Below are positions 1 to 53,364 of a stretch of DNA of 53,364 nt, piece after piece (position 1 is the first letter of the stretch; the number at the start of each line of letters is the position of its first letter). Position numbers and translations under genes: made by a program. Source of the stretch: an uncultured Clostridia bacterium (GTDB lineage Bacteria; Bacillota; Clostridia; Oscillospirales; Oscillospiraceae); the NCBI GenBank assembly GCA_947365965.1, contig CANAZG010000010.1, positions 1-53,364 on the forward strand, written 5' to 3'. Under the pieces are notes generated by a model. It was not told the DNA's origin. It worked only from the letters and a program-made list of their open reading frames with translations, and did not search any database.

Positions 1-203
1 ACTGGTTTTACGACACGGGCTGTCCGGTGATCGTGGCAGCCAACAAGCTGGATAAGCTGAAGAAGTCCGAGATTGAGCCCAACCTCCTGCGCATCCGCGA
101 GACCCTGGAGCTCCGGGAGGAGGACCGGCTGATCGCCTTTTCCGCCGAGCGGGGCGATGGCAGGGAGGAGCTGATGGCGGCGCTGGAGGCGGCGCTGGCG
201 TAA
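1..203 (+). CDS. engB: EngB (YsxC/YihA) ribosome-biogenesis GTPase, C-terminal part
   Basis: Only the last 66 codons are present; the gene enters from the left edge in frame 3. The peptide contains the G4 GTP-specificity motif AANKLDKL and a G5-like SAERGDG loop followed by a short helix ending AALEAALA. This order, close to the C-terminus, is typical of the small EngB/YsxC family of TRAFAC GTPases, which act in large ribosomal subunit assembly. The G1-G3 motifs lie outside the window, so another Era-like GTPase cannot be excluded, but the short tail after G5 fits EngB best. It converges on the acetyltransferase gene to the right. Confidence 0.8.
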   Translation, partial: WFYDTGCPVIVAANKLDKLKKSEIEPNLLRIRETLELREEDRLIAFSAERGDGREELMAALEAALA

Positions 204-309
204 CGTATCCGTTTTTCCTTTTGGGAAAAGCGAATACGCACCACCTGCGGCCTGGCCCGAGTTACCCGTTATCCCTTCCCCAATTATCCCGATTCTTTGA
301 CTGAATGGA

Positions 310-342
310 GCAGCCTGGAACGAGAAATTCGTTCCAGGCTGC
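310..342. terminator. Stem-loop between convergent genes
   Basis: A perfect 14 bp inverted repeat (arm GCAGCCTGGAACGA at 310-323, loop GAAAT, second arm 329-342) separates engB from the convergent acetyltransferase gene. There is only a weak T-rich tail on either side, so it probably works as a bidirectional terminator of modest strength. Confidence 0.6.
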
Positions 343-355
343 TTGCTTATAGTTC

Positions 356-1435
356 CTATGCCTCCCTGTCCAGGACCATCTCCAGCTCGGTGATCTCCAC
401 CCCATTGATCCGGTCCGTGAGCTGGCGGCCGGTCATGGAGAAGCCCATATGCTCGTAGAAGCCGATGGCCTTCTCGTTGCCCTGGAGCACGAACAGCGCC
501 ACCTTGGGCCGATCGAGATGGGCAAGGCAGGCGTCCAGCAGCATCCGGCCCAGCCCCAGACCGTGGTACGCGGATAAAAGATACAGTGCGGAGACCTCCG
601 CCGCCTCCGGCACGGATACAAAGTCCCGGGCTTGGGGGATAAAGCAGGCAAAGCCCGCCACCCGGTTGCCCTGGTCCCGGTCCAGCAGGACCAGGGTATT
701 TGAAGGGTACTTCTCCGCAATGTCCTGGCAATGCTCCAGGCTGTGTCTATCCAGAATTTTCTGATCCATCAGCCCGGTATAGGACTCAATCCAAGCGGTG
801 TAATGGACATATGCTTTACCCATACGGTCCGCTGGGGAGGTCATGGGCTGGACCTGAAAACGGGGCGTTCTGACCAGAAGCTCCCGCATCTCCTGGATGG
901 GATACACCCTCTCCGCCGCCGCCCGAGAGGGGAAGACCCGCAGGGGCACGGCAGGGGCTGCGGGCCGCTCCGGTCGGGGGAGACCCAGGGCCCGGCGAAT
1001 CGCCGCCCGCCCCTCCGGATCCGCCGGCAGGCGGGGCCAGGGACCGCCTGCCAGACATTTTTCCCGCCAGTCCGGATCCGCAGAGGCTGTCTCCAGCAGC
1101 GCGGCGATGGATGGGGCAGCCAGATGGGGCAGGAGGGAGGGGGGAATGTGGTAGACCGGTCCATCCTCGTCCCCTGCGCAGGCCAGAACGCCGCCCGTGC
1201 CGTCTGCGGCAAAGACGTACAGGCAGGGCACGCCGTAAAGGGGAAGGTCCTTCTCCCGGCGGAAGAAGGTGAGTCCGCACAGCGCCTCAATCTCCTCCAG
1301 CCGGGGCGCCTCCTTCTCGGTATGCACCTCCAGGCCGGTATAGACAACAGCGGCTCCGTGGGTGGTGAATACGACGCCCACAGGGCCGTCCAATCCCTCC
1401 ACGGGGGCGCGATGGATGTAGACGGTTTCGCTCAT
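356..1435 (-). CDS. GNAT-family N-acetyltransferase with long N-terminal extension
   Basis: This 359-residue protein carries a GNAT fold in its C-terminal half (about residues 195-355). The acetyl-CoA loop reads HGLGLGRMLL near residue 291, followed by the usual late motif ending in FYEHMGF. The first 190 residues, with several Trp and Pro-rich stretches, match no domain I recognise and may select the substrate. The start is an ATG preceded by AGGAGAGGGGG. Its acceptor substrate cannot be told from sequence. It has its own promoter and stands alone between engB and dapA. Confidence 0.75.
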   Translation of the reverse strand: MSETVYIHRAPVEGLDGPVGVVFTTHGAAVVYTGLEVHTEKEAPRLEEIEALCGLTFFRREKDLPLYGVPCLYVFAADGTGGVLACAGDEDGPVYHIPPSLLPHLAAPSIAALLETASADPDWREKCLAGGPWPRLPADPEGRAAIRRALGLPRPERPAAPAVPLRVFPSRAAAERVYPIQEMRELLVRTPRFQVQPMTSPADRMGKAYVHYTAWIESYTGLMDQKILDRHSLEHCQDIAEKYPSNTLVLLDRDQGNRVAGFACFIPQARDFVSVPEAAEVSALYLLSAYHGLGLGRMLLDACLAHLDRPKVALFVLQGNEKAIGFYEHMGFSMTGRQLTDRINGVEITELEMVLDREA

Positions 1436-1462
1436 GACGAACCCCCTCTCCTATTTTTGTCT

Positions 1463-1491
1463 ATGTTACCACCAGGGAGGGGGTACGTCAA
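1463..1491 (-). promoter_or_regulatory. Sigma-A-type promoter of the GNAT gene
   Basis: On the minus strand TTGACG (1491-1486) and TAACAT (1468-1463) are separated by 17 bp, just upstream of the ribosome binding site of the acetyltransferase gene. Confidence 0.5.
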
Positions 1492-1505
1492 TATACTATA
1501 GTATC

Positions 1506-2393
1506 TCAGGATACCAGACCGTACTCCGCCAGCACCGCCCGCAGCCGGGCCCGGTTCTCCTCCTCCATCTCGCACATGGGCAGCCGGAACTGTTCCTGAC
1601 AGAAGCCCATCATGCTCAGGGCCGTCTTGACAGGGATGGGGTTCACCTCCCAGAAGAGGGCCTCGCACAGCTTCCGCAGCCGCAGCTGTAATTTTCCGGC
1701 GGAGACGAAGTCGCCAGACAGACAGGACGCTGTCAGCTGGTGCATCTCTTGGGGGACCACGTTGGCCGCCACGGAGATGACCCCGCTGCCGCCCAGCAGC
1801 ATGATGGGGGCGGTCTCGTCGTCGTTGCCGGACCAGATGTAGAAGTCCTCCGGGCACAGCTCTCGGGCCTTCTGGACCAGGGCCAGATCGCCGCTGGCCT
1901 CCTTGACCCCCTGGATGTTGGGGTGGCCGGCCAGCTGGGCGTATGTCTCGGCGGTGCATTTCACGCCGGTGCGGGAGGGGACGTTGTAGAGGATGACCGG
2001 CTTTTCCACGCTGTCTGCCACGGCGGCAAAGTGGCGCACCAGCCCCTTCTGGGTGGCCTTGTTGTAGAAGGGGGTGACCACCAGCAGTCCGTCCGCCCCG
2101 GCTGAGACTGCGTCCCTGGAAAGGGCGATGGCGTTTTCCGTGTTGTTGGAGCCGGTGCCGGCGATGACGGGGACCCGGCCGTCCACGTGGCGGACCACGG
2201 CCTCCACCGTCTCCATCCGCTCCTCATAGCTCATGGTGGCGGCCTCGCCGGTGGTGCCGCAGATGACCAGGGCGTCCGTGCCGTTTTCCAGCAGGAAGTC
2301 CAGGTGCTTTCCCAGGGCGGGGAAGTCGACCCCGCGTCCGGTGAAGGGGGTGGTGACGGCGGCGGCGGAGCCGGTGAAAATAGGCTTCTTCAC
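1506..2393 (-). CDS. dapA: 4-hydroxy-tetrahydrodipicolinate synthase
   Basis: DapA condenses pyruvate with aspartate semialdehyde, the first step towards diaminopimelate and lysine, and in spore formers towards dipicolinate. The 295-residue length is normal for the family. Visible active-site features are the GTTGE loop (residues 46-50), Tyr110 in TPFYNK, Tyr136 in YNVPSRTG and the Schiff-base Lys164 in GVKEASGD. The start is a GTG, preceded by AAAGGAGG about ten bases upstream. It stands alone, divergent from fba across a 235 bp gap, and no other dap genes are nearby. No lysine riboswitch is apparent in that gap. Confidence 0.93.
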   Translation of the reverse strand: MKKPIFTGSAAAVTTPFTGRGVDFPALGKHLDFLLENGTDALVICGTTGEAATMSYEERMETVEAVVRHVDGRVPVIAGTGSNNTENAIALSRDAVSAGADGLLVVTPFYNKATQKGLVRHFAAVADSVEKPVILYNVPSRTGVKCTAETYAQLAGHPNIQGVKEASGDLALVQKARELCPEDFYIWSGNDDETAPIMLLGGSGVISVAANVVPQEMHQLTASCLSGDFVSAGKLQLRLRKLCEALFWEVNPIPVKTALSMMGFCQEQFRLPMCEMEEENRARLRAVLAEYGLVS

Positions 2394-2567
2394 AGTGGGT
2401 GTCCTCCTTTATATGGTTCGATTGCTACTATTCTATAGGAACAATTTATGCAGTATAATCCGGATTGGTGCTTAATAAATTGCAAAATATGTTCTGTTGC
2501 GGCGGCGCGGCAACAAATTACACAAAGTGAACAGCGCCAAAGGGGAACAGTTTTTCTCTGTTGCCTG

Positions 2568-2595
2568 TTGCAATCTGAAAAAAGTGTGGTAGAAT
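2568..2595 (+). promoter_or_regulatory. Probable fba promoter
   Basis: TTGCAA (2568-2573), a 16 bp spacer and TAGAAT (2590-2595) lie 33 bp upstream of the fba start. A strong AAGGAGG ribosome binding site follows at 2613-2619. Confidence 0.5.
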
Positions 2596-2628
2596 AAACC
2601 TAACTTCACTGTAAGGAGGACTGCAACC

Positions 2629-3597
2629 ATGCCCCTCGTAACTACTACCGAAATGTTCAAGAAGGCCTATAACGGCGGCTATGCCATCGGCGCTTTCAAT
2701 GTCAACAACATGGAGATCGTCCAGGGCATCACCGAGGCCGCCAAGGAGGTCAGCGCTCCCCTGATTTTGCAGGTGTCCAAGGGCGCCCGGGCCTACGCCA
2801 ACCACACCTATCTGGTCAAGCTGGTTGAGGCCGCCATCATCGAGACCGGCCTGCCCATCTGCCTGCACCTGGACCACGGCGACAGCTTCGAGACCTGCAA
2901 GAGCTGCATTGACGGCGGCTTCACCTCCGTGATGATCGACGCCAGCTCCAAGCCCTTTGCCGAGAACATTGAGATCACCAAGAAGGTGGTGGAGTACGCC
3001 CACGACCACGGCGTGGTGGTAGAGGCCGAGCTGGGCAGTCTGGCCGGCGTGGAGGACGAGGTCCAGGTCTCCGCCGAGGACTCCTCCTACACCCGTCCCG
3101 AGGAGGTTGAGGAGTTCGTCAACAAGACCGGCTGCGACTCCCTGGCCATCGCCATCGGCACCAGCCACGGCGCCTACAAGTTCACCGCCGCCCAGTGCAC
3201 CCGCAACGAGAAGGGCGAGCTGGTTCCCCCGCCCCTGCGCTTCGACATCCTCGACGAGGTGGTCAAGCGTCTGCCCGGCTTCCCCATCGTGCTCCATGGC
3301 TCCTCCTCCGTGCCCCAGGAGTTCGTGAAGATGGTCAACGCCAACGGCGGCAAGATGCCCGACGCCGTGGGCATCCCCGAGGAGCAGCTCCGTCAGGCCG
3401 CCCGCAGCGCCGTGTGCAAGATCAACATTGACTCCGATCTGCGTCTGGCCATGACCGGCACCATCCGCCAGTTCTTCACCGAGCACCCCGACAAGTTCGA
3501 TCCCCGGGAGTACCTCAAGCCCGCCCGTGCCGCCATCAAGGAGCTGGTCAAGCACAAGCTGATCGATGTCCTGGGCTGCGACGGCAAGGCGTTCTAA
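2629..3597 (+). CDS. fba: Class II fructose-bisphosphate aldolase
   Basis: This enzyme interconverts fructose 1,6-bisphosphate with DHAP and glyceraldehyde 3-phosphate in glycolysis. The 322-residue protein shows the class II zinc site: LHLDHGDSF with Asp82 and His83, the GTSHGAYKF His and the VLHGSSSVP His. The N-terminal GAFNVNNMEI and the DASSKPFAENIE segment are also typical. Its start follows AAGGAGG by nine bases. Codon use is strongly biased to C-ending codons, as expected for a highly expressed glycolytic gene. It is followed by a strong stem-loop and appears monocistronic. Confidence 0.95.
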   Translation: MPLVTTTEMFKKAYNGGYAIGAFNVNNMEIVQGITEAAKEVSAPLILQVSKGARAYANHTYLVKLVEAAIIETGLPICLHLDHGDSFETCKSCIDGGFTSVMIDASSKPFAENIEITKKVVEYAHDHGVVVEAELGSLAGVEDEVQVSAEDSSYTRPEEVEEFVNKTGCDSLAIAIGTSHGAYKFTAAQCTRNEKGELVPPPLRFDILDEVVKRLPGFPIVLHGSSSVPQEFVKMVNANGGKMPDAVGIPEEQLRQAARSAVCKINIDSDLRLAMTGTIRQFFTEHPDKFDPREYLKPARAAIKELVKHKLIDVLGCDGKAF

Positions 3598-3623
3598 AAA
3601 ACGATATCCCAAGCCACAGCATC

Positions 3624-3651
3624 ACAGAGCCGCCCCCAGGGGCGGCTCTGT
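3624..3651 (+). terminator. Terminator after fba
   Basis: A 13 bp GC-rich stem (ACAGAGCCGCCCC at 3624-3636 pairs with 3639-3651) follows the aldolase stop by 26 bases and ends in TCTTAAG. Confidence 0.7.
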
Positions 3652-3679
3652 CTTAAGATGGTGAAAGGAGACGGAGGGC

Positions 3680-4933
3680 ATGAGAGAGAAATGTACCGCT
3701 ATTCTGCGCCGTGCGGCGGCGTACCTGAAGGTGTTCGCCCGGCGGACGGCCCTGTCGGTGCTCATCGGCGTGCTGTGCGGCGGATTGGGGGGACTGTTCC
3801 ACCATGTGGTGGATCTGTCCAGCGAGCTGTTCCACGCCTATGACTGGCTGTTGTACCTGCTGCCTCTGGCGGGCATAACCATCGTATGGCTCTACCACTC
3901 CGCTGGTATCTACCGGGACAAGGGGGCCAATCTGGTGCTGGCCTCTCTGCGCACCGGGGAGACGGTGCCCGCCCGGGTGGCTCCCCTGATCTTCGCCGGA
4001 ACGGCCCTCACCCAGCTGTGCGGCGGCTCCGCCGGCAGGGAGGGGGCGGCCCTCCAGATTGGCGCGGGCGCGGCCACCTGCTTCAACCGGGTGTTCCATC
4101 TGGAGGGCAAGAGCGCCAACCGCATGACCATGTGCGGCATGTCCGCCCTGTTCGCCGCTGTGTTCGGGACCCCCATCACCGCGGCGCTCTTCAGCATGGA
4201 GGTGTCGGCGGTGGGCGTTCTCCACTACGCCGCCCTGTACCCTTGCTTGGTCTCCAGCATCACCGCCTGGGAGGTCAGCCGCTACATGGGCACCGTCGGC
4301 GTGACCATGCCGGCTATCCCATTGCCTACCCCGGATGTGGGCACCATCTTCCGGGTGCTGGCGCTGACCCTGGCCTGTGCGGCGGTGTCCATCCTATTTT
4401 TGGAGGTGATGCACCTGGCGGGGCGGCTGTACCGCCGGGCCTTTGATGGCAAGCCCTACTGGCGGGCGGTCATAGGCGGGCTGCTGCTGGTGGCCGCCAC
4501 GCTGCTGCTGGGTACCCGGGACTACAACGGCGCGGGTATGGAGATAGCGGTGGCGGCCGTGGGCGGACAGGCTGTCGGCTGGGCATTCCTCCTGAAGATC
4601 CTCTTCACCGCCCTGACCATCGGCGCGGGCTACAAGGGGGGAGAGATCGTCCCGGCCTTCTTCATCGGCGCCACCTTTGGGTGCGTAGCGGGGCCATGGC
4701 TGGGGCTGGACCCGGGATTGGCTGCGGCAATCGGTTTGATCGCCCTGTTTTGCAGCGTGGTGAACTGCCCTGTGGCGTCCATGCTGCTGTCTGTGGAGCT
4801 GTTCGGCGGGACGCGGCTGTGGATGTTCGCTGTGGTGTGCGGCGTCAGCTACCTTATGAGCGGGTACTCCACCCTGTACTCAGAGCAAAAAATCCTCTAC
4901 TCCAAGCTGGGGGAGGAGAACTCCCCTCAATAA
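3680..4933 (+). CDS. CLC-family chloride/fluoride-type channel or antiporter
   Basis: This 417-residue polytopic membrane protein has the CLC signature GSAGREGAALQIG (residues 116-128), including the gating Glu121, and the inverted-repeat hydrophobic layout of CLC proteins. The first selectivity segment, normally GSGIP, reads KGANLVL (about residues 81-87), so the chloride-coordinating Ser is not evident. That replacement suggests a non-classical anion selectivity, and fluoride-type CLCs are one possibility. No C-terminal CBS domains are present. The start follows AAAGGAGACGGAGG. It is flanked by terminators on both sides and so forms its own unit. Confidence 0.82.
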   Translation: MREKCTAILRRAAAYLKVFARRTALSVLIGVLCGGLGGLFHHVVDLSSELFHAYDWLLYLLPLAGITIVWLYHSAGIYRDKGANLVLASLRTGETVPARVAPLIFAGTALTQLCGGSAGREGAALQIGAGAATCFNRVFHLEGKSANRMTMCGMSALFAAVFGTPITAALFSMEVSAVGVLHYAALYPCLVSSITAWEVSRYMGTVGVTMPAIPLPTPDVGTIFRVLALTLACAAVSILFLEVMHLAGRLYRRAFDGKPYWRAVIGGLLLVAATLLLGTRDYNGAGMEIAVAAVGGQAVGWAFLLKILFTALTIGAGYKGGEIVPAFFIGATFGCVAGPWLGLDPGLAAAIGLIALFCSVVNCPVASMLLSVELFGGTRLWMFAVVCGVSYLMSGYSTLYSEQKILYSKLGEENSPQ

Positions 4934-4947
4934 ATTTATCACCCCAT

Positions 4948-4980
4948 GCGGGGGACCTGTAGCCGGTCCTCCGCTTTTTT
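4948..4980 (+). terminator. Rho-independent terminator after the CLC gene
   Basis: GCGGGGGACC (4948-4957) pairs with GGTCCTCCGC (4965-4974), directly followed by six T (4975-4980). Confidence 0.85.
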
Positions 4981-5012
4981 ATGTCCAGAAGGCGAAAAGG
5001 AAAAAATCCCCC

Positions 5013-5061
5013 TTGACAAATGACTGGTGGTGTGTATAATAAAAGCATGAATAGTTGCTCA
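5013..5061 (+). promoter_or_regulatory. Promoter and SmtB-like operator of the metal efflux operon
   Basis: TTGACA (5013-5018), 16 bp, TATAAT (5035-5040). Immediately downstream lies an imperfect 6-2-6 inverted repeat TGAATA-GT-TGCTCA (5048-5061). This has the layout of ArsR/SmtB operators, placed where bound repressor would block transcription initiation. Confidence 0.7.
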
Positions 5062-5110
5062 TGTGTTCATTTGTTTCAGCTTGCATTTTATAACCAGAGG
5101 AGGACAGGAC

Positions 5111-5482
5111 ATGAAGCGGGAACCCATTGAGGTCTGCGAGGTCAGTGTCATTCACGAGGATGTACTGGCCAGGGTGAAAGCGCGGATGCCTGACGAGGAG
5201 CCGGTCTACGAGGTCTCAGAGCTTTTTAAGGTCTTCGGGGACAGCACCCGGGCCCGGATCATCTGCGCGCTGAACGTCGAGGAGATGTGCGTGTGCGATT
5301 TGGCGGCGCTGCTGAACATGAGCCAGAGCGCCATCAGCCACCAGCTGCGGCTGCTGAAGGTCTCCAGGATCGTCAAGAGCCGCAAGCAGGGGAGGGTGGT
5401 CTACTACTCCCTGGACGACGCCCACATCGGACAGATTTTTGCCATGGCCTTTGACCATGTGATGGAAGAAATGGAGGGATAA
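5111..5482 (+). CDS. ArsR/SmtB-family metal-sensing repressor
   Basis: This 123-residue winged-helix protein is translated from an ATG preceded by AGAGGAGG. The core ELFKVFGDSTRARII and the recognition helix MSQSAISHQLRLLK are typical of ArsR/SmtB repressors. Two metal sites are suggested. Cys residues in the EMCVCDLA helix match the alpha-3 site of CadC. The C-terminal helix has Asp-x-His, then His eleven residues after that His and Glu three further on (DDAH, FDHVME), which reproduces the alpha-5 zinc site of SmtB. It lies three bases before the P-type ATPase gene, so it very likely represses that pump until Zn(II) or Cd(II) binds. Confidence 0.88.
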   Translation: MKREPIEVCEVSVIHEDVLARVKARMPDEEPVYEVSELFKVFGDSTRARIICALNVEEMCVCDLAALLNMSQSAISHQLRLLKVSRIVKSRKQGRVVYYSLDDAHIGQIFAMAFDHVMEEMEG

Positions 5483-5485
5483 ACC

Positions 5486-7633
5486 ATGAATAAGGAGAAC
5501 CTTTCCGCCCAGAGGGACCACTGTGAGCATGACCACTGCGACTGCGGTCACGAGCACCGCCACGACCATGACCAGTGCGGCTGCGGTCACGAACACCACC
5601 ACGACCATGACCAGTGCGGCTGCGGTCACGGGCACCACCACGACCATGACCACTGCAACTGCGGTCACGAGCACCACCACGACCATGACCACTGCGGCTG
5701 CGGTCACGAGCATCACCACCATCATGACCACGGCGACGGCTGTAACTGCGGCCACGACCACAACCATGAGCAGGACCCGGCGGAGGCCCGCAAGGAGCTG
5801 CTTACCCTGGGCGTGGGGGCGGCGCTGCTGATTGCAGGGGTGCTGCTGAAGGTACTTTTGCCCCAGATTCCCTGGGCCTCCACAGCGGTACTGCTGGCGG
5901 CCTTCGGGGTGGTGGCGGCGGAGATCCTGATCCAGGCGGTGGGCAATATCCGCCACGGGGATATCTTCGGGGAGAGCTTTCTGATGACCATTGCCGGCAT
6001 TGGCGCTGTGTGTATCGGGGAGATCCCGGAGGGCGTGATGGTGTTCCTCCTGTACCGACTGGGGGAGTACCTGCAAACCAAGGCTGTGTCCTCCTCCCGC
6101 AAGTCCATTTCCGCTCTGCTGGACGTGCGGCCGGACCGGGCCAACCTGCTGGAAAACGGGGAGAGCAGGGAGGTGGAGGCGGAGAGCGTGTCCGTGGGAC
6201 AGACCATCCTGGTGCGGCCCGGGGAGAAGGTGCCCCTGGATGGGGTTGTGCTGCAAGGCGCGTCCCAGCTGGACACCGCAGCGCTCACCGGCGAGTCCAT
6301 GCCCCGGGAGATTACCGCTGGCCAGCAGGTGATGGCGGGGTGCATCAACCTCAGCGGCGCCCTGGAGATCCGGGTGGAGAAGAGCTTCGGCGAGTCCACG
6401 GCCAGCAAGATCCTGGAGATGGTGGAGAACGCCTCGGAGAAGAAGGCCTCCAGCGAGAAGTTCATCACCCGCTTTGCCAGGGTGTACACCCCCATCGTCT
6501 GTCTGGCAGCGGTGGTGGTGGCCCTGCTGCCGCCCCTGGCGGGCCTCATGAGCTGGGAGCGGTCCGTGTACAGCGCCCTGTGCTTTCTGGTCATCTCCTG
6601 CCCCTGCGCCCTGGTGATCTCCGTGCCCCTCAGCTTCTTTGCCGGCATTGGACGGGCCTCCCGGGAGGGTGTGCTGGTCAAGGGAGGCAACCACCTGGAG
6701 ACCCTGGCGGAGGCCCAGATTGTGGCCTTCGACAAGACCGGCACCCTGACAGAGGGACGCTTCTCCGTGTCCCAGTGCCGCCCGGCGGAGGGCATTTCCC
6801 AGGAAAGACTCCTGGAGCTGGCCGCCCTGGCGGAGTGCCGCTCCACCCATCCCATCGCTCAGTCCATCCTGGCCGCCTGGGGCGGGCAGGTTGACGAGGC
6901 AAAATTGTCCGATTATCAGGAGACCTCAGGCCATGGCGTGGCGGTCACAGTGGATGGGCAGCGGATTATTGCCGGCAAGAGAAACTACTTAACAGAGCTT
7001 GGCATATCTCTGCCAGAGATGCCTGACACAGCGGCTACAGCGGTCTATACCGCCCTGGACGGGGTCTACCAGGGGGTCATTCTCCTCCGGGATGCCCCCA
7101 AGGAGGACGCAAAGGGGGCCATCAGCGCCCTGCGGGAGCTGGGGGTGGACAGGACGGCCATGCTCTCCGGCGACAGCGCCCCGGTGGTGGAGGAGATCGC
7201 CCGGGAGATCGGCCTGGATCAGGCCGTGGGCGGGCTGCTGCCCCAGGATAAGCTGACGGAGCTGGAGAAGCTCCGGAGCCAGCTGACAGGGAAGGGCAGG
7301 CTCCTCTACGCCGGGGACGGCATCAACGACACGCCGGTGCTGGCGGCGGCGGACATCGGCATCGCTATGGGCGGCCTGGGGGCGGACGCGGCCATTGAGA
7401 CGGCGGACGTTATCATCATGGGCGACGAGCCCAGCAAGATCGCCTCCGGCATCCGCATTGCCCGCCGAACCAACCGCATCGCCACGGAGAACATCGTCTT
7501 CGCCATTGCCGTCAAGCTGCTGGTGATGATCCTCTCCGTCCTGGGCCACATCGAGCTGTGGGCAGGCGTGTTCGCCGACGTTGGCGTGTGTATGCTGTGC
7601 GTGCTCAACACGCTGCGGATCAACAAAAAATAG
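5486..7633 (+). CDS. cadA: Zn/Cd-type P1B ATPase with His/Cys-rich N-terminus
   Basis: This 715-residue metal-exporting ATPase has the phosphorylation site FDKTGTLT (Asp near 415), the intramembrane SCPCALV motif (about 371), the STHPIA His-Pro motif (about 453) and GDGIND (about 611). SCPCALV is the CPC class typical of Zn/Cd/Pb pumps. The usual N-terminal CxxC heavy-metal domain is absent. Residues 15 to about 95 are instead tandem His/Cys-rich repeats likely to hold Zn or Cd in the cytosol. It starts three bases after the ArsR/SmtB gene and shares its promoter. Substrate is inferred from the regulator's metal site and the CPC motif. Confidence 0.9.
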   Translation: MNKENLSAQRDHCEHDHCDCGHEHRHDHDQCGCGHEHHHDHDQCGCGHGHHHDHDHCNCGHEHHHDHDHCGCGHEHHHHHDHGDGCNCGHDHNHEQDPAEARKELLTLGVGAALLIAGVLLKVLLPQIPWASTAVLLAAFGVVAAEILIQAVGNIRHGDIFGESFLMTIAGIGAVCIGEIPEGVMVFLLYRLGEYLQTKAVSSSRKSISALLDVRPDRANLLENGESREVEAESVSVGQTILVRPGEKVPLDGVVLQGASQLDTAALTGESMPREITAGQQVMAGCINLSGALEIRVEKSFGESTASKILEMVENASEKKASSEKFITRFARVYTPIVCLAAVVVALLPPLAGLMSWERSVYSALCFLVISCPCALVISVPLSFFAGIGRASREGVLVKGGNHLETLAEAQIVAFDKTGTLTEGRFSVSQCRPAEGISQERLLELAALAECRSTHPIAQSILAAWGGQVDEAKLSDYQETSGHGVAVTVDGQRIIAGKRNYLTELGISLPEMPDTAATAVYTALDGVYQGVILLRDAPKEDAKGAISALRELGVDRTAMLSGDSAPVVEEIAREIGLDQAVGGLLPQDKLTELEKLRSQLTGKGRLLYAGDGINDTPVLAAADIGIAMGGLGADAAIETADVIIMGDEPSKIASGIRIARRTNRIATENIVFAIAVKLLVMILSVLGHIELWAGVFADVGVCMLCVLNTLRINKK
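5528..5716 (+). repeat. 39 bp in-frame tandem repeats in the ATPase N-terminus
   Basis: A partial 33 bp unit (5528-5560) is followed by four 39 bp units (5561-5599, 5600-5638, 5639-5677, 5678-5716). Each full unit encodes the 13-residue motif HDHDQCGCGHEHH or a close variant. Unit-to-unit identity is high enough that copy number could change by slippage or recombination without breaking the frame. Confidence 0.9.
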
Positions 7634-7655
7634 AAGATCGCAGATACATCTGCCG

Positions 7656-7694
7656 CCCCTTCCGCATATACTGTGCGGAAGGGGTGATTTTTTT
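7656..7694 (+). terminator. Terminator overlapping the next gene's ribosome binding site
   Basis: CCCCTTCCGCA (7656-7666) pairs with TGCGGAAGGGG (7674-7684), followed by TGA and seven T (7688-7694). The right arm and the next three bases contain AAGGGGTGA, the only plausible ribosome binding site for the ATG at 7696. Confidence 0.85.
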
Positions 7695-7695
7695 A

Positions 7696-8247
7696 ATGAA
7701 CGGGGACCTGAGATTGACGCCCTATGACCGGGGGGCGGCGGTGCGCTACGCAAAGCGGTGGGCCTACGGCCGCAACCCGGCCTTCTACGACTACGAGAGG
7801 ATCGGGGGAGACTGCACCAATTTCGCCTCCCAGTGCGTCTACGCCGGCAGCGGTGTGATGAACTACACCCGGGACTTGGGCTGGTACTACATCGACGCCA
7901 ACAACAAGGCCCCCGCCTGGACGGGGGTGGACTACTTCTACAACTTCATGACCCGCACAGAGGAGACCGTGGGCCCGATGGCCCGTGCGGTCTCCATCGC
8001 CCATCTGCTGCCCGGGGACGTGGTGCAGCTGTCCTTTGACGGGGAGAGGTGGAACCACTCGCCGGTGGTGGTGCGGCTGCTGCGCAAGCCCGCCCTCCAG
8101 CCCGCCGACGTGCTCATCGCCGCCCACAGCTACGACTCCGATAACCGGCCGCTGAATACATACGATTACCGCGCCATCCGGTTTCTCCATTTCGTGGGGG
8201 TGTGGCGGCCTGTGGGGCAGGGGAGGGAGGCAGCTCCCCAGGAGTAA
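7696..8247 (+). CDS. Amidase-domain protein (Amidase_6 type)
   Basis: This 183-residue protein has the pattern of the putative amidase domain family of Firmicutes: YDRGAAVRYAKRWAYG near the N-terminus and then GDCTNFASQ, whose Cys (about residue 39) is the likely nucleophile. A later LLPGDVVQLS segment and an AHSYDSDNRPL His complete the picture. No signal peptide is visible, so it may act inside the cell or forespore. The start lies directly after the T-tract of the upstream terminator. The upstream in-frame extension has no better ribosome binding site. The family's physiological substrate is not known to me. Confidence 0.7.
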   Translation: MNGDLRLTPYDRGAAVRYAKRWAYGRNPAFYDYERIGGDCTNFASQCVYAGSGVMNYTRDLGWYYIDANNKAPAWTGVDYFYNFMTRTEETVGPMARAVSIAHLLPGDVVQLSFDGERWNHSPVVVRLLRKPALQPADVLIAAHSYDSDNRPLNTYDYRAIRFLHFVGVWRPVGQGREAAPQE

Positions 8248-8276
8248 AAATATTGTCGAAAAAAGGAATTTTTGTC

Positions 8277-8305
8277 TTTTCAAGGGGCGGCCCAGGTGCT
8301 ATGAT
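8277..8305 (+). promoter_or_regulatory. Ferritin promoter with extended -10
   Basis: TTTTCA (8277-8282), 17 bp, TATGAT (8300-8305) preceded by TG at the extended -10 position. It lies 57 bp upstream of the ferritin start. Confidence 0.5.
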
Positions 8306-8362
8306 ACTATTCAATGGGAGCGTCTGTCCCTGAAATATACAGAAAAGAATAGGAGAACCGCT

Positions 8363-8872
8363 ATGAACGAAAAGGTTGCCAAGCTGATTAACGAGCAGAT
8401 TACACACGAGTTCTATTCCGCCTATCTGTACCTGGATTTTGCCAACTTCTACGCCTCCAAGGGATTGGACGGCTTTGAAAACTGGTACCGGGTCCAGGCC
8501 CAGGAGGAGCAGTCCCACGCCATGCTGTTCTACCAGTACCTGCACAACAACGGGGAAAAGGTGACCCTTGGGGCCATCCAGCAGCCGGACAAGGCCCTCG
8601 ACAGCCTCATGGACCCCCTGAAGGCGGGCCTGGAGCACGAGAAGCTGGTCACCAGCCTCATCAACGCCATCTATACCCAGGCCCTCGAGGTCCGGGACTA
8701 CCGGACCATGCAGGTGCTGGACTGGTTCGTCAAGGAGCAGGGCGAGGAGGAGAAGAACGCCGGCGACATGATTACGAAAATGGAGCTGTTCGGCGGCGAC
8801 GCCAAGGGCCTGTACATGCTCAACAGCGAGCTCAAATCCCGGGTGTACGCCGCGCCCTCTCTGACCCTGTAA
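8363..8872 (+). CDS. ftnA: Non-haem ferritin
   Basis: This 169-residue four-helix iron-storage protein has the ferroxidase-centre residues in their usual places: Glu in THEFYSAYLYLD (helix A), Glu and His in EEQSHAMLFYQYL (helix B), Glu in LEHEKLV and the EEEKNAGDMI segment. No haem-binding or Dps features are seen. A GGAGAACCGCT site precedes the ATG. It oxidises Fe(II) and stores it as a mineral core, limiting Fenton chemistry. It is monocistronic between its own promoter and a strong bidirectional terminator. Confidence 0.93.
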   Translation: MNEKVAKLINEQITHEFYSAYLYLDFANFYASKGLDGFENWYRVQAQEEQSHAMLFYQYLHNNGEKVTLGAIQQPDKALDSLMDPLKAGLEHEKLVTSLINAIYTQALEVRDYRTMQVLDWFVKEQGEEEKNAGDMITKMELFGGDAKGLYMLNSELKSRVYAAPSLTL

Positions 8873-8897
8873 AAGGCCGCGTCCCATATCCGCCCAA

Positions 8898-8936
8898 AAG
8901 CGCCCCTGGAGACAGAAAAATCTTCCAGGGGCGCTT
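8898..8936. terminator. Bidirectional terminator between ferritin and recombinase
   Basis: AAGCGCCCCTGGA (8898-8910) pairs with TCCAGGGGCGCTT (8924-8936) across a 13-base loop. It lies between convergent genes. Confidence 0.75.
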
Positions 8937-8954
8937 CTGTATAGGCATTTCCCT

Positions 8955-10049
8955 TTACTGATCTTTGGGCGGCTTCACCCGCCCCAGGGGGTTTGCCCTG
9001 GCGGCCACGCGAAGGGCCTCGTTGTCAATATGGGTGTAAATCTCGGTGGTGTTCAGGTGCTCGTGGCCCAGCACCTCCTGGACCGCCTTGACATCCACGC
9101 CGTTCTGGAGCATGAGGGTGGCGGCGGTGTGGCGGAGCTTGTGGGAGGAGTACTGGGCGCTGTCCAGCCCGGCCTGGGAGAGATGCTTTTTCACCAGGGC
9201 GTGGACATTGGAGCGGCTGATGCGCTGGTTTCGGGAGGAGAGGAAGAGGGCGTTCTGGTCCCGGCCGCTGACGGGCCGCCGCACCGCCAGATACCGCTCC
9301 AGGGCGGCCTTGCAGGCGTCGTTGAGATAGACAATGCGCACCTTGCTGCCCTTGCCCAGCACCCGCAGCGCGTCCCCCTGGATATCCGTCAGATTCAGGC
9401 CGATGAGCTCGGAGATCCGCAGGCCGCAGTTGAGAAAGATGGTGAGAATGCAGTAGTCCCGCTCCTTGTGGGGCCCGTCCACGCTGGCGAGCAGGTCCAG
9501 GCTCTCGTCCAGGGTCAGATACCTGGGCAGCGTTTTCCGCAGCTTGGGGGAGTCCAGCTCCTTGACCGGGTTGTCCTCCAGGAGATGGGCCTTGTTGGTG
9601 AGGTAGTTAAAAAAGGAGCGGAGGGTGGCGATCTTCCGGGCCCGGGTGGCGGCGCTGAGGCCGTACTCGGTCCGGCTGCTGTTTTGCTGCTGGGCCCGGT
9701 CCCGGCTGAGATAGGTCAGATATCCATAGATATCCGTCAGGGTGATGGCGCGGACAAAGGCAGCGTCCACATCCATGATGGAGATCTCATCCCAGGGCGT
9801 GTCCCGCAACGAACGGTCCCGGGCCTGCTTCATGTAGCGAAAGAAGTTTCTCAGGTCCAGGAAATATTCGTCTACAGTTTTCTGGGAGTGGGCCTTGATG
9901 GTCTCATGGTAGGATAAGAAGTCGCAGAGGATCTGCGGCGCTTCGTCTCGATAGTTGTTCACAGCGGCTCGGCGCGGTATACGGCGGTCCGGGGCTGGTT
10001 TTCCGGGTTTGCCCTCCCCTGCATTGAACAAAATTTTTATTTTGTTCAA
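8955..10049 (-). CDS. XerC/XerD-like tyrosine recombinase
   Basis: This protein of up to 364 residues has a core-binding N-terminal domain and a C-terminal catalytic domain with all tyrosine-recombinase residues: Arg in CGLRISEL, Lys in GKGSKVRIV, HKLRHTAAT, His in GHEHLNTTEIY and the nucleophilic Tyr in that last segment. The catalytic half closely follows XerC/XerD, suggesting chromosome-dimer resolution, but the N-terminus is longer than usual. A small-element integrase is the alternative. The outermost start is a TTG without a good ribosome binding site, inside a 26 bp palindrome; a GTG at VNNYRDEAP (codon 30) is a second option. The start is therefore uncertain. Confidence 0.85.
   Translation of the reverse strand: MNKIKILFNAGEGKPGKPAPDRRIPRRAAVNNYRDEAPQILCDFLSYHETIKAHSQKTVDEYFLDLRNFFRYMKQARDRSLRDTPWDEISIMDVDAAFVRAITLTDIYGYLTYLSRDRAQQQNSSRTEYGLSAATRARKIATLRSFFNYLTNKAHLLEDNPVKELDSPKLRKTLPRYLTLDESLDLLASVDGPHKERDYCILTIFLNCGLRISELIGLNLTDIQGDALRVLGKGSKVRIVYLNDACKAALERYLAVRRPVSGRDQNALFLSSRNQRISRSNVHALVKKHLSQAGLDSAQYSSHKLRHTAATLMLQNGVDVKAVQEVLGHEHLNTTEIYTHIDNEALRVAARANPLGRVKPPKDQ
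10024..10049. repeat. 26 bp palindrome at the recombinase start
   Basis: A perfect 11 bp inverted repeat, TTGAACAAAAT (10024-10034) and ATTTTGTTCAA (10039-10049), is separated by TTTT. It covers the first codons of the recombinase reading frame. An operator, a recombinase recognition site or an mRNA hairpin are all possible. Confidence 0.8.
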
Positions 10050-10179
10050 TTATGTATATCCCAGCGCCTGGACCTCCCTTCCGGTTTTATTGCGTATGAT
10101 TTCATTATAGCGGAAGATGGTCTGTTGTCAATAACGCTGGTCCGCAATTTTTCGGACAGCTGCGGCGATACGCGTCGAA

Positions 10180-10428
10180 TCAGCCGAAGTCGTGTCTGAA
10201 CCCGCCGTCGCTGCCTACATTCTCCAGCGCGGTTACAATGGCCTCGATCTTATGGAAGCATGCTGGATCGTCCAGGCTCTCATCCGCAATGATCTCCTTG
10301 ATTTTGCAGAGCGCATTGTAGCTTTCCAGTTCCACCACCATCGCCGCGCTTTCGATAAATTCTGGCAATGACACGTCTATATTCATTTTTTCTATAGAGC
10401 GTATCAAAATTTCTTTGAAAAGATTCAT
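10180..10428 (-). CDS. Small hypothetical protein beside an XRE regulator
   Basis: This 82-residue protein begins MNLFKEILIRSIEKMN and is largely helical and acidic, with Cys in ALCKI and ACFHK. I do not recognise a family. The ATG at 10428 is chosen over an ATG 24 bases upstream because GGAGG lies eight bases before it. It is divergent from the XRE-type regulator and shares a control region containing a perfect inverted repeat, so the two probably form a small regulatory pair. An antitoxin, a regulator partner or a remnant of a mobile element are possible roles. Confidence 0.6.
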   Translation of the reverse strand: MNLFKEILIRSIEKMNIDVSLPEFIESAAMVVELESYNALCKIKEIIADESLDDPACFHKIEAIVTALENVGSDGGFRHDFG

Positions 10429-10443
10429 AATTTTTCCTCCATT

Positions 10444-10460
10444 TACATACACAGTATGTA
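10444..10460. promoter_or_regulatory. Candidate operator between divergent small genes
   Basis: TACATAC (10444-10450) and GTATGTA (10454-10460) form a perfect inverted repeat with a 3-base centre. It lies upstream of the minus-strand small gene, and similar ATACATATG sequences recur near the start of the XRE gene. Binding by the adjacent XRE protein is inferred. Confidence 0.55.
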
Positions 10461-10509
10461 TTTTACGGAATTATATAATATATAATAAGGTAAAATATAT
10501 ATCATACAT

Positions 10510-10791
10510 ATGGAGCGTAGGAAATTTGTGATGCGAGTTATGCAATTCAAGGGAAAGAAAAATCTTATACATATGCAATTACAACTCATGCGCGTCCGCC
10601 GTGATCTCTCTCAGAGTGAGTTAGCGGCACAGATGCAGATATTAGGCACTAATATTGACCAACAGGCCATCAGCAACATCGAGAACAACAAACGGGTTGT
10701 CACCGACTTTGAGCTGGCCTGCTTCTGTAAGGTCCTGCACTGTACGGAGCGGGAACTCCTTCAAGATTACTATGAGAAATATGGCCTCTAA
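10510..10791 (+). CDS. XRE-family helix-turn-helix regulator
   Basis: This protein of up to 93 residues holds a Cro/CI-type HTH: LMRVRRDLSQSELAAQM, then NIDQQAISNIENNKRVV, then a third helix ELACFCKVLHCTERELL. The C-terminal DYYEKYGL is short, so there is no effector domain. An ATG at 10531, nine bases after AGGA, is an alternative start that keeps the domain intact. Surrounding DNA is AT-rich compared with its neighbours. It is likely a repressor of its own locus acting at the inverted repeat 10444-10460. Nearby tyrosine recombinase and small-RNA genes suggest a decayed mobile region, but that is inference. Confidence 0.78.
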   Translation: MERRKFVMRVMQFKGKKNLIHMQLQLMRVRRDLSQSELAAQMQILGTNIDQQAISNIENNKRVVTDFELACFCKVLHCTERELLQDYYEKYGL

Positions 10792-10812
10792 GTACGAAGG
10801 ATCCATATTGAT

Positions 10813-10841
10813 TTGACAAAACAGAGACAGCCGTATATAAT
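10813..10841 (+). promoter_or_regulatory. Perfect-consensus promoter of small RNA copy 1
   Basis: TTGACA (10813-10818), exactly 17 bp, TATAAT (10836-10841). The same 29 bp arrangement recurs 164 bp downstream with nearly identical flanks. Confidence 0.85.
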
Positions 10842-10846
10842 AAGGA

Positions 10847-10970
10847 CCAGAGGGGCGCTGCTACGGCGGTTAGCCCTTCACGGATTACATAGTTTTGCTA
10901 TGTTGACCGCTCGGGGGCTGTCCGGGCGGTCAACGCATATCGTGGGATCCCCTCCCCTGCGTATATTTTT
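10847..10970 (+). ncRNA. Candidate orphan antitoxin-like small RNA (copy 1)
   Basis: Starting just after a perfect promoter, this segment is the first of two tandem copies (period 164 bp). It holds a leader with GCGCTGCTACGGCGGTTAGC, a hairpin ACATAG/CTATGT (10887-10892 with 10898-10903) and a stem GTTGACCGC/GCGGTCAAC (10902-10910 with 10926-10934). It ends near a short stem ACGCA/TGCGT (10933-10962) followed by ATATTTTT. The copies differ mainly in loops. In the ACATAG hairpin, copy 2 has a different but still paired sequence. No peptide with a ribosome binding site is encoded, and no toxin frame lies opposite. Ends are estimated. Confidence 0.55.
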
Positions 10971-10976
10971 ATGGGC

Positions 10977-11005
10977 TTGACAAAACAGAGACAGCCATAT
11001 ATAAT
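10977..11005 (+). promoter_or_regulatory. Perfect-consensus promoter of small RNA copy 2
   Basis: TTGACA (10977-10982), 17 bp, TATAAT (11000-11005), with the same spacer sequence as copy 1 except for one base. Confidence 0.85.
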
Positions 11006-11010
11006 AAGGA

Positions 11011-11097
11011 CAGAAGGGCGCTGTTACGGCGGTTAGCCCCTAACCTCAATCATAGCAAAGCTATGTTGACCGCTCGGGTGCTGGCCGGGCGGTCAAC
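11011..11097 (+). ncRNA. Candidate RNA antitoxin (copy 2), convergent with toxin mRNA
   Basis: The RNA would begin near 11011 with AGAAGGGCGCTGTTAC and GGCGGTTAGC, form a short hairpin (CATAG/CTATG around 11050-11064) and end in or after the stem GTTGACCGC/GCGGTCAAC (11065-11073 with 11089-11097). That stem contains the stop codon of the opposite-strand 28-residue peptide gene. The RNA is therefore antisense to the 3' part of that mRNA, the layout of convergent type I antitoxins such as RatA or SR4. The 3' end is not fixed: no strong T-tract follows. Confidence 0.55.
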
Positions 11098-11179
11098 GCG
11101 CATTTGTGGACAGTATGTACAACGCCCATACCAGGCAGATCAGGAATCGCAAAACTGCAATTACCCGCCTTTTCCACAT
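11093..11179 (-). CDS. 28-residue hydrophobic peptide, candidate type I toxin
   Basis: The frame starts ATG at 11179 and ends TGA at 11093-11095. The peptide begins MWKRRVIAVLRF and continues as one hydrophobic helix (about residues 6-23) with a positively charged N-terminus and a short polar tail ending STNAR. This is the build of type I membrane toxins. AGGGGGTGA lies five bases upstream, and that site is paired in a CCCCC/GGGGG hairpin (11203-11199 with 11192-11188), so the start may be masked in the mRNA. The transcript has a perfect promoter at 11269-11297 and an 83-base leader. The leader shares a 5' block with the convergent small RNAs. I know no named family for it. Confidence 0.65.
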   Translation of the reverse strand: MWKRRVIAVLRFLICLVWALYILSTNAR

Positions 11180-11268
11180 CAGCCTCACCCCCTTTCCCGG
11201 GGGAGCGCTAACCGCCTTTATGTAACAGTGCCCTTCTGGCCTCCGCTCTTTTGAGCTTTGGCGTGTCC

Positions 11269-11297
11269 ATTATATGATACGCAGCGATTTTTGTCAA
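11269..11297 (-). promoter_or_regulatory. Perfect-consensus promoter of the peptide mRNA
   Basis: On the minus strand TTGACA (11297-11292), 17 bp, TATAAT (11274-11269). Transcription would start near 11262, about 83 bases before the peptide start codon. Confidence 0.85.
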
Positions 11298-11340
11298 ATT
11301 TTATTTGTATGTGTACGAATCATGCTGTATCCATAAGCAT

Positions 11341-11375
11341 ACCCGTGCGGGGCTTCTCCCCCGCACGGGTTTTTC
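11341..11375. terminator. Strong stem-loop terminator
   Basis: ACCCGTGCGGGG (11341-11352) pairs with CCCCGCACGGGT (11359-11370), followed by TTTTTC on the plus strand. It insulates the small-RNA locus from the antiporter gene and may stop transcripts from both sides. Confidence 0.8.
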
Positions 11376-11384
11376 TATGTATGT

Positions 11385-12350
11385 TTACGCCCGGCACGTC
11401 AGAAACAGATACCCTCCGTACACCGCCAGCAGAGCCGCACCCTGCCATCGCTGGAATCGGGCGGAGACCATGGCGGGTATGACGGCGATGCACCCCACCA
11501 GCAGACATGCCGGCAGATCAACGGCGCTGGAGACCGGCGCAATGGGCAGGGCCTCGCCGGACACCAGGGCGCTCATGGGCAGGATCAGGGTCAGATCCAG
11601 GATGTTCGCCCCCAGAATGTTCCCGATGGAGAGCGCGGACTGCCTCTTTGCGATGGCGGTGACGGTGGTGACCAGCTCCGGCAGGGACGTGCCCACGGCC
11701 ACGATGGTGACGCCGATGATCCGCTCGGACACCCCCGCCAGCCGGGCCAGGGCGCCGCCGCTGTCCACCAGCAGGTCCGCCCCCATGACCACGGCCACCG
11801 CGCCTGCGGTGAATTTGAGGCACTGGAAGAGGAGATCCCTTCTGGCCGGCGCGGGGCGGAAGATGCTCAGATCCCCCGCACCGCCGCAGCGCATGGAGCG
11901 GTGGGCGCAGCGCAGGTTCTCAAAGAGGAACAGGGCGAACACCGCCATCAGGGCCAGGGACGGCCCCAGCCCCACCGCCCCCTCCCTGCCGCCTGCCGCC
12001 ACAATCCAGGCGGCGGCCAGCATCAGAAGGGACTTGAAGAGATAGTCCCCCCGGCGGATGCAAACGGGCATACAGATCACCGACAGGGCCATAATGAGTC
12101 CCAGGTTGGCGGTGACGCTGCCCACGGCGTTGCCCACGGCCATGTCCGTCTTCCCCTGGAGGGCAGCCATGGCCGACACCAGCATCTCCGGCAGCGTGGT
12201 GGCCAGACTGACAATGGTGGCCCCCACGATCAGCTTTGGGATGCCGCTGACCTCGGCTATGTAGGACGCGGCGTCCACAAACCAGTCCCCGCCTTTGACG
12301 ATGAGAATGATTCCTCCAAGAAAAATCACCAAAATGAGCGCATAGTCCAT
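11385..12350 (-). CDS. Calcium/sodium antiporter (CaCA family, YrbG type)
   Basis: This 321-residue polytopic protein has the two inverted alpha-repeats of cation/Ca2+ exchangers: GATIVSLATTLPE near residue 45 and GVTIVAVGTSLPE in the second half, each with the conserved Glu. About ten membrane helices are visible, split by a short loop around LRCAHRSMRCGG. The ATG at 12350 follows AGGGGAGGGGAGAGC and is preferred over a start 33 bases upstream. It would exchange cytosolic Ca2+ for Na+ (or K+/Na+). It is separated from the MerR gene upstream by a terminator. Confidence 0.9.
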   Translation of the reverse strand: MDYALILVIFLGGIILIVKGGDWFVDAASYIAEVSGIPKLIVGATIVSLATTLPEMLVSAMAALQGKTDMAVGNAVGSVTANLGLIMALSVICMPVCIRRGDYLFKSLLMLAAAWIVAAGGREGAVGLGPSLALMAVFALFLFENLRCAHRSMRCGGAGDLSIFRPAPARRDLLFQCLKFTAGAVAVVMGADLLVDSGGALARLAGVSERIIGVTIVAVGTSLPELVTTVTAIAKRQSALSIGNILGANILDLTLILPMSALVSGEALPIAPVSSAVDLPACLLVGCIAVIPAMVSARFQRWQGAALLAVYGGYLFLTCRA

Positions 12351-12452
12351 GCTCTCCCCTCCCCTTCTGCTGTTCCACAACACGGCAGCTCCAGTCTACC
12401 ATGTCCCGAATGGGGAAGGAGCTCTGATTTTGTCGTCTGGCAAAATATTGAG

Positions 12453-12478
12453 GGAGACGGCAGTACCGCCGCCTCCCT
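12453..12478 (-). terminator. Terminator after the MerR/TipAS gene
   Basis: GGGAGACGGC (12453-12462) pairs with GCCGCCTCCC (12469-12478) with one mismatch; on the minus strand it is followed by TCAATATTTT. Confidence 0.6.
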
Positions 12479-12490
12479 GCTTTTGAACAA

Positions 12491-13255
12491 TCACTCCACG
12501 CCGTAGTAGGCCCGCACGGCCCTGGCGAAAAAGGCGGCGCAGCCGGGGGCCACGGCCTCGTAGTAGTCCGTGAACCGCTGGTCCTGGCTGTACATGTCCA
12601 CCAGCCCCACGTGGGACTGGGGCGTCAGCTGCCCCGGCTTCCAGAACCGGGACACCCAGGCGGCGTGGAGCCGCACCGCCTCCCGGGCGTCCTCCCCCGC
12701 CGGATCATTGGCCGCCATGGCCCGCCGGAGTGCGGCCTTGCAGCCCGCCTCCTCGCTCTCCATCTGCGTCCAGCCGGCCTGGGACATGCCGGACAGCTGC
12801 CGGCTGCTGGCGTCCACGGCCTCATCGCCGTACTTTTTCCGTGCTTCCCGGCCGTAGGTCTCCTCGTTCTCCTGGATGGCCCGCTGCTTCATGGCCTCGA
12901 ATTTTTCCTTGTCGCTCATGGTAGTTCCTCCTTCGATGGTGTCCAAGGTGCGCCGGACGGTGTGGATGAGCTCCTCCACCCGCCGCTGCTGGATGAGAAG
13001 GCGGTCCAGATGTCCCCGCAAAGCCGCGCCTCTGTCGTAGCCCGGCGCGTCCAGAAGGCGGCCGATCTCCTCCAGGGGCACCCCCATCTCCCGGTAGAGC
13101 AGAATCTCCTGGAGACGGTCCACCTCCCCGGGGCCGTAGAGCCGGTAGCCGTTGTCCCGGTCCCGGGCCGGGCGCAGCAGGCCGATGGCGTCGTAGTAGC
13201 GCAGGGTGCGTCCGGTGAGGCCGGTCATGCGGGAGATCTCTTTGACGGTGTACAT
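12491..13255 (-). CDS. MerR-family multidrug sensor with TipAS domain
   Basis: The protein has 254 residues. Residues 1-70 are a MerR DNA-binding domain (YTVKEISRMTGLTGRTLRYY, then the NGYRLYGPGEV wing), residues 75-110 a coiled coil, and residues 113-254 a TipAS-type antibiotic-binding domain containing AWVSRFWKPG and GLVDMYSQDQRFTDYY. TipA proteins bind cyclic thiopeptides and other amphipathic drugs and activate their own promoter. The ATG at 13255 follows AGGAGGTGATTGCAGC. A second in-frame ATG with a perfect ribosome binding site lies at codon 113, as in Streptomyces tipA. The promoter has the 19 bp MerR spacer. Confidence 0.9.
   Translation of the reverse strand: MYTVKEISRMTGLTGRTLRYYDAIGLLRPARDRDNGYRLYGPGEVDRLQEILLYREMGVPLEEIGRLLDAPGYDRGAALRGHLDRLLIQQRRVEELIHTVRRTLDTIEGGTTMSDKEKFEAMKQRAIQENEETYGREARKKYGDEAVDASSRQLSGMSQAGWTQMESEEAGCKAALRRAMAANDPAGEDAREAVRLHAAWVSRFWKPGQLTPQSHVGLVDMYSQDQRFTDYYEAVAPGCAAFFARAVRAYYGVE
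12919..12933 (-). promoter_or_regulatory. Internal ribosome binding site and start for a TipAS-only form
   Basis: AAGGAGG (12933-12927) lies seven bases before an in-frame ATG at 12919. Initiation there would give a 142-residue drug-binding domain without the DNA-binding part. That is nearly the length of the independently translated TipAS product of Streptomyces. Confidence 0.75.
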
Positions 13256-13279
13256 GCTGCAATCACCTCCTCTTCTCTG

Positions 13280-13310
13280 AGCATAGACCATGACGGAGCG
13301 TCAATGTCAA
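13280..13310 (-). promoter_or_regulatory. MerR-type promoter and operator
   Basis: TTGACA (13310-13305) and TATGCT (13285-13280) are separated by 19 bp, the over-long spacer typical of MerR-activated promoters. A perfect dyad TGACG/CGTCA with a 3-base centre (13291-13303) sits in the middle of the spacer. Confidence 0.8.
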
Positions 13311-13427
13311 GACTTTTTTCAGCTTTTCTGGAAATTTACAGGTTTCAAACGGGGAAGAATTTTAGTGACTTCTGAAGGCCGCCGGTTTAATCTTTTTTTG
13401 ATCCATTCTTTTCACGAAAAAGGATGA

Positions 13428-14978
13428 TTACTCCCACAGCGCCTCCTGTTCCACCGGCGACAGGCCGTCCGCTGTCAGGCGGTAGAGGGCGGTGCAGACC
13501 TGGGAGAGGAACTTCCGGTCATGGGATACGCTGATAATGGTCCCGCCGTACTCCGCAAAGCCCTGGCGGACCTTTGGGCCGGAGATGGGGGAAAAATTCC
13601 GGGTGGGCTCGTCCAGGATGAGCACATTCACCCCGTCCAGACTCATCTTGGCCAGCAGCAGCTTGGCCTTCTGTCCGCCGGAGAGCTCCCGGATGGGGTG
13701 GACCATCTCCTGCCGGGCGTAGCGCAGGCTGCCCAGATAGGTCCTGGCCCTGGTCTGGGAGGCCGCATCCCCCTCCGGCGCCAGAAAGTCGATGGGCGTC
13801 TGGTCCAGGGGCAGGGTCTCGGCGTAGTCCTGAGACATGTAGGCGGCCTGCAGATCCCGGCGGCAGAGCAGCTCCCGCTGGATGTGCCGCAGCAGGGTGG
13901 TCTTGCCCGCGCCGTTGGCCCCCAGAATGCCCACCTTCTCCCCGCCCCGGACGTACAGACGGACGTTTTTCGCCAGCAGCCGCTCCCCCGCCTCCAGGCG
14001 GTCCAGGCGCAGATCCAGCACGCACTTGCCCGCCGGCACCCGGACCTCCTCCGGGAACCGGACAAAGATGGCCTGCTCCACCTCCGGGAGCTGGGTCATG
14101 CGCTCCGCCTCCCGGTCAAAGCGGCGGCCCATGGACTGGACCGCGTGCATCTTCTTTTTCAGCAGCCGGGCCGTGGCCGGGTCCTGCCGGGAGATCACGG
14201 CCTGGGCGTGCTCCACGCTCTGCTGAATGCGCCGGTACTTGGACATCTTCTTCTCATACTCCTCCCGCTCCTTCCGGGCCTGTCGGGTCTGATCGACAAT
14301 GGCGTCCTCCCGGAGGCCGGTATAGGTCCGGTAGTCCAAACGGCGGATGGTGCAGCGGGGCGGCTTCCCCTCCCGGGGGTGCTCGATGTGGAGCACCACG
14401 TTGGCGGCGGCCTCGATGAGGGCCTCATCGTGGGAGATAAAAAGGACGATCCCCGAAAAGCTGCTGATGAACCCCTCCAGCCACGTCAGGGTCTCCAGGT
14501 CCACGTCGCTGGAGGGTTCGTCCAGCAGCAGCGCCTGGGGCTGCCGGAACAGCAGCCGCCCCAGCTGGAGCTTGATCCGCTCCCCGCCGGAGAGGGTGGA
14601 CACCGGCCTGTCCCCGTAGAACTCCTCCGCCGGAAAGCGGAGCTGCCGGGCAATCTCCCCCAGCTCCTTGGGGGTCAGATCGAAGAAGGCAGGACAGGCG
14701 GCGCAGAAGTCGTATATGCTCCTGGCCAGCTCCTCCGCCGTCAGGTCCTGGGCCAGATAGCCCATGGTCCCCGGCTCCCCGGCCAGGGACCCGGTCCACT
14801 GGCAGTACCCCTCCACCCGCTGGGGGTCTGCGATCCACTGGAGAAGGGTGGACTTGCCGTTGCCCTCCTCCCCGATGATGACCGCCTTGTCCCCCGGGTT
14901 GAGGACAAAGGAAAAGTCGTCCACCAGGACCCGAAGGTCCCTCCGGTGGGTCAATGTCAGATGCTTTACCTGTAGCAT
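13428..14978 (-). CDS. ABC-F family ATPase, probable ribosome-protection type
   Basis: The 516-residue protein has two nucleotide-binding domains on one chain and no membrane segments. Domain 1 has Walker A GEEGNGKST, signature LSGGERIKL and Walker B LLLDEPSSD. Domain 2 has GANGAGKTT, LSGGQKAKL and LILDEPTRN. They are joined by a charged linker (about residues 240-310) rich in Arg/Lys/Glu, as in ABC-F factors that enter the ribosomal E site. The signature Asp after the second Walker B is replaced by Asn. The ATG at 14978 follows GGGAGGA. A long leader with uORF and terminator suggests drug-induced attenuation, as for antibiotic-resistance ABC-F genes. Confidence 0.87.
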   Translation of the reverse strand: MLQVKHLTLTHRRDLRVLVDDFSFVLNPGDKAVIIGEEGNGKSTLLQWIADPQRVEGYCQWTGSLAGEPGTMGYLAQDLTAEELARSIYDFCAACPAFFDLTPKELGEIARQLRFPAEEFYGDRPVSTLSGGERIKLQLGRLLFRQPQALLLDEPSSDVDLETLTWLEGFISSFSGIVLFISHDEALIEAAANVVLHIEHPREGKPPRCTIRRLDYRTYTGLREDAIVDQTRQARKEREEYEKKMSKYRRIQQSVEHAQAVISRQDPATARLLKKKMHAVQSMGRRFDREAERMTQLPEVEQAIFVRFPEEVRVPAGKCVLDLRLDRLEAGERLLAKNVRLYVRGGEKVGILGANGAGKTTLLRHIQRELLCRRDLQAAYMSQDYAETLPLDQTPIDFLAPEGDAASQTRARTYLGSLRYARQEMVHPIRELSGGQKAKLLLAKMSLDGVNVLILDEPTRNFSPISGPKVRQGFAEYGGTIISVSHDRKFLSQVCTALYRLTADGLSPVEQEALWE

Positions 14979-14998
14979 AAGGGCATCCTCCCTTTCAT

Positions 14999-15030
14999 AA
15001 AAAAACTGCTTCCGGACAGGCCGAAAGCAG
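14999..15030 (-). terminator. Leader attenuator before the ABC-F gene
   Basis: On the minus strand CTGCTTTCGG pairs with CCGGAAGCAG (15030-15006; the T/G position is a wobble), followed directly by seven T (15005-14999). It lies only 20 bases before the ABC-F start and downstream of a short leader frame, the arrangement of transcription attenuation. Confidence 0.85.
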
Positions 15031-15166
15031 CGGAGGACGCAGAAGGGCGCACGAAGCGAGACGCTCCGGCTCCATGGCACGACGCATCCTCTGACTTTCG
15101 GCGACAGGAACCGGACGTCACCTCTCGGGACGCCTCCGGAAGAACTCCTGTGACACGAAAATCAGA

Positions 15167-15178
15167 TCAGATGCGCAT
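15167..15178 (-). CDS. Leader peptide Met-Arg-Ile upstream of the ABC-F gene
   Basis: ATG CGC ATC TGA (15178-15167) is preceded by AGAAGGGTGAGAAA, a good ribosome binding site at the right distance. Three-codon uORFs of this kind precede several ribosome-protection ABC-F and methyltransferase genes. A ribosome stalled there by drug would change folding of the following 140-base leader and prevent formation of the terminator. The role is inferred from layout. Confidence 0.6.
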   Translation of the reverse strand: MRI

Positions 15179-15208
15179 TTTCTCACCCTTCTCTTTAAGA
15201 CTGCATTC

Positions 15209-15217
15209 AGTATAGCA
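15209..15217 (-). promoter_or_regulatory. Extended -10 promoter of the ABC-F leader
   Basis: TGCTATACT on the minus strand (15217-15209) gives an extended -10 about 17 bases upstream of the leader ribosome binding site. No good -35 element is visible. Confidence 0.4.
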
Positions 15218-15361
15218 GATTTCTGGAAAAAGTACAGTTACAGTTGTGTTACAACCGGCGCAACAGAGAAAAACCAAAGAAAATCGTATAAAACCCGGGC
15301 CGGATGGACAAAATAGAGAAGATTTGTCCAGATATTTGATCCAAAGAAAGGAGATGGTCCC

Positions 15362-15595
15362 ATAAAGTCCTACGAGGTCATCCGCGAGGAGTTCGTCCCC
15401 TGCGCCGGCGACCAGCGGCCCAATACCAGGGAGATCCTGGAGCTGCGCCTGGAGGACCCTGCCCGTTACGTGCAGGAGCAGTATATGGGGGAGCGGAGCG
15501 TGGAATTTCTGTCCACCAGAAAGGACGACAGCAGCGTCATCGAGGCGCTGCTGGAGGGCGGGCGGAAGCACCGCTACACCTTTAACGCCATTTGA
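15362..15595 (+). CDS. Small acidic protein with apparent ATA start
   Basis: An open frame of 78 codons encodes KSYEVIREEFVPCAGD near its start and ends HRYTFNAI. It has good coding character: GC-rich third positions like its neighbours. No ATG, GTG or TTG exists in frame between the upstream stop (15314) and the body of the frame. AAAGGAG lies at the right distance before an ATA at 15362, where family members would be expected to have ATG. Either ATA is used, as in rare non-canonical starts, or a point mutation has silenced the gene. It resembles short Clostridia proteins of unknown function; I cannot name the family with certainty. Confidence 0.55.
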   Translation: MKSYEVIREEFVPCAGDQRPNTREILELRLEDPARYVQEQYMGERSVEFLSTRKDDSSVIEALLEGGRKHRYTFNAI

Positions 15596-15610
15596 CCAGT
15601 TGAAAAGAAG

Positions 15611-15643
15611 CAGGGACGGCCTCGGCCGTCCCTGTTTCTTTTC
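15611..15643 (+). terminator. Terminator between convergent genes
   Basis: CAGGGACGGCC (15611-15621) pairs with GGCCGTCCCTG (15624-15634), followed by TTTCTTTTC. It separates the small protein gene from ligA. Confidence 0.85.
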
Positions 15644-15646
15644 TAT

Positions 15647-17911
<2,265 letters not shown>

Positions 17912-18604
17912 TCAGCCGTTGTTGATGGAGTAGTCAAAGGCGTCCTGCTCAATGGGGTTGCCGGAATCAAAGTAGGTGTAGGACCCGGGTACGTCGCCCA
18001 CGATCACCGTCTCCGCCACGGAGAAGGCGTTGCTTACCTGGGTGCTGGTGCGAAAGCCGGGCAGCAAAATGGACATGGATACGTCCACGCACAGCAGAAT
18101 CCGGTGGGTGGTCTGGTTGATGCCCGCCTGATCGAACTGATTTTCAAAGTGGGCGGAGCAGCTGCCCAGGGACTGCATCCGGACGCTGAAGTTGGGGCCC
18201 CGGCCCACCAGGAGGGCGGAGCCGGTGAGAGTCCCCAGCGGAATGGTCAGATCCATCTCTGAGACCTGACCCAGCCGGTCCAGAATATCCTTGGTGATGG
18301 TGGACTGTAGGCGGTTGAACTCCGCCATATTGCTTTGCAGGGCGGCAATACCGCCATCTGCGTCCTTTTCCAGGGAAATCAGGCTGTTATACTGGATCTC
18401 CCCGCTGTTCACAGCGTCGCTGACCGCCTCCGTCACCACCCGCCCCACCATGTTGGATACCCGGGTCACCGCCAGATTGCCCAGCAGGGAGCGCAGATGG
18501 TTGGTGCCTACAATGGTCAGGGACAGCAGTGCAACGGAGAGGAAAAAACAGATCAGCTTCACCTTCTGCCCGGGCGGCATGGGGAGCCGGTATCTGCGGC
18601 GCAT
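17912..18604 (-). CDS. yunB: Sporulation protein YunB
   Basis: This 230-residue protein has one N-terminal membrane helix (about residues 15-35: KLICFFLSVALLSL) followed by an extracytoplasmic domain. That domain contains VTEAVSDAV, the conserved LTIPLGTLTGS and the GRGPNFSVRM segment typical of YunB. YunB is a mother-cell (sigma E) sporulation protein of Firmicutes whose molecular function is unclear. The ATG at 18604 best fits GAGGTGAT at short distance; GTG (18613) and ATG (18610) starts are also in frame. It precedes the small membrane protein gene and follows murD on the same strand. Confidence 0.88.
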   Translation of the reverse strand: MRRRYRLPMPPGQKVKLICFFLSVALLSLTIVGTNHLRSLLGNLAVTRVSNMVGRVVTEAVSDAVNSGEIQYNSLISLEKDADGGIAALQSNMAEFNRLQSTITKDILDRLGQVSEMDLTIPLGTLTGSALLVGRGPNFSVRMQSLGSCSAHFENQFDQAGINQTTHRILLCVDVSMSILLPGFRTSTQVSNAFSVAETVIVGDVPGSYTYFDSGNPIEQDAFDYSINNG

Positions 18605-18645
18605 GGACATCACCTCAGAGCAGTCTATGAGGCAACGGCTTTTCC

Positions 18646-20025
18646 TTATTCCGGCAGAGCCCGCACCAGCTCCTTAAATACACGCCCCCGCTCCTCAAAG
18701 TTCTTGAAGCGGTCAAAGGAGGTGCTGGCCGGCGAGAGGATCACCACGTCCCCCTCCCCTGCCCGCTCCGCCGCCAGGGCCACGGCGGCCGGGTAGTCGG
18801 CCGCCTCGTGGATCTCCAAGCCCCCGTAGTTCTCCGCCTCCACCACCGCCGTCCGGATGGCCCCGGCGGTAGCGCCGCAGAGGATCAGCAGCTTGACATG
18901 CTCATTGATGACCGGTCCCAGAGGCGCGTAGCTGATCCCCTTGTCCTTCCCTCCGGCGATGAGAATCACCTTTGACTGGAAGGAGCGCAGGCCCGCCATG
19001 GTGCGGCTGGGGCTGGAGGCGATGGAGTCGTTGTACCAGCGGACCCCCCGCCGCTCCCGGACCAGCTCAATGCGGTGCTCCACCCCGCCGAAGGTGCGGG
19101 CAAAGTCCCGGATCACGCCGTCCGGCACGAGACCCTGGACTGCGCAGATGGCGGCCATGTAGTTCTCCACGTTGTGAATCCCAGGCAGAAGAATATCCGC
19201 CAGCGGCAGGACCTCCCGCTCCCCGTTTTCGTCCCGATACCAGATGGCCTCCCCCCGCAAAAAGCAGCCGGCGGCGGGAATTGGGTCCAGATTTCGTGTG
19301 AAGTAAAAAACCTTTCCAGCGGTTCTGCCAGAGAGTTCTTTGGTGATATCGTTGTCCCAGTTGCACACAGCTGTACCGTCGGACCCCTGGTAGTCCAGCA
19401 GGGCGGCCTTGGCGTTGACGTACTCCGCCATATCCGTGTGGACATCCAGGTGGTTGGGGGCCAGATTGGTCAGCACGGCGATCCGGGGGCTCCTGCGCAT
19501 GGTCAGGAGCTGGAAGGAGCTCAGCTCCACCACCGCCCAGTCCTCCGGCCGGATATCGTCCGCCTCGCTGAGAAGGGGGTGACCGATGTTGCCCCCCAGG
19601 TGGACCCTGTGTCCGGCGGCCTGGAGGAGCCGGGCGATGATGGTGGTGGTGGTGGTCTTCCCGTCGCTGCCGGTGACGGCCAGGATGGGACAGGGACACA
19701 CCTCAAAGAATACCTCCATCTCCGAGGTGACGACGCTGCCCCGGGCCCGGGCCGCCTCCAGATACCGGGGGTGCAGGCCGGGGGTGCGGAAGATCACGTC
19801 CTGATCCAGCCCCTCCAGGTAGTCCTCCCCCAGCTGGAGGGCGCACCCCGCCGCCTCCAGCTCATCGGCCATGGGGCCCAGAGCGGCCCGGTCCTTTTTG
19901 TCGCAGGCTGTGACGCTCACCCCCGCCTCCAGCAGCAGGCGCAGCAGCGGCTGGTTGCTCACGCCGATGCCGATGACCGCCACACGTTTCCCCTGAAGGG
20001 AGTGCAGATAGTCCTGTAATGTCAT
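18646..20025 (-). CDS. murD: UDP-N-acetylmuramoylalanine-D-glutamate ligase
   Basis: MurD adds D-Glu to UDP-MurNAc-L-Ala in peptidoglycan synthesis. The 459-residue protein shows the N-terminal nucleotide fold (VAVIGIGVSNQPLL), the ATP-binding TGSDGKTTTTT loop, NLAPNHLDVH and the C-terminal domain with GGKDKGISYAPLG. Length is normal. The gene lies outside a division/cell-wall cluster, an uncommon location. Its ATG overlaps the stop of the upstream hydrolase gene by four bases, so the two are translationally coupled. Confidence 0.95.
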   Translation of the reverse strand: MTLQDYLHSLQGKRVAVIGIGVSNQPLLRLLLEAGVSVTACDKKDRAALGPMADELEAAGCALQLGEDYLEGLDQDVIFRTPGLHPRYLEAARARGSVVTSEMEVFFEVCPCPILAVTGSDGKTTTTTIIARLLQAAGHRVHLGGNIGHPLLSEADDIRPEDWAVVELSSFQLLTMRRSPRIAVLTNLAPNHLDVHTDMAEYVNAKAALLDYQGSDGTAVCNWDNDITKELSGRTAGKVFYFTRNLDPIPAAGCFLRGEAIWYRDENGEREVLPLADILLPGIHNVENYMAAICAVQGLVPDGVIRDFARTFGGVEHRIELVRERRGVRWYNDSIASSPSRTMAGLRSFQSKVILIAGGKDKGISYAPLGPVINEHVKLLILCGATAGAIRTAVVEAENYGGLEIHEAADYPAAVALAAERAGEGDVVILSPASTSFDRFKNFEERGRVFKELVRALPE

Positions 20026-20666
20026 GTGGGTTCCCTCCCCAGTGAAGTTGTAGGTTTTCCGTGACCGCAGCAGACCAGGGCCGGGCGCATCCGCCGGATG
20101 GCGGCCGCGCTCCGCTCCGCCGCCTCCCGGTCTTCATAGCACCAGGCGGAGGCGGGGCCCAATACGGTCTGCATGGCGTCCCCCGCGAACAGCGCCCCCG
20201 TGGACAGCAATACGCCCACGGACCCGGCGGTGTGGCCAGGCAGGGCCACGATCTCTCCGTCCACGCCGTAGGAGGTCAGCTCCATACCCGCCTCCAGCAG
20301 GACCTCCGGCCGGTGGGGCGGGATGCTGTTTTGACGGATGACCCGGTTGGAGATGCCCGCGTAGAGGCGGCCCCAGAGCCCCCTGCCGGTCACTGGCCGC
20401 ACTGTGCCCTCCGCCAGCAGAGGCGCGTCCTCCCTGCCGATCCCCACCGGGCAGCCCAGCGCCTTGGCCAGAAAGGCCGCGTTCTGACAGTGGTCCACGT
20501 GGCCGTGGGTGAGCAGAATCAGCGTTACGCCGCTGTTTCGGCAGGCCTCCAGGACCCGCTCCCTGTAGGGCGCGGTCCCGGTGTCGATGAGAATGCTTCT
20601 CTTGCCGCTTCGGACCAGATAGGCGTTTGCGCTGCCGCAGGAGATCCGTTGAACCTCCGCCGCCAT
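20022..20666 (-). CDS. Metallo-beta-lactamase-fold hydrolase
   Basis: This 214-residue MBL-fold protein has the metal motif LLTHGHVDHCQN (HxHxDH), a later His in LPGHTAGS and the Asp in FAGDAMQ. The set matches glyoxalase II-like and related hydrolases, but the substrate is not predictable. The ATG at 20666 is six bases after GGAGGG and is preferred to an ATG at 20672 that abuts it. It is the first gene of a two-gene unit with murD, overlapping it by four bases. Confidence 0.83.
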   Translation of the reverse strand: MAAEVQRISCGSANAYLVRSGKRSILIDTGTAPYRERVLEACRNSGVTLILLTHGHVDHCQNAAFLAKALGCPVGIGREDAPLLAEGTVRPVTGRGLWGRLYAGISNRVIRQNSIPPHRPEVLLEAGMELTSYGVDGEIVALPGHTAGSVGVLLSTGALFAGDAMQTVLGPASAWCYEDREAAERSAAAIRRMRPALVCCGHGKPTTSLGREPT

Positions 20667-20778
20667 GGCCATCCCTCCTTTTGTACTGGGACATTATACC
20701 ACCCCCTGGGGAAGAAAACAACAGATTTATCGTCAGGGAAAGGCGGCGGGGTCGGAACAAGAAGTTTTTCTATCCGCA

Positions 20779-20807
20779 TTGACAAATCTCCCCTTGTCCT
20801 GTAAAAT
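20779..20807 (+). promoter_or_regulatory. rnpB promoter
   Basis: TTGACA (20779-20784), 17 bp, TAAAAT (20802-20807), about seven bases upstream of the mature RNase P RNA 5' end. Confidence 0.75.
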
Positions 20808-20814
20808 AAGGGAT

Positions 20815-21165
20815 GAGTAAGACAGGCAGTCGCGTGGCGAGGCCGAAAGGCCCGCCATGAGGAAAGTCCGGGCTCCACAGGGCAAGGATAACGGGTAACG
20901 CCCGCCGAAGGCGACTTCAGGAAAAGTGCAACAGAAATAAACCGCCGGCGGGCTCTTTTCAGACCCGCCGGTAAGGATGGAAAGGCGAGGTAAGAGCTCA
21001 CCCATCGGCTGGAGACTGTCCGATGCTGTAAACTCTATCCGGAGCAACACTGCGGGAGAACACGAGGCCGGCCCGGCCGTTCTCAGGAGGTGGCTGGAGC
21101 GGTCTGGTAACAGGCCGCCTAGATAGATGACTGCCAGATACAGAACCCGGCTTACAGTCTTGCTC
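20815..21165 (+). ncRNA. rnpB: RNase P RNA, class A
   Basis: RNase P RNA is the catalytic subunit that removes tRNA 5' leaders. The universally conserved stretches are present: GAGGAAAGTCCGGGCTCC near the 5' end, ACAGAAA in the first third, and AGATAGATGACTGCC with ACAGAACCCGGCTTA near the 3' end. The terminal helix P1 forms between GAGTAAGAC (20815-20823) and GTCTTGCTC (21157-21165) with one wobble pair. A variable GC-rich arm with CCGGCGGGCTC sits in the middle. The overall conserved order fits the A-type. It has its own consensus promoter. Confidence 0.96.
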
Positions 21166-21176
21166 ACCCAAAACAC

Positions 21177-21207
21177 GGAGGGAGGGACCGGAGAGGTCCC
21201 TCCCTCC
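21177..21207 (+). terminator. Stem-loop after rnpB
   Basis: GGAGGGAGGGACC (21177-21189) pairs with GGTCCCTCCCTCC (21195-21207) around a 5-base loop. No long T-tract follows, so partial read-through into the next gene is possible. Confidence 0.65.
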
Positions 21208-21230
21208 CCTCTCTTGGAGGTGGAAAACAG

Positions 21231-21752
21231 ATGGATACGCTGCGCCTTGTGCGCCCGGGGATGGAGCACCTGTCCCAGATCGCGGACTTTCGCCGGGAGC
21301 TCCTGGACGCGGGCAGCTCCATGGACGGCTGCGGTCCTTTGATCCGGATAGAGGACCCCATGGAGTGGCTGCTGGATACCCAGGCCAGATCCCGGCTGGA
21401 GACCCTGCCGGAGGGCCGGGTGCTGAGCACCCAGCTGCTGTGTATGCGGGGGGATACGCTGGCGGGCATGATTCAGGTGCGCCACATTCTCAACGAGTAC
21501 CTGGAGAAATACGCCGGGCACATCGGCTACGCCGTCCGGCCGTCGGAGCGGCGGAAGGGATGCGGAACCTGGATGCTGGGGGCGGTCCTGCCGGTCTGCC
21601 GGGACATCGGCCTGGACAAAATCATGGTGGCCTGTCTGGATACCAACCCGGCCAGCCGGAAAATCATCCTCTCCTGGGGCGGGGTCTACGACAGGACGGT
21701 CCACGAGCCGGAGGAGGACGTCAACCTGGAGCAGTACTGGATCAAGCTGTGA
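21231..21752 (+). CDS. GNAT-family N-acetyltransferase
   Basis: The 173-residue protein is a single GNAT domain: a short first helix FRRELLDAG, the beta-4/5 strands ending HIGYAVRPSERRKG, the acetyl-CoA loop RRKGCGTWMLG (about residues 104-114) and the late segment DTNPASRKIILSWGG. It resembles the ElaA/YjaB-like predicted acetyltransferases common in Firmicutes. The ATG follows GGAGGTGGAAAACAG. It overlaps no neighbour and is followed after 11 bases by the Fe-S protein gene, so both may share a transcript. Confidence 0.83.
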   Translation: MDTLRLVRPGMEHLSQIADFRRELLDAGSSMDGCGPLIRIEDPMEWLLDTQARSRLETLPEGRVLSTQLLCMRGDTLAGMIQVRHILNEYLEKYAGHIGYAVRPSERRKGCGTWMLGAVLPVCRDIGLDKIMVACLDTNPASRKIILSWGGVYDRTVHEPEEDVNLEQYWIKL

Positions 21753-21763
21753 GGAGGCTGTTT

Positions 21764-22459
21764 ATGGAAAAAGATGAGACGCTGCGGGAGGAGCTGTTTG
21801 CCCTCCTCGGGGAAAAGGGCGCGAAGCTGGCGGCCGCCGGGGATCTGACCGGCATTGTGAAGGACAGCTGCACGGTGGGGGTGTCCGTGGCCATTCCCCT
21901 GCCCCAGCACGTGGTCAGGGATTTACAGACCGCGCCCACGGCGGAGTACTACCAGCTCTACCACGATCTGAACGGGCAGCTGGACAACATTGTGGAGGCC
22001 GGGGCGGCGTTTCTGCGGGAGCGGGGCTATGAGGCCCGGGCCAACACCACCAAAACCGTTCGCCAGGACGAGAACTGGCGCACCCCTCTCCCCCACAAGA
22101 CCGTGGCCACCCGGGCGGGGTTGGGGTGGATCGGCAGGAGCTGTCTGCTGGTCACACCGGAGTACGGCGGGGCCATCCGCCTGTCCAGTCTGGTGACCAA
22201 CGCTCCCCTGCCGGTGAGCGAGCCGGTGGTGGAGAGCCGCTGCGGCGAGTGCCGTATCTGCGTAGACAGGTGCCCCGCCAGGGCGCTGACCGGGAAGCTC
22301 TGGCAGGCCGGAATGGCCCGGGAGGAGCTGTTCCAGCGGGAGATCTGCAAGCAGACCCAGGAGGACCGGATGGAGCGGGCCACCGGCATCCGGGCGGACC
22401 TGTGCGGGATGTGCTTTGCCGTGTGCCCCTACACCAGACGGTATCTGGACCGCTCATAA
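21764..22459 (+). CDS. 4Fe-4S double-cluster protein, epoxyqueuosine reductase-like
   Basis: This 231-residue protein has the layout of the QueG C-terminal and core region: LPHKTVATRAGLGWIG, RLSSLVTNAPLP and then two ferredoxin-type motifs, CGECRICVDRCP and CGMCFAVCPYTRR. QueG reduces epoxyqueuosine to queuosine in tRNA using cobalamin. This form is shorter than QueG and lacks HEAT repeats, as in the many short homologues of Clostridia whose substrate is unproven. The ATG at 21764 follows GAGGAGG. It lies close behind the acetyltransferase gene and ends at a strong terminator. Confidence 0.75.
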   Translation: MEKDETLREELFALLGEKGAKLAAAGDLTGIVKDSCTVGVSVAIPLPQHVVRDLQTAPTAEYYQLYHDLNGQLDNIVEAGAAFLRERGYEARANTTKTVRQDENWRTPLPHKTVATRAGLGWIGRSCLLVTPEYGGAIRLSSLVTNAPLPVSEPVVESRCGECRICVDRCPARALTGKLWQAGMAREELFQREICKQTQEDRMERATGIRADLCGMCFAVCPYTRRYLDRS

Positions 22460-22460
22460 A

Positions 22461-22496
22461 AAGAGAGCTGCGGACGATTGCGTCCGCAGCTCTCTT
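22461..22496. terminator. Bidirectional terminator
   Basis: A perfect 16 bp stem, AAGAGAGCTGCGGACG (22461-22476) with 22481-22496, loop ATTG, followed by TTTTC on one side and TTTTTATG on the other. It serves the convergent Fe-S protein and yebC genes. Confidence 0.9.
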
Positions 22497-22528
22497 TTCT
22501 ATCCCTGGTGGGGGCGAAGGGTTACCAA

Positions 22529-23263
22529 TTACTCCTGCTCCCAGTTGTGCCAGACGTTCTGCACGTCGTCGTTGTCCTCCAGCAGGTCGATCATCTTGGT
22601 CATGTTTTTGATCTCGTCCTCGTCGGTGAGCTTGATGTAGTTCTGCGGCACCATCTCGATGGCAGCCGAGGCGAAGATGTAGCCCTTGGCCTCCAGGGCG
22701 GCGGTGACGGCGTTGAAGTCGTCGGGCTCGGTGTTGATCTCAAAGATATCGCCGTCAGCCGTGAAGTCGGACGCGCCGCAGTCCAGGGCGTCCTCCATCA
22801 CCTTCTCCTCCTCCAGATCCCCGTCCTCGTTGTCGATGACGATGACTCCCTTGCGGTCAAAGCTCCAGCTCACACAGCCGCTGGCGCCCATGTTTCCGCC
22901 GTACTTGTCAAAGAGGTGGCGGACCTCCGGCGCGGTGCGGTTGCGGTTGTCGGTGAGGGCCTCCACGATGACGGCAACGCCGCTGGGGCCGTAGCCCTCA
23001 TAGACCACCTTCTCGAAGCTGTCGGTGCTGCCCGCGCCCAGGGCCTTGTCAATGGTGCGCTTGATGTTGTCGTTGGGCATGTTGGCCGCCTTGGCCTTGG
23101 CGATGACGGTAGCCAGCCGGGAGTTGTTGTTGGGATCGCCGCTGCCGCCCTCCTTCACCGCCACGATCATCTCCCGGGCGATCTTGGTGAACGCCTGGGA
23201 CCGCTTGGCGTCAGCCGCGCCCTTGGTCTTCTGGATATTATGCCATTTGGAATGTCCGGACAT
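22529..23263 (-). CDS. yebC: YebC/PmpR-family protein
   Basis: The 244-residue protein starts MSGHSKWHNIQKTKGA, the signature N-terminus of the YebC/PmpR/TACO1 family. It keeps the family segments ANMPNDNIKRTIDKA, YEGYGPSGVAVIVE and TDNRNRT. Members were first called transcriptional regulators; more recent work links them to translation of proline-rich stretches. An acidic C-terminus around LEDNDDVQNVW is typical. The ATG follows GAAGGAGACG. It is a single-gene unit next to a terminator. Confidence 0.93.
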   Translation of the reverse strand: MSGHSKWHNIQKTKGAADAKRSQAFTKIAREMIVAVKEGGSGDPNNNSRLATVIAKAKAANMPNDNIKRTIDKALGAGSTDSFEKVVYEGYGPSGVAVIVEALTDNRNRTAPEVRHLFDKYGGNMGASGCVSWSFDRKGVIVIDNEDGDLEEEKVMEDALDCGASDFTADGDIFEINTEPDDFNAVTAALEAKGYIFASAAIEMVPQNYIKLTDEDEIKNMTKMIDLLEDNDDVQNVWHNWEQE

Positions 23264-23346
23264 ACTGTTTCGTCTCCTTCCCGTCGTTTACATTGGTTCT
23301 CTTTTCTCCCAAAACGCTGAAAGAAAAAGGACCCAAAAGATCAATT

Positions 23347-24132
23347 TTACATGATATCATATTGAACCGCCTCCCGGTGGACGGCGGACTTCACCACCTC
23401 CAGGTCCGGAAAACGCTCTCTGAGATACGCCGTCACTACCGGGCAGATCACATTCTCCGTGGGAAAGTGGCCCGCGTCAATGAGGCTCAGGCCCATGGCC
23501 TGGCTGTCCAGAAACTGGTCATACTTCACGTCCGCTGTGACAAAGGCGTCGCAGCCCCGCTCCGCCGCCCGGCGGAAGGAGCCGCCGCAGGCTCCGCCGC
23601 CTACCGCCACTCGGCAGATCTCCCGCCCGCCGTCCACGTACCGGATGCCGTTGGGCGAGAGGGCGGCGCGGACCCTGGCCAGAAACGCCGGCAGGGGCTC
23701 GGGGGCGGGGAGCAGCCCCACGCGGACGATCCCCTCCTCTTCCTCCAGCAGCTCCACCTGCCGGAGGTCCAGCGCCGCAGCCAGCGCGTCGTTGACGCCC
23801 CCTTGGGCAGCGTCCAGATTGGTGTGCATACAGATGGCGGAGAGATCCCGGGCCACCAGACGCCGCAGCAGCCGGCCCTGGAGATCGTCGCTGCGGAGGG
23901 TCTGGACCATGTGCCAGTGGCAGTTCATCACCGGATGGTGGGATACGATCAGCTCCGCGCCCAGCTCCTCCGCTTCCGTCACTACGGCCTCGGTGATATC
24001 CAGGGCCACCAGCGCCCGCAGCACCTCCCGGTCCGGCCGGCCCACCAGCAGTCCCACGTTGTCCCAGCTCTGGGCCAGCTCCCGGGGGGCCAGCTGCCAG
24101 AGGGCGCTCTCAATGTCATGTACGCTTGTCAT
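23347..24132 (-). CDS. Nif3-like dinuclear metal centre protein
   Basis: The 261-residue protein belongs to the Nif3/YqfO family: WDNVGLLVGRP near residue 25, the metal-binding HHPVM (about residue 67), MHTNLDAAQGGVND (about 105) and the late DAGHFPTE His/Glu site. These hexameric proteins carry a di-metal centre; YqfO-like members are linked to nucleotide or cyclohydrolase-type chemistry, but no substrate is firm. Its start overlaps the end of trmK by 17 bases. trmK-nif3 is a conserved Firmicutes pair, which supports both calls. Confidence 0.9.
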   Translation of the reverse strand: MTSVHDIESALWQLAPRELAQSWDNVGLLVGRPDREVLRALVALDITEAVVTEAEELGAELIVSHHPVMNCHWHMVQTLRSDDLQGRLLRRLVARDLSAICMHTNLDAAQGGVNDALAAALDLRQVELLEEEEGIVRVGLLPAPEPLPAFLARVRAALSPNGIRYVDGGREICRVAVGGGACGGSFRRAAERGCDAFVTADVKYDQFLDSQAMGLSLIDAGHFPTENVICPVVTAYLRERFPDLEVVKSAVHREAVQYDIM

Positions 24133-24829
24133 GCTCCCACTCCTCTTTTCTGCGCTCCAGCTCCCCGATCACCGCCAGGAGCTGCTCCCGCTTCTCCCCC
24201 AGGGCGGGATCCCTGGCCCGGTGAAGCCCTGCGGCGGCCCGCCGCAGGCGCAGCAGCCGGTCCGCAAGGTACAGTCCCCATAGAGGATCCCCCTCCAGCA
24301 GGAAACCGCCCTGGGCCTGGGCCTCCGTGGCGGGGGGCATCTCGCCCCCCCGGACGGCCAGGATGGGGTAGAGCACCCCCTTGTCCTGCACCAGCTTCTC
24401 CCGGCAGACGGCGTAACCGTTTGCCGGCAGCCACCGGCGCAGCACGTCGGTCCGGCTCATGCACTGGAGCAGAAGCAGGGACCCGTCCCGGCTCCAGGGG
24501 GCGGCGGCCAGAATCTCGGTGATGGTGTCGCCCCCCATGCCGGCGATGACGATCACCTCCGCCTCTCCGGGTTCCACCACCGCCAGCCCGTCTCCCAGGC
24601 GGAAGTCCACCCGGTCCGAAACGCCGTAGAGCCCGGCGGTGCGGCGGGCGTGGTCCAGGGGCGGTGCGCCGATATCGGCGGCAATGGCCCGGTCCAGCCG
24701 CCCCTCCAGCAGAAGGGATACGGGAATGTAGCCGTGGTCCGTTCCGATGTCCGCCAGGGTGCGGCAGCGGGGCGGTACGAGCTCCGCAATGGCCCGCAGG
24801 CGGGGCCCCAGCTCCAGACGATCCGGCAC
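24116..24829 (-). CDS. trmK: tRNA (adenine-22-N1)-methyltransferase TrmK
   Basis: A GTG at 24829 following GGAGGGAGGACT opens a 237-residue frame beginning VPDRLELGPRLRAIAELVP. It shows the SAM-binding loop ADIGTDHGYIP (about residues 24-34), AADIGAPPL, and the NPPF-like region replaced by IAGMGGDTI, all typical of TrmK/YqfN, which methylates A22 of tRNAs. The C-terminal coiled part is rich in Arg/Glu. An upstream in-frame ATG lies inside the previous gene's terminator and is rejected. It overlaps nif3 by 17 bases. Confidence 0.9.
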   Translation of the reverse strand: MPDRLELGPRLRAIAELVPPRCRTLADIGTDHGYIPVSLLLEGRLDRAIAADIGAPPLDHARRTAGLYGVSDRVDFRLGDGLAVVEPGEAEVIVIAGMGGDTITEILAAAPWSRDGSLLLLQCMSRTDVLRRWLPANGYAVCREKLVQDKGVLYPILAVRGGEMPPATEAQAQGGFLLEGDPLWGLYLADRLLRLRRAAAGLHRARDPALGEKREQLLAVIGELERRKEEWEHDKRT

Positions 24830-24867
24830 AGTCCTCCCTCCTCTCCGCCGGGCTTGGAAACTCAGCG

Positions 24868-24896
24868 AGGGACTCATAGTTATCCTATGAGTCCCT
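24868..24896 (-). terminator. Terminator after the DUF1858 gene
   Basis: AGGGACTCATAG (24868-24879) pairs with CTATGAGTCCCT (24885-24896), loop TTATC. It lies between the DUF1858 gene and trmK on the minus strand and may only partly block read-through. Confidence 0.6.
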
Positions 24897-24911
24897 GTAT
24901 GCTGGTCCTTT

Positions 24912-25112
24912 TTACTTATTGGCCTCGGCGTTGACGGCCTCCAGCAGCTTCTCCACATCCACGCCGTGGACGGCGCAGGCCTCCTCCACGGTCTCGCCCC
25001 GGCTGCTGGGGCAGCCCAGGCAGTGCATGCCGATGGACAGGAAGATGGGCGCGGTCTGGGGGGCCATATCCAGAATATCACCGATGATGGTATCTTTTGT
25101 GATGGTAACCAT
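24912..25112 (-). CDS. DUF1858 domain protein
   Basis: This 66-residue protein has the DUF1858 core: TKDTIIGDILDMAP, then the PIFLSIGMHCLGCPSS motif with two Cys in CxxC spacing, then ETVEEACAVHGVD. Such proteins are small, helical and often found near hybrid-cluster or other redox proteins; a disulfide or metal role has been proposed but not settled. The ATG follows GGAGAACTGCA. It stands alone between trmK and valS. Confidence 0.88.
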   Translation of the reverse strand: MVTITKDTIIGDILDMAPQTAPIFLSIGMHCLGCPSSRGETVEEACAVHGVDVEKLLEAVNAEANK

Positions 25113-25220
25113 TGCAGTTCTCCTTTTTCTTTACATTATAGAATGAGCCGTTCTTACAGCGGAAATAGTATACCCCAATATGGAGGCAATTTCAATACTT
25201 TTTCCACACTTTTTCTGCAA

Positions 25221-27857
25221 TTATTGCCCCATGGCCCTGGCGGACTGCTCCAGCTGGGCAATGAGGGCCCGCAGCTTCTCCGCCTGCTCCCGCTGGTTCT
25301 GGACGATGTGGGCGGGAGCCTTGGAGGTGAAGGCCTCGTTGCTCAGCTTGGCCTCGATGCCCTTGAGGTGTCCCTCCGCCTTGGCCTTCTCCTTGGCGAT
25401 CCGCTCCAGCTCCTGGGCCACGTCCACCAGCTCCGCCAGGGGCATGAACACCCGGGCCGCGTGTGTGACCACCTCCACCATGCCCTGGGCGGCGGGGATC
25501 TGGCCCGCGTCCACCACACGGACCTCGCTGGCGCTGGCAAGACGCTGGAAGAAGGGCGCGCCGACGGCAAAGGTCTCCTGCCGGGCCGCAGCTACGGTCA
25601 GCTGAACCCTCCGGCTGGGGGGCACGTTCATCTCCGCCCGCCGGGCCCGGATGGCTCGGATGGCGTCCATGATGTCCTCCATGTCCGCCTCCTCCTTGGG
25701 GAAGGCGAATTTCTCCTCCCACACCGGCCAGGGGGCGCACATGATGAACTGGCTCTCCTCCCCTGCCACAGGAGGCAGGGCCTGATAGATTTCCTCGGTA
25801 ATAAAGGGCATGAAGGGGTGGAGCAGCTTCAAAAGCTGGATGAGCACGTAGCAGAGCACGTTCTGGGTGCTCTCCGCCCCCTCCCCCTGCATCCGGCTCT
25901 TGGTCAGCTCGATATACCAGTCGCAGTAGGTGTCCCAGATGAAGTCGTAGACCTTGGCCGAGGCCACGCCCAGCTCGTAGGCGTCCATGTTCTCCGTGAC
26001 TTCCCTGATGAGGGTGTTCAGCTTGGAGAGGACCCACTTGTCCTCCAGCTCCAGCTTCTCCGGAAGCGTCACCTCGTCAATGGTCAGGTTCATCATCACA
26101 AACCGGCTGGCGTTCCAGATCTTGTTGGCAAAGTTCCGCATGGCCTCGCACTTTTCCGTAAAGAAGCGCATGTCGTTGCCCGGGCTGTTGCCGGTAATCA
26201 GATTGAAGCGCAGGGCGTCCGCGCCGTACTTGTCCGCGATCTCCAGGGGTTCGATGCCGTTGCCCAGGCTCTTGGACATCTTCCGGCCCTTGTCGTCCCG
26301 GACCAGACCGTGGATGAACACCTTCTCAAAGGGGTACTTCTTCATCTGCTCGCACCCGGAGAAGATCATCCGGGAGACCCAGAAGAAGATGATATCATAA
26401 GCTGTGACCAGCACGGAGGTGGGATAGAAGTAGTCCAGCTCCGGGGTCTTCTCCGGCCAGCCCAGGGTGGAGAAGGGCCACAGGGCTGAGCTGAACCAGG
26501 TGTCCAGCACGTCCGGGTCCCGCTCAATATTGGTACTGCCGCACTTGGCGCAGCAGGTGGGATCGGTCCGGTCCACGGTGATATGGCCGCAGTCGGCGCA
26601 GGTCCAGGCGGGGATCTGGTGGCCCCACCACAGCTGCCGGGAGATGCACCAGTCGTGGACGTTCTCCATCCAGTTGGTGTAGATCTTGGAGAAGCGCTCA
26701 GGGATGAACTGGACCTCCCCCTCGTTCACCACCCGCAGGGCCTCCTTGGCCAGGGGGGCCATCTTCACAAACCACTGGGCGGAGATGAGGGGCTCCACGT
26801 CGCTCTTGCAGCGGTAGCAGGTGCCCACGTTGTGGCTGTAGTCCTCGGTCTTCACCAGATAACCCTGGTCCTCCAAGTCCTTTACCAGCTTCTTCCGGCA
26901 CTCGTAGCGGTCCATGCCCGCGTAGGGGCCGCCGTTTTCGTTGATGACGCCGTTGTCGTCAATGACCCGAATGCTCTCCAGGTTGTGGCGCAGGCCCACC
27001 TCGAAGTCGTTGGGATCGTGGGCCGGGGTCATCTTCACCGCGCCGGTGCCGAAGCCCAGCTCCACGTACTCGTCCGCCACAATGGGCAGCTCCCGGTTCA
27101 TGATGGGCAGCACGCAGGTCTTGCCCACCAGATGCTTGAACCGCTCGTCCTCCGGGTTCACCGCCACGCCGGTGTCCCCCATCATGGTCTCCGGCCGGGT
27201 GGTGGCCACCACCAGATCCCCGCTGCCGTCGGAGAGGGGGTAGCGGATATACCACAAGTGGCCCGGTTTGTCCGCATACTCCACCTCCGCGTCGCTCAGG
27301 GCGGTGACGCAGTGGGGGCACCAGTTGATGATCCGGCTGCCCTTATAGATAAGGCCCTTGTCGTAGAGCTCGCAGAAGGTCTCCCGCACGGCCTTGGAGC
27401 AGCCCTCGTCCATGGTGAACCGGGCCCGCTCCCAGTCGCAGGAGGAGCCCATCCTCTTCTGCTGCTCCACGATGCGGTCCCCGTACTTGTGTTTCCAGTC
27501 CCACACCCGCTCCAGGAACTTCTCCCGGCCCAGATCGTGGCGGCTGAGGCCCTCGTTCTTCCGCAGCTCCTCCTCCACCTTGATCTGGGTGGCAATGCCG
27601 GCGTGGTCCACGCCGGGCATCCACAGGGCCTCATAGCCCTGCATCCGCTTGTAGCGGATGAGGATGTCCTGGAGGGTGCAGTCCATGGCGTGGCCCATGT
27701 GGAGCTGGCCGGTGACGTTGGGGGGCGGCATGACAATGGAGAAGGGCTTCTTATCCGGGTTGGGCGCGGCGTGGAAGCAGTTCCCGTCCATCCAGGCCTG
27801 GTAGATCTTCCCCTCCACCTCCTGGGGCTCATAGGTCTTTGGCAGTTCTTTTCTCAT
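25221..27857 (-). CDS. valS: Valyl-tRNA synthetase
   Basis: ValS charges tRNA-Val and edits mischarged threonine. The 878-residue class I enzyme has the HIGH-type motif PPNVTGQLHMGHAMD (residues about 47-61), the editing domain with TTRPETMMGDT, a zinc-like CADCG/CAKCG pair, the KMSKS motif RKMSKSLGNG and a C-terminal coiled-coil ending in LEQSARAMGQ. ATG follows AGGAGAATACT. It is the second gene after a T-box leader and ycxB, so charged/uncharged tRNA-Val is expected to control its transcription. Confidence 0.97.
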   Translation of the reverse strand: MRKELPKTYEPQEVEGKIYQAWMDGNCFHAAPNPDKKPFSIVMPPPNVTGQLHMGHAMDCTLQDILIRYKRMQGYEALWMPGVDHAGIATQIKVEEELRKNEGLSRHDLGREKFLERVWDWKHKYGDRIVEQQKRMGSSCDWERARFTMDEGCSKAVRETFCELYDKGLIYKGSRIINWCPHCVTALSDAEVEYADKPGHLWYIRYPLSDGSGDLVVATTRPETMMGDTGVAVNPEDERFKHLVGKTCVLPIMNRELPIVADEYVELGFGTGAVKMTPAHDPNDFEVGLRHNLESIRVIDDNGVINENGGPYAGMDRYECRKKLVKDLEDQGYLVKTEDYSHNVGTCYRCKSDVEPLISAQWFVKMAPLAKEALRVVNEGEVQFIPERFSKIYTNWMENVHDWCISRQLWWGHQIPAWTCADCGHITVDRTDPTCCAKCGSTNIERDPDVLDTWFSSALWPFSTLGWPEKTPELDYFYPTSVLVTAYDIIFFWVSRMIFSGCEQMKKYPFEKVFIHGLVRDDKGRKMSKSLGNGIEPLEIADKYGADALRFNLITGNSPGNDMRFFTEKCEAMRNFANKIWNASRFVMMNLTIDEVTLPEKLELEDKWVLSKLNTLIREVTENMDAYELGVASAKVYDFIWDTYCDWYIELTKSRMQGEGAESTQNVLCYVLIQLLKLLHPFMPFITEEIYQALPPVAGEESQFIMCAPWPVWEEKFAFPKEEADMEDIMDAIRAIRARRAEMNVPPSRRVQLTVAAARQETFAVGAPFFQRLASASEVRVVDAGQIPAAQGMVEVVTHAARVFMPLAELVDVAQELERIAKEKAKAEGHLKGIEAKLSNEAFTSKAPAHIVQNQREQAEKLRALIAQLEQSARAMGQ

Positions 27858-27883
27858 AGTATTCTCCTGTTCTCAGTGAGTGA

Positions 27884-28399
27884 TTAAATATAGACAATCA
27901 GCTTGCCGGTTTTCCGGCTGATAAAGTCCCGGAAGGCCATCGGCGTACCATGGGTAAAGCCCTTCTTGGCGTAGACCTGACCGTGGCGGCTGTCCAGCAG
28001 AAGGATGAAGTACTCCCCTGTCTCGCACACGGCCTGCACCTTGTCGTACTGCCAGAGGCTTACGGCGGTCCCAGTTTGGTGGACGTAGTGCTCGCCGGTA
28101 AACTCCGCGGTCACCTCCCGGGACCCGGGCTGCACCTGCCGCAGGCCGACGAGGCCGTTGACCGTGTCCTCTGAGGCCGTCACCACCAGCATCAGCAGCG
28201 CCAGCGCCAGATCCAGCAGCCATGTCCTGTCTCCGATCATCCAGTTTCCCAGGGCCAGCACCAGCATGGCGGCGGTGACCGCCATGCCAAAGGTGTGGAC
28301 CAGACGGCTGCGCCGCCGCCGCAGGGTCTTCCGGGCCGCCCTTGCCAGGGCCGTCATGGCCCTGCGGTCCACAGTGGTTCGAACGACATATTCCTCCAT
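27884..28399 (-). CDS. YcxB-like membrane protein in the valS operon
   Basis: A 171-residue protein starting MEEYVVRTTVDRRAM, with two adjacent membrane helices (about residues 36-53 and 60-78) and a C-terminal YcxB-like domain containing YDKVQAVCETGEYFILLL and KKGFTHGT. Function of the family is unknown. GGGGAGG lies six bases before the ATG at 28399. It sits between the valine T-box terminator and valS, 26 bases before valS. Both should therefore respond to tRNA-Val charging, an unexpected partner for an aminoacyl-tRNA synthetase gene. Confidence 0.75.
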   Translation of the reverse strand: MEEYVVRTTVDRRAMTALARAARKTLRRRRSRLVHTFGMAVTAAMLVLALGNWMIGDRTWLLDLALALLMLVVTASEDTVNGLVGLRQVQPGSREVTAEFTGEHYVHQTGTAVSLWQYDKVQAVCETGEYFILLLDSRHGQVYAKKGFTHGTPMAFRDFISRKTGKLIVYI

Positions 28400-28417
28400 A
28401 GCAAGCCTCCCCTCCAA

Positions 28418-28660
28418 GAAAAAACGCCCCGAGCAGTCTCCTGCTCAGGGCGAATGAAACCATCCGCGGTACCACCTGCGTTCCCCCGGCCATACCGGGG
28501 GCACTTTTGCCTCTGTAACGGGAGTTCCCGCCGCCCCCTGCTTGCGCTCAGGGACGGAGCTCCAGGGCGACTTCCGCTCCCGCGTCCCGAGACCTTCCAC
28601 CAGCCGGCCCCTCTCTGCGCGTCCGCGATGAGCGTACTGCTCCCCTTCACAGCCTTTTTC
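28418..28660 (-). ncRNA. T-box riboswitch (tRNA-Val)
   Basis: The T-box core AGGTGGTACCGCGG lies at 28477-28464 on the minus strand. It is followed by a terminator: CGCCCCGAGCAG (28425-28436) with CTGCTCAGGGCG (28441-28452) and a T-run at 28424-28418. Upstream is a Stem I region closed by AGCU/AGCU. The GUC at 28571-28569, in the sequence GGAAGUCGCCC at the 3' side of Stem I, is the likely specifier and is a valine codon, matching valS. Uncharged tRNA-Val would stabilise the antiterminator. Confidence 0.92.
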
Positions 28661-28666
28661 CAGCTT

Positions 28667-28695
28667 AGTATAGCCAACTGCGGCGCGTTTGTCAA
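28667..28695 (-). promoter_or_regulatory. Promoter of the T-box/ycxB/valS unit
   Basis: TTGACA (28695-28690), 17 bp, TATACT (28672-28667) on the minus strand, just upstream of Stem I of the T-box. Confidence 0.85.
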
Positions 28696-28747
28696 GTCCG
28701 GGACGCTCTTTTCAGATGAATGCCATCTCTGTATCCATTTCAGGTTT

Positions 28748-29305
28748 TTATTTTGAAAAAATAAGGATAATGGTATTCTTCAATTTACATTTTCTCAAAT
28801 CCTGTTCTGGAATGCTCTTTATCGTGCCGTTTTCAATCATCTGCAAATATGCCGCTTGTGACAGATGCAGCTTTTTCCTGATTAACGCAGACACCTTTAT
28901 TGGAAACAGATACTTGCTCTTGATCGTAAGCTCTACGTTTTCGCTGGGCAGAAAATCTTCTCCCATTATGGAATAGGGCGGAACCTCGACTTCATCAACG
29001 CCATTTTTGCTGAGGAAGCCGGCATCCATGGCATACTCCTTCGCAAGAGAATGGCTATTGCCCTGAAATCCCTCTAGTTCTTCTGGATTGAATGACTGCG
29101 GGGAAATATGGGAGTAAATTCTGGCGTTCCATGTGGTATTGCAGTCCACACAATGGTAAATAAGCCATACGTCCAAGGTCCTCCGCTGGGCATTCACGCG
29201 AAATTTTTCAGAACAGGAGAATTTTGTGTTTTTCCCACATTTTTTACAGTGCCTTGATACCCGCGGGAAAAAAGGATATTGCACTTGCCATGTGATTTTT
29301 TTCAT
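28748..29305 (-). CDS. DUF1062 domain protein
   Basis: This 185-residue protein starts MKKITWQVQYPFFP and has two Cys pairs, CKKCG (about residue 20) and CVDC (about residue 53), suggesting a zinc ribbon. The C-terminal half contains an HTH-like QAAYLQMIENGTI stretch. The pattern fits DUF1062, a family of unknown function. The gene is clearly richer in AT than its chromosomal neighbours, so it may have been acquired. GGAGG lies eight bases before the ATG. There is no obvious operon partner. Confidence 0.75.
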   Translation of the reverse strand: MKKITWQVQYPFFPRVSRHCKKCGKNTKFSCSEKFRVNAQRRTLDVWLIYHCVDCNTTWNARIYSHISPQSFNPEELEGFQGNSHSLAKEYAMDAGFLSKNGVDEVEVPPYSIMGEDFLPSENVELTIKSKYLFPIKVSALIRKKLHLSQAAYLQMIENGTIKSIPEQDLRKCKLKNTIILIFSK

Positions 29306-29463
29306 AGTATGCCTCCGTCTTTACTTCTGTAATCCGTAAAGAGAAGGGTGGATTTTCACAACGTCCTCTCATAAAGAATCTCCTTTGTGTTTTGATAAGA
29401 AAATTATAGCAGAGACCTCCTATCAGCTCCAACCTCACGTTCTTTTATGAAGAGAAGATGAGA

Positions 29464-29504
29464 AAAGAGGCTGATGCGGTTTCTCAAACCACATCAGCCT
29501 CTTT
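29464..29504 (-). terminator. Terminator after the CD3324-like gene
   Basis: AAAGAGGCTGATG (29464-29476) pairs with CATCAGCCTCTTT (29492-29504); on the minus strand a T-rich tail follows. The stretch 29306-29463 holds nothing else I can support. Confidence 0.8.
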
Positions 29505-29505
29505 A

Positions 29506-29781
29506 TTAATCACGATTTTTCAACTGCCGGACAATTCGCTGAATGCTTTTCAGCGACAGGTAGTATTTCGCTGCTAAGGCGTCCATGCCCACCCCGGAGA
29601 GATACTCTGCATAAATGCGACTGTTTCTGTCAAGCAGCTCTTGGCGGATTGAGGTAGATTCACCCCACGCTTTTTTGCTGCCTGCCGCTCTGGGAATGTA
29701 GAGAAATTCTCCATCGACGTACTGTTGAACCCTTCGCAATAGGCCCTTCGGCAGAACGTGTGTTGCGTTTTTATAGCTCAT
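29506..29781 (-). CDS. CD3324-family HTH-like protein
   Basis: A 91-residue protein beginning MSYKNATHVLPKGLLRRVQQ, with DGEFLYIPRAAGSKKAWG and a C-terminal HTH-like segment GMDALAAKYYLSLKSIQRIVRQ. This matches a family of short Clostridia proteins (named after CD3324) that resemble Mor-type DNA-binding proteins. Role unknown. The ATG at 29781 follows GGGAGCGCAACA and is preferred to an upstream start lacking a ribosome binding site. Low GC compared with radA next to it suggests later arrival together with the DUF1062 gene. Confidence 0.78.
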   Translation of the reverse strand: MSYKNATHVLPKGLLRRVQQYVDGEFLYIPRAAGSKKAWGESTSIRQELLDRNSRIYAEYLSGVGMDALAAKYYLSLKSIQRIVRQLKNRD

Positions 29782-29918
29782 TGTTGCGCTCCCACATAAC
29801 ATTTTTACAGGAACAGCAAAGTCTATCTGCAACACGTATTCATTATTTATTGGCTGCGATAGCTCTGCTTACGCGCCAATAACGATAGGATTGAGCATAT
29901 ATGCCTCCCTTATGATTT

Positions 29919-31292
29919 CTACTTCCCCAGGGCCGCCCGGATGGCCTCCACGATGTTGGCGGCCTCCACCACCCGCAGGCCCTCTAGGGGTGCGGGGCTC
30001 TTCCCCCGCCTGTGGGGCACCACACAGGTTTTGAACCCCAGCCGCCGGACCTCGCTGAGGCGCTGGTCCAGATTGTTCACCGCCCGCAGTTCCCCGGTGA
30101 GTCCCACCTCCCCGATGGCGGCCAGATCCGCCGCAATGGGCCGGTCCAGATAGCTGGAGGCCAGGGCCAGAACAGCCGCCAGATCTGCGGCGGGCTCGTC
30201 CAGGCTCAGCCCGCCGATGATGTTCATGTAGGCGTCACAGACGGAGACCTTCAGTCCTCCCCGCTTCTCCAGTACCGCCAGGAGCATGGCCGCCCGGCCG
30301 AAGTCAAAGCCGTTGCTGGACCGGCGGGCATTGCCGTAGGCCGTGGGGGCCAGCAGGGCCTGGATCTCCGCCAGCACCGGCCGCACCCCCTCCATCACGC
30401 AGGTAACGCAGGTGCCGGGCGCGCCGTCCGGCCGGCCGGACAGGAGCATCTGGGAGGGGTTCTCCACCTCCGCCAGACCGCTGTCCAGCATCTCGAAAAC
30501 GCCGATCTCATTGGTGGCCCCGAACCGATTCTTGGCCGCCCGCAGAATGCGGCAGGTACTGTGCTGCTCCCCCTCAAAGTAGAGCACGCAGTCCACCATG
30601 TGCTCCAGGACCTTAGGGCCGGCGATGGACCCCTCCTTGTTCACGTGGCCGATAACGAACACAGTGATATCCCGTCCCTTGGCCAGCTGCATCAGGGCCA
30701 TGGTGCAGTCCTTCACCTGACCGATGCTGCCCGGAGGGCTCTCCAGTGCGCCGTTGTACATCGTCTGGATAGAGTCCACAATGAGGATATCCGGCTCCTC
30801 GTCAGAAACGGACTGGAGGATATCCTCCAGCGCCGTCTCTGAGAGCACCATCAGGTTCTCGCTGGCCACCCCCAGCCGCTGGGAGCGGAGCTTCAACTGC
30901 CGCACAGACTCCTCCCCGGAGACGTACAGCACCCTGTTTTCCCGGCACAGGCTGCCGCAGATCTGGAGCATCAGGGTGGACTTCCCCACCCCCGGCGCAC
31001 CGCCCACCAGAACCAGCGAGCCCTTGACTGCGCCGCCCCCCAGTACCCGATTCAGCTCCCCCATGCCTGTAGAAAATCGAATTTCTTCCGTTGTATCAAC
31101 CTCTGTCAAGGAGATTGCTTTCACAGTTCGAAAGGGGCTTTTGGGCGGCGCGGCCCGGCCTCCTCTGGTTTTTGGGGCCGCCTCCTGCTCCACCACCGTG
31201 TTCCATGCCCCGCAGGCTGGACACCTCCCTACCCACTTGGGGGACTCGTTGCCGCACTCGGTGCAGTAAAAGACGCTGCGCTGCTTTGCCAC
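29919..31292 (-). CDS. radA: DNA repair protein RadA (Sms)
   Basis: RadA drives branch migration in recombination and repair. The 457-residue protein has the N-terminal zinc finger CTECGNESPKWVGRCPAC, Walker A GGAPGVGKST (about residue 95), Walker B ILIVDSIQT, the RadA-specific KNRFG motif in RAAKNRFGATNEIG and a C-terminal Lon-type domain with LDRPIAADLAAIGEVGLTGELR. Length is normal. It starts at a GTG seven bases after AGGAGGG. Upstream lies cwlD on the same strand. Confidence 0.96.
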   Translation of the reverse strand: MAKQRSVFYCTECGNESPKWVGRCPACGAWNTVVEQEAAPKTRGGRAAPPKSPFRTVKAISLTEVDTTEEIRFSTGMGELNRVLGGGAVKGSLVLVGGAPGVGKSTLMLQICGSLCRENRVLYVSGEESVRQLKLRSQRLGVASENLMVLSETALEDILQSVSDEEPDILIVDSIQTMYNGALESPPGSIGQVKDCTMALMQLAKGRDITVFVIGHVNKEGSIAGPKVLEHMVDCVLYFEGEQHSTCRILRAAKNRFGATNEIGVFEMLDSGLAEVENPSQMLLSGRPDGAPGTCVTCVMEGVRPVLAEIQALLAPTAYGNARRSSNGFDFGRAAMLLAVLEKRGGLKVSVCDAYMNIIGGLSLDEPAADLAAVLALASSYLDRPIAADLAAIGEVGLTGELRAVNNLDQRLSEVRRLGFKTCVVPHRRGKSPAPLEGLRVVEAANIVEAIRAALGK

Positions 31293-31362
31293 TGTCGTTC
31301 CCTCCTGTGTACACTGATTTTTCTCTATTATACAATAGACATCCCTGTTTGACCAGCTCTTT

Positions 31363-32073
31363 TTATCCCAGATGAGCGAGGACCGACGACAGGACAGTGA
31401 GGGCCAGCTCCATCTGATAGGCGGGGGTATTCAGCAGGGCGGTCTCCTGGGGATTGGAGAGAAAGCCGCACTCCACCAGAATAGAGGGCGAAGACGCGTG
31501 CTGGAGGAGATATACGCTGCTGCCGGCCTGCTTGGACTCCTTGGGCCTGGGGTTGAGGGTATCATTGAGGGCGGACTGGACTGCCTCCGCCAGCTCTTGG
31601 CTGCCTTCAGCGGTGCTGTAGAATACCTGGGCGCCGCACACGCTGGGCACCTCGGGCAGACTGTTCTGGTGGATGCTCACCACCACCCCGCCGGGAACGG
31701 CGTTGGCCAGAGCGGTCCGGTTTTTCAGGTCCGAGACCTTCTTGGCCCGGACGGTGTCCGCAGAGGCGTCGTGGAGGGATACGTCCTCACGGCGGGTCAT
31801 CTCCGTCTCCACGCCGATGAACCGGGCCAGCTCCTCCATCCGCAGGCTGACGGCCAGATTGATCTGGGATTCCACCGTGCCGTCCGATGCCACCGCTCCC
31901 CCATCCATGCCCCCGTGACCCGGGTCGATGACCAGCACCGGCCCCTGCTCCAGCAGCAAATTTTTGGACGCGTTGATCGCGCTCCCCTGCCAGAGAATTG
32001 CCGCGAATCCCACAAAGAGCAGGAGCAGCGTAAGCAGATACAGCGCCGTCCACTTTTTGAATGTCAAAAACAT
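31363..32073 (-). CDS. cwlD: Spore cortex N-acetylmuramoyl-L-alanine amidase CwlD
   Basis: CwlD removes stem peptides from muramic acid in the spore cortex, the first step to muramic-delta-lactam needed for germination. The 236-residue protein has an N-terminal membrane/signal helix (about residues 8-28) and an Amidase_3 domain with zinc ligands in VIDPGHGGMDGG, the Glu in VESQINLAV, His in VSIHQNS and the catalytic Glu in LVECGFLSN. The ATG at 32073 follows GGGAGGTGGTTGC. It is divergent from the cotJ spore-coat genes, consistent with sporulation control. Confidence 0.92.
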   Translation of the reverse strand: MFLTFKKWTALYLLTLLLLFVGFAAILWQGSAINASKNLLLEQGPVLVIDPGHGGMDGGAVASDGTVESQINLAVSLRMEELARFIGVETEMTRREDVSLHDASADTVRAKKVSDLKNRTALANAVPGGVVVSIHQNSLPEVPSVCGAQVFYSTAEGSQELAEAVQSALNDTLNPRPKESKQAGSSVYLLQHASSPSILVECGFLSNPQETALLNTPAYQMELALTVLSSVLAHLG

Positions 32074-32217
32074 GCAACCACCTCCCTTCACCCTATGCCG
32101 CCTGGGCGGTAAATATGTATGAGGGGTAAGCGCCGCCGCACCCATCCCACCCTGACGCATAAGATGAATGGAGGGCGCGCTCTGCGTCCCGACTTTCCCT
32201 GAAGGAGGAGCATTCCC

Positions 32218-32667
32218 TTGGAGAATACCAACCCCAACGCCTGCGGCGCTATGGAGGGCGGACTGCCCGGAAAATGCGCGAATCTGGCGTTTCCCTATAT
32301 TGCCATGCAGGGCATGGGCGCTGAGCGGTACGACCAGACGCAGGCTCTGGCCGCCGGCACCCTGTTTCCCGGGCTGAACCTGCCGTTTTTCAAGGCGGTC
32401 AAGAGCAAGATGAACTGCGACAACACAGCCCTGTGCGAGCTGATGGCCCTGAGCTTTGCCATCACCGAGCTGGGGCTCTATCTGGACACCCACCAGAACG
32501 ACAAGGAGGCCCTGGCCCTGTACACAGACTATGTCAGCCTTGCCAAGGAGGGCAAAAAGCGTTATGAGGCGGCTTACGGCCCCCTACAGCAGACCTCCGT
32601 GACTGCGGCGGGTTACACGTGGCTCAATAATCCCTGGCCCTGGGAGCTGGAAGGAGGCGAAAGGTAA
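32218..32667 (+). CDS. cotJA-cotJB: CotJA-CotJB fusion spore-coat protein
   Basis: In most spore formers cotJA and cotJB are separate small genes. Here a single 149-residue frame carries both. The first part has QGMGAERYDQTQALAAGTLF then PGLNLPF, the CotJA end. From about residue 66 CotJB follows, with LYLDTHQNDKEALALYTDY, RYEAAYGPL and the closing NNPWPWE. The start is a TTG seven bases after GAAGGAGGAG. Its stop codon overlaps the start of cotJC by one base, so the three-protein coat operon is preserved. The products belong to the inner spore-coat layers. Confidence 0.85.
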   Translation: MENTNPNACGAMEGGLPGKCANLAFPYIAMQGMGAERYDQTQALAAGTLFPGLNLPFFKAVKSKMNCDNTALCELMALSFAITELGLYLDTHQNDKEALALYTDYVSLAKEGKKRYEAAYGPLQQTSVTAAGYTWLNNPWPWELEGGER

Positions 32668-33443
32668 TGTTTGTCTATGAGAAGCGTCTGCAATATCCTG
32701 TGAAGATCAAGACTCCCAACCCCAAGCTGGCGGCCGCTATTATCAGCCAGTATGGTGGACCGGACGGCGAGCTGGGGGCGTCCCTGCGCTACCTCAGTCA
32801 GCGGTTCTCCATGCCCTACCCCGAGCTTAAGGGGCTACTGACCGATATTGGCACCGAGGAGCTGGGGCACCTGGAGATGATCGGCGCCATCGTCCACCAG
32901 CTGACCAGGAACCTCACGGATGAGCAGATCCGCACCGCAGGCTTTGACGCCTACTTTGTGGACCACACCACCGGCGTCTACCCCACCGCCGCCTCCGGTG
33001 CACCCTGGAGCGCCGCCACCATGCAGGTGACTGGGGATATGATCGCTGATCTCACTGAGGACCTGGCGGCGGAGCAGAAGGCCCGCGTAACCTACGACAA
33101 CATCCTGCGTCTGAGCGATGACCCGGATGTCAGCGATGCCATCCGATTCCTGCGTGAGCGGGAGATCGTCCACTTCCAGAGGTTCGGCGAAGCAAACCAT
33201 ACTGATTTAAGCAGATTTTATCCCCTGTGGGCGGCGGCTCACAGGGGATATTTTCAACGCATTTTATATCGTAATACTCAAGCGCAGATGGTAGTCATCC
33301 AGCGATACCTACTCTCCAAACACATCGCTATGCGTCCCATTGCGAACCAGCGTCAAAACCAGCACATCATCGTCAATACGGTACACCAGCAGCCAATCTG
33401 GGAGTATGTGACACTCCCGATGCCCTGCCCAATTTCCAGATAA
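32667..33443 (+). pseudogene. cotJC: CotJC manganese-catalase-like coat protein, C-terminus lost
   Basis: Residues 1-176 are good CotJC: YEKRLQYPVKIKTPNPKLA, the metal ligands in TEELGHLEMI, AEQKARVTYDNIL and REREIVHFQRFGEA. The family then continues about ten to fifteen residues and stops. This frame instead runs 83 codons through a terminator-like hairpin and the antisense of a toxin gene, ending at a chance stop. Base composition drops at the same point. The true gene is therefore cut near position 33196, probably by integration of the neighbouring mobile island. The truncated protein keeps the catalytic core and might still fold. Confidence 0.8.
33219..33250 (+). terminator. Hairpin at the island edge
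   Basis: TATCCCCTGTG (33219-33229) pairs perfectly with CACAGGGGATA (33240-33250), followed by TTTTC. It lies within the aberrant extension of cotJC and would stop cotJ transcription. Confidence 0.7.
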
Positions 33444-33599
33444 ACTATGATCTTTATTTTTCTCCGGCAGCTTTTCGCCCATAGCAAGCGCGGCGATGAC
33501 CTTTTCCAACAGGGACATATCTCTGCCCCGTTTGATTGCCCGCTTAAAATCCTTCTTAAATTGCGTGGTAGGCTTGACCCTATATTTTGTCTTCCTCAC
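33309..33599 (-). CDS. yafQ: YafQ-type mRNA interferase toxin
   Basis: The 96-residue protein has the RelE-superfamily pattern of YafQ: KYRVKPTTQFKKDFKRAIKRG, MGEKLPEKNKDHSLSGNWAG, HRECHILPDWLLVYRI and a closing RNGTHSDVF. The conserved His residues in KDHSL, HRECH and THSD match the YafQ active site. These toxins cleave mRNA on the ribosome. Its ATG overlaps the antitoxin stop by four bases, the usual coupling. Confidence 0.92.
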   Translation of the reverse strand: MRKTKYRVKPTTQFKKDFKRAIKRGRDMSLLEKVIAALAMGEKLPEKNKDHSLSGNWAGHRECHILPDWLLVYRIDDDVLVLTLVRNGTHSDVFGE

Positions 33600-33871
33600 G
33601 AGCGCAACTCCGCAAACAGTTCGTCTAAATCATCGTACTCCTTTACGGATGGATCATGGGCAATCCTCTCCGCCTCCAACATAGCGGCAATCGTCTCCTT
33701 ATTGGGCCTCTCCTGCCTTAGCTCAAAAGGCAGGCCGCCCACGCGAAGGGACTGGCGCAGGAACACATTGATGGCGGTAGTGAGCGTCATACCTAAATCG
33801 TTATAGAGTGCCTCACACTGTTTCTTGACTTCGCTGTCCATGCGGACACTAAAATTAGTCGTATCTGCCAT
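33596..33871 (-). CDS. dinJ: DinJ/RelB-type antitoxin
   Basis: The 91-residue protein begins MADTTNFSVRMDSEVKKQC, a ribbon-helix-helix fold, with MTLTTAINVFLRQSLRVGG as the second helix pair, and ends in an acidic helix YDDLDELFAEL that would cover the toxin. It would neutralise YafQ and repress the shared promoter. The ATG follows GGAAGGAGC. Such pairs commonly stabilise mobile elements; here it is the first module inside the island. Confidence 0.92.
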   Translation of the reverse strand: MADTTNFSVRMDSEVKKQCEALYNDLGMTLTTAINVFLRQSLRVGGLPFELRQERPNKETIAAMLEAERIAHDPSVKEYDDLDELFAELRS

Positions 33872-33901
33872 AGCAAAAGCTCCTTCCAGTTTTCTATGTC
33901 T

Positions 33902-33930
33902 ATTATACTCCTATTGCAATGCAAAATCAA
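33902..33930 (-). promoter_or_regulatory. Toxin-antitoxin promoter with palindromic operator
   Basis: TTGATT (33930-33925), 17 bp, TATAAT (33907-33902) on the minus strand. The palindrome TTGCAATGCAA (33914-33924) in the spacer is the likely DinJ operator. Confidence 0.7.
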
Positions 33931-33965
33931 CTCGATAGCCGTATTTTCCAAAAAGTTGACTGCCC

Positions 33966-34739
33966 TTATACCTTCGGGAGCTTGATACGGAACATCCGGC
34001 AGTAGTCCTTCTGGGCTTCGATCTCACACTCCGCAATCAGCTTGAGAAAAGCTTCGTCAGATGGCCGATTTTCCCTCTGGGCCTGCTGCAATGCCACAAT
34101 ATAATCATGCCGCAGCACCGGAGGAATGGATACAATACAGTAGCCCTGGTTTATCAGGATCAAGTTCATCAACAGCCGGGCAGCCCTTCCATTGCCGTCC
34201 TGGAACGGGTGAATATCCACCAAACGTCGGTGCGCATAAGTGGCAAGTTCTACTGGGTGAAGGCTCTCCTGCCGCTCTGCCAGCTCCGCCGCAAAGTGTG
34301 CCATACATTGAGAAACGTCTTCAGCGGTGGGCGGGACGTAGTCGGTTCCTGTGATGAACACCTGCCCTTTTCGGTACTCCCCTGCTGTCTCCGGGTCGAT
34401 GCCATTGTAAAACAGGCAGTGCAAATGCCGGATGACATCCTCTGTGATGGAAAGGCTGCCGCTCCTGGCTAATGTGAGCATATAGTCGTAGGCCCTGGCG
34501 TGGCCTGTAGCCTCATAACAATCCCGGATGGGTTTGCCTCCCACAGTAATGCCGTCCTCCAACAGCACCTTTGTTTCGGAGAGGGTCAGAGAGTTTCCTT
34601 CCAACGCATTGGAGCTATAAGTTATTCCTATACGGTAGTAAGCATCCAGTTCTCTTACCTCTGCTTCGGAAAGCGGGCGGTATGCACGGATCATAGCCGC
34701 ATAATCATCAATTCTCTGGAGCAGGTCACTGATTGCCAT
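33966..34739 (-). CDS. Fic-domain AMP-transferase
   Basis: The 257-residue protein has the complete Fic motif HPFQDGNGRAARLL (catalytic His about residue 176) and, near the N-terminus, the inhibitory helix SSNALEGNSLT whose Glu would block ATP binding (class II arrangement). A C-terminal region rich in Gln/Glu follows. Fic enzymes transfer AMP or related groups to proteins. Intact motif and inhibitor suggest a regulated, active enzyme rather than a decayed one. ATG follows AGGAGGGCAGAT. It sits between the toxin-antitoxin pair and the serine recombinase as probable cargo. Confidence 0.9.
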   Translation of the reverse strand: MAISDLLQRIDDYAAMIRAYRPLSEAEVRELDAYYRIGITYSSNALEGNSLTLSETKVLLEDGITVGGKPIRDCYEATGHARAYDYMLTLARSGSLSITEDVIRHLHCLFYNGIDPETAGEYRKGQVFITGTDYVPPTAEDVSQCMAHFAAELAERQESLHPVELATYAHRRLVDIHPFQDGNGRAARLLMNLILINQGYCIVSIPPVLRHDYIVALQQAQRENRPSDEAFLKLIAECEIEAQKDYCRMFRIKLPKV

Positions 34740-34809
34740 ATCTGCCCTCCTTCATTTCGATATGTCAATTTTACCACAAAACCATGAAATTTTCAACAGT
34801 CAGCATACA

Positions 34810-34841
34810 GAAAACCGCCAGGGCATCAAAGCCCTGACGGT
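34810..34841 (-). terminator. Terminator after the serine recombinase
   Basis: ACCGCCAGGGC (34814-34824) pairs with GCCCTGACGGT (34831-34841, one mismatch); on the minus strand TTTTC follows. Confidence 0.8.
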
Positions 34842-34844
34842 CTG

Positions 34845-36374
34845 CTATATGTTCCAAAGCACCTTCGTGCTGCCATCCTCGCTGATAACAATTTTATGTA
34901 TCATAATCATAGCGACAGCCTTTTTGCGCTTGTAGTCGGCAGTCCTCCATGACTTCGCCAGATTGACAACAACATCGGTTTCATCATCACGGCTTTTCAA
35001 GTCCTCTATCCGCTCATACAGAGCCAGCCGGTCCCTCTTGAGCTGGGTAGCCTTTTGATTCGCCAGCGCCAGAAGATCATCGTTGAATCCACCCGCCAGC
35101 ATAGTGTCCAAAAGCTGTTTCTCCGACTTCTCAATAGCCTTGATTTTCAGCTTCAGCTCGTTGACCTCTGCCGTGTCTCCTTTTCGGGTAGTGCGGTTCA
35201 TCTCCTTCAGATCTGCCAGCTTCACGGAGATGCACTCATAAACCATATTCTCCAAATCCTCAGCATAGATCGTCACCTTCGGCCCTGTACAGGTTTTCTT
35301 GTGGGATTTTCCGGTGCAGTTGAAATACCGCCGCATCTCGCCGCTCTTGTTGATCTTCCCCTTGATGGTGGTCATGGTGTGGCCACACTTCTCACAGACC
35401 ACCTTCCCTGCCAGCCAACTGGTAGGGTTGTTGACGCTGTTCCCGATCTGCCGGTTCTTCTCCAGCTTCCGCTGGCATCTGAGCCAGATGTCAGAATCCA
35501 CAATACCGGGGTGGGTTAAGAGCACCAGCTTCATATCCGACCAATCCGAGCTGCTGGGGTCATGTTTGGTGTGACCGTAGAGCTGCGCCCCATTCTCCCC
35601 GGTAAACATAGATACGTCTGTGACCATCTGAACGCCGTGGCGGTCATAGTAGTCGTACACATCGGAATCGGTCTTGACGTAGATAGGGTTCTTTAGCAGT
35701 GTGGACAGCTTCGCCGTTGTCCAACTGCTGCCATTCAAGGGCTGCTTCCCCTCGGCTACCAGAATATCCAGGAGCCGCCGCAGTGACACGCTCTCCTGAG
35801 CGTAGACCTCGAAGATGTAGCGTACCTGCTCTACCTCAGCGGGGATTGGATTCAGCTTCTTAGTCTTGACATTATGAATGACTGTCGGAACCAACTCGAA
35901 GCCATAGGGCTGGCGGCCGCCCATATAGAACCCCATTTCACTGCGGTGGGCGTATGCCTGGGTGACACGGTTGATAATGGATGTCCGCTCAAACTCGGCG
36001 AACACCATCAGGAGCTTGACGATCATCTCCCCATAAGGCGAGGATGTGTCAAAAGACTCCTGAGAGGACACGAACTCAACCTTGTGCTCCTTGAACTCCT
36101 GCAAAATGTTCACGAAGTCCGACAGAGAACGGCTGATACGATCCAGCTTGTAAACGATGACCTTTTTGACCTTCCCCTGCCGCACCAGCTTCATCATCTT
36201 CTGGAAGCCGTCCCGGTTGACATTGCCGCCGGAGAAGCCGTTGTCCACAAAGGTTATGATCTTTTCGTCCCGCTCATCGGGCTTAATAACAGACCTGCAA
36301 TACTCAAGCTGGGTTTCGCAGCTAATGCTGTTCTCCCGCTCCACCGACTTACGGGCATACAGAATGATCGCCAT
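34845..36374 (-). CDS. Large serine recombinase (integrase)
   Basis: This 509-residue protein has the resolvase catalytic domain with Ser10 in ILYARKSVERE, YKLDRISRSLSDF and FDTSSPYGEMIVKLL, followed by the Recombinase domain (about residues 160-290). A zinc ribbon with CEKCGHTM and the FNCTGKSHKKTC pair and a C-terminal coiled coil (about 390-460) complete the large serine integrase layout used by Tn5397/Tn4451-type elements. The ATG at 36374 follows GGGGGTG and is preferred to one nine bases upstream. It is probably the enzyme that inserted the left half of the island. All catalytic residues appear intact. Confidence 0.92.
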   Translation of the reverse strand: MAIILYARKSVERENSISCETQLEYCRSVIKPDERDEKIITFVDNGFSGGNVNRDGFQKMMKLVRQGKVKKVIVYKLDRISRSLSDFVNILQEFKEHKVEFVSSQESFDTSSPYGEMIVKLLMVFAEFERTSIINRVTQAYAHRSEMGFYMGGRQPYGFELVPTVIHNVKTKKLNPIPAEVEQVRYIFEVYAQESVSLRRLLDILVAEGKQPLNGSSWTTAKLSTLLKNPIYVKTDSDVYDYYDRHGVQMVTDVSMFTGENGAQLYGHTKHDPSSSDWSDMKLVLLTHPGIVDSDIWLRCQRKLEKNRQIGNSVNNPTSWLAGKVVCEKCGHTMTTIKGKINKSGEMRRYFNCTGKSHKKTCTGPKVTIYAEDLENMVYECISVKLADLKEMNRTTRKGDTAEVNELKLKIKAIEKSEKQLLDTMLAGGFNDDLLALANQKATQLKRDRLALYERIEDLKSRDDETDVVVNLAKSWRTADYKRKKAVAMIMIHKIVISEDGSTKVLWNI

Positions 36375-36415
36375 TTGACACACCCCCTTTCCTCATGGTA
36401 AAATGTATGTACTTC

Positions 36416-36571
36416 CTATGCTGGAATACGTTTTTCTGTGCTGGTCAAAGCCAGAAACAGCTCTTCTTTAAGCCGCTCCCGATTGGCTGGGTCCTCTTCA
36501 TGGACAGTAAAATGCTCTACACGGTGTTTCCGGTCTTTGATGTCCGTGTATTCATCTTTTAGATTAGCCAT
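36416..36571 (-). CDS. Small hypothetical protein upstream of the recombinase
   Basis: A 51-residue, highly charged protein starting MANLKDEYTDIKDRKHRVEHF. AGGAGGT lies seven bases before the ATG, so it is likely translated. It precedes the recombinase on the same strand by 41 bases and overlaps nothing. I recognise no family; a small accessory or excision factor is possible but unsupported by any motif. Confidence 0.6.
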   Translation of the reverse strand: MANLKDEYTDIKDRKHRVEHFTVHEEDPANRERLKEELFLALTSTEKRIPA

Positions 36572-36582
36572 TGCAATACCTC

Positions 36583-37281
36583 CTAGACGGCCCCACACAG
36601 GGGCGTAGTATTAGCATCAACGTCGATCCCATCCGTTACGATAATATGCGTGAAGTCACAGCATATTTCGTGGTTGAGCAGATTTAGGACGCCCTCCCGG
36701 GTATAGGGAAAGAAGCAGCTAATCAGGGTTGGCGGTGTGATTTTGATGCCGTGCCGCTTGTACTGCCTGTCATAGTAGCAGCACTGCCTGGCCACGCCTT
36801 TCCCGTCCTTGTAGTAGGCCAGCTCTACGTACACCGATCTGTGGAGTTTGGTTTTGAGCCGTGTCCGCAGACGCATGGGAAGGCCATGATAATTGCCACC
36901 ATCCCCGACCATAATCAGGAAACGGTATTTCCTGTTGGAGCTGCTGGCTCTGAAGTCTATGTACTTGTCCGGAGAAAGATTAGTCTGCTCCGTCTCCACG
37001 AACTCCACGCCGTAAAACTTTTTGTCCAGCTCTGCTTCGATTACCGCCAGCAGGTTCTCGGCGGGGAATTGAAGCGTCCGTAGCTTTTTAGGCTTGGAAC
37101 TGTAGCGCGCCGCACCTGTCCTGCCCTGGCTTCGGTCGGTGTAGAAACAATCTGTAATGGTGCAGATGGGGCCGTTGACTGACAAAGATAGGAACAACGT
37201 CCGCCCATGGCGGGTCTTGAAAATTGTCCTGTAACTGGATGCGTTGCTGGACGTTTCCAGTTTCAGGATGCTTTTTTGCAT
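36583..37281 (-). CDS. Hypothetical mobile-element protein
   Basis: The 232-residue protein starts MQKSILKLETSSNASSY and is basic, with alternating strand-like and helical segments (TRHGRTLFLSLSVNGPICTI, KYRFLIMVGDGGNYHGLP, LRTRLKTKLHRSVYVELAYY) and a Cys-rich RQCCYYDR stretch. No known domain is recognised. The ATG follows AAGGAGGTGAACACC. It lies between the relaxase and recombinase genes on the same strand, so it may support transfer or replication of the element. Confidence 0.6.
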   Translation of the reverse strand: MQKSILKLETSSNASSYRTIFKTRHGRTLFLSLSVNGPICTITDCFYTDRSQGRTGAARYSSKPKKLRTLQFPAENLLAVIEAELDKKFYGVEFVETEQTNLSPDKYIDFRASSSNRKYRFLIMVGDGGNYHGLPMRLRTRLKTKLHRSVYVELAYYKDGKGVARQCCYYDRQYKRHGIKITPPTLISCFFPYTREGVLNLLNHEICCDFTHIIVTDGIDVDANTTPLCGAV

Positions 37282-37342
37282 GGTGTTCACCTCCTTGGAG
37301 AGAGAATATATAATCCAGTGTAGGGTACATACGTTCTCGTTG

Positions 37343-38197
37343 TTATAAATCCCGTTCCATGCTTCGAGTGTGATTTTGCCCCATGCGCTGCCGAAAGCGT
37401 TGCCGATCTTGCCGCTGGCGTTCAGCTATGATCCTGCGGTTGTCGTTGCCGCGATCAGTCAGTACGCCACGTTCTTCCATGGCCCTTACCTTTGCCCCCA
37501 AATGCTTGGTGGGTTCACGGTCGATGCCCTGCCTTGCGTAACTCAGACAAGTGACCTCTTTGTCGATACCGTACTGTCGGAACTGTGCGTTGCAGGCTTT
37601 TGCCCAACCAGCACGCCATTCCTGGACCCGCTCAGAATCATCCCAATTATGGGTCTTGATGCTCCTACCGAGCTTGTATCGCCCTTTAACTGGATCAAAA
37701 ATTCTTTCCCCATTTTTGTCGAGAAGATAATTTCTGTGCTGCTTGCTCATCCATCTGCCAGCGCAGTCTAAGGGCCTGGTTGTAAGTAAAATGTGAGCGT
37801 GAGGGTTTCCATCACCCTTGTCGTGAATGGAAATGTCGGCGCACATTCCGCTTTTCACGAAGTATTCCTGCACATACTGCCGAACCATAGCAATATGGTT
37901 TTTGGCATCAAGCTCCTTCGGCAAGGCGACGATGATTGCCCGCGCTAATCTCGCATTGCGGCTCTTCTCTATTTTTTCAACATTGCTCCAAAGAATCTCC
38001 GAACTGTAAAATTCGTTTGGTGCATGACCCGGCAGCATAACTTCGTGATGAACCAGGTCTGAGCGTCCGGCATAGCTGTATGTCTCCCCGGTACGTTCAT
38101 CGAGCAGTTTGCTTCGGGAACAATACGCCGCCATCTGTACCGATGATCTGCCCTTTCCCCGGCTTATAGTGCCAACGTGAAACGATATGACCTCCAT
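37343..38197 (-). CDS. MobA/MobL-type relaxase (MobQ class)
   Basis: The 284-residue protein begins MEVISFHVGTISRGKGRSSV followed by AAYCSRSKLLDERTG, which is the MobA/MobL nickase N-terminus with a candidate Tyr in the first motif. The metal-binding third motif is NPHAHILLTTRPL. The domain covers about residues 1-200. It nicks at oriT and pilots the strand during mobilization. At 284 residues it is short, lacking primase or helicase extensions. ATG follows AAGGAAGGA. The coupling protein gene lies just upstream. Confidence 0.88.
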   Translation of the reverse strand: MEVISFHVGTISRGKGRSSVQMAAYCSRSKLLDERTGETYSYAGRSDLVHHEVMLPGHAPNEFYSSEILWSNVEKIEKSRNARLARAIIVALPKELDAKNHIAMVRQYVQEYFVKSGMCADISIHDKGDGNPHAHILLTTRPLDCAGRWMSKQHRNYLLDKNGERIFDPVKGRYKLGRSIKTHNWDDSERVQEWRAGWAKACNAQFRQYGIDKEVTCLSYARQGIDREPTKHLGAKVRAMEERGVLTDRGNDNRRIIAERQRQDRQRFRQRMGQNHTRSMERDL

Positions 38198-38285
38198 AAA
38201 TATCCTTCCTTTCAAGTGTTGCCTACGTCTGGTATGTAAGTGCGCATACACAGGTTCCAATCATTACCACCATTATGAGACTGCA

Positions 38286-38588
38286 TTACTGTTTCCCGAT
38301 CAGAGAATCTTCAATCTCTTGGTAACATTGCTGACATCTCGCCAATGCTTCTATGAAGTTATCCAGGCACTCAAAATTGAGACGGTCTTCCTCGACTGAC
38401 CTGCCCGGTGCGATTTCTAGAGCAATGGGAAAATGCTTGCAGAACAGTTCCCCGATGATAAACAAACGGCGGCTATCTGACTTCTTCTTTGCTTCCCTTG
38501 CCTGATTCTCGACCAAAATGTTCCTCTGTTCGAGTTGTTCCTCTCTCTTCCTAGCTCGTGCAAGTCGTTCTTCAACACTGATTCTCAT
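38286..38588 (-). CDS. Small coiled-coil protein of the mobilization operon
   Basis: A 100-residue protein starting MRISVEERLARARKREEQLEQRN, strongly coiled-coil in its first 40 residues, with IIGELFCKHFPIAL in the middle. Similar short proteins, often called DUF3847, sit beside relaxases and coupling proteins of Clostridia elements and are thought to be relaxosome accessories. Its ATG overlaps the stop of the VirD4-like gene by four bases, so translation is coupled. Confidence 0.65.
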   Translation of the reverse strand: MRISVEERLARARKREEQLEQRNILVENQAREAKKKSDSRRLFIIGELFCKHFPIALEIAPGRSVEEDRLNFECLDNFIEALARCQQCYQEIEDSLIGKQ

Positions 38589-40057
38589 TCTGTGTACCTC
38601 CTAAAATATTCCGCAATGGTTTTATCGAATGTGGGAATTGGCTGGTCTGTCACTGTGGCTGGCAGCTTGATTGTACTGAGGAATCCGTATGGCGTATGCA
38701 GCCATATGTCTTGATTAGTGCTGAACTCATGTGGGTGGATCAAGGGTTCACGAATTTCTTGGACTTGCGCTCCCCAAGATGATCGCTCCATGATGGAATT
38801 AAAACTCTGAGACACGCTGATCTTTGCAGTCGCAATGGTGCCGATCATTCGGCTTAGGTACTCTTGTGTCTCTGGTTCTGTGACTTGCAGAATTGCCTTG
38901 TATTGACAATTATCCACCAAGATTTTACGAATGTCAGAACCATAGACTGCATCAAGCTGTGCTATACTTTGAATTACGAGATACAGAGTGACCTTCTTAG
39001 AGCGCAACGTTGTCATAGCTTCGGTGATTACCTCCATCCGCCCCAACAACGGGAACTCGTCTAACAGTAACAAGATTGGCTTCGTTTCTGCTCCCTGGGG
39101 ACTATGTTCGTCGGGACGGCGTTCGATCTGCCGGATTAGCTGCGTAATCATCAACCGAATCACACCACTCCACTGTTCCAATCGAGACTGATCCAGGCAC
39201 AGAAATACGTTAGGAGCATCTTCGTTCATTACAATATCTTTCCATGAAAAAGATACCGTATTTTCATCCTTTGACAACGCATACTGAATGTCGGGATTAG
39301 TAGCAAAGATCATGGTGTACTGCTTAACATCCGTGCCAATAGCGGCCTGATGCTCTGGTTTCAAGGAAGAAATATCACTGACGAACGTCTTAGCGAGAGA
39401 TACATTACCTGCCATGATCTTCTTGCATAAGTCGGCCACAGATGTAGTCTGCACCAACAAAATGGTATCAATGAAGTCGTACCCTTTTTCAAAATAGTAG
39501 ATAATCGCACCCGATAGAAAATCTCGTGCCATATTGATCCAGTACGGCTCCCTCACATCTAACGGCATAGGGATAATGGCGTTAGCGATCTCTAGAACAT
39601 ACTGGACTAAATGTGGATCATTTCTCTCCAACAACGCATACACATCATAGTGAACTCCGCCGTTGGTCGGGGCGAATACGATGTGCGACCTTCTTGCAAG
39701 CCCCCTATGCTGCAAAATCTCATAGCAACTCGACATTTCGCCCTTTATGTCAAGAACCACAGCAGGATCGTCCATCGTCCTAAGTGTTGACTTAGCAAGA
39801 AAGTGACTTTTGCCAGAACCGTTGATTCCCACAACCAGAATATTTCCATCATCGGTTGAGCGTTTCCCCACATAGTACCCCTTGCCATTGCCTGTATCCA
39901 ATCCTAGAAACACGCCAGAATCTTCAACATCCAAAATCATATCATCTGGAATATTTCTGCCTGGCTCAATTTTGGGCCTGTCGATCTGTGAGATCATTGG
40001 ATATGCTGACATAATGCCACTATACATCATCATGTCCGTCTTTTTCTTCTTTCCCAT
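38585..40057 (-). CDS. VirD4/TraG-like coupling ATPase without membrane helices
   Basis: The 490-residue protein has Walker A in VVGINGSGKSHFLAK (about residue 75), Walker B in ILLLLDEFPLLG and the T4CP segment VTLYLVIQSIAQLDAVYG. It contains no N-terminal transmembrane region. Start at MGKKKKTDMMM is supported by CAGGAGGCAACTACT. Such soluble VirD4-like proteins occur in mobilizable elements that borrow the secretion channel of a conjugative element. It would hand the relaxase-DNA complex to that channel. Confidence 0.87.
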   Translation of the reverse strand: MGKKKKTDMMMYSGIMSAYPMISQIDRPKIEPGRNIPDDMILDVEDSGVFLGLDTGNGKGYYVGKRSTDDGNILVVGINGSGKSHFLAKSTLRTMDDPAVVLDIKGEMSSCYEILQHRGLARRSHIVFAPTNGGVHYDVYALLERNDPHLVQYVLEIANAIIPMPLDVREPYWINMARDFLSGAIIYYFEKGYDFIDTILLVQTTSVADLCKKIMAGNVSLAKTFVSDISSLKPEHQAAIGTDVKQYTMIFATNPDIQYALSKDENTVSFSWKDIVMNEDAPNVFLCLDQSRLEQWSGVIRLMITQLIRQIERRPDEHSPQGAETKPILLLLDEFPLLGRMEVITEAMTTLRSKKVTLYLVIQSIAQLDAVYGSDIRKILVDNCQYKAILQVTEPETQEYLSRMIGTIATAKISVSQSFNSIMERSSWGAQVQEIREPLIHPHEFSTNQDIWLHTPYGFLSTIKLPATVTDQPIPTFDKTIAEYFRRYTE

Positions 40058-40332
40058 AGTAGTTGCCTCCTGCGAACATTGTACCTGGAGCAACAGTGAT
40101 AATCCTGCATTTTCGTCCACCGTTTCGTTTGGGTACAATTTGGATTATTCAGAATCAGTGTGCCGCCTGCAACGTACCAACTGCGCCCGAATTTTTTCTC
40201 CATCCGGCATAACTTAAACAGATTTCACGTTGTCCAAGCCCTTTTCGTCTGGCGAAAAAATTCAGGCACATCCGGCACGTTCCAAAACAGAAAGCAGATA
40301 ACAGTGCTCTTTGAACTAGCGAGAAGTGTTAC

Positions 40333-41091
40333 TTATTCAGCGGCTGAAGACAACTGATCTAGACTGGTTTTGCATAGATCATCCAATTCAGCAATCCACG
40401 AAGCACGGGTATCTGAATCGGAACCCTTGATGGAAATGATAGTTTTATTCAAGATTTTCCTCAGCTCCTCAAGGTTTGACTCAACACGATCTTTCAGATT
40501 TTCCTTATCTTGAATAGAAGAAGTGACCTCTTCATGATCTGTCGATGTCAACTTACCTTTCAAATGGATCGTGACTGCAAGTTCCAATTCCCGCCGAGTC
40601 ATATCTTTAACAAACTTAGGATTGCCCCCAATACGAAAGATGTGGCCGCTTTCAAGGAAATTGTTCATATCTTTCTTGTCGAGTCTAGTGAGGATGTAAG
40701 CCTTTGAGGAAGTCAGTCTCAAGCGCGACACCAAGGTCGCGTCGTCAAACATCTCCGCAACTCGAATCAGACGTTGCGCGTGTCTGACCGAGAAAGGCAC
40801 ATTCTCTTTTAGCCATTTGATCCAGTCGCCGTGGCCTTTATAGACCTCTCTGGCTTGGATGAGCAGCCCGCCGATTTCCAGGTACGATTGCTCGAAGCGT
40901 TCTTGCAGATCCTCGATCTTCAGCTTGAACGTGTTGAGCTGATGCTCCCAGGAATTATCGGTGTTGTCATTAGCCGTTTGGCTGACATCAGATGCAGCAG
41001 AATCGCCGAGTACGTCACTGTCCCCAACACGGGGAGGACCATTCACAGTTTCCTCCGATTTGGTATAGAGGTTGTCATTTTCCTGTTTCAT
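40333..41091 (-). CDS. DUF3102 domain protein
   Basis: The 252-residue protein has an acidic, low-complexity N-terminus. The DUF3102-like core follows around residues 60-115: YLEIGGLLIQAREVYKGHGD then WIKWLKENVPFSVRHAQRLI. This resembles ParB-type or partition-like DNA-binding regions. A helical C-terminus ends it. The ATG follows AAAGGAGATCGAAGTC. DUF3102 proteins are common near replication or mobilization modules of Firmicutes elements; partition or copy control is plausible but unproven. The 275 bp between it and the VirD4-like gene holds no gene I can support. Confidence 0.8.
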   Translation of the reverse strand: MKQENDNLYTKSEETVNGPPRVGDSDVLGDSAASDVSQTANDNTDNSWEHQLNTFKLKIEDLQERFEQSYLEIGGLLIQAREVYKGHGDWIKWLKENVPFSVRHAQRLIRVAEMFDDATLVSRLRLTSSKAYILTRLDKKDMNNFLESGHIFRIGGNPKFVKDMTRRELELAVTIHLKGKLTSTDHEEVTSSIQDKENLKDRVESNLEELRKILNKTIISIKGSDSDTRASWIAELDDLCKTSLDQLSSAAE

Positions 41092-41172
41092 GACTTCGAT
41101 CTCCTTTCAATATTTAGTTTTCAAGGCACAAAAATCGGTCTTCTTGGGTTCTGCGTGCAGTCAGTATACAAC

Positions 41173-41203
41173 AAAAAAAGTGCTCCGTAAAAAAACGGAG
41201 CAC
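41173..41203 (-). terminator. Terminator after the unassigned 526-residue gene
   Basis: GTGCTCCGT (41180-41188) pairs with ACGGAGCAC (41195-41203); on the minus strand seven T follow (41179-41173). Confidence 0.85.
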
Positions 41204-41226
41204 TCCAAAATTTCCACCATTTTCTT

Positions 41227-42807
41227 TTATCCCCAAATAGGGTTAAATCGTATCAATTTGCACGTCTTTTCCACATAATCAAACGCCAATTCCAAAAGGA
41301 ATCCTGCATCTCTCATAGCAGTTCCCTTAGCCTCACACGCTATCTGGCAGGATGAGTCACGGTCTCGAATTGTGCCTTGGATGTTCACCAGAATCGCATC
41401 ACAGATGCCCTCGCAATCCTCTGAATCTAAAAAGGCATATCGAATTTTGCACTCATGATCTTCATAGCTAAACCCTATACTTTGTAAATAGTTAAGCACA
41501 CGAATGACTGACCGAATCTGATTGCTGACCTCAAAGAAGCCAGGGTCAATCTGGTCCAAGTAGAAATCGTGTGTAGCTACCATTCCATCCAAAGTAGATT
41601 GGCTCAATATCTGCTTCCTGAGTTCATCGCAGGCTTGTTCGATTTCCCGCAATTTCAACCGGACATCATATTTGCCAACGTTTGCGTACCAGCGGTCAGT
41701 GACTTTCCGAATCCAATAGACCTGTAGCGCATCTGGTACACTTTTATCATTTTTTAGGGCTGCCTGGACACGCATCATATGTTTAGCCCTATCTTGGTAG
41801 TCGTGATAAGTATAGTCAAACGCTTCACTCTGATCGTCCAATATCAATGCCTGCAAGAAGGAGACAATTTGAAGTTCGTTTGAGATTTCTTGTATAGGAA
41901 TTACGCAATTCGCTCGATTACAAAAATTCAGAAACTTTTGAAATTTGTGTGCGAATGTGCGTATGCGTCGAACGTCCTCCTTGGTTGTCTTTTTCCCAAG
42001 GTAGACATAGTAGGATAACCTCAGAGCATTGTCTTTGATGTGTTCCTCAACATTATTAAAATCTAAAGGCTTATGGATGAGAGATCTCATTTCCTCAACA
42101 AGCTCAGGAGGAACATCGTAGCTATTGCTGCTTTGAATTTTGTTTACAAAAGCGATGTCAAGTAAGTTGCCCAAATATTCCCTCTGGGATACGGTTAAAT
42201 ATAGTCTTTCAACTGGGTATTGACAGGTGTTCTCCCGACTACCTTCATTACTTATAAAAATAGGTATCGGCGAATGAAGCAACTCTACTGAGGTGTAGTC
42301 AAATCCATAGTCATGTAAAAAGTCCAGAAGGAGCCGTGCGTTGTTTAGGGTGCTATCCCATTCAGTGGATATGGCCGCTATGGTTGAATAAACACGGCCT
42401 TTTTCGCCTAAAGGAAGCTCTTTTCCCAAGGCTTCCTTTACAGTTCTCACAATTTTTCCATTATGTGTCTGCCACCCTAAAAATGTATTATCTATATTCT
42501 CCATTGAGGGCTTGTCAAGTAGCATAAGCACGTTGATGTTGGGATAGTATCTGTGCTCTAGTATATAGAAAAAGTATAGGATTTTACTGCGTTCACGCTT
42601 TTCGCGATCATCATCTCTAACTAGTTGATTCAGGTCAATCCCAAGATATTTTTCTATTCTTTCAATCAGGCCGCTTTTTCTTTCTAACTCATCAAGAACA
42701 TTCGCTTCCGTTATTCCTTCTTTATCAAGAGAAAGACTGTACCAGATTTCGGTAGCCACTGCATCATCGGTACACTCACTATCTTCGATTTCGTTTGGAT
42801 TTCCCAT
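41227..42807 (-). CDS. Large unassigned acidic protein on the island
   Basis: A 526-residue, mostly helical, soluble protein beginning MGNPNEIEDSECTDDAVATE and ending in CKLIRFNPIWG. Recognisable spots include LNVLMLLDKP-like hydrophobic strands, YYVYLGKKTTKEDVRRIRTF, HDYQDRAKHMMRVQAALKND and, near the end, CEAKGTAMRDAGFLLELAFD. I recognise no domain, Walker motif or nuclease motif. The start is uncertain because no good ribosome binding site precedes any candidate ATG; upstream frames MRTDL and MLFLV are open to 42882. It has its own terminator and is separate from the mobilization operon, as cargo genes often are. Confidence 0.65.
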   Translation of the reverse strand: MGNPNEIEDSECTDDAVATEIWYSLSLDKEGITEANVLDELERKSGLIERIEKYLGIDLNQLVRDDDREKRERSKILYFFYILEHRYYPNINVLMLLDKPSMENIDNTFLGWQTHNGKIVRTVKEALGKELPLGEKGRVYSTIAAISTEWDSTLNNARLLLDFLHDYGFDYTSVELLHSPIPIFISNEGSRENTCQYPVERLYLTVSQREYLGNLLDIAFVNKIQSSNSYDVPPELVEEMRSLIHKPLDFNNVEEHIKDNALRLSYYVYLGKKTTKEDVRRIRTFAHKFQKFLNFCNRANCVIPIQEISNELQIVSFLQALILDDQSEAFDYTYHDYQDRAKHMMRVQAALKNDKSVPDALQVYWIRKVTDRWYANVGKYDVRLKLREIEQACDELRKQILSQSTLDGMVATHDFYLDQIDPGFFEVSNQIRSVIRVLNYLQSIGFSYEDHECKIRYAFLDSEDCEGICDAILVNIQGTIRDRDSSCQIACEAKGTAMRDAGFLLELAFDYVEKTCKLIRFNPIWG

Positions 42808-42936
42808 ATCGTATATACTATCAAAAGAACAATTAGTGCGCATAAGGTCAGTACGCATAAAGGACAAGACCAAAAACAACATATAATAAGGCAGTTGCCG
42901 AAAATAGGAACCTTTGTGACAAAATCAAACAGGCAG

Positions 42937-42978
42937 AAAAAAGCACGATTTGACAATCAACGTCAATCGTGCTTTTTT
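42937..42978 (+). terminator. Terminator hairpin in the repA leader
   Basis: AAAAAAGCACGATT (42937-42950) pairs with AATCGTGCTTTTTT (42965-42978), extended by TGAC/GTCA. Six T end it, 11 bases before the repA ribosome binding site. It either ends transcripts entering from the left or attenuates repA. Confidence 0.8.
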
Positions 42979-43683
42979 CATTCTTGGAAAGGAGAGCAAT
43001 CGATGCCGAGCGTAACTTTATCAGACTATTATTGCGGCGATGAAGAAATACGGTTTTCACACTTCCGCATCCCCCGCCAGCTTATCACCCATCCCCGCTT
43101 TAAGCCCCTGTCCGCAGATGCCAAGTTGTTATATGGTATGCTGCTAAACCGCATGAGCCTGTCCGCAAAAAATGGCTGGCGCGACAACACCGGGCGGGTT
43201 TATATTTACTTCACTGTAAACGAGGTTTGCAAAGCCATAGGCTGCGGGCGAAACAAGGCCATGCGGTTATTGGCAGAACTGGACACCAGCAAGGGCATCG
43301 GCCTGATTGAGCGCGTCAAACAGGGTCAGGGCAAGCCAGACAGGATTTTTGTCAAGCGGATTACTGTGCAGGAAAATACAGAGGCACCCGGCCAAGGCCC
43401 TGCCACGCCTACTTCACCGGCTGATTTTTCCGACGTCCAGAGGTCGGAAAAATCGACTTCAAGGCGTCGGGAAAATCGACGTCTTGAGGTTTCAAGAGCA
43501 AACCCAAATTATACTGATAAAAACCAAACTGATTTTATCCATACTAATCAATCCATCTATCCCCCTACCCCCAGCACAAAACAAACGGTGATGGATAGAT
43601 ACGAGTTAAGAGAGGAACCCAGAGAAAATAGTATGTGTTATGAGCATTTACAGTCCTTCCACTGTTCAGCACGATGTTGGGGA

Positions 43684-43708
43684 AATGTGTCTCACGGTGA
43701 GACGCATT
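43684..43708. repeat. Palindrome family, copy A
   Basis: AATGTGTCTCAC, G, GTGAGACGCATT: a palindrome with a single-base centre and one mismatch in the arms, located inside the aberrant repA tail. Confidence 0.9.
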
Positions 43709-43765
43709 ACTTTTGTGAAAAAAGCGCCGTTAAAAAAGGAATCATCTACCCAGCAGCACTACAGC

Positions 43766-43851
43766 GGACAGCGCCGCCGAAAGGCGGTGCTGTCCGAGCA
43801 AGTATGTCATTTGTTAAACACAAACGACCCTTGTTAGGGGGCGCAGCCCCC
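43766..43851. other. Two strong hairpins between repA and mobC
   Basis: GGACAGCGCCGCC (43766-43778) pairs with GGCGGTGCTGTCC (43783-43795) around a GAAA loop. GGGGGC (43837-43842) pairs with GCCCCC (43846-43851). Hairpins just upstream of mobC are where transfer origins often lie, so an oriT role is possible. Confidence 0.5.
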
Positions 43852-43873
43852 TTAAAACCCCTAGCCTATGAAA

Positions 43874-43898
43874 AATGCGTCTCACCATGAGACGCATT
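43874..43898. repeat. Palindrome family, copy B
   Basis: AATGCGTCTCA, CCA, TGAGACGCATT, ending 8 bases before the mobC ribosome binding site. Its left part supplies the codons KCVSP and the stop of the truncated repA frame. Confidence 0.9.
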
Positions 43899-43916
43899 AC
43901 GAAAAAGGAGACTGCC

Positions 43917-44225
43917 ATGCGAAAACGCGAACATTTTATCGGCTTATGGCTGGATGATACAGAGCATAAGCACCTGCTGAAACAATGCACTTTGTCCGGC
44001 CTCAATGCCAGCGCCCTGATCCGGCACAGCGTTATGGGCGTGAACATTCAGCCCAAACCGCCCGACACCTATGCCGACCTGTTGCGGGAGTTGTCGGCTA
44101 TTGGCAACAATTTGAATCAGATTGTATATTGGGCCAATGCCACCAAAAGCATCAACAAAGCAGAGCTTGCAGAAGCCGCCATGCTCATCCGGCAGGCGTG
44201 GCGTCTGGTGAAAGAGACGCTGTAA
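43917..44225 (+). CDS. mobC: MobC relaxosome accessory protein
   Basis: The 102-residue protein starts MRKREHFIGLWLDDTEHKHL and has a ribbon-helix-helix N-terminus and the MobC signature LLRELSAIGNNLNQIVYWAN near residue 60, ending in an RQAWRLVKETL helix. MobC binds oriT and assists relaxase nicking. The ATG follows AAGGAGACTGCC. The cognate relaxase normally follows directly; here it is missing and a structured inverted repeat takes its place. The protein is thus likely orphaned in the right half of the island. Confidence 0.88.
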   Translation: MRKREHFIGLWLDDTEHKHLLKQCTLSGLNASALIRHSVMGVNIQPKPPDTYADLLRELSAIGNNLNQIVYWANATKSINKAELAEAAMLIRQAWRLVKETL

Positions 44226-44246
44226 CATGATAAAGCAGCAATATCC

Positions 44247-44394
44247 GGGGTATGCCCCCTCGGTGGAACAGATTTTACACCACCGCCCTTTGTCCGTCAA
44301 GGCCAAGGCGAGCCGCGCCGGGCGCAAGCGTCCGGCGCGGGCCTTGACAGCCAAAGGCCGCCGGTGCTTTTGGTGGTTAAGGGGGGCATACCCC
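44247..44394. repeat. 150 bp nested inverted repeat after mobC
   Basis: Four sets of arms nest in one structure: GGGGTATGCCCCC (44247-44259) with 44382-44394; CCCTTTG (44286-44292) with CAAAGG (44352-44357); GTCAAGGCC (44296-44304) with GGCCTTGAC (44340-44348); CCGCGCCGG (44313-44321) with CCGGCGCGG (44332-44340). This would form a long cruciform or RNA hairpin. No gene with a ribosome binding site covers it, although frames are open. Confidence 0.85.
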
Positions 44395-44395
44395 A

Positions 44396-44417
44396 AAACC
44401 GGCTTGCGCCGGTTTTT
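44396..44417 (+). terminator. Terminator after the nested repeat
   Basis: AAACCGGC (44396-44403) pairs with GCCGGTTT (44408-44415), T-run to 44417. The rest of 44418-44506 shows no gene. Confidence 0.75.
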
Positions 44418-44506
44418 CTGTTATGGGTAGCGTCAGCGTTTCCCGGAACGTGCGGAGGTTATTGCTACCGGGGGTGGCAGACGCTCATGCGTCCAGACAT
44501 TCTCAT

Positions 44507-44533
44507 AAATGCGTCTCACCGTGAGACGCATTT
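44507..44533. repeat. Palindrome family, copy C
   Basis: AAATGCGTCTCAC, C, GTGAGACGCATTT: perfect 13 bp arms, single-base centre, between mobC debris and the first hxlR gene. Confidence 0.9.
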
Positions 44534-44581
44534 ATGTACAAAACTAAAAAATTAGTGTAGGCAATCTCTTTTGAATATACT

Positions 44582-44908
44582 TTAGGCGTTTTTAGCTTTA
44601 TATTCTTCACCCCAATTCCACATTGCATCCAAAACCGGCTTCAAACTCTGGCCTAGCTCCGTTAAAGTGTACTCCACCCGCGGCGGAACCTCTGGAAAGA
44701 CCGTCCTGATCAGCAGGCCGCTTTCCTCCATTTGCCGAAGCTGGGAGGTCAGTACCTTTTGGCTTACGTTGCCGATGGATTTTTTCAATTCCCCAAACCG
44801 TTTTGTTCCCGGCAGCAGATCCCGGATAATAAGCACCTTCCACTTGTCGCTGATGAGCGTCAGCGTTGTTTCTACGGGGCAGGCGGGTAAAGTTTTGGCC
44901 TCCATCAT
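44582..44908 (-). CDS. HxlR-family regulator 1
   Basis: The 108-residue winged-helix protein has the HxlR pattern: a Cys near the N-terminus (ACPVETTL, residue 10), SDKWKVLIIRDLL, RFGELKKSIGNVSQKVLTSQ, ESGLLIRTVFPEVPPRVEY and LTELGQSL. HxlR proteins such as HypR and YodB sense electrophiles or oxidants through that Cys. The ATG follows GGGAGGATACG. It is divergent from the NAD(P)-binding protein gene and most likely controls it through repeats in the shared region. Confidence 0.92.
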   Translation of the reverse strand: MMEAKTLPACPVETTLTLISDKWKVLIIRDLLPGTKRFGELKKSIGNVSQKVLTSQLRQMEESGLLIRTVFPEVPPRVEYTLTELGQSLKPVLDAMWNWGEEYKAKNA

Positions 44909-45052
44909 CGTATCCTCCCATCTGTTAGTTTCTAAAATGCTGTATAGCTCTATTTTACTGTATCTCCCCCGTCGGGGTCAAGGTGAAAGAAAGAATTTTT
45001 TCTCCCGGCAAAAAAGCCGGAATCCCTTGAAACCGCACAATCGTTTCCTCGC

Positions 45053-45134
45053 GGTAACTGTCCAATCGTTACCTCCGGGTGCCTATGCCACAATATTGTG
45101 CGTACTTCACAGCCCTCAAAAGGTCTGCTATGAT
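45053..45134 (+). promoter_or_regulatory. Promoter/operator of the NAD(P)-binding protein gene
   Basis: Inverted repeat GGTAAC/GTTACC at 45053-45073 overlaps a direct repeat CAATCGTTWCCTC (also at 45038). The promoter is TTCACA (45106-45111), 17 bp, extended TGCTATGAT ending 45134. GTGCGTACTT just before the -35 also occurs at the HxlR-linked site 48921-48950. Confidence 0.6.
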
Positions 45135-45199
45135 ACAGACAACGAAGGGAAACACCCCAGCGTTCAAAACAAAAATCAAAATCTATGGAGGTACGCAAC

Positions 45200-45829
45200 A
45201 TGAAAATCGCTGTTATCTGCGCCAATGGAAAGGCTGGCCGTCTGATTGTCAAGGAGGCCATGGATCGCAACCTGGATGTTACCGCCGTGGTGCGCGGGGA
45301 GAACAAGTCCGCCGCCGGCAAGGTGATCGCAAAAGACCTGTTTGACCTGACCGCCGCTGACCTCAAGGGCTTTGACGCGGTGGTGGATGCGTTTGGCGCC
45401 TGGACGCCGGAGACGCTGGAGCAGCACAGCACCACGCTGAAGCACCTGTGCGACACCCTCAGCGGCACGGATACCCGCCTGCTGGTGGTAGGAGGGGCCG
45501 GGAGCCTGTATGTCAACCCCGAGCATACCGCCACCGTGTCCGACGGCCCGGACTTCCCGGAGATGTTCAAACCCCTGGCCGCCGCCATGGCCAAGGCCCT
45601 GGGCGAGCTGCGCCAGCGCAAGGATGTCAAGTGGACGTATATCAGCCCTGCCGGGGATTTCCAGGCGGAGGGTGAGCGCACCGGGGAATACATCCTGGGC
45701 GGCGAGGAATTGACCCTGAACAGCAAGGGCGAGAGCGTCATCAGCTACGCCGACTACGCCATCGCCATGGTGAATGAGATCGTGGGCAGGAGCCACATCC
45801 AGGAGCGCATTTCCGTAGTGCGCAAGTAA
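45200..45829 (+). CDS. NAD(P)-binding oxidoreductase-like protein (YwnB type)
   Basis: The 209-residue protein begins MKIAVICANGKAGRLIVKEA, a Rossmann GxxGxxG variant, and follows the NAD(P)H-binding/atypical short-chain family: VVDAFGAWTPETLEQHST, LLVVGGAGSLYV, KWTYISPAGDFQAEG and ISYADYAIAMVNEI. Such proteins are often induced by quinones or oxidants and regulated by HxlR proteins, exactly the divergent neighbour here. The ATG at 45200 is eight bases after GGAGG. GC content is higher than in the flanking mobile genes, so it may come from a different source. Confidence 0.85.
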   Translation: MKIAVICANGKAGRLIVKEAMDRNLDVTAVVRGENKSAAGKVIAKDLFDLTAADLKGFDAVVDAFGAWTPETLEQHSTTLKHLCDTLSGTDTRLLVVGGAGSLYVNPEHTATVSDGPDFPEMFKPLAAAMAKALGELRQRKDVKWTYISPAGDFQAEGERTGEYILGGEELTLNSKGESVISYADYAIAMVNEIVGRSHIQERISVVRK

Positions 45830-45844
45830 ACCGGAACAGCACAG

Positions 45845-45871
45845 GGCCGTCCCGTGTGATGCGGGACGGCC
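45845..45871 (+). terminator. Stem-loop after the oxidoreductase gene
   Basis: GGCCGTCCCG (45845-45854) pairs with CGGGACGGCC (45862-45871); only a weak T-rich tail follows. Confidence 0.6.
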
Positions 45872-45906
45872 TATAACTTAAAATCAGGAACCGGGGAGAA
45901 CCGCTT

Positions 45907-46698
45907 ATGGAACATCTGGAACAAATACGACAACTCAACGCAATGCTGCTGACAGAGATGCCCGAATACCAGCCGCAGGCGCAGAAATTTCCCCAGGATG
46001 CGGCCAGCCAGCGGCGGTTGCTCCGCAGTCTGATGAATGTCCGACCGCCCATGCCGCTGAAACGGGAATTTCTTGCCATGCAGGACGATCTCCTGTCCGC
46101 CGAACGGGACAGCAAGGGCGTTGTCGATGGAACTGCGCTGCCTGCCGTCAACAGCCATCCGAGAATTGCCGTCTGGAAAGGGGACATTACCCGGTTAAAA
46201 GTGGATGCAATCATGGATGCTGACAATTCCGCCCTGCTGGGCTGTTTCTGTCCCTGCCACGGCTGCATTGACAACGCTATCCATTCGGCGGCGGGCCTCC
46301 AGCTTCGGGATGAGTGCAGTCAAATCATGCAGGCCCAGGGCCACCCGGAACCCAATGGCCGGGCCAAGCTGACAAAAGGCTACAACCTCCCTGCCCGGTA
46401 TGTTCTGCACACAGTCGGCCCTATTGTCCAAGGTCGTGTGACCGCCAGGGATCGGGAGGAACTTGCCTCCTGCTACCGCTCCTGCCTGGAACTGGCAGCG
46501 GAGCATGGATTGGAGAGTATTGCGTTCTGCTGCATCTCCACTGGGGAATTTCACTTTCCCAACCAGGAGGCCGCTGAAATTGCGGTCAGAACCGTTACAG
46601 ATTTTCTCCGGCAGGATACGTCCATCAAGAAGGTGATTTTCAATGTTTTCAAGGATATTGATGCCCAAATCTACCGCCGCATACTCAAAGCAGATTGA
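45907..46698 (+). CDS. Zinc-type macrodomain ADP-ribosyl hydrolase
   Basis: The 263-residue protein has an N-terminal helical region and a macrodomain from about residue 80 (IAVWKGDITRLKVDAIMDAD). The zinc-macro insertion LLGCFCPCHGCIDNAIHSAAG (first 20: LLGCFCPCHGCIDNAIHSAA) carries the Cys/His ligands. GYNLPARYVLHTVGP and CCISTGEFHFPNQ complete the ADP-ribose pocket. Zn-macrodomains remove ADP-ribose added by class M sirtuins. ATG follows GGGGAGAACCGCTT. It overlaps the sirtuin gene by 38 bases, so the pair is coupled as writer and eraser. Confidence 0.92.
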   Translation: MEHLEQIRQLNAMLLTEMPEYQPQAQKFPQDAASQRRLLRSLMNVRPPMPLKREFLAMQDDLLSAERDSKGVVDGTALPAVNSHPRIAVWKGDITRLKVDAIMDADNSALLGCFCPCHGCIDNAIHSAAGLQLRDECSQIMQAQGHPEPNGRAKLTKGYNLPARYVLHTVGPIVQGRVTARDREELASCYRSCLELAAEHGLESIAFCCISTGEFHFPNQEAAEIAVRTVTDFLRQDTSIKKVIFNVFKDIDAQIYRRILKAD

Positions 46699-47515
46699 AC
46701 GGCTGAAACAGGCCATTGATGGTGCTGACGCGGTGGTGATCGGCGCTGGGGCTGGGCTGTCCACCTCGGCAGGGTTGACCTATTCCGGCGAACGGTTTGA
46801 AACATATTTCAAGGATTTTGCTGATAAGTATGGCATCCAGGATATGTACTCCGGGGGCTTCTATCCGTTCGCATCGTTGGAGGAATATTGGGCGTGGTGG
46901 AGCCGTCACATCATGGTAAACCGCTACGAACGCGCTCCAAAGCCGGTCTATGATGATTTGCTGAATTTGGTAGCAGGTAAGGACTATTTTGTGCTGACAA
47001 CCAATGTAGATCATCAATTCCAGCTTGCAGGCTTTGATAAGAAGCGGCTGTTCTACACCCAAGGGGATTATGGCCTGTGGCAATGTTCGGAGCCTTGCCA
47101 TCAGCGCACCTATGACAATGAGGAAATTGTGCGCCGGATGTTCACGGAGCAGCAGGATATGAAAGTGCCGACAGAGCTTATTCCCCGCTGTCCTATCTGC
47201 GGCAAGCCCATGACCATGAACCTCCGGGCGGATGATACCTTTGTGCAGGACGAGGGATGGTATCATGCCCAAGGCCGTTATCAGGATTTTTTGCGGCGTT
47301 ATGAAGGGATGCGAGTAGTTTTCCTGGAACTGGGTGTGGGGCGTAATACGCCGATCATTATCAAGTATCCGTTTTGGAAATATACTCACAACAACACCAA
47401 TGCTTTCTATGCCTGCATCAACTTCCAAGAGGCATTTGCACCAAGGGAAATATCGGGTCGATCTGTCTGCGTTGGAGTTGATATAGGTGATTTTCTGAAA
47501 GAGGTCTGTGAATAG
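46661..47515 (+). CDS. Class M sirtuin (SirTM) ADP-ribosyltransferase
   Basis: The 284-residue protein shows VVIGAGAGLSTSAG (NAD-binding), TTNVDHQFQLAGF and a zinc site CSEPC plus CPICGKP. The catalytic His of deacetylase sirtuins is replaced: the motif reads YTQGDYGLW with Gln, as in class M sirtuins, which transfer ADP-ribose rather than deacetylate. In Staphylococcus and Streptococcus SirTM modifies a lipoylated GcvH-like protein, reversed by the adjacent macrodomain. No GcvH-L or lipoate ligase gene is seen here. The ATG at 46661 follows AAGGA and lies within the macrodomain gene. Confidence 0.9.
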   Translation: MPKSTAAYSKQIERLKQAIDGADAVVIGAGAGLSTSAGLTYSGERFETYFKDFADKYGIQDMYSGGFYPFASLEEYWAWWSRHIMVNRYERAPKPVYDDLLNLVAGKDYFVLTTNVDHQFQLAGFDKKRLFYTQGDYGLWQCSEPCHQRTYDNEEIVRRMFTEQQDMKVPTELIPRCPICGKPMTMNLRADDTFVQDEGWYHAQGRYQDFLRRYEGMRVVFLELGVGRNTPIIIKYPFWKYTHNNTNAFYACINFQEAFAPREISGRSVCVGVDIGDFLKEVCE

Positions 47516-47533
47516 GGGGGTACTTTCTTATAA

Positions 47534-47588
47534 GTGAGTATCTTACCATCATGTGCGTAGTTGACATACATTTCTGTGGGTCTATAAT
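47534..47588 (+). promoter_or_regulatory. Promoter with HxlR-like operator upstream of the DUF1349 gene
   Basis: A 30-base block (47534-47563) matches the block at 48921-48950 at 22 of 30 positions, including ATGTGCGTA. It runs into TTGACA (47561-47566), 16 bp, TATAAT (47583-47588). Confidence 0.65.
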
Positions 47589-47647
47589 GATTCCGTAAGC
47601 TGAAATTTACAGCTCAAATACCTATCTTAAATAAGGAGAATTTTGGT

Positions 47648-48238
47648 ATGGACTTCAAATGGCTCAATGAGGGGCAGATGAAAGAGGAAAACAATAAAAT
47701 AGAAATGATTGCTCCGGCACAGAGCGACTTTTTCTTTAACAATGGCGCAATCGGGGATGAGGGAATTACCCCGGAATCTTTATGTAATGCCCCATTTTAC
47801 TATACGGAAATTGCGGGCGATTTTGTAATGCGGGTAAAGGTTGCCCACGACTTCAAAGATACATACGACTCGGCTTCCATCATGGTGATGCAAGATATGC
47901 GGAATTGGGCAAAAGCCTGTTTTGAAATGACCGATTTTGGAACACATGCCGTCGTGAGTGTGATTGCGCGGAACGGAGAATCGGACGATGCGAACGGGTG
48001 CAACATTGACGGCAATGATGTATGGCTGCAAGTGTGCAGAAGCGGAAAATCTTTTGCTTTCCATTATTCTGTTGACGGCAAAAACTTCTACATGATGAGA
48101 TTCTTCAACCTCCCCGCTGGTGAAACAGTTAAAGTAGGGCTGTTGCCGCAGGCCCCCGTTGGAAATGGCGGAATAAGAGTTTATACGGGCCTTGCCTTTG
48201 AGCAAAAAACAGTAAAAAATATCCGTATGGGTGAGTGA
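47648..48238 (+). CDS. DUF1349 (concanavalin-like) domain protein
   Basis: This 196-residue protein has the DUF1349/YesU pattern: an early FFFNNGAI, then AGDFVMRVKVAHDFKDTYDSA, IMVMQDMRNWAKACFEM, DVWLQVCRSGKSFAFHYSVDGKNFYMMRF and LPAGETVKVGLL. The fold is a concanavalin-like jelly roll; no catalytic role is established. ATG follows AAGGAGAATTTTGGT. Its promoter carries an operator-like block shared with the FMN reductase gene, so HxlR regulator 2 probably controls both. It ends at a strong hairpin. Confidence 0.87.
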   Translation: MDFKWLNEGQMKEENNKIEMIAPAQSDFFFNNGAIGDEGITPESLCNAPFYYTEIAGDFVMRVKVAHDFKDTYDSASIMVMQDMRNWAKACFEMTDFGTHAVVSVIARNGESDDANGCNIDGNDVWLQVCRSGKSFAFHYSVDGKNFYMMRFFNLPAGETVKVGLLPQAPVGNGGIRVYTGLAFEQKTVKNIRMGE

Positions 48239-48260
48239 TACAATTTACCCTTAAAGCCCA

Positions 48261-48296
48261 AAGCAGGCTGAAATCTGAAACGATCTCAGCCTGCTT
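48261..48296 (+). terminator. Terminator after the DUF1349 gene
   Basis: AAGCAGGCTGAAATC (48261-48275) pairs with GATCTCAGCCTGCTT (48282-48296) with one mismatch. Confidence 0.8.
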
Positions 48297-48310
48297 CCCT
48301 TGGGTAGAAA

Positions 48311-48549
48311 GAACCACCAGCTCTGCTGGTGGGCTTCCCTCGTATGCTTTAGCAAAAAGCTACGAGCGAAGCGAGTTGACAACTTACCAAGTAACAGTTA
48401 TGCAAAAGTCTCAAATAGAAGATGATTTGCCCGTTTACGGGCGGCGGGGCACGAGATGCAGGCGAAAGATATTCGATGCGTCTTGAGACGCCCGCCAGTA
48501 TCAGGCCCTTATAGGGCCTACTCAAGCCTCCGGCTTAGCCGGAGGTTTT
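48311..48549 (+). mobile_element. Non-autonomous IS200/IS605-like (PATE-type) element
   Basis: A 240 bp gene-free segment is bounded by subterminal hairpins: CCACCAGC/GCTGGTGG (48314-48332) on the left and CCTCCGGC/GCCGGAGG (48527-48545) followed by TTTTGACTATAA on the right. There are no terminal inverted repeats or target duplications. This is the architecture of IS200/IS605-family elements that have lost tnpA and tnpB/iscB. It sits between the DUF1349 terminator and the stop codon of hxlR 2. Confidence 0.6.
48390..48549 (+). ncRNA. Candidate orphan omega-RNA (HEARO-like)
   Basis: Within the element, GGCGGG (48443-48448) pairs with CCCGCC (48491-48496) and encloses GGCACGAGATGCAGGCGAAAG and the hairpin GCGTC/GACGC (48478-48491; it also resembles a decayed copy of the island palindrome). 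GGCCC/GGGCC (48504-48518) and a final CCTCCGGC/GCCGGAGG stem with T-tail follow. This order recalls HEARO/omega RNAs of IscB-type elements. No iscB, isrB or tnpB gene is adjacent. The family assignment is from memory of conserved segments and needs a covariance-model search. Confidence 0.4.
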
Positions 48550-48551
48550 GA

Positions 48552-48884
48552 CTATAACTCGTTATTCTCACCCCAATCACAAATTGCATTTAGAATGGGA
48601 ATCAAGGATTTCCCACGTTCCGTAAGACTATATTCCACTTTAGGCGGAATTTGCGGGTATTCCTTCCTATGAACTAACTTATCTGCCTCTAATTCTTTTA
48701 AGGTGGAACTCAATGTCTTATAGGAAATTTCCCCTATATATTTTTTCATTTCATTAAAGCGGACAACGCCGAACTCTGCCAGAACATACAGTATTGTCAT
48801 TTTATACTTCCCGCTGATTAGTGATAGAGTATAGCTGAAACCTGTACTCTTAAAACACTCGTTTGAAATAAGCCGTTCGCTCAT
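48552..48884 (-). CDS. HxlR-family regulator 2
   Basis: The 110-residue protein has the same winged-helix layout as regulator 1 but is more divergent: SGKYKMTILYVLAEFGVVRF, EISYKTLSSTLKELEADKLV, RKEYPQIPPKVEYSLTERG. A Cys at residue 10 (NECFKST) is in the position of the redox-sensing Cys of HxlR proteins. ATG follows GGAGAGTGAAAC. It is divergent from the FMN reductase gene; a 30-base operator-like block in between recurs before the DUF1349 gene. It ends directly at the IS605-like element. Confidence 0.9.
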   Translation of the reverse strand: MSERLISNECFKSTGFSYTLSLISGKYKMTILYVLAEFGVVRFNEMKKYIGEISYKTLSSTLKELEADKLVHRKEYPQIPPKVEYSLTERGKSLIPILNAICDWGENNEL

Positions 48885-48920
48885 GTTTCACTCTCCAATA
48901 TATTAGTATATAACCCAAAG

Positions 48921-48975
48921 GTAAGTATCGCACCTAAATGTGCGTACTTGCTTTTTCCCCCGCTTGTGTTATGAT
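48921..48975 (+). promoter_or_regulatory. Promoter/operator of the FMN reductase gene
   Basis: The block 48921-48950 contains inverted halves AAGTATCGCAC and GTGCGTACTT and overlaps the -35 element TTGCTT (48948-48953). After 16 bp follows TATGAT (48970-48975). Confidence 0.65.
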
Positions 48976-49027
48976 ATTACCATCTTGTATGGGAAAAGTC
49001 AATCCCACGACATAGGAGGATGATTTT

Positions 49028-49573
49028 ATGGGCAAAAAAATAGTTGTAATCACCGGCAGCCCCCGCAAAGCGGGAAACAGCTTTGCAATGACAGAGGCTT
49101 TTATCGCGGCAGCGGAAAAAAAGGGACATACAGTGACCCGGTTTGACGCCGCCAAAATGAATGTGAGTGGATGCCACGCCTGTGAAACCTGTTTTAAGAC
49201 AGGGAAACCCTGCTCCTTCAACGACGATTTCAATACCATAGCACCGGCTATCCAAGCAGCGGACGCAGTAGTTTTTTCTACGCCGGTTTACTGGTACTCG
49301 ATCCCTTCTCAAATCAAGGCGGTGATCGACAAGCTGTTTTCCTTCTACAACGCAAAGGTCGATCTTTCGGGCAAAGAATGCGCATTGATTTCCTGCTGTG
49401 AGGAAAGTGATGTGTCTGTCTTTGACGGTGTCCGCATTCCGATTGAGAGGTCGGCCGCCCTGTTGAACTGGAAAATGGTGGGGGCGGTGATGGTTCCGGC
49501 GGTGGTAGGTGTTGGTGACATTGACAAGACAGATGGTTGTGAACAGGCCGCAAAATTGGCCGAGAAGTTTTGA
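49028..49573 (+). CDS. NAD(P)H-dependent FMN reductase / flavodoxin-like protein
   Basis: This 181-residue protein begins with the FMN-binding VVITGSPRKAGNSFAM, has a Cys-rich SGCHACETCFKTGKPC segment and PVYWYSIPSQIKAVIDKLF, the iron-sulfur flavoprotein-like or NAD(P)H-quinone reductase pattern. Related enzymes reduce quinones or nitro compounds. The ATG follows AGGAGGATGATTTT. Divergence from an HxlR gene fits a redox-stress response pair. A strong terminator follows. Confidence 0.88.
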   Translation: MGKKIVVITGSPRKAGNSFAMTEAFIAAAEKKGHTVTRFDAAKMNVSGCHACETCFKTGKPCSFNDDFNTIAPAIQAADAVVFSTPVYWYSIPSQIKAVIDKLFSFYNAKVDLSGKECALISCCEESDVSVFDGVRIPIERSAALLNWKMVGAVMVPAVVGVGDIDKTDGCEQAAKLAEKF

Positions 49574-49654
49574 GGCTTCAAAGGACGCATAATTCTGAAA
49601 CTGCTACACGGCATAAGAAAAAGCTATCGTGCAACCACAACTTGTCACGCCAGG

Positions 49655-49691
49655 AAACGGCGGCTTTGAGCAAGTCAAAGCCGCCGTTTTT
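49655..49691 (+). terminator. Terminator after the FMN reductase gene
   Basis: AAACGGCGGCTTTGA (49655-49669) pairs with TCAAAGCCGCCGTTT (49675-49689) with five T at the end. Between it and 49818 lies only a small hairpin GGTCGGC/GCCGACC (49713-49729). Confidence 0.9.
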
Positions 49692-49817
49692 ATAGACAGT
49701 ACAGCAACGAGGTCGGCGTTGCCGACCATATACAAACGCCATATACAATGCAAAACCAAAGCGGGGAAAATTTTGAATAACAGTGACAGAGCAGCCATCA
49801 ACGGGAGGACATAGAAA

Positions 49818-52103
<2,286 letters not shown>

Positions 52104-52155
52104 AAGCCAACAGCAATTCAGAGAATATGTGAACTAAATTTATCATGTGCATCAA

Positions 52156-52182
52156 AAATGCGTCTCACGGTGAGACGCATTT
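52156..52182. repeat. Palindrome family, copy E
   Basis: AAATGCGTCTCAC, G, GTGAGACGCATTT: perfect 13 bp arms, between the UvrA-like gene and the sigma factor gene. The rest of 52104-52281 holds nothing else I can support. Confidence 0.9.
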
Positions 52183-52281
52183 CTCCAAAAGTGCCACCTT
52201 AATAGAAGTTTTAACAGTTTCCGTGAACAACGGATAAAATCTGGCTATGCAGATATTGAAAAATGGAGAGGCAGATTTTCA

Positions 52282-52707
52282 ATGTCAAGATTTGAAATAT
52301 TCAACGAGATCATGTTTGAAGCCTACTGCAAAAAGGCTGTCCGCAACGCCACGAAAAAAGAACGCCAGAAAAAATCTAAACGGGGACAGATGGAGCAATC
52401 CCTCTCTACGCTGACAGACGCCGCACTTTATAGTTTGGCGGCAGAGAGCGATGAAGCGGAACAGTCGGAGGAATCATGCCAGACATTTCACGTTCAAGGA
52501 ATGAATATCCCTGTTTACGGATTGAAGTTGTCCAAAGCGTTGTCCTACTTAATGCCAAAAAACCGGGAAATCATTTTGCTTTACTTTTTCAAGGGCTTGA
52601 AAGACACGCAAATTGCCCCACTGGTACATTTAAGCGCATCCGCTGTTTCCAGACGGAGAAGGGCCACTATTATGCGACTACGGGAATTGATAGAAAATGC
52701 CATATGA
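52282..52707 (+). CDS. Conjugative-transposon sigma-70-like protein
   Basis: The 141-residue protein has a short charged N-terminus (ATKKERQKKSKRG), then a sigma-4-like HTH region: LSYLMPKNREIILLYFFKGL, DTQIAPLVHLSASAVSRRRR. This matches the small sigma-like proteins found near the recombinase end of Tn916-type and related conjugative elements. GGAGAGGCAGATTTTCA precedes the ATG. Its TGA overlaps the ATG of the next gene by one base pair shift (ATGA), so the two are coupled. Confidence 0.88.
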   Translation: MSRFEIFNEIMFEAYCKKAVRNATKKERQKKSKRGQMEQSLSTLTDAALYSLAAESDEAEQSEESCQTFHVQGMNIPVYGLKLSKALSYLMPKNREIILLYFFKGLKDTQIAPLVHLSASAVSRRRRATIMRLRELIENAI

Positions 52708-52946
52708 AACGAGTACCTTTTGCCATTATCCAGGCGGCAAAGCGATTTGATGCTGAAGTCGTCCAGCTTGTATTCCAGCACTTTGAGGGCTTTATCACAA
52801 GCTGCTGCCTGTGCCGTTACGATGATGAATACGGAAGGACACATTTCCATGTGGACGATGATCTGCATTATCAAGCGGAGATCGCGTTGTTCAGAGCCAT
52901 CGACAGCTTTCAATTCAAAGAGCCGCCCGATGATTTTATGCCATAG
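52704..52946 (+). CDS. Conjugative-transposon HTH protein (HTH_16 type)
   Basis: An 80-residue protein starting MKRVPFAIIQAAKRFDAEVV and continuing QLVFQHFEGFITSCCLCRYD, EYGRTHFHVDDDLHYQAEIA. This is the pattern of the small helix-turn-helix proteins that accompany the sigma-like gene in conjugative transposons. No independent ribosome binding site is needed because its ATG overlaps the upstream stop. The recombinase gene normally follows; here it is on the opposite strand and truncated. Confidence 0.85.
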   Translation: MKRVPFAIIQAAKRFDAEVVQLVFQHFEGFITSCCLCRYDDEYGRTHFHVDDDLHYQAEIALFRAIDSFQFKEPPDDFMP

Positions 52947-52951
52947 CCGAT

Positions 52952-52978
52952 AAATGCGTCTCACGGTGAAACGCATTT
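52952..52978. repeat. Palindrome family, copy F
   Basis: AAATGCGTCTCAC, G, GTGAAACGCATTT: one mismatch in the arms. It forms the truncated 3' end of the neighbouring serine recombinase frame. Confidence 0.9.
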
Positions 52979-53364
52979 TAAGAATGCTTGGGGCGGCGTA
53001 TTGTTAGCGGAAATCTGTTTCGCCGCCTGATTGATTTTCTGGACAGCCTCCCACAGCTCCGGCCCGATAATCGCCTCGTGCGCGCCCTCATGGGAAATCC
53101 ATTCCGATTCCGGTTTCCTTATCATGGTCTTATCCTTATAGGAACGGGAACCGGTGCAGTTCTGTGTGAGCGTACCGGCATAAACATCATCGTTCAGAAG
53201 GCTTCGGACGGTTGCGTAAGCCCACAGCCGGGAATACTTGCAGCTGCCATTTCCGTAATGGACCGCCCAGTACCAGCGGGGAGGGAGAATCCCTTTCTCA
53301 TTCAGGGCGGCAGCGATTTTCCCATAGGCCATGCCGGACTGACGCATCTGGAATATCTGCCGCA
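52961..53364 (-). pseudogene. Large serine recombinase fragment, cut at palindrome F
   Basis: The frame enters from the right edge and encodes part of a Recombinase domain: RQIFQMRQSGMAYGKIAAAL, WAYATVRSLLNDDVYAGTL and EAIIGPELWEAVQKIN. Instead of the expected zinc ribbon it stops after PPQAFLKCVSP, where the last five residues are encoded by palindrome F. The zinc ribbon and coiled coil are therefore missing. The N-terminal catalytic domain lies outside the window. It is a second, probably inactive, integrase distinct from the one at 34.8-36.4 kb. Confidence 0.8.

Follow-up and report, generated by a model that had tools for sequence, protein, structure and literature searches.

A probable type I toxin-antitoxin module with TxpA/RatA-like geometry and a putative new toxin family in Oscillospiraceae

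Introduction

In BsrG/SR4, binding of the antitoxin extends the helix by which the SD sequence is sequestered. Type I modules are hard to find, as their peptides are tiny and mutually dissimilar. For TxpA/RatA and BsrG/SR4, a convergent gene arrangement with overlapping 3' ends has been described (PMC6562991, PMC4147584), geometry and mode of action being likewise covered by a further report (PMC6563280); of the former two, one gives complementary stretches of 100 to 140 bp (PMC6562991) and the other an overlap of about 75 nt for txpA/ratA (PMC4147584). For parpAD1, convergent promoters, a shared stem, repeats at the 5' ends of both RNAs and an SD sequence enclosed in a hairpin have been reported, whereby the repeats are direct in the DNA and hence give rise to complementarity between the two RNAs (PMC7472228). 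As to hok/sok of plasmid R1, a toxin mRNA has been described that opens only upon processing of its 3' end (PMC4147584).

Here, a locus of an uncultured Clostridia bacterium of the gut is characterized for which the original prediction, made from the sequence alone, had proposed the geometry of TxpA/RatA or BsrG/SR4. This proposal is supported by the analysis, as the genes are convergent and the antitoxin, with its ends as predicted, is complementary to the 3' end of the toxin mRNA. Within the literature searched, which covers subscription papers to a small part, no such system or layout was found.

Organization of the locus

The window, i.e., the whole stretch of DNA analysed, comprises 53,364 nt (positions 1 to 53,364 of the forward strand of contig CANAZG010000010.1, assembly GCA_947365965.1), the GTDB lineage of its source being Bacteria; Bacillota; Clostridia; Oscillospirales; Oscillospiraceae. 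Its features are compiled in Table 1. The original prediction had described a 28-residue ORF, two convergent perfect promoters, an 83-base leader, a ribosome site paired in a C/G hairpin and a peptide stop codon located within a stem, and each of these was recovered: the ORF is present, both promoters match in all of their 12 positions, the leader has the length given when transcription is assumed to start 7 bases after the -10 box, the SD sequence lies within the hairpin and the stop codon (11093-11095) resides inside a 13+13 base stem (11065-11077 / 11085-11097). Scanning of 10300-12000 identified five promoter-like sites as compared to 1.5 expected, and three perfect promoters, two on the plus and one on the minus strand, locate within 500 bases. 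The third of these promoters (10813-10841, plus strand) was absent from the original prediction, as were the tandem duplicate of the plus-strand RNA unit (10806-10936 and 10970-11099, 82-86% alike), the inverted repeat 11007-11027 / 11222-11242 (90%), by which the toxin leader becomes a same-sense copy of the antisense RNA 5' end, and the other peptides carried by weaker relatives. The parts of the locus exceed chance, as the same parts recur in divergent relatives. The promoter and the terminator-like signals suggest that the small RNA is made and that it would reach the 3' end of the peptide gene.

Table 1. Features of the locus and of its neighbourhood (window coordinates)
Feature	Position	Strand	Basis or remark
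Peptide ORF, 28 codons, predicted membrane-peptide toxin MWKRRVIAVLRFLICLVWALYILSTNAR	11093..11179	-	frame conserved in relatives
Toxin promoter TTGACA-17-TATAAT, 12/12	11269..11297	-	promoter scan
Toxin mRNA leader, 83 bases	11180..11262	-	putative start site 7 bases past the -10 box
Leader box GGGCACTGTTACATAAAGGCGGTTAGC	11207..11233	-	same sense as antitoxin 5' hairpin, nearly identical sequence
Ribosome-site hairpin CUCCCCC/GGGGGUGAG	11184..11205	-	SD GGGGGTG at 11186-11192; sequence and predicted fold
Antitoxin promoter TTGACA-17-TATAAT, 12/12	10977..11005	+	promoter scan
Predicted antisense (antitoxin) RNA	11012..11107	+	covariance-model match 11005-11109; ends predicted
Stop-codon stem GTTGACCGCTCGG / CCGGGCGGTCAAC	11065..11097		terminator-like on plus strand; contains toxin stop codon
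Toxin mRNA 3' box, complement of antitoxin 5' hairpin	11010..11040	-	predicted pairing with toxin leader box (panhandle)
Orphan antitoxin-like copy, promoter (10813-10841) and RNA	10813..10946	+	no peptide ORF opposite
Cro/CI-type HTH protein, 93 aa	10510..10791	+	neighbour; other units lack a homologue beside them
Tyrosine (phage-type) integrase	8955..10049	-	PF00589, 4.4e-40
Terminator-like site upstream of toxin promoter	11341..11370	+	could stop antitoxin read-through

Distribution of the family

A covariance model was built from 23 antisense RNAs, that of the window among them. With this model, whose E-values are rough and whose large searches run with stricter filters, 64 of the 300 genomes examined from the taxonomic family were matched at E up to 0.001, the own genome included, with up to 11 places in one genome and several genomes being multi-copy, and in a class-wide draw of 391 genomes the sole match at E up to 0.0001 was the window's own. 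One match belongs to another family of the same order (L030). Within the window's own genome five places were identified at E up to 0.002, the antitoxin of the window matching at E 3.8e-20 with its sequence being one of the 23 used for model building. A DNA search of 99 relatives revealed homologues that are 69-74% identical over most of the unit in genomes of the same genus (G009, G013, G005, G002) and in one of another genus (G053), next to many partial homologues. An IUPAC pattern retrieved 15 stretches from genome_contigs, with titles naming Oscillospiraceae, Oscillibacter, Dysosmobacter, Flavonifractor and uncultured Clostridia or Firmicutes, and 5 from viral_contigs. Among these stretches, a complete unit is present in Flavonifractor plautii ATCC 29863 (L053, contig NZ_JH417694.1), a named strain, so that expression can be checked there. 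Plasmids and phages contained no blastn match to the locus, and none was obtained over it at the gathering score of Rfam, where the best sub-threshold score was 22.7 vs 54.1 bits. Some copies were observed near contig ends.

The peptide

In ten loci the 28-codon frame was found to be gap-free, with dN < dS in 43 of 45 pairs, the two pairs with dN > dS both involving the window, and with second codon positions being the least variable (0.30 vs 0.45 and 0.45). Among 103 RNA matches of at least 50 bits, which derive from 99 sources, include a few that are identical or nearly so, and come from a model built from 23 family RNAs, 83 face a hydrophobic ORF of 20-34 codons that possesses a ribosome site and ends at the stem; shuffled upstream DNA (20 shuffles) yields a mean of 0.1 and a maximum of 1 such ORF in 103. 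The original prediction had named DNA conservation without conservation of the frame as a finding that would speak against it, and the opposite was found in both of these analyses.

Two peptide types were distinguished, one of 28 residues (MWK...TTKAC) and one of 31 residues (MGNGRWAKALRF...YISPKAC), plus variants and few outliers, and 58 of the 77 distinct peptides were aligned. The count of 83 is a floor, because among the 20 misses L121, L178, L179 and L180 carry a family peptide that was passed over by the ribosome-site filter; in L052 the peptide is broken, and none was found at others, among them the window's first copy, L027:1286, L171 and L186. As the search starts from the antitoxin, the excess of toxin-less antitoxins is partly by design. 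A short insert with AGGCCTT...TCAAACAAGGCCT ends was observed inside the peptide ORF of L052 (~1200-1400) and in the leader of L140 (~3120-3180), and in both of these loci the antitoxin faces no intact toxin. At L174:3001-3863 three modules stand in a row with a spacing of 379 bases, their GTG-started peptides being VWKTWKKILILILLVTLLFLASSILFPIYAS and a relative.

The statement of the original prediction that the peptide resembles none known still stands: convincing matches were obtained neither for 58 class I peptides in Pfam and NCBIfam (best E 0.017 and 0.021) nor for 3 family peptides in PHROGs, and none of the 58 matched Hol_Tox (PF16935) at E up to 10. Likewise, a profile search against solved structures yielded no match, tblastn of a 31-residue peptide against phages yielded none, and tblastn of a 28-residue peptide against plasmids gave one poor match (E 7).

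Predicted antitoxin RNA, promoters and the SD hairpin

The alignment of the antisense RNAs contains two conserved hairpins, and 7 of the 21 predicted pairs show a pairing-preserving change on both sides. In a strand-wise comparison of 100 distinct sequences, the antitoxin strand gave the more stable stop stem in all 100 and the more stable 5' hairpin in 94, with 3 showing the reverse for the latter; because of its stability on that strand, the stop stem would serve mainly the antitoxin. Past the stem, 65 of 103 rows have CTTTTG or CTTTTA as their tail, the T run of which is complementary to the Lys codon within the KAC end of the toxin, and it is plausible that the stem and these commonest tails form the terminator of the antitoxin. 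The tail in the window (GCGCATTTGTGG) has fewer T than the commonest ones, and the window's antitoxin, when folded alone, keeps the stop stem and loses the 5' hairpin of the alignment consensus.

Across 81 units, the antitoxin-side promoter scores a mean of 11.75 of 12 and the best toxin-side promoter a mean of 10.72, with shuffled DNA (shuffled on the toxin side only) scoring 7.53. The antitoxin-side promoter is higher in 56, equal in 24 and lower in 1 of the 81; in the window both score 12/12 and no ranking results. In 74 of 80 units at least four of the five SD bases take part in pairing, as compared to a mean of 38.1 and a maximum of 45 in shuffles, and the variable SD base is engaged in a G-C pair in 39 and in an A-U pair in 32 of the 80, i.e., bases are exchanged while the pairing is kept.

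Predicted 3' end of the toxin mRNA

Terminator-like hairpins on the toxin strand were identified beyond the antitoxin start in 43 of 77 units, as compared to 9.6 expected, and 33 of these 43 end 35-53 bases past that start. In 32 of 76 distinct units such a hairpin spans the antitoxin -35 hexamer, whereby the promoter part forms an arm or the loop. For the window itself, a search from 11030 down to 10651 revealed no terminator on the toxin strand. Where such hairpins are present, their position implies that the toxin mRNA would cover the whole antitoxin gene and that its 3' end could pair with the leader. Pairing of the leader with its own 3' box was calculated to reach -46.2 kcal/mol, with the boxes of other units giving -38.5 and shuffled boxes -25.6, and for 75 of 81 units the energy of the own pairing falls below the average over 25 other boxes. 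This signal of coevolution may be exaggerated through relatedness or through gene conversion among the inverted repeats. For the window, the toxin mRNA is predicted to fold into a panhandle (z -6.3) if it runs through the antitoxin gene. An end of the toxin mRNA at the complement of the antitoxin 5' hairpin was considered as well and rejected, as this hairpin favours the antitoxin strand (94/100) and the terminator-like hairpins are located further on, over the antitoxin promoter. In the mirror test, 60 of 79 units (15.4 expected) were found to possess a terminator-like hairpin of the antitoxin strand upstream of the toxin start codon, and only 2 of these hairpins span the toxin -35 box.

Genomic surroundings

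On one side the locus is flanked by a sodium/calcium-exchanger-like gene (11385-12383), whose best solved relative is NCX_Mj (E 1.4e-32), and on the other side by the Cro/CI-type HTH gene followed by the tyrosine integrase. Matches to the exchanger were obtained in 18 other congeners, in two of which they are confined to short pieces. In 17 congener exchanger loci, some of which are incomplete and some perhaps paralogues, the module gave no model match (best 14 bits, E 0.28), and blastn found the HTH gene in none of 19 such loci. In L190, L195 and L200 the exchanger resides near a gene that in the window is located at ~360-1800, an order suggesting that the first 11 kb of the window were inverted or rearranged. 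The stretch in which the module sits is hence accessory and rearranged. The HTH gene was also considered as a standard partner of the module and dismissed, as blastp (E 0.01) revealed no homologue among 683 ORFs near units; other HTH proteins form a loose cluster in five loci (L108, L140, L164, L179, L180), which is too varied, with distances too scattered, for a partner. As in the window, small Cro/CI-type HTH genes of various kinds were seen within ~600 bases of some units (L108, L164, L180 and others), their products not being closely related to the HTH protein of the window.

Among the matches listed for the neighbour proteins (148 of 169), with the families given being the best 25 of 171 and the best 25 of 109, at least three are XkdN-like tail chaperones and at least two are phage integrases, one of the latter two having an E-value equal to that of the window's integrase. 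In L126, L133 and L141 a class I module adjoins a gene of the XkdN-like cluster, a place similar to that which txpA/ratA occupies in the skin element of B. subtilis, and it can be said that some units lie within prophages. L126 and L141 are also located near a long ORF that was named tape-measure-like by eye.

Further elements were observed in the window. A perfect 12-base inverted repeat (10023-10034 / 10039-10050) resides at the start of the integrase gene (8955-10049, minus strand), and a repeat with a period of 39 bases (5475-5786, at least six overlapping 117-base copies) is located where a P-type ATPase gene (5486-7633, plus strand) begins. Within 34845-40138, a serine recombinase is encoded at 34845-36383 and a type IV secretion coupling protein at 38585-40138, which suggests a conjugative element in this other part of the window.

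A related RNA frame with other peptides

Weaker matches of the covariance model retain the sequence of the antitoxin 5' hairpin and carry other peptides, and the leader box was identified in 18 of 29 tested as compared to 0.2 expected by shuffling. The first type of these peptides reads M[VL]TYS-LFQFCLVIIG and is also found in the window's own genome (L183), the second reads MRITLHIGAYTVTIIVKRRNRHSAK. Of 12 class II peptides three match Hol_Tox, the TxpA-type family, with L222 (25.9 bits) and L225 (30.2 bits) exceeding the cut-off of 23.3 and L182 staying below. The respective model matches of L222 and L225 are weak (E 5.8e-5 and 9.2e-5), so that with two weak matches plus the leader box Hol_Tox is weakly linked to the RNA frame. 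The Hol_Tox (PF16935) units of Oscillospiraceae resemble the window family in leader box and antitoxin 5' hairpin and differ from it in peptide and stop-codon stem; within the literature searched, no description of Hol_Tox peptides on a related RNA frame was found.

The class II peptides of the window's own genome (C4:39967, C4:40335) are Hol_Tox-like by alignment and eye; Pfam gave no match for them, and a six-frame Hol_Tox search of that genome yielded 0 matches. On contig C4 of the window's own genome (G000), two tandem modules of the related frame (L183:3001-3098 and 3369-3466) were observed to encode MLTYSELFQFCLVIIGLCGLFLQVYNCKKK and a near copy. A third peptide class, that of the MRITLHIGAYTVTIIVKRRNRHSAK type, was seen to read into the antitoxin stem in L208, L211, L213-L215, L220, L223, L148:2633 and L124:49; two of its members gave no Pfam match.

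Possibly, and we hold this tentatively, with somewhat more doubt than confidence, Oscillospiraceae possess a general RNA frame for type I modules with interchangeable toxin cassettes: the layout, the leader and the 5' hairpin of the antitoxin would remain constant, peptide and stop-codon stem would change together, the toxin mRNA would be self-locked by the complement of its own antidote, and the antitoxin promoter would often reside within the toxin terminator hairpin. The MWK...KAC / MGNGRW...PKAC, Hol_Tox and MRITLHI-type peptides would then represent such cassettes.

Discussion

By its anatomy the locus resembles, as judged from sequence, a type I module, with a small hydrophobic peptide of conserved frame opposed by a putative antisense RNA that has its own promoter and a conserved structure. 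We consider it very likely that the locus is a type I toxin-antitoxin module whose geometry is TxpA/RatA-like and which combines a distinctive RNA frame with a new toxin family, and the family looks like an undescribed one of RNA-controlled toxin genes in Oscillospiraceae. The proposed mechanism assumes that the minus strand gives rise to an mRNA for the 28-residue membrane peptide, the predicted toxin, and the plus strand to an antisense RNA of ~95 bases, whose promoter is usually the stronger one in the family and which would end at the stem that carries the toxin stop codon on its opposite strand. Silencing of the toxin mRNA would be twofold, as its SD sequence is predicted to be held in a local hairpin and as its leader may pair with its own 3' end, the latter pairing being possible because the leader copies the 5' end of the antitoxin. 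The antitoxin in turn would pair over its whole length with the 3' part of the toxin mRNA, most likely leading to RNase III decay as for RatA. Upon loss of the antitoxin or trimming of the mRNA, some peptide would be made and would act on the membrane.

Alternatively, the peptide could be a small membrane regulator or a signalling peptide under the control of an antisense RNA rather than a toxin. As the peptide family is absent from Pfam and NCBIfam and the assumed toxin role derives from sequence features, this reading has some ground, and yet it appears unlikely: the RNA-frame relatives L222 and L225 carry Hol_Tox peptides, the antitoxin-side promoter is at least as good as the toxin-side one in 80 of 81 units, many copies are present in several genomes, and the antitoxin is kept in some units where the peptide is gone or broken (e.g., the window's first copy, L052 and L186), the last point being subject to a search that is biased towards antitoxins. 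That the module is a small mobile repeat of the MITE type with an incidental ORF would be in line with the inverted-repeat ends, the multiple copies in some genomes, the tandem arrays and the location of some copies by contig ends; we regard it as highly improbable, for the peptide frame is under purifying selection, the SD hairpin is kept by base exchange, the RNA stems are strand-specific and the toxin-side promoters score above the shuffled background.

A mode of action as in par(pAD1)/Fst, where the antitoxin would block translation by pairing with the toxin leader, is suggested by the convergent promoters, the common stem, the 5'-end repeats and the SD hairpin, all of which are described for parpAD1 (PMC7472228). 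Direct repeats, by which the two RNAs become complementary outside the terminator, are a defining trait of par(pAD1), whereas the repeats are inverted here and the two RNA ends are therefore alike. In addition, pairing of the antitoxin with the leader was calculated at -39.8 kcal/mol, little better than the -37.2 kcal/mol obtained with shuffled antitoxin, so that this mode seems quite improbable. Type I toxin-antitoxin control by pairing with the 3' part of the toxin mRNA is the reading we prefer.

For this module type, searches can start from the RNA frame: a single covariance model was sufficient to detect a family with multiple copies in 64 of the 300 genomes examined from a gut lineage, and it would tie the new peptide family to a known toxin family (Hol_Tox). 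Should toxins be exchanged while the RNA frame stays fixed, one could test which RNA part determines specificity and whether orphan antitoxins give protection from other copies.

Comparison with known systems

Next to the inverted repeats, a difference from Fst is that the window peptide lacks the PXXXG(C) motif and contains no proline. The closed toxin mRNA of hok/sok, a system to which the name fbi belongs, would resemble the predicted panhandle of the window family; here, however, the antitoxin is complementary to the 3' part and not to the leader, and inspection of the listed leader ORFs by eye revealed no conserved mok-like reading frame. With TxpA/RatA and BsrG/SR4, the locus appears to share the convergent genes and the 3'-end complementarity. 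It differs from both in that no peptide similarity was found (0 of 58 for Hol_Tox), in that the 5' end of the antitoxin repeats the toxin leader, and in that a toxin-strand terminator-like hairpin spans the antitoxin -35 box in 32 of 76 units.
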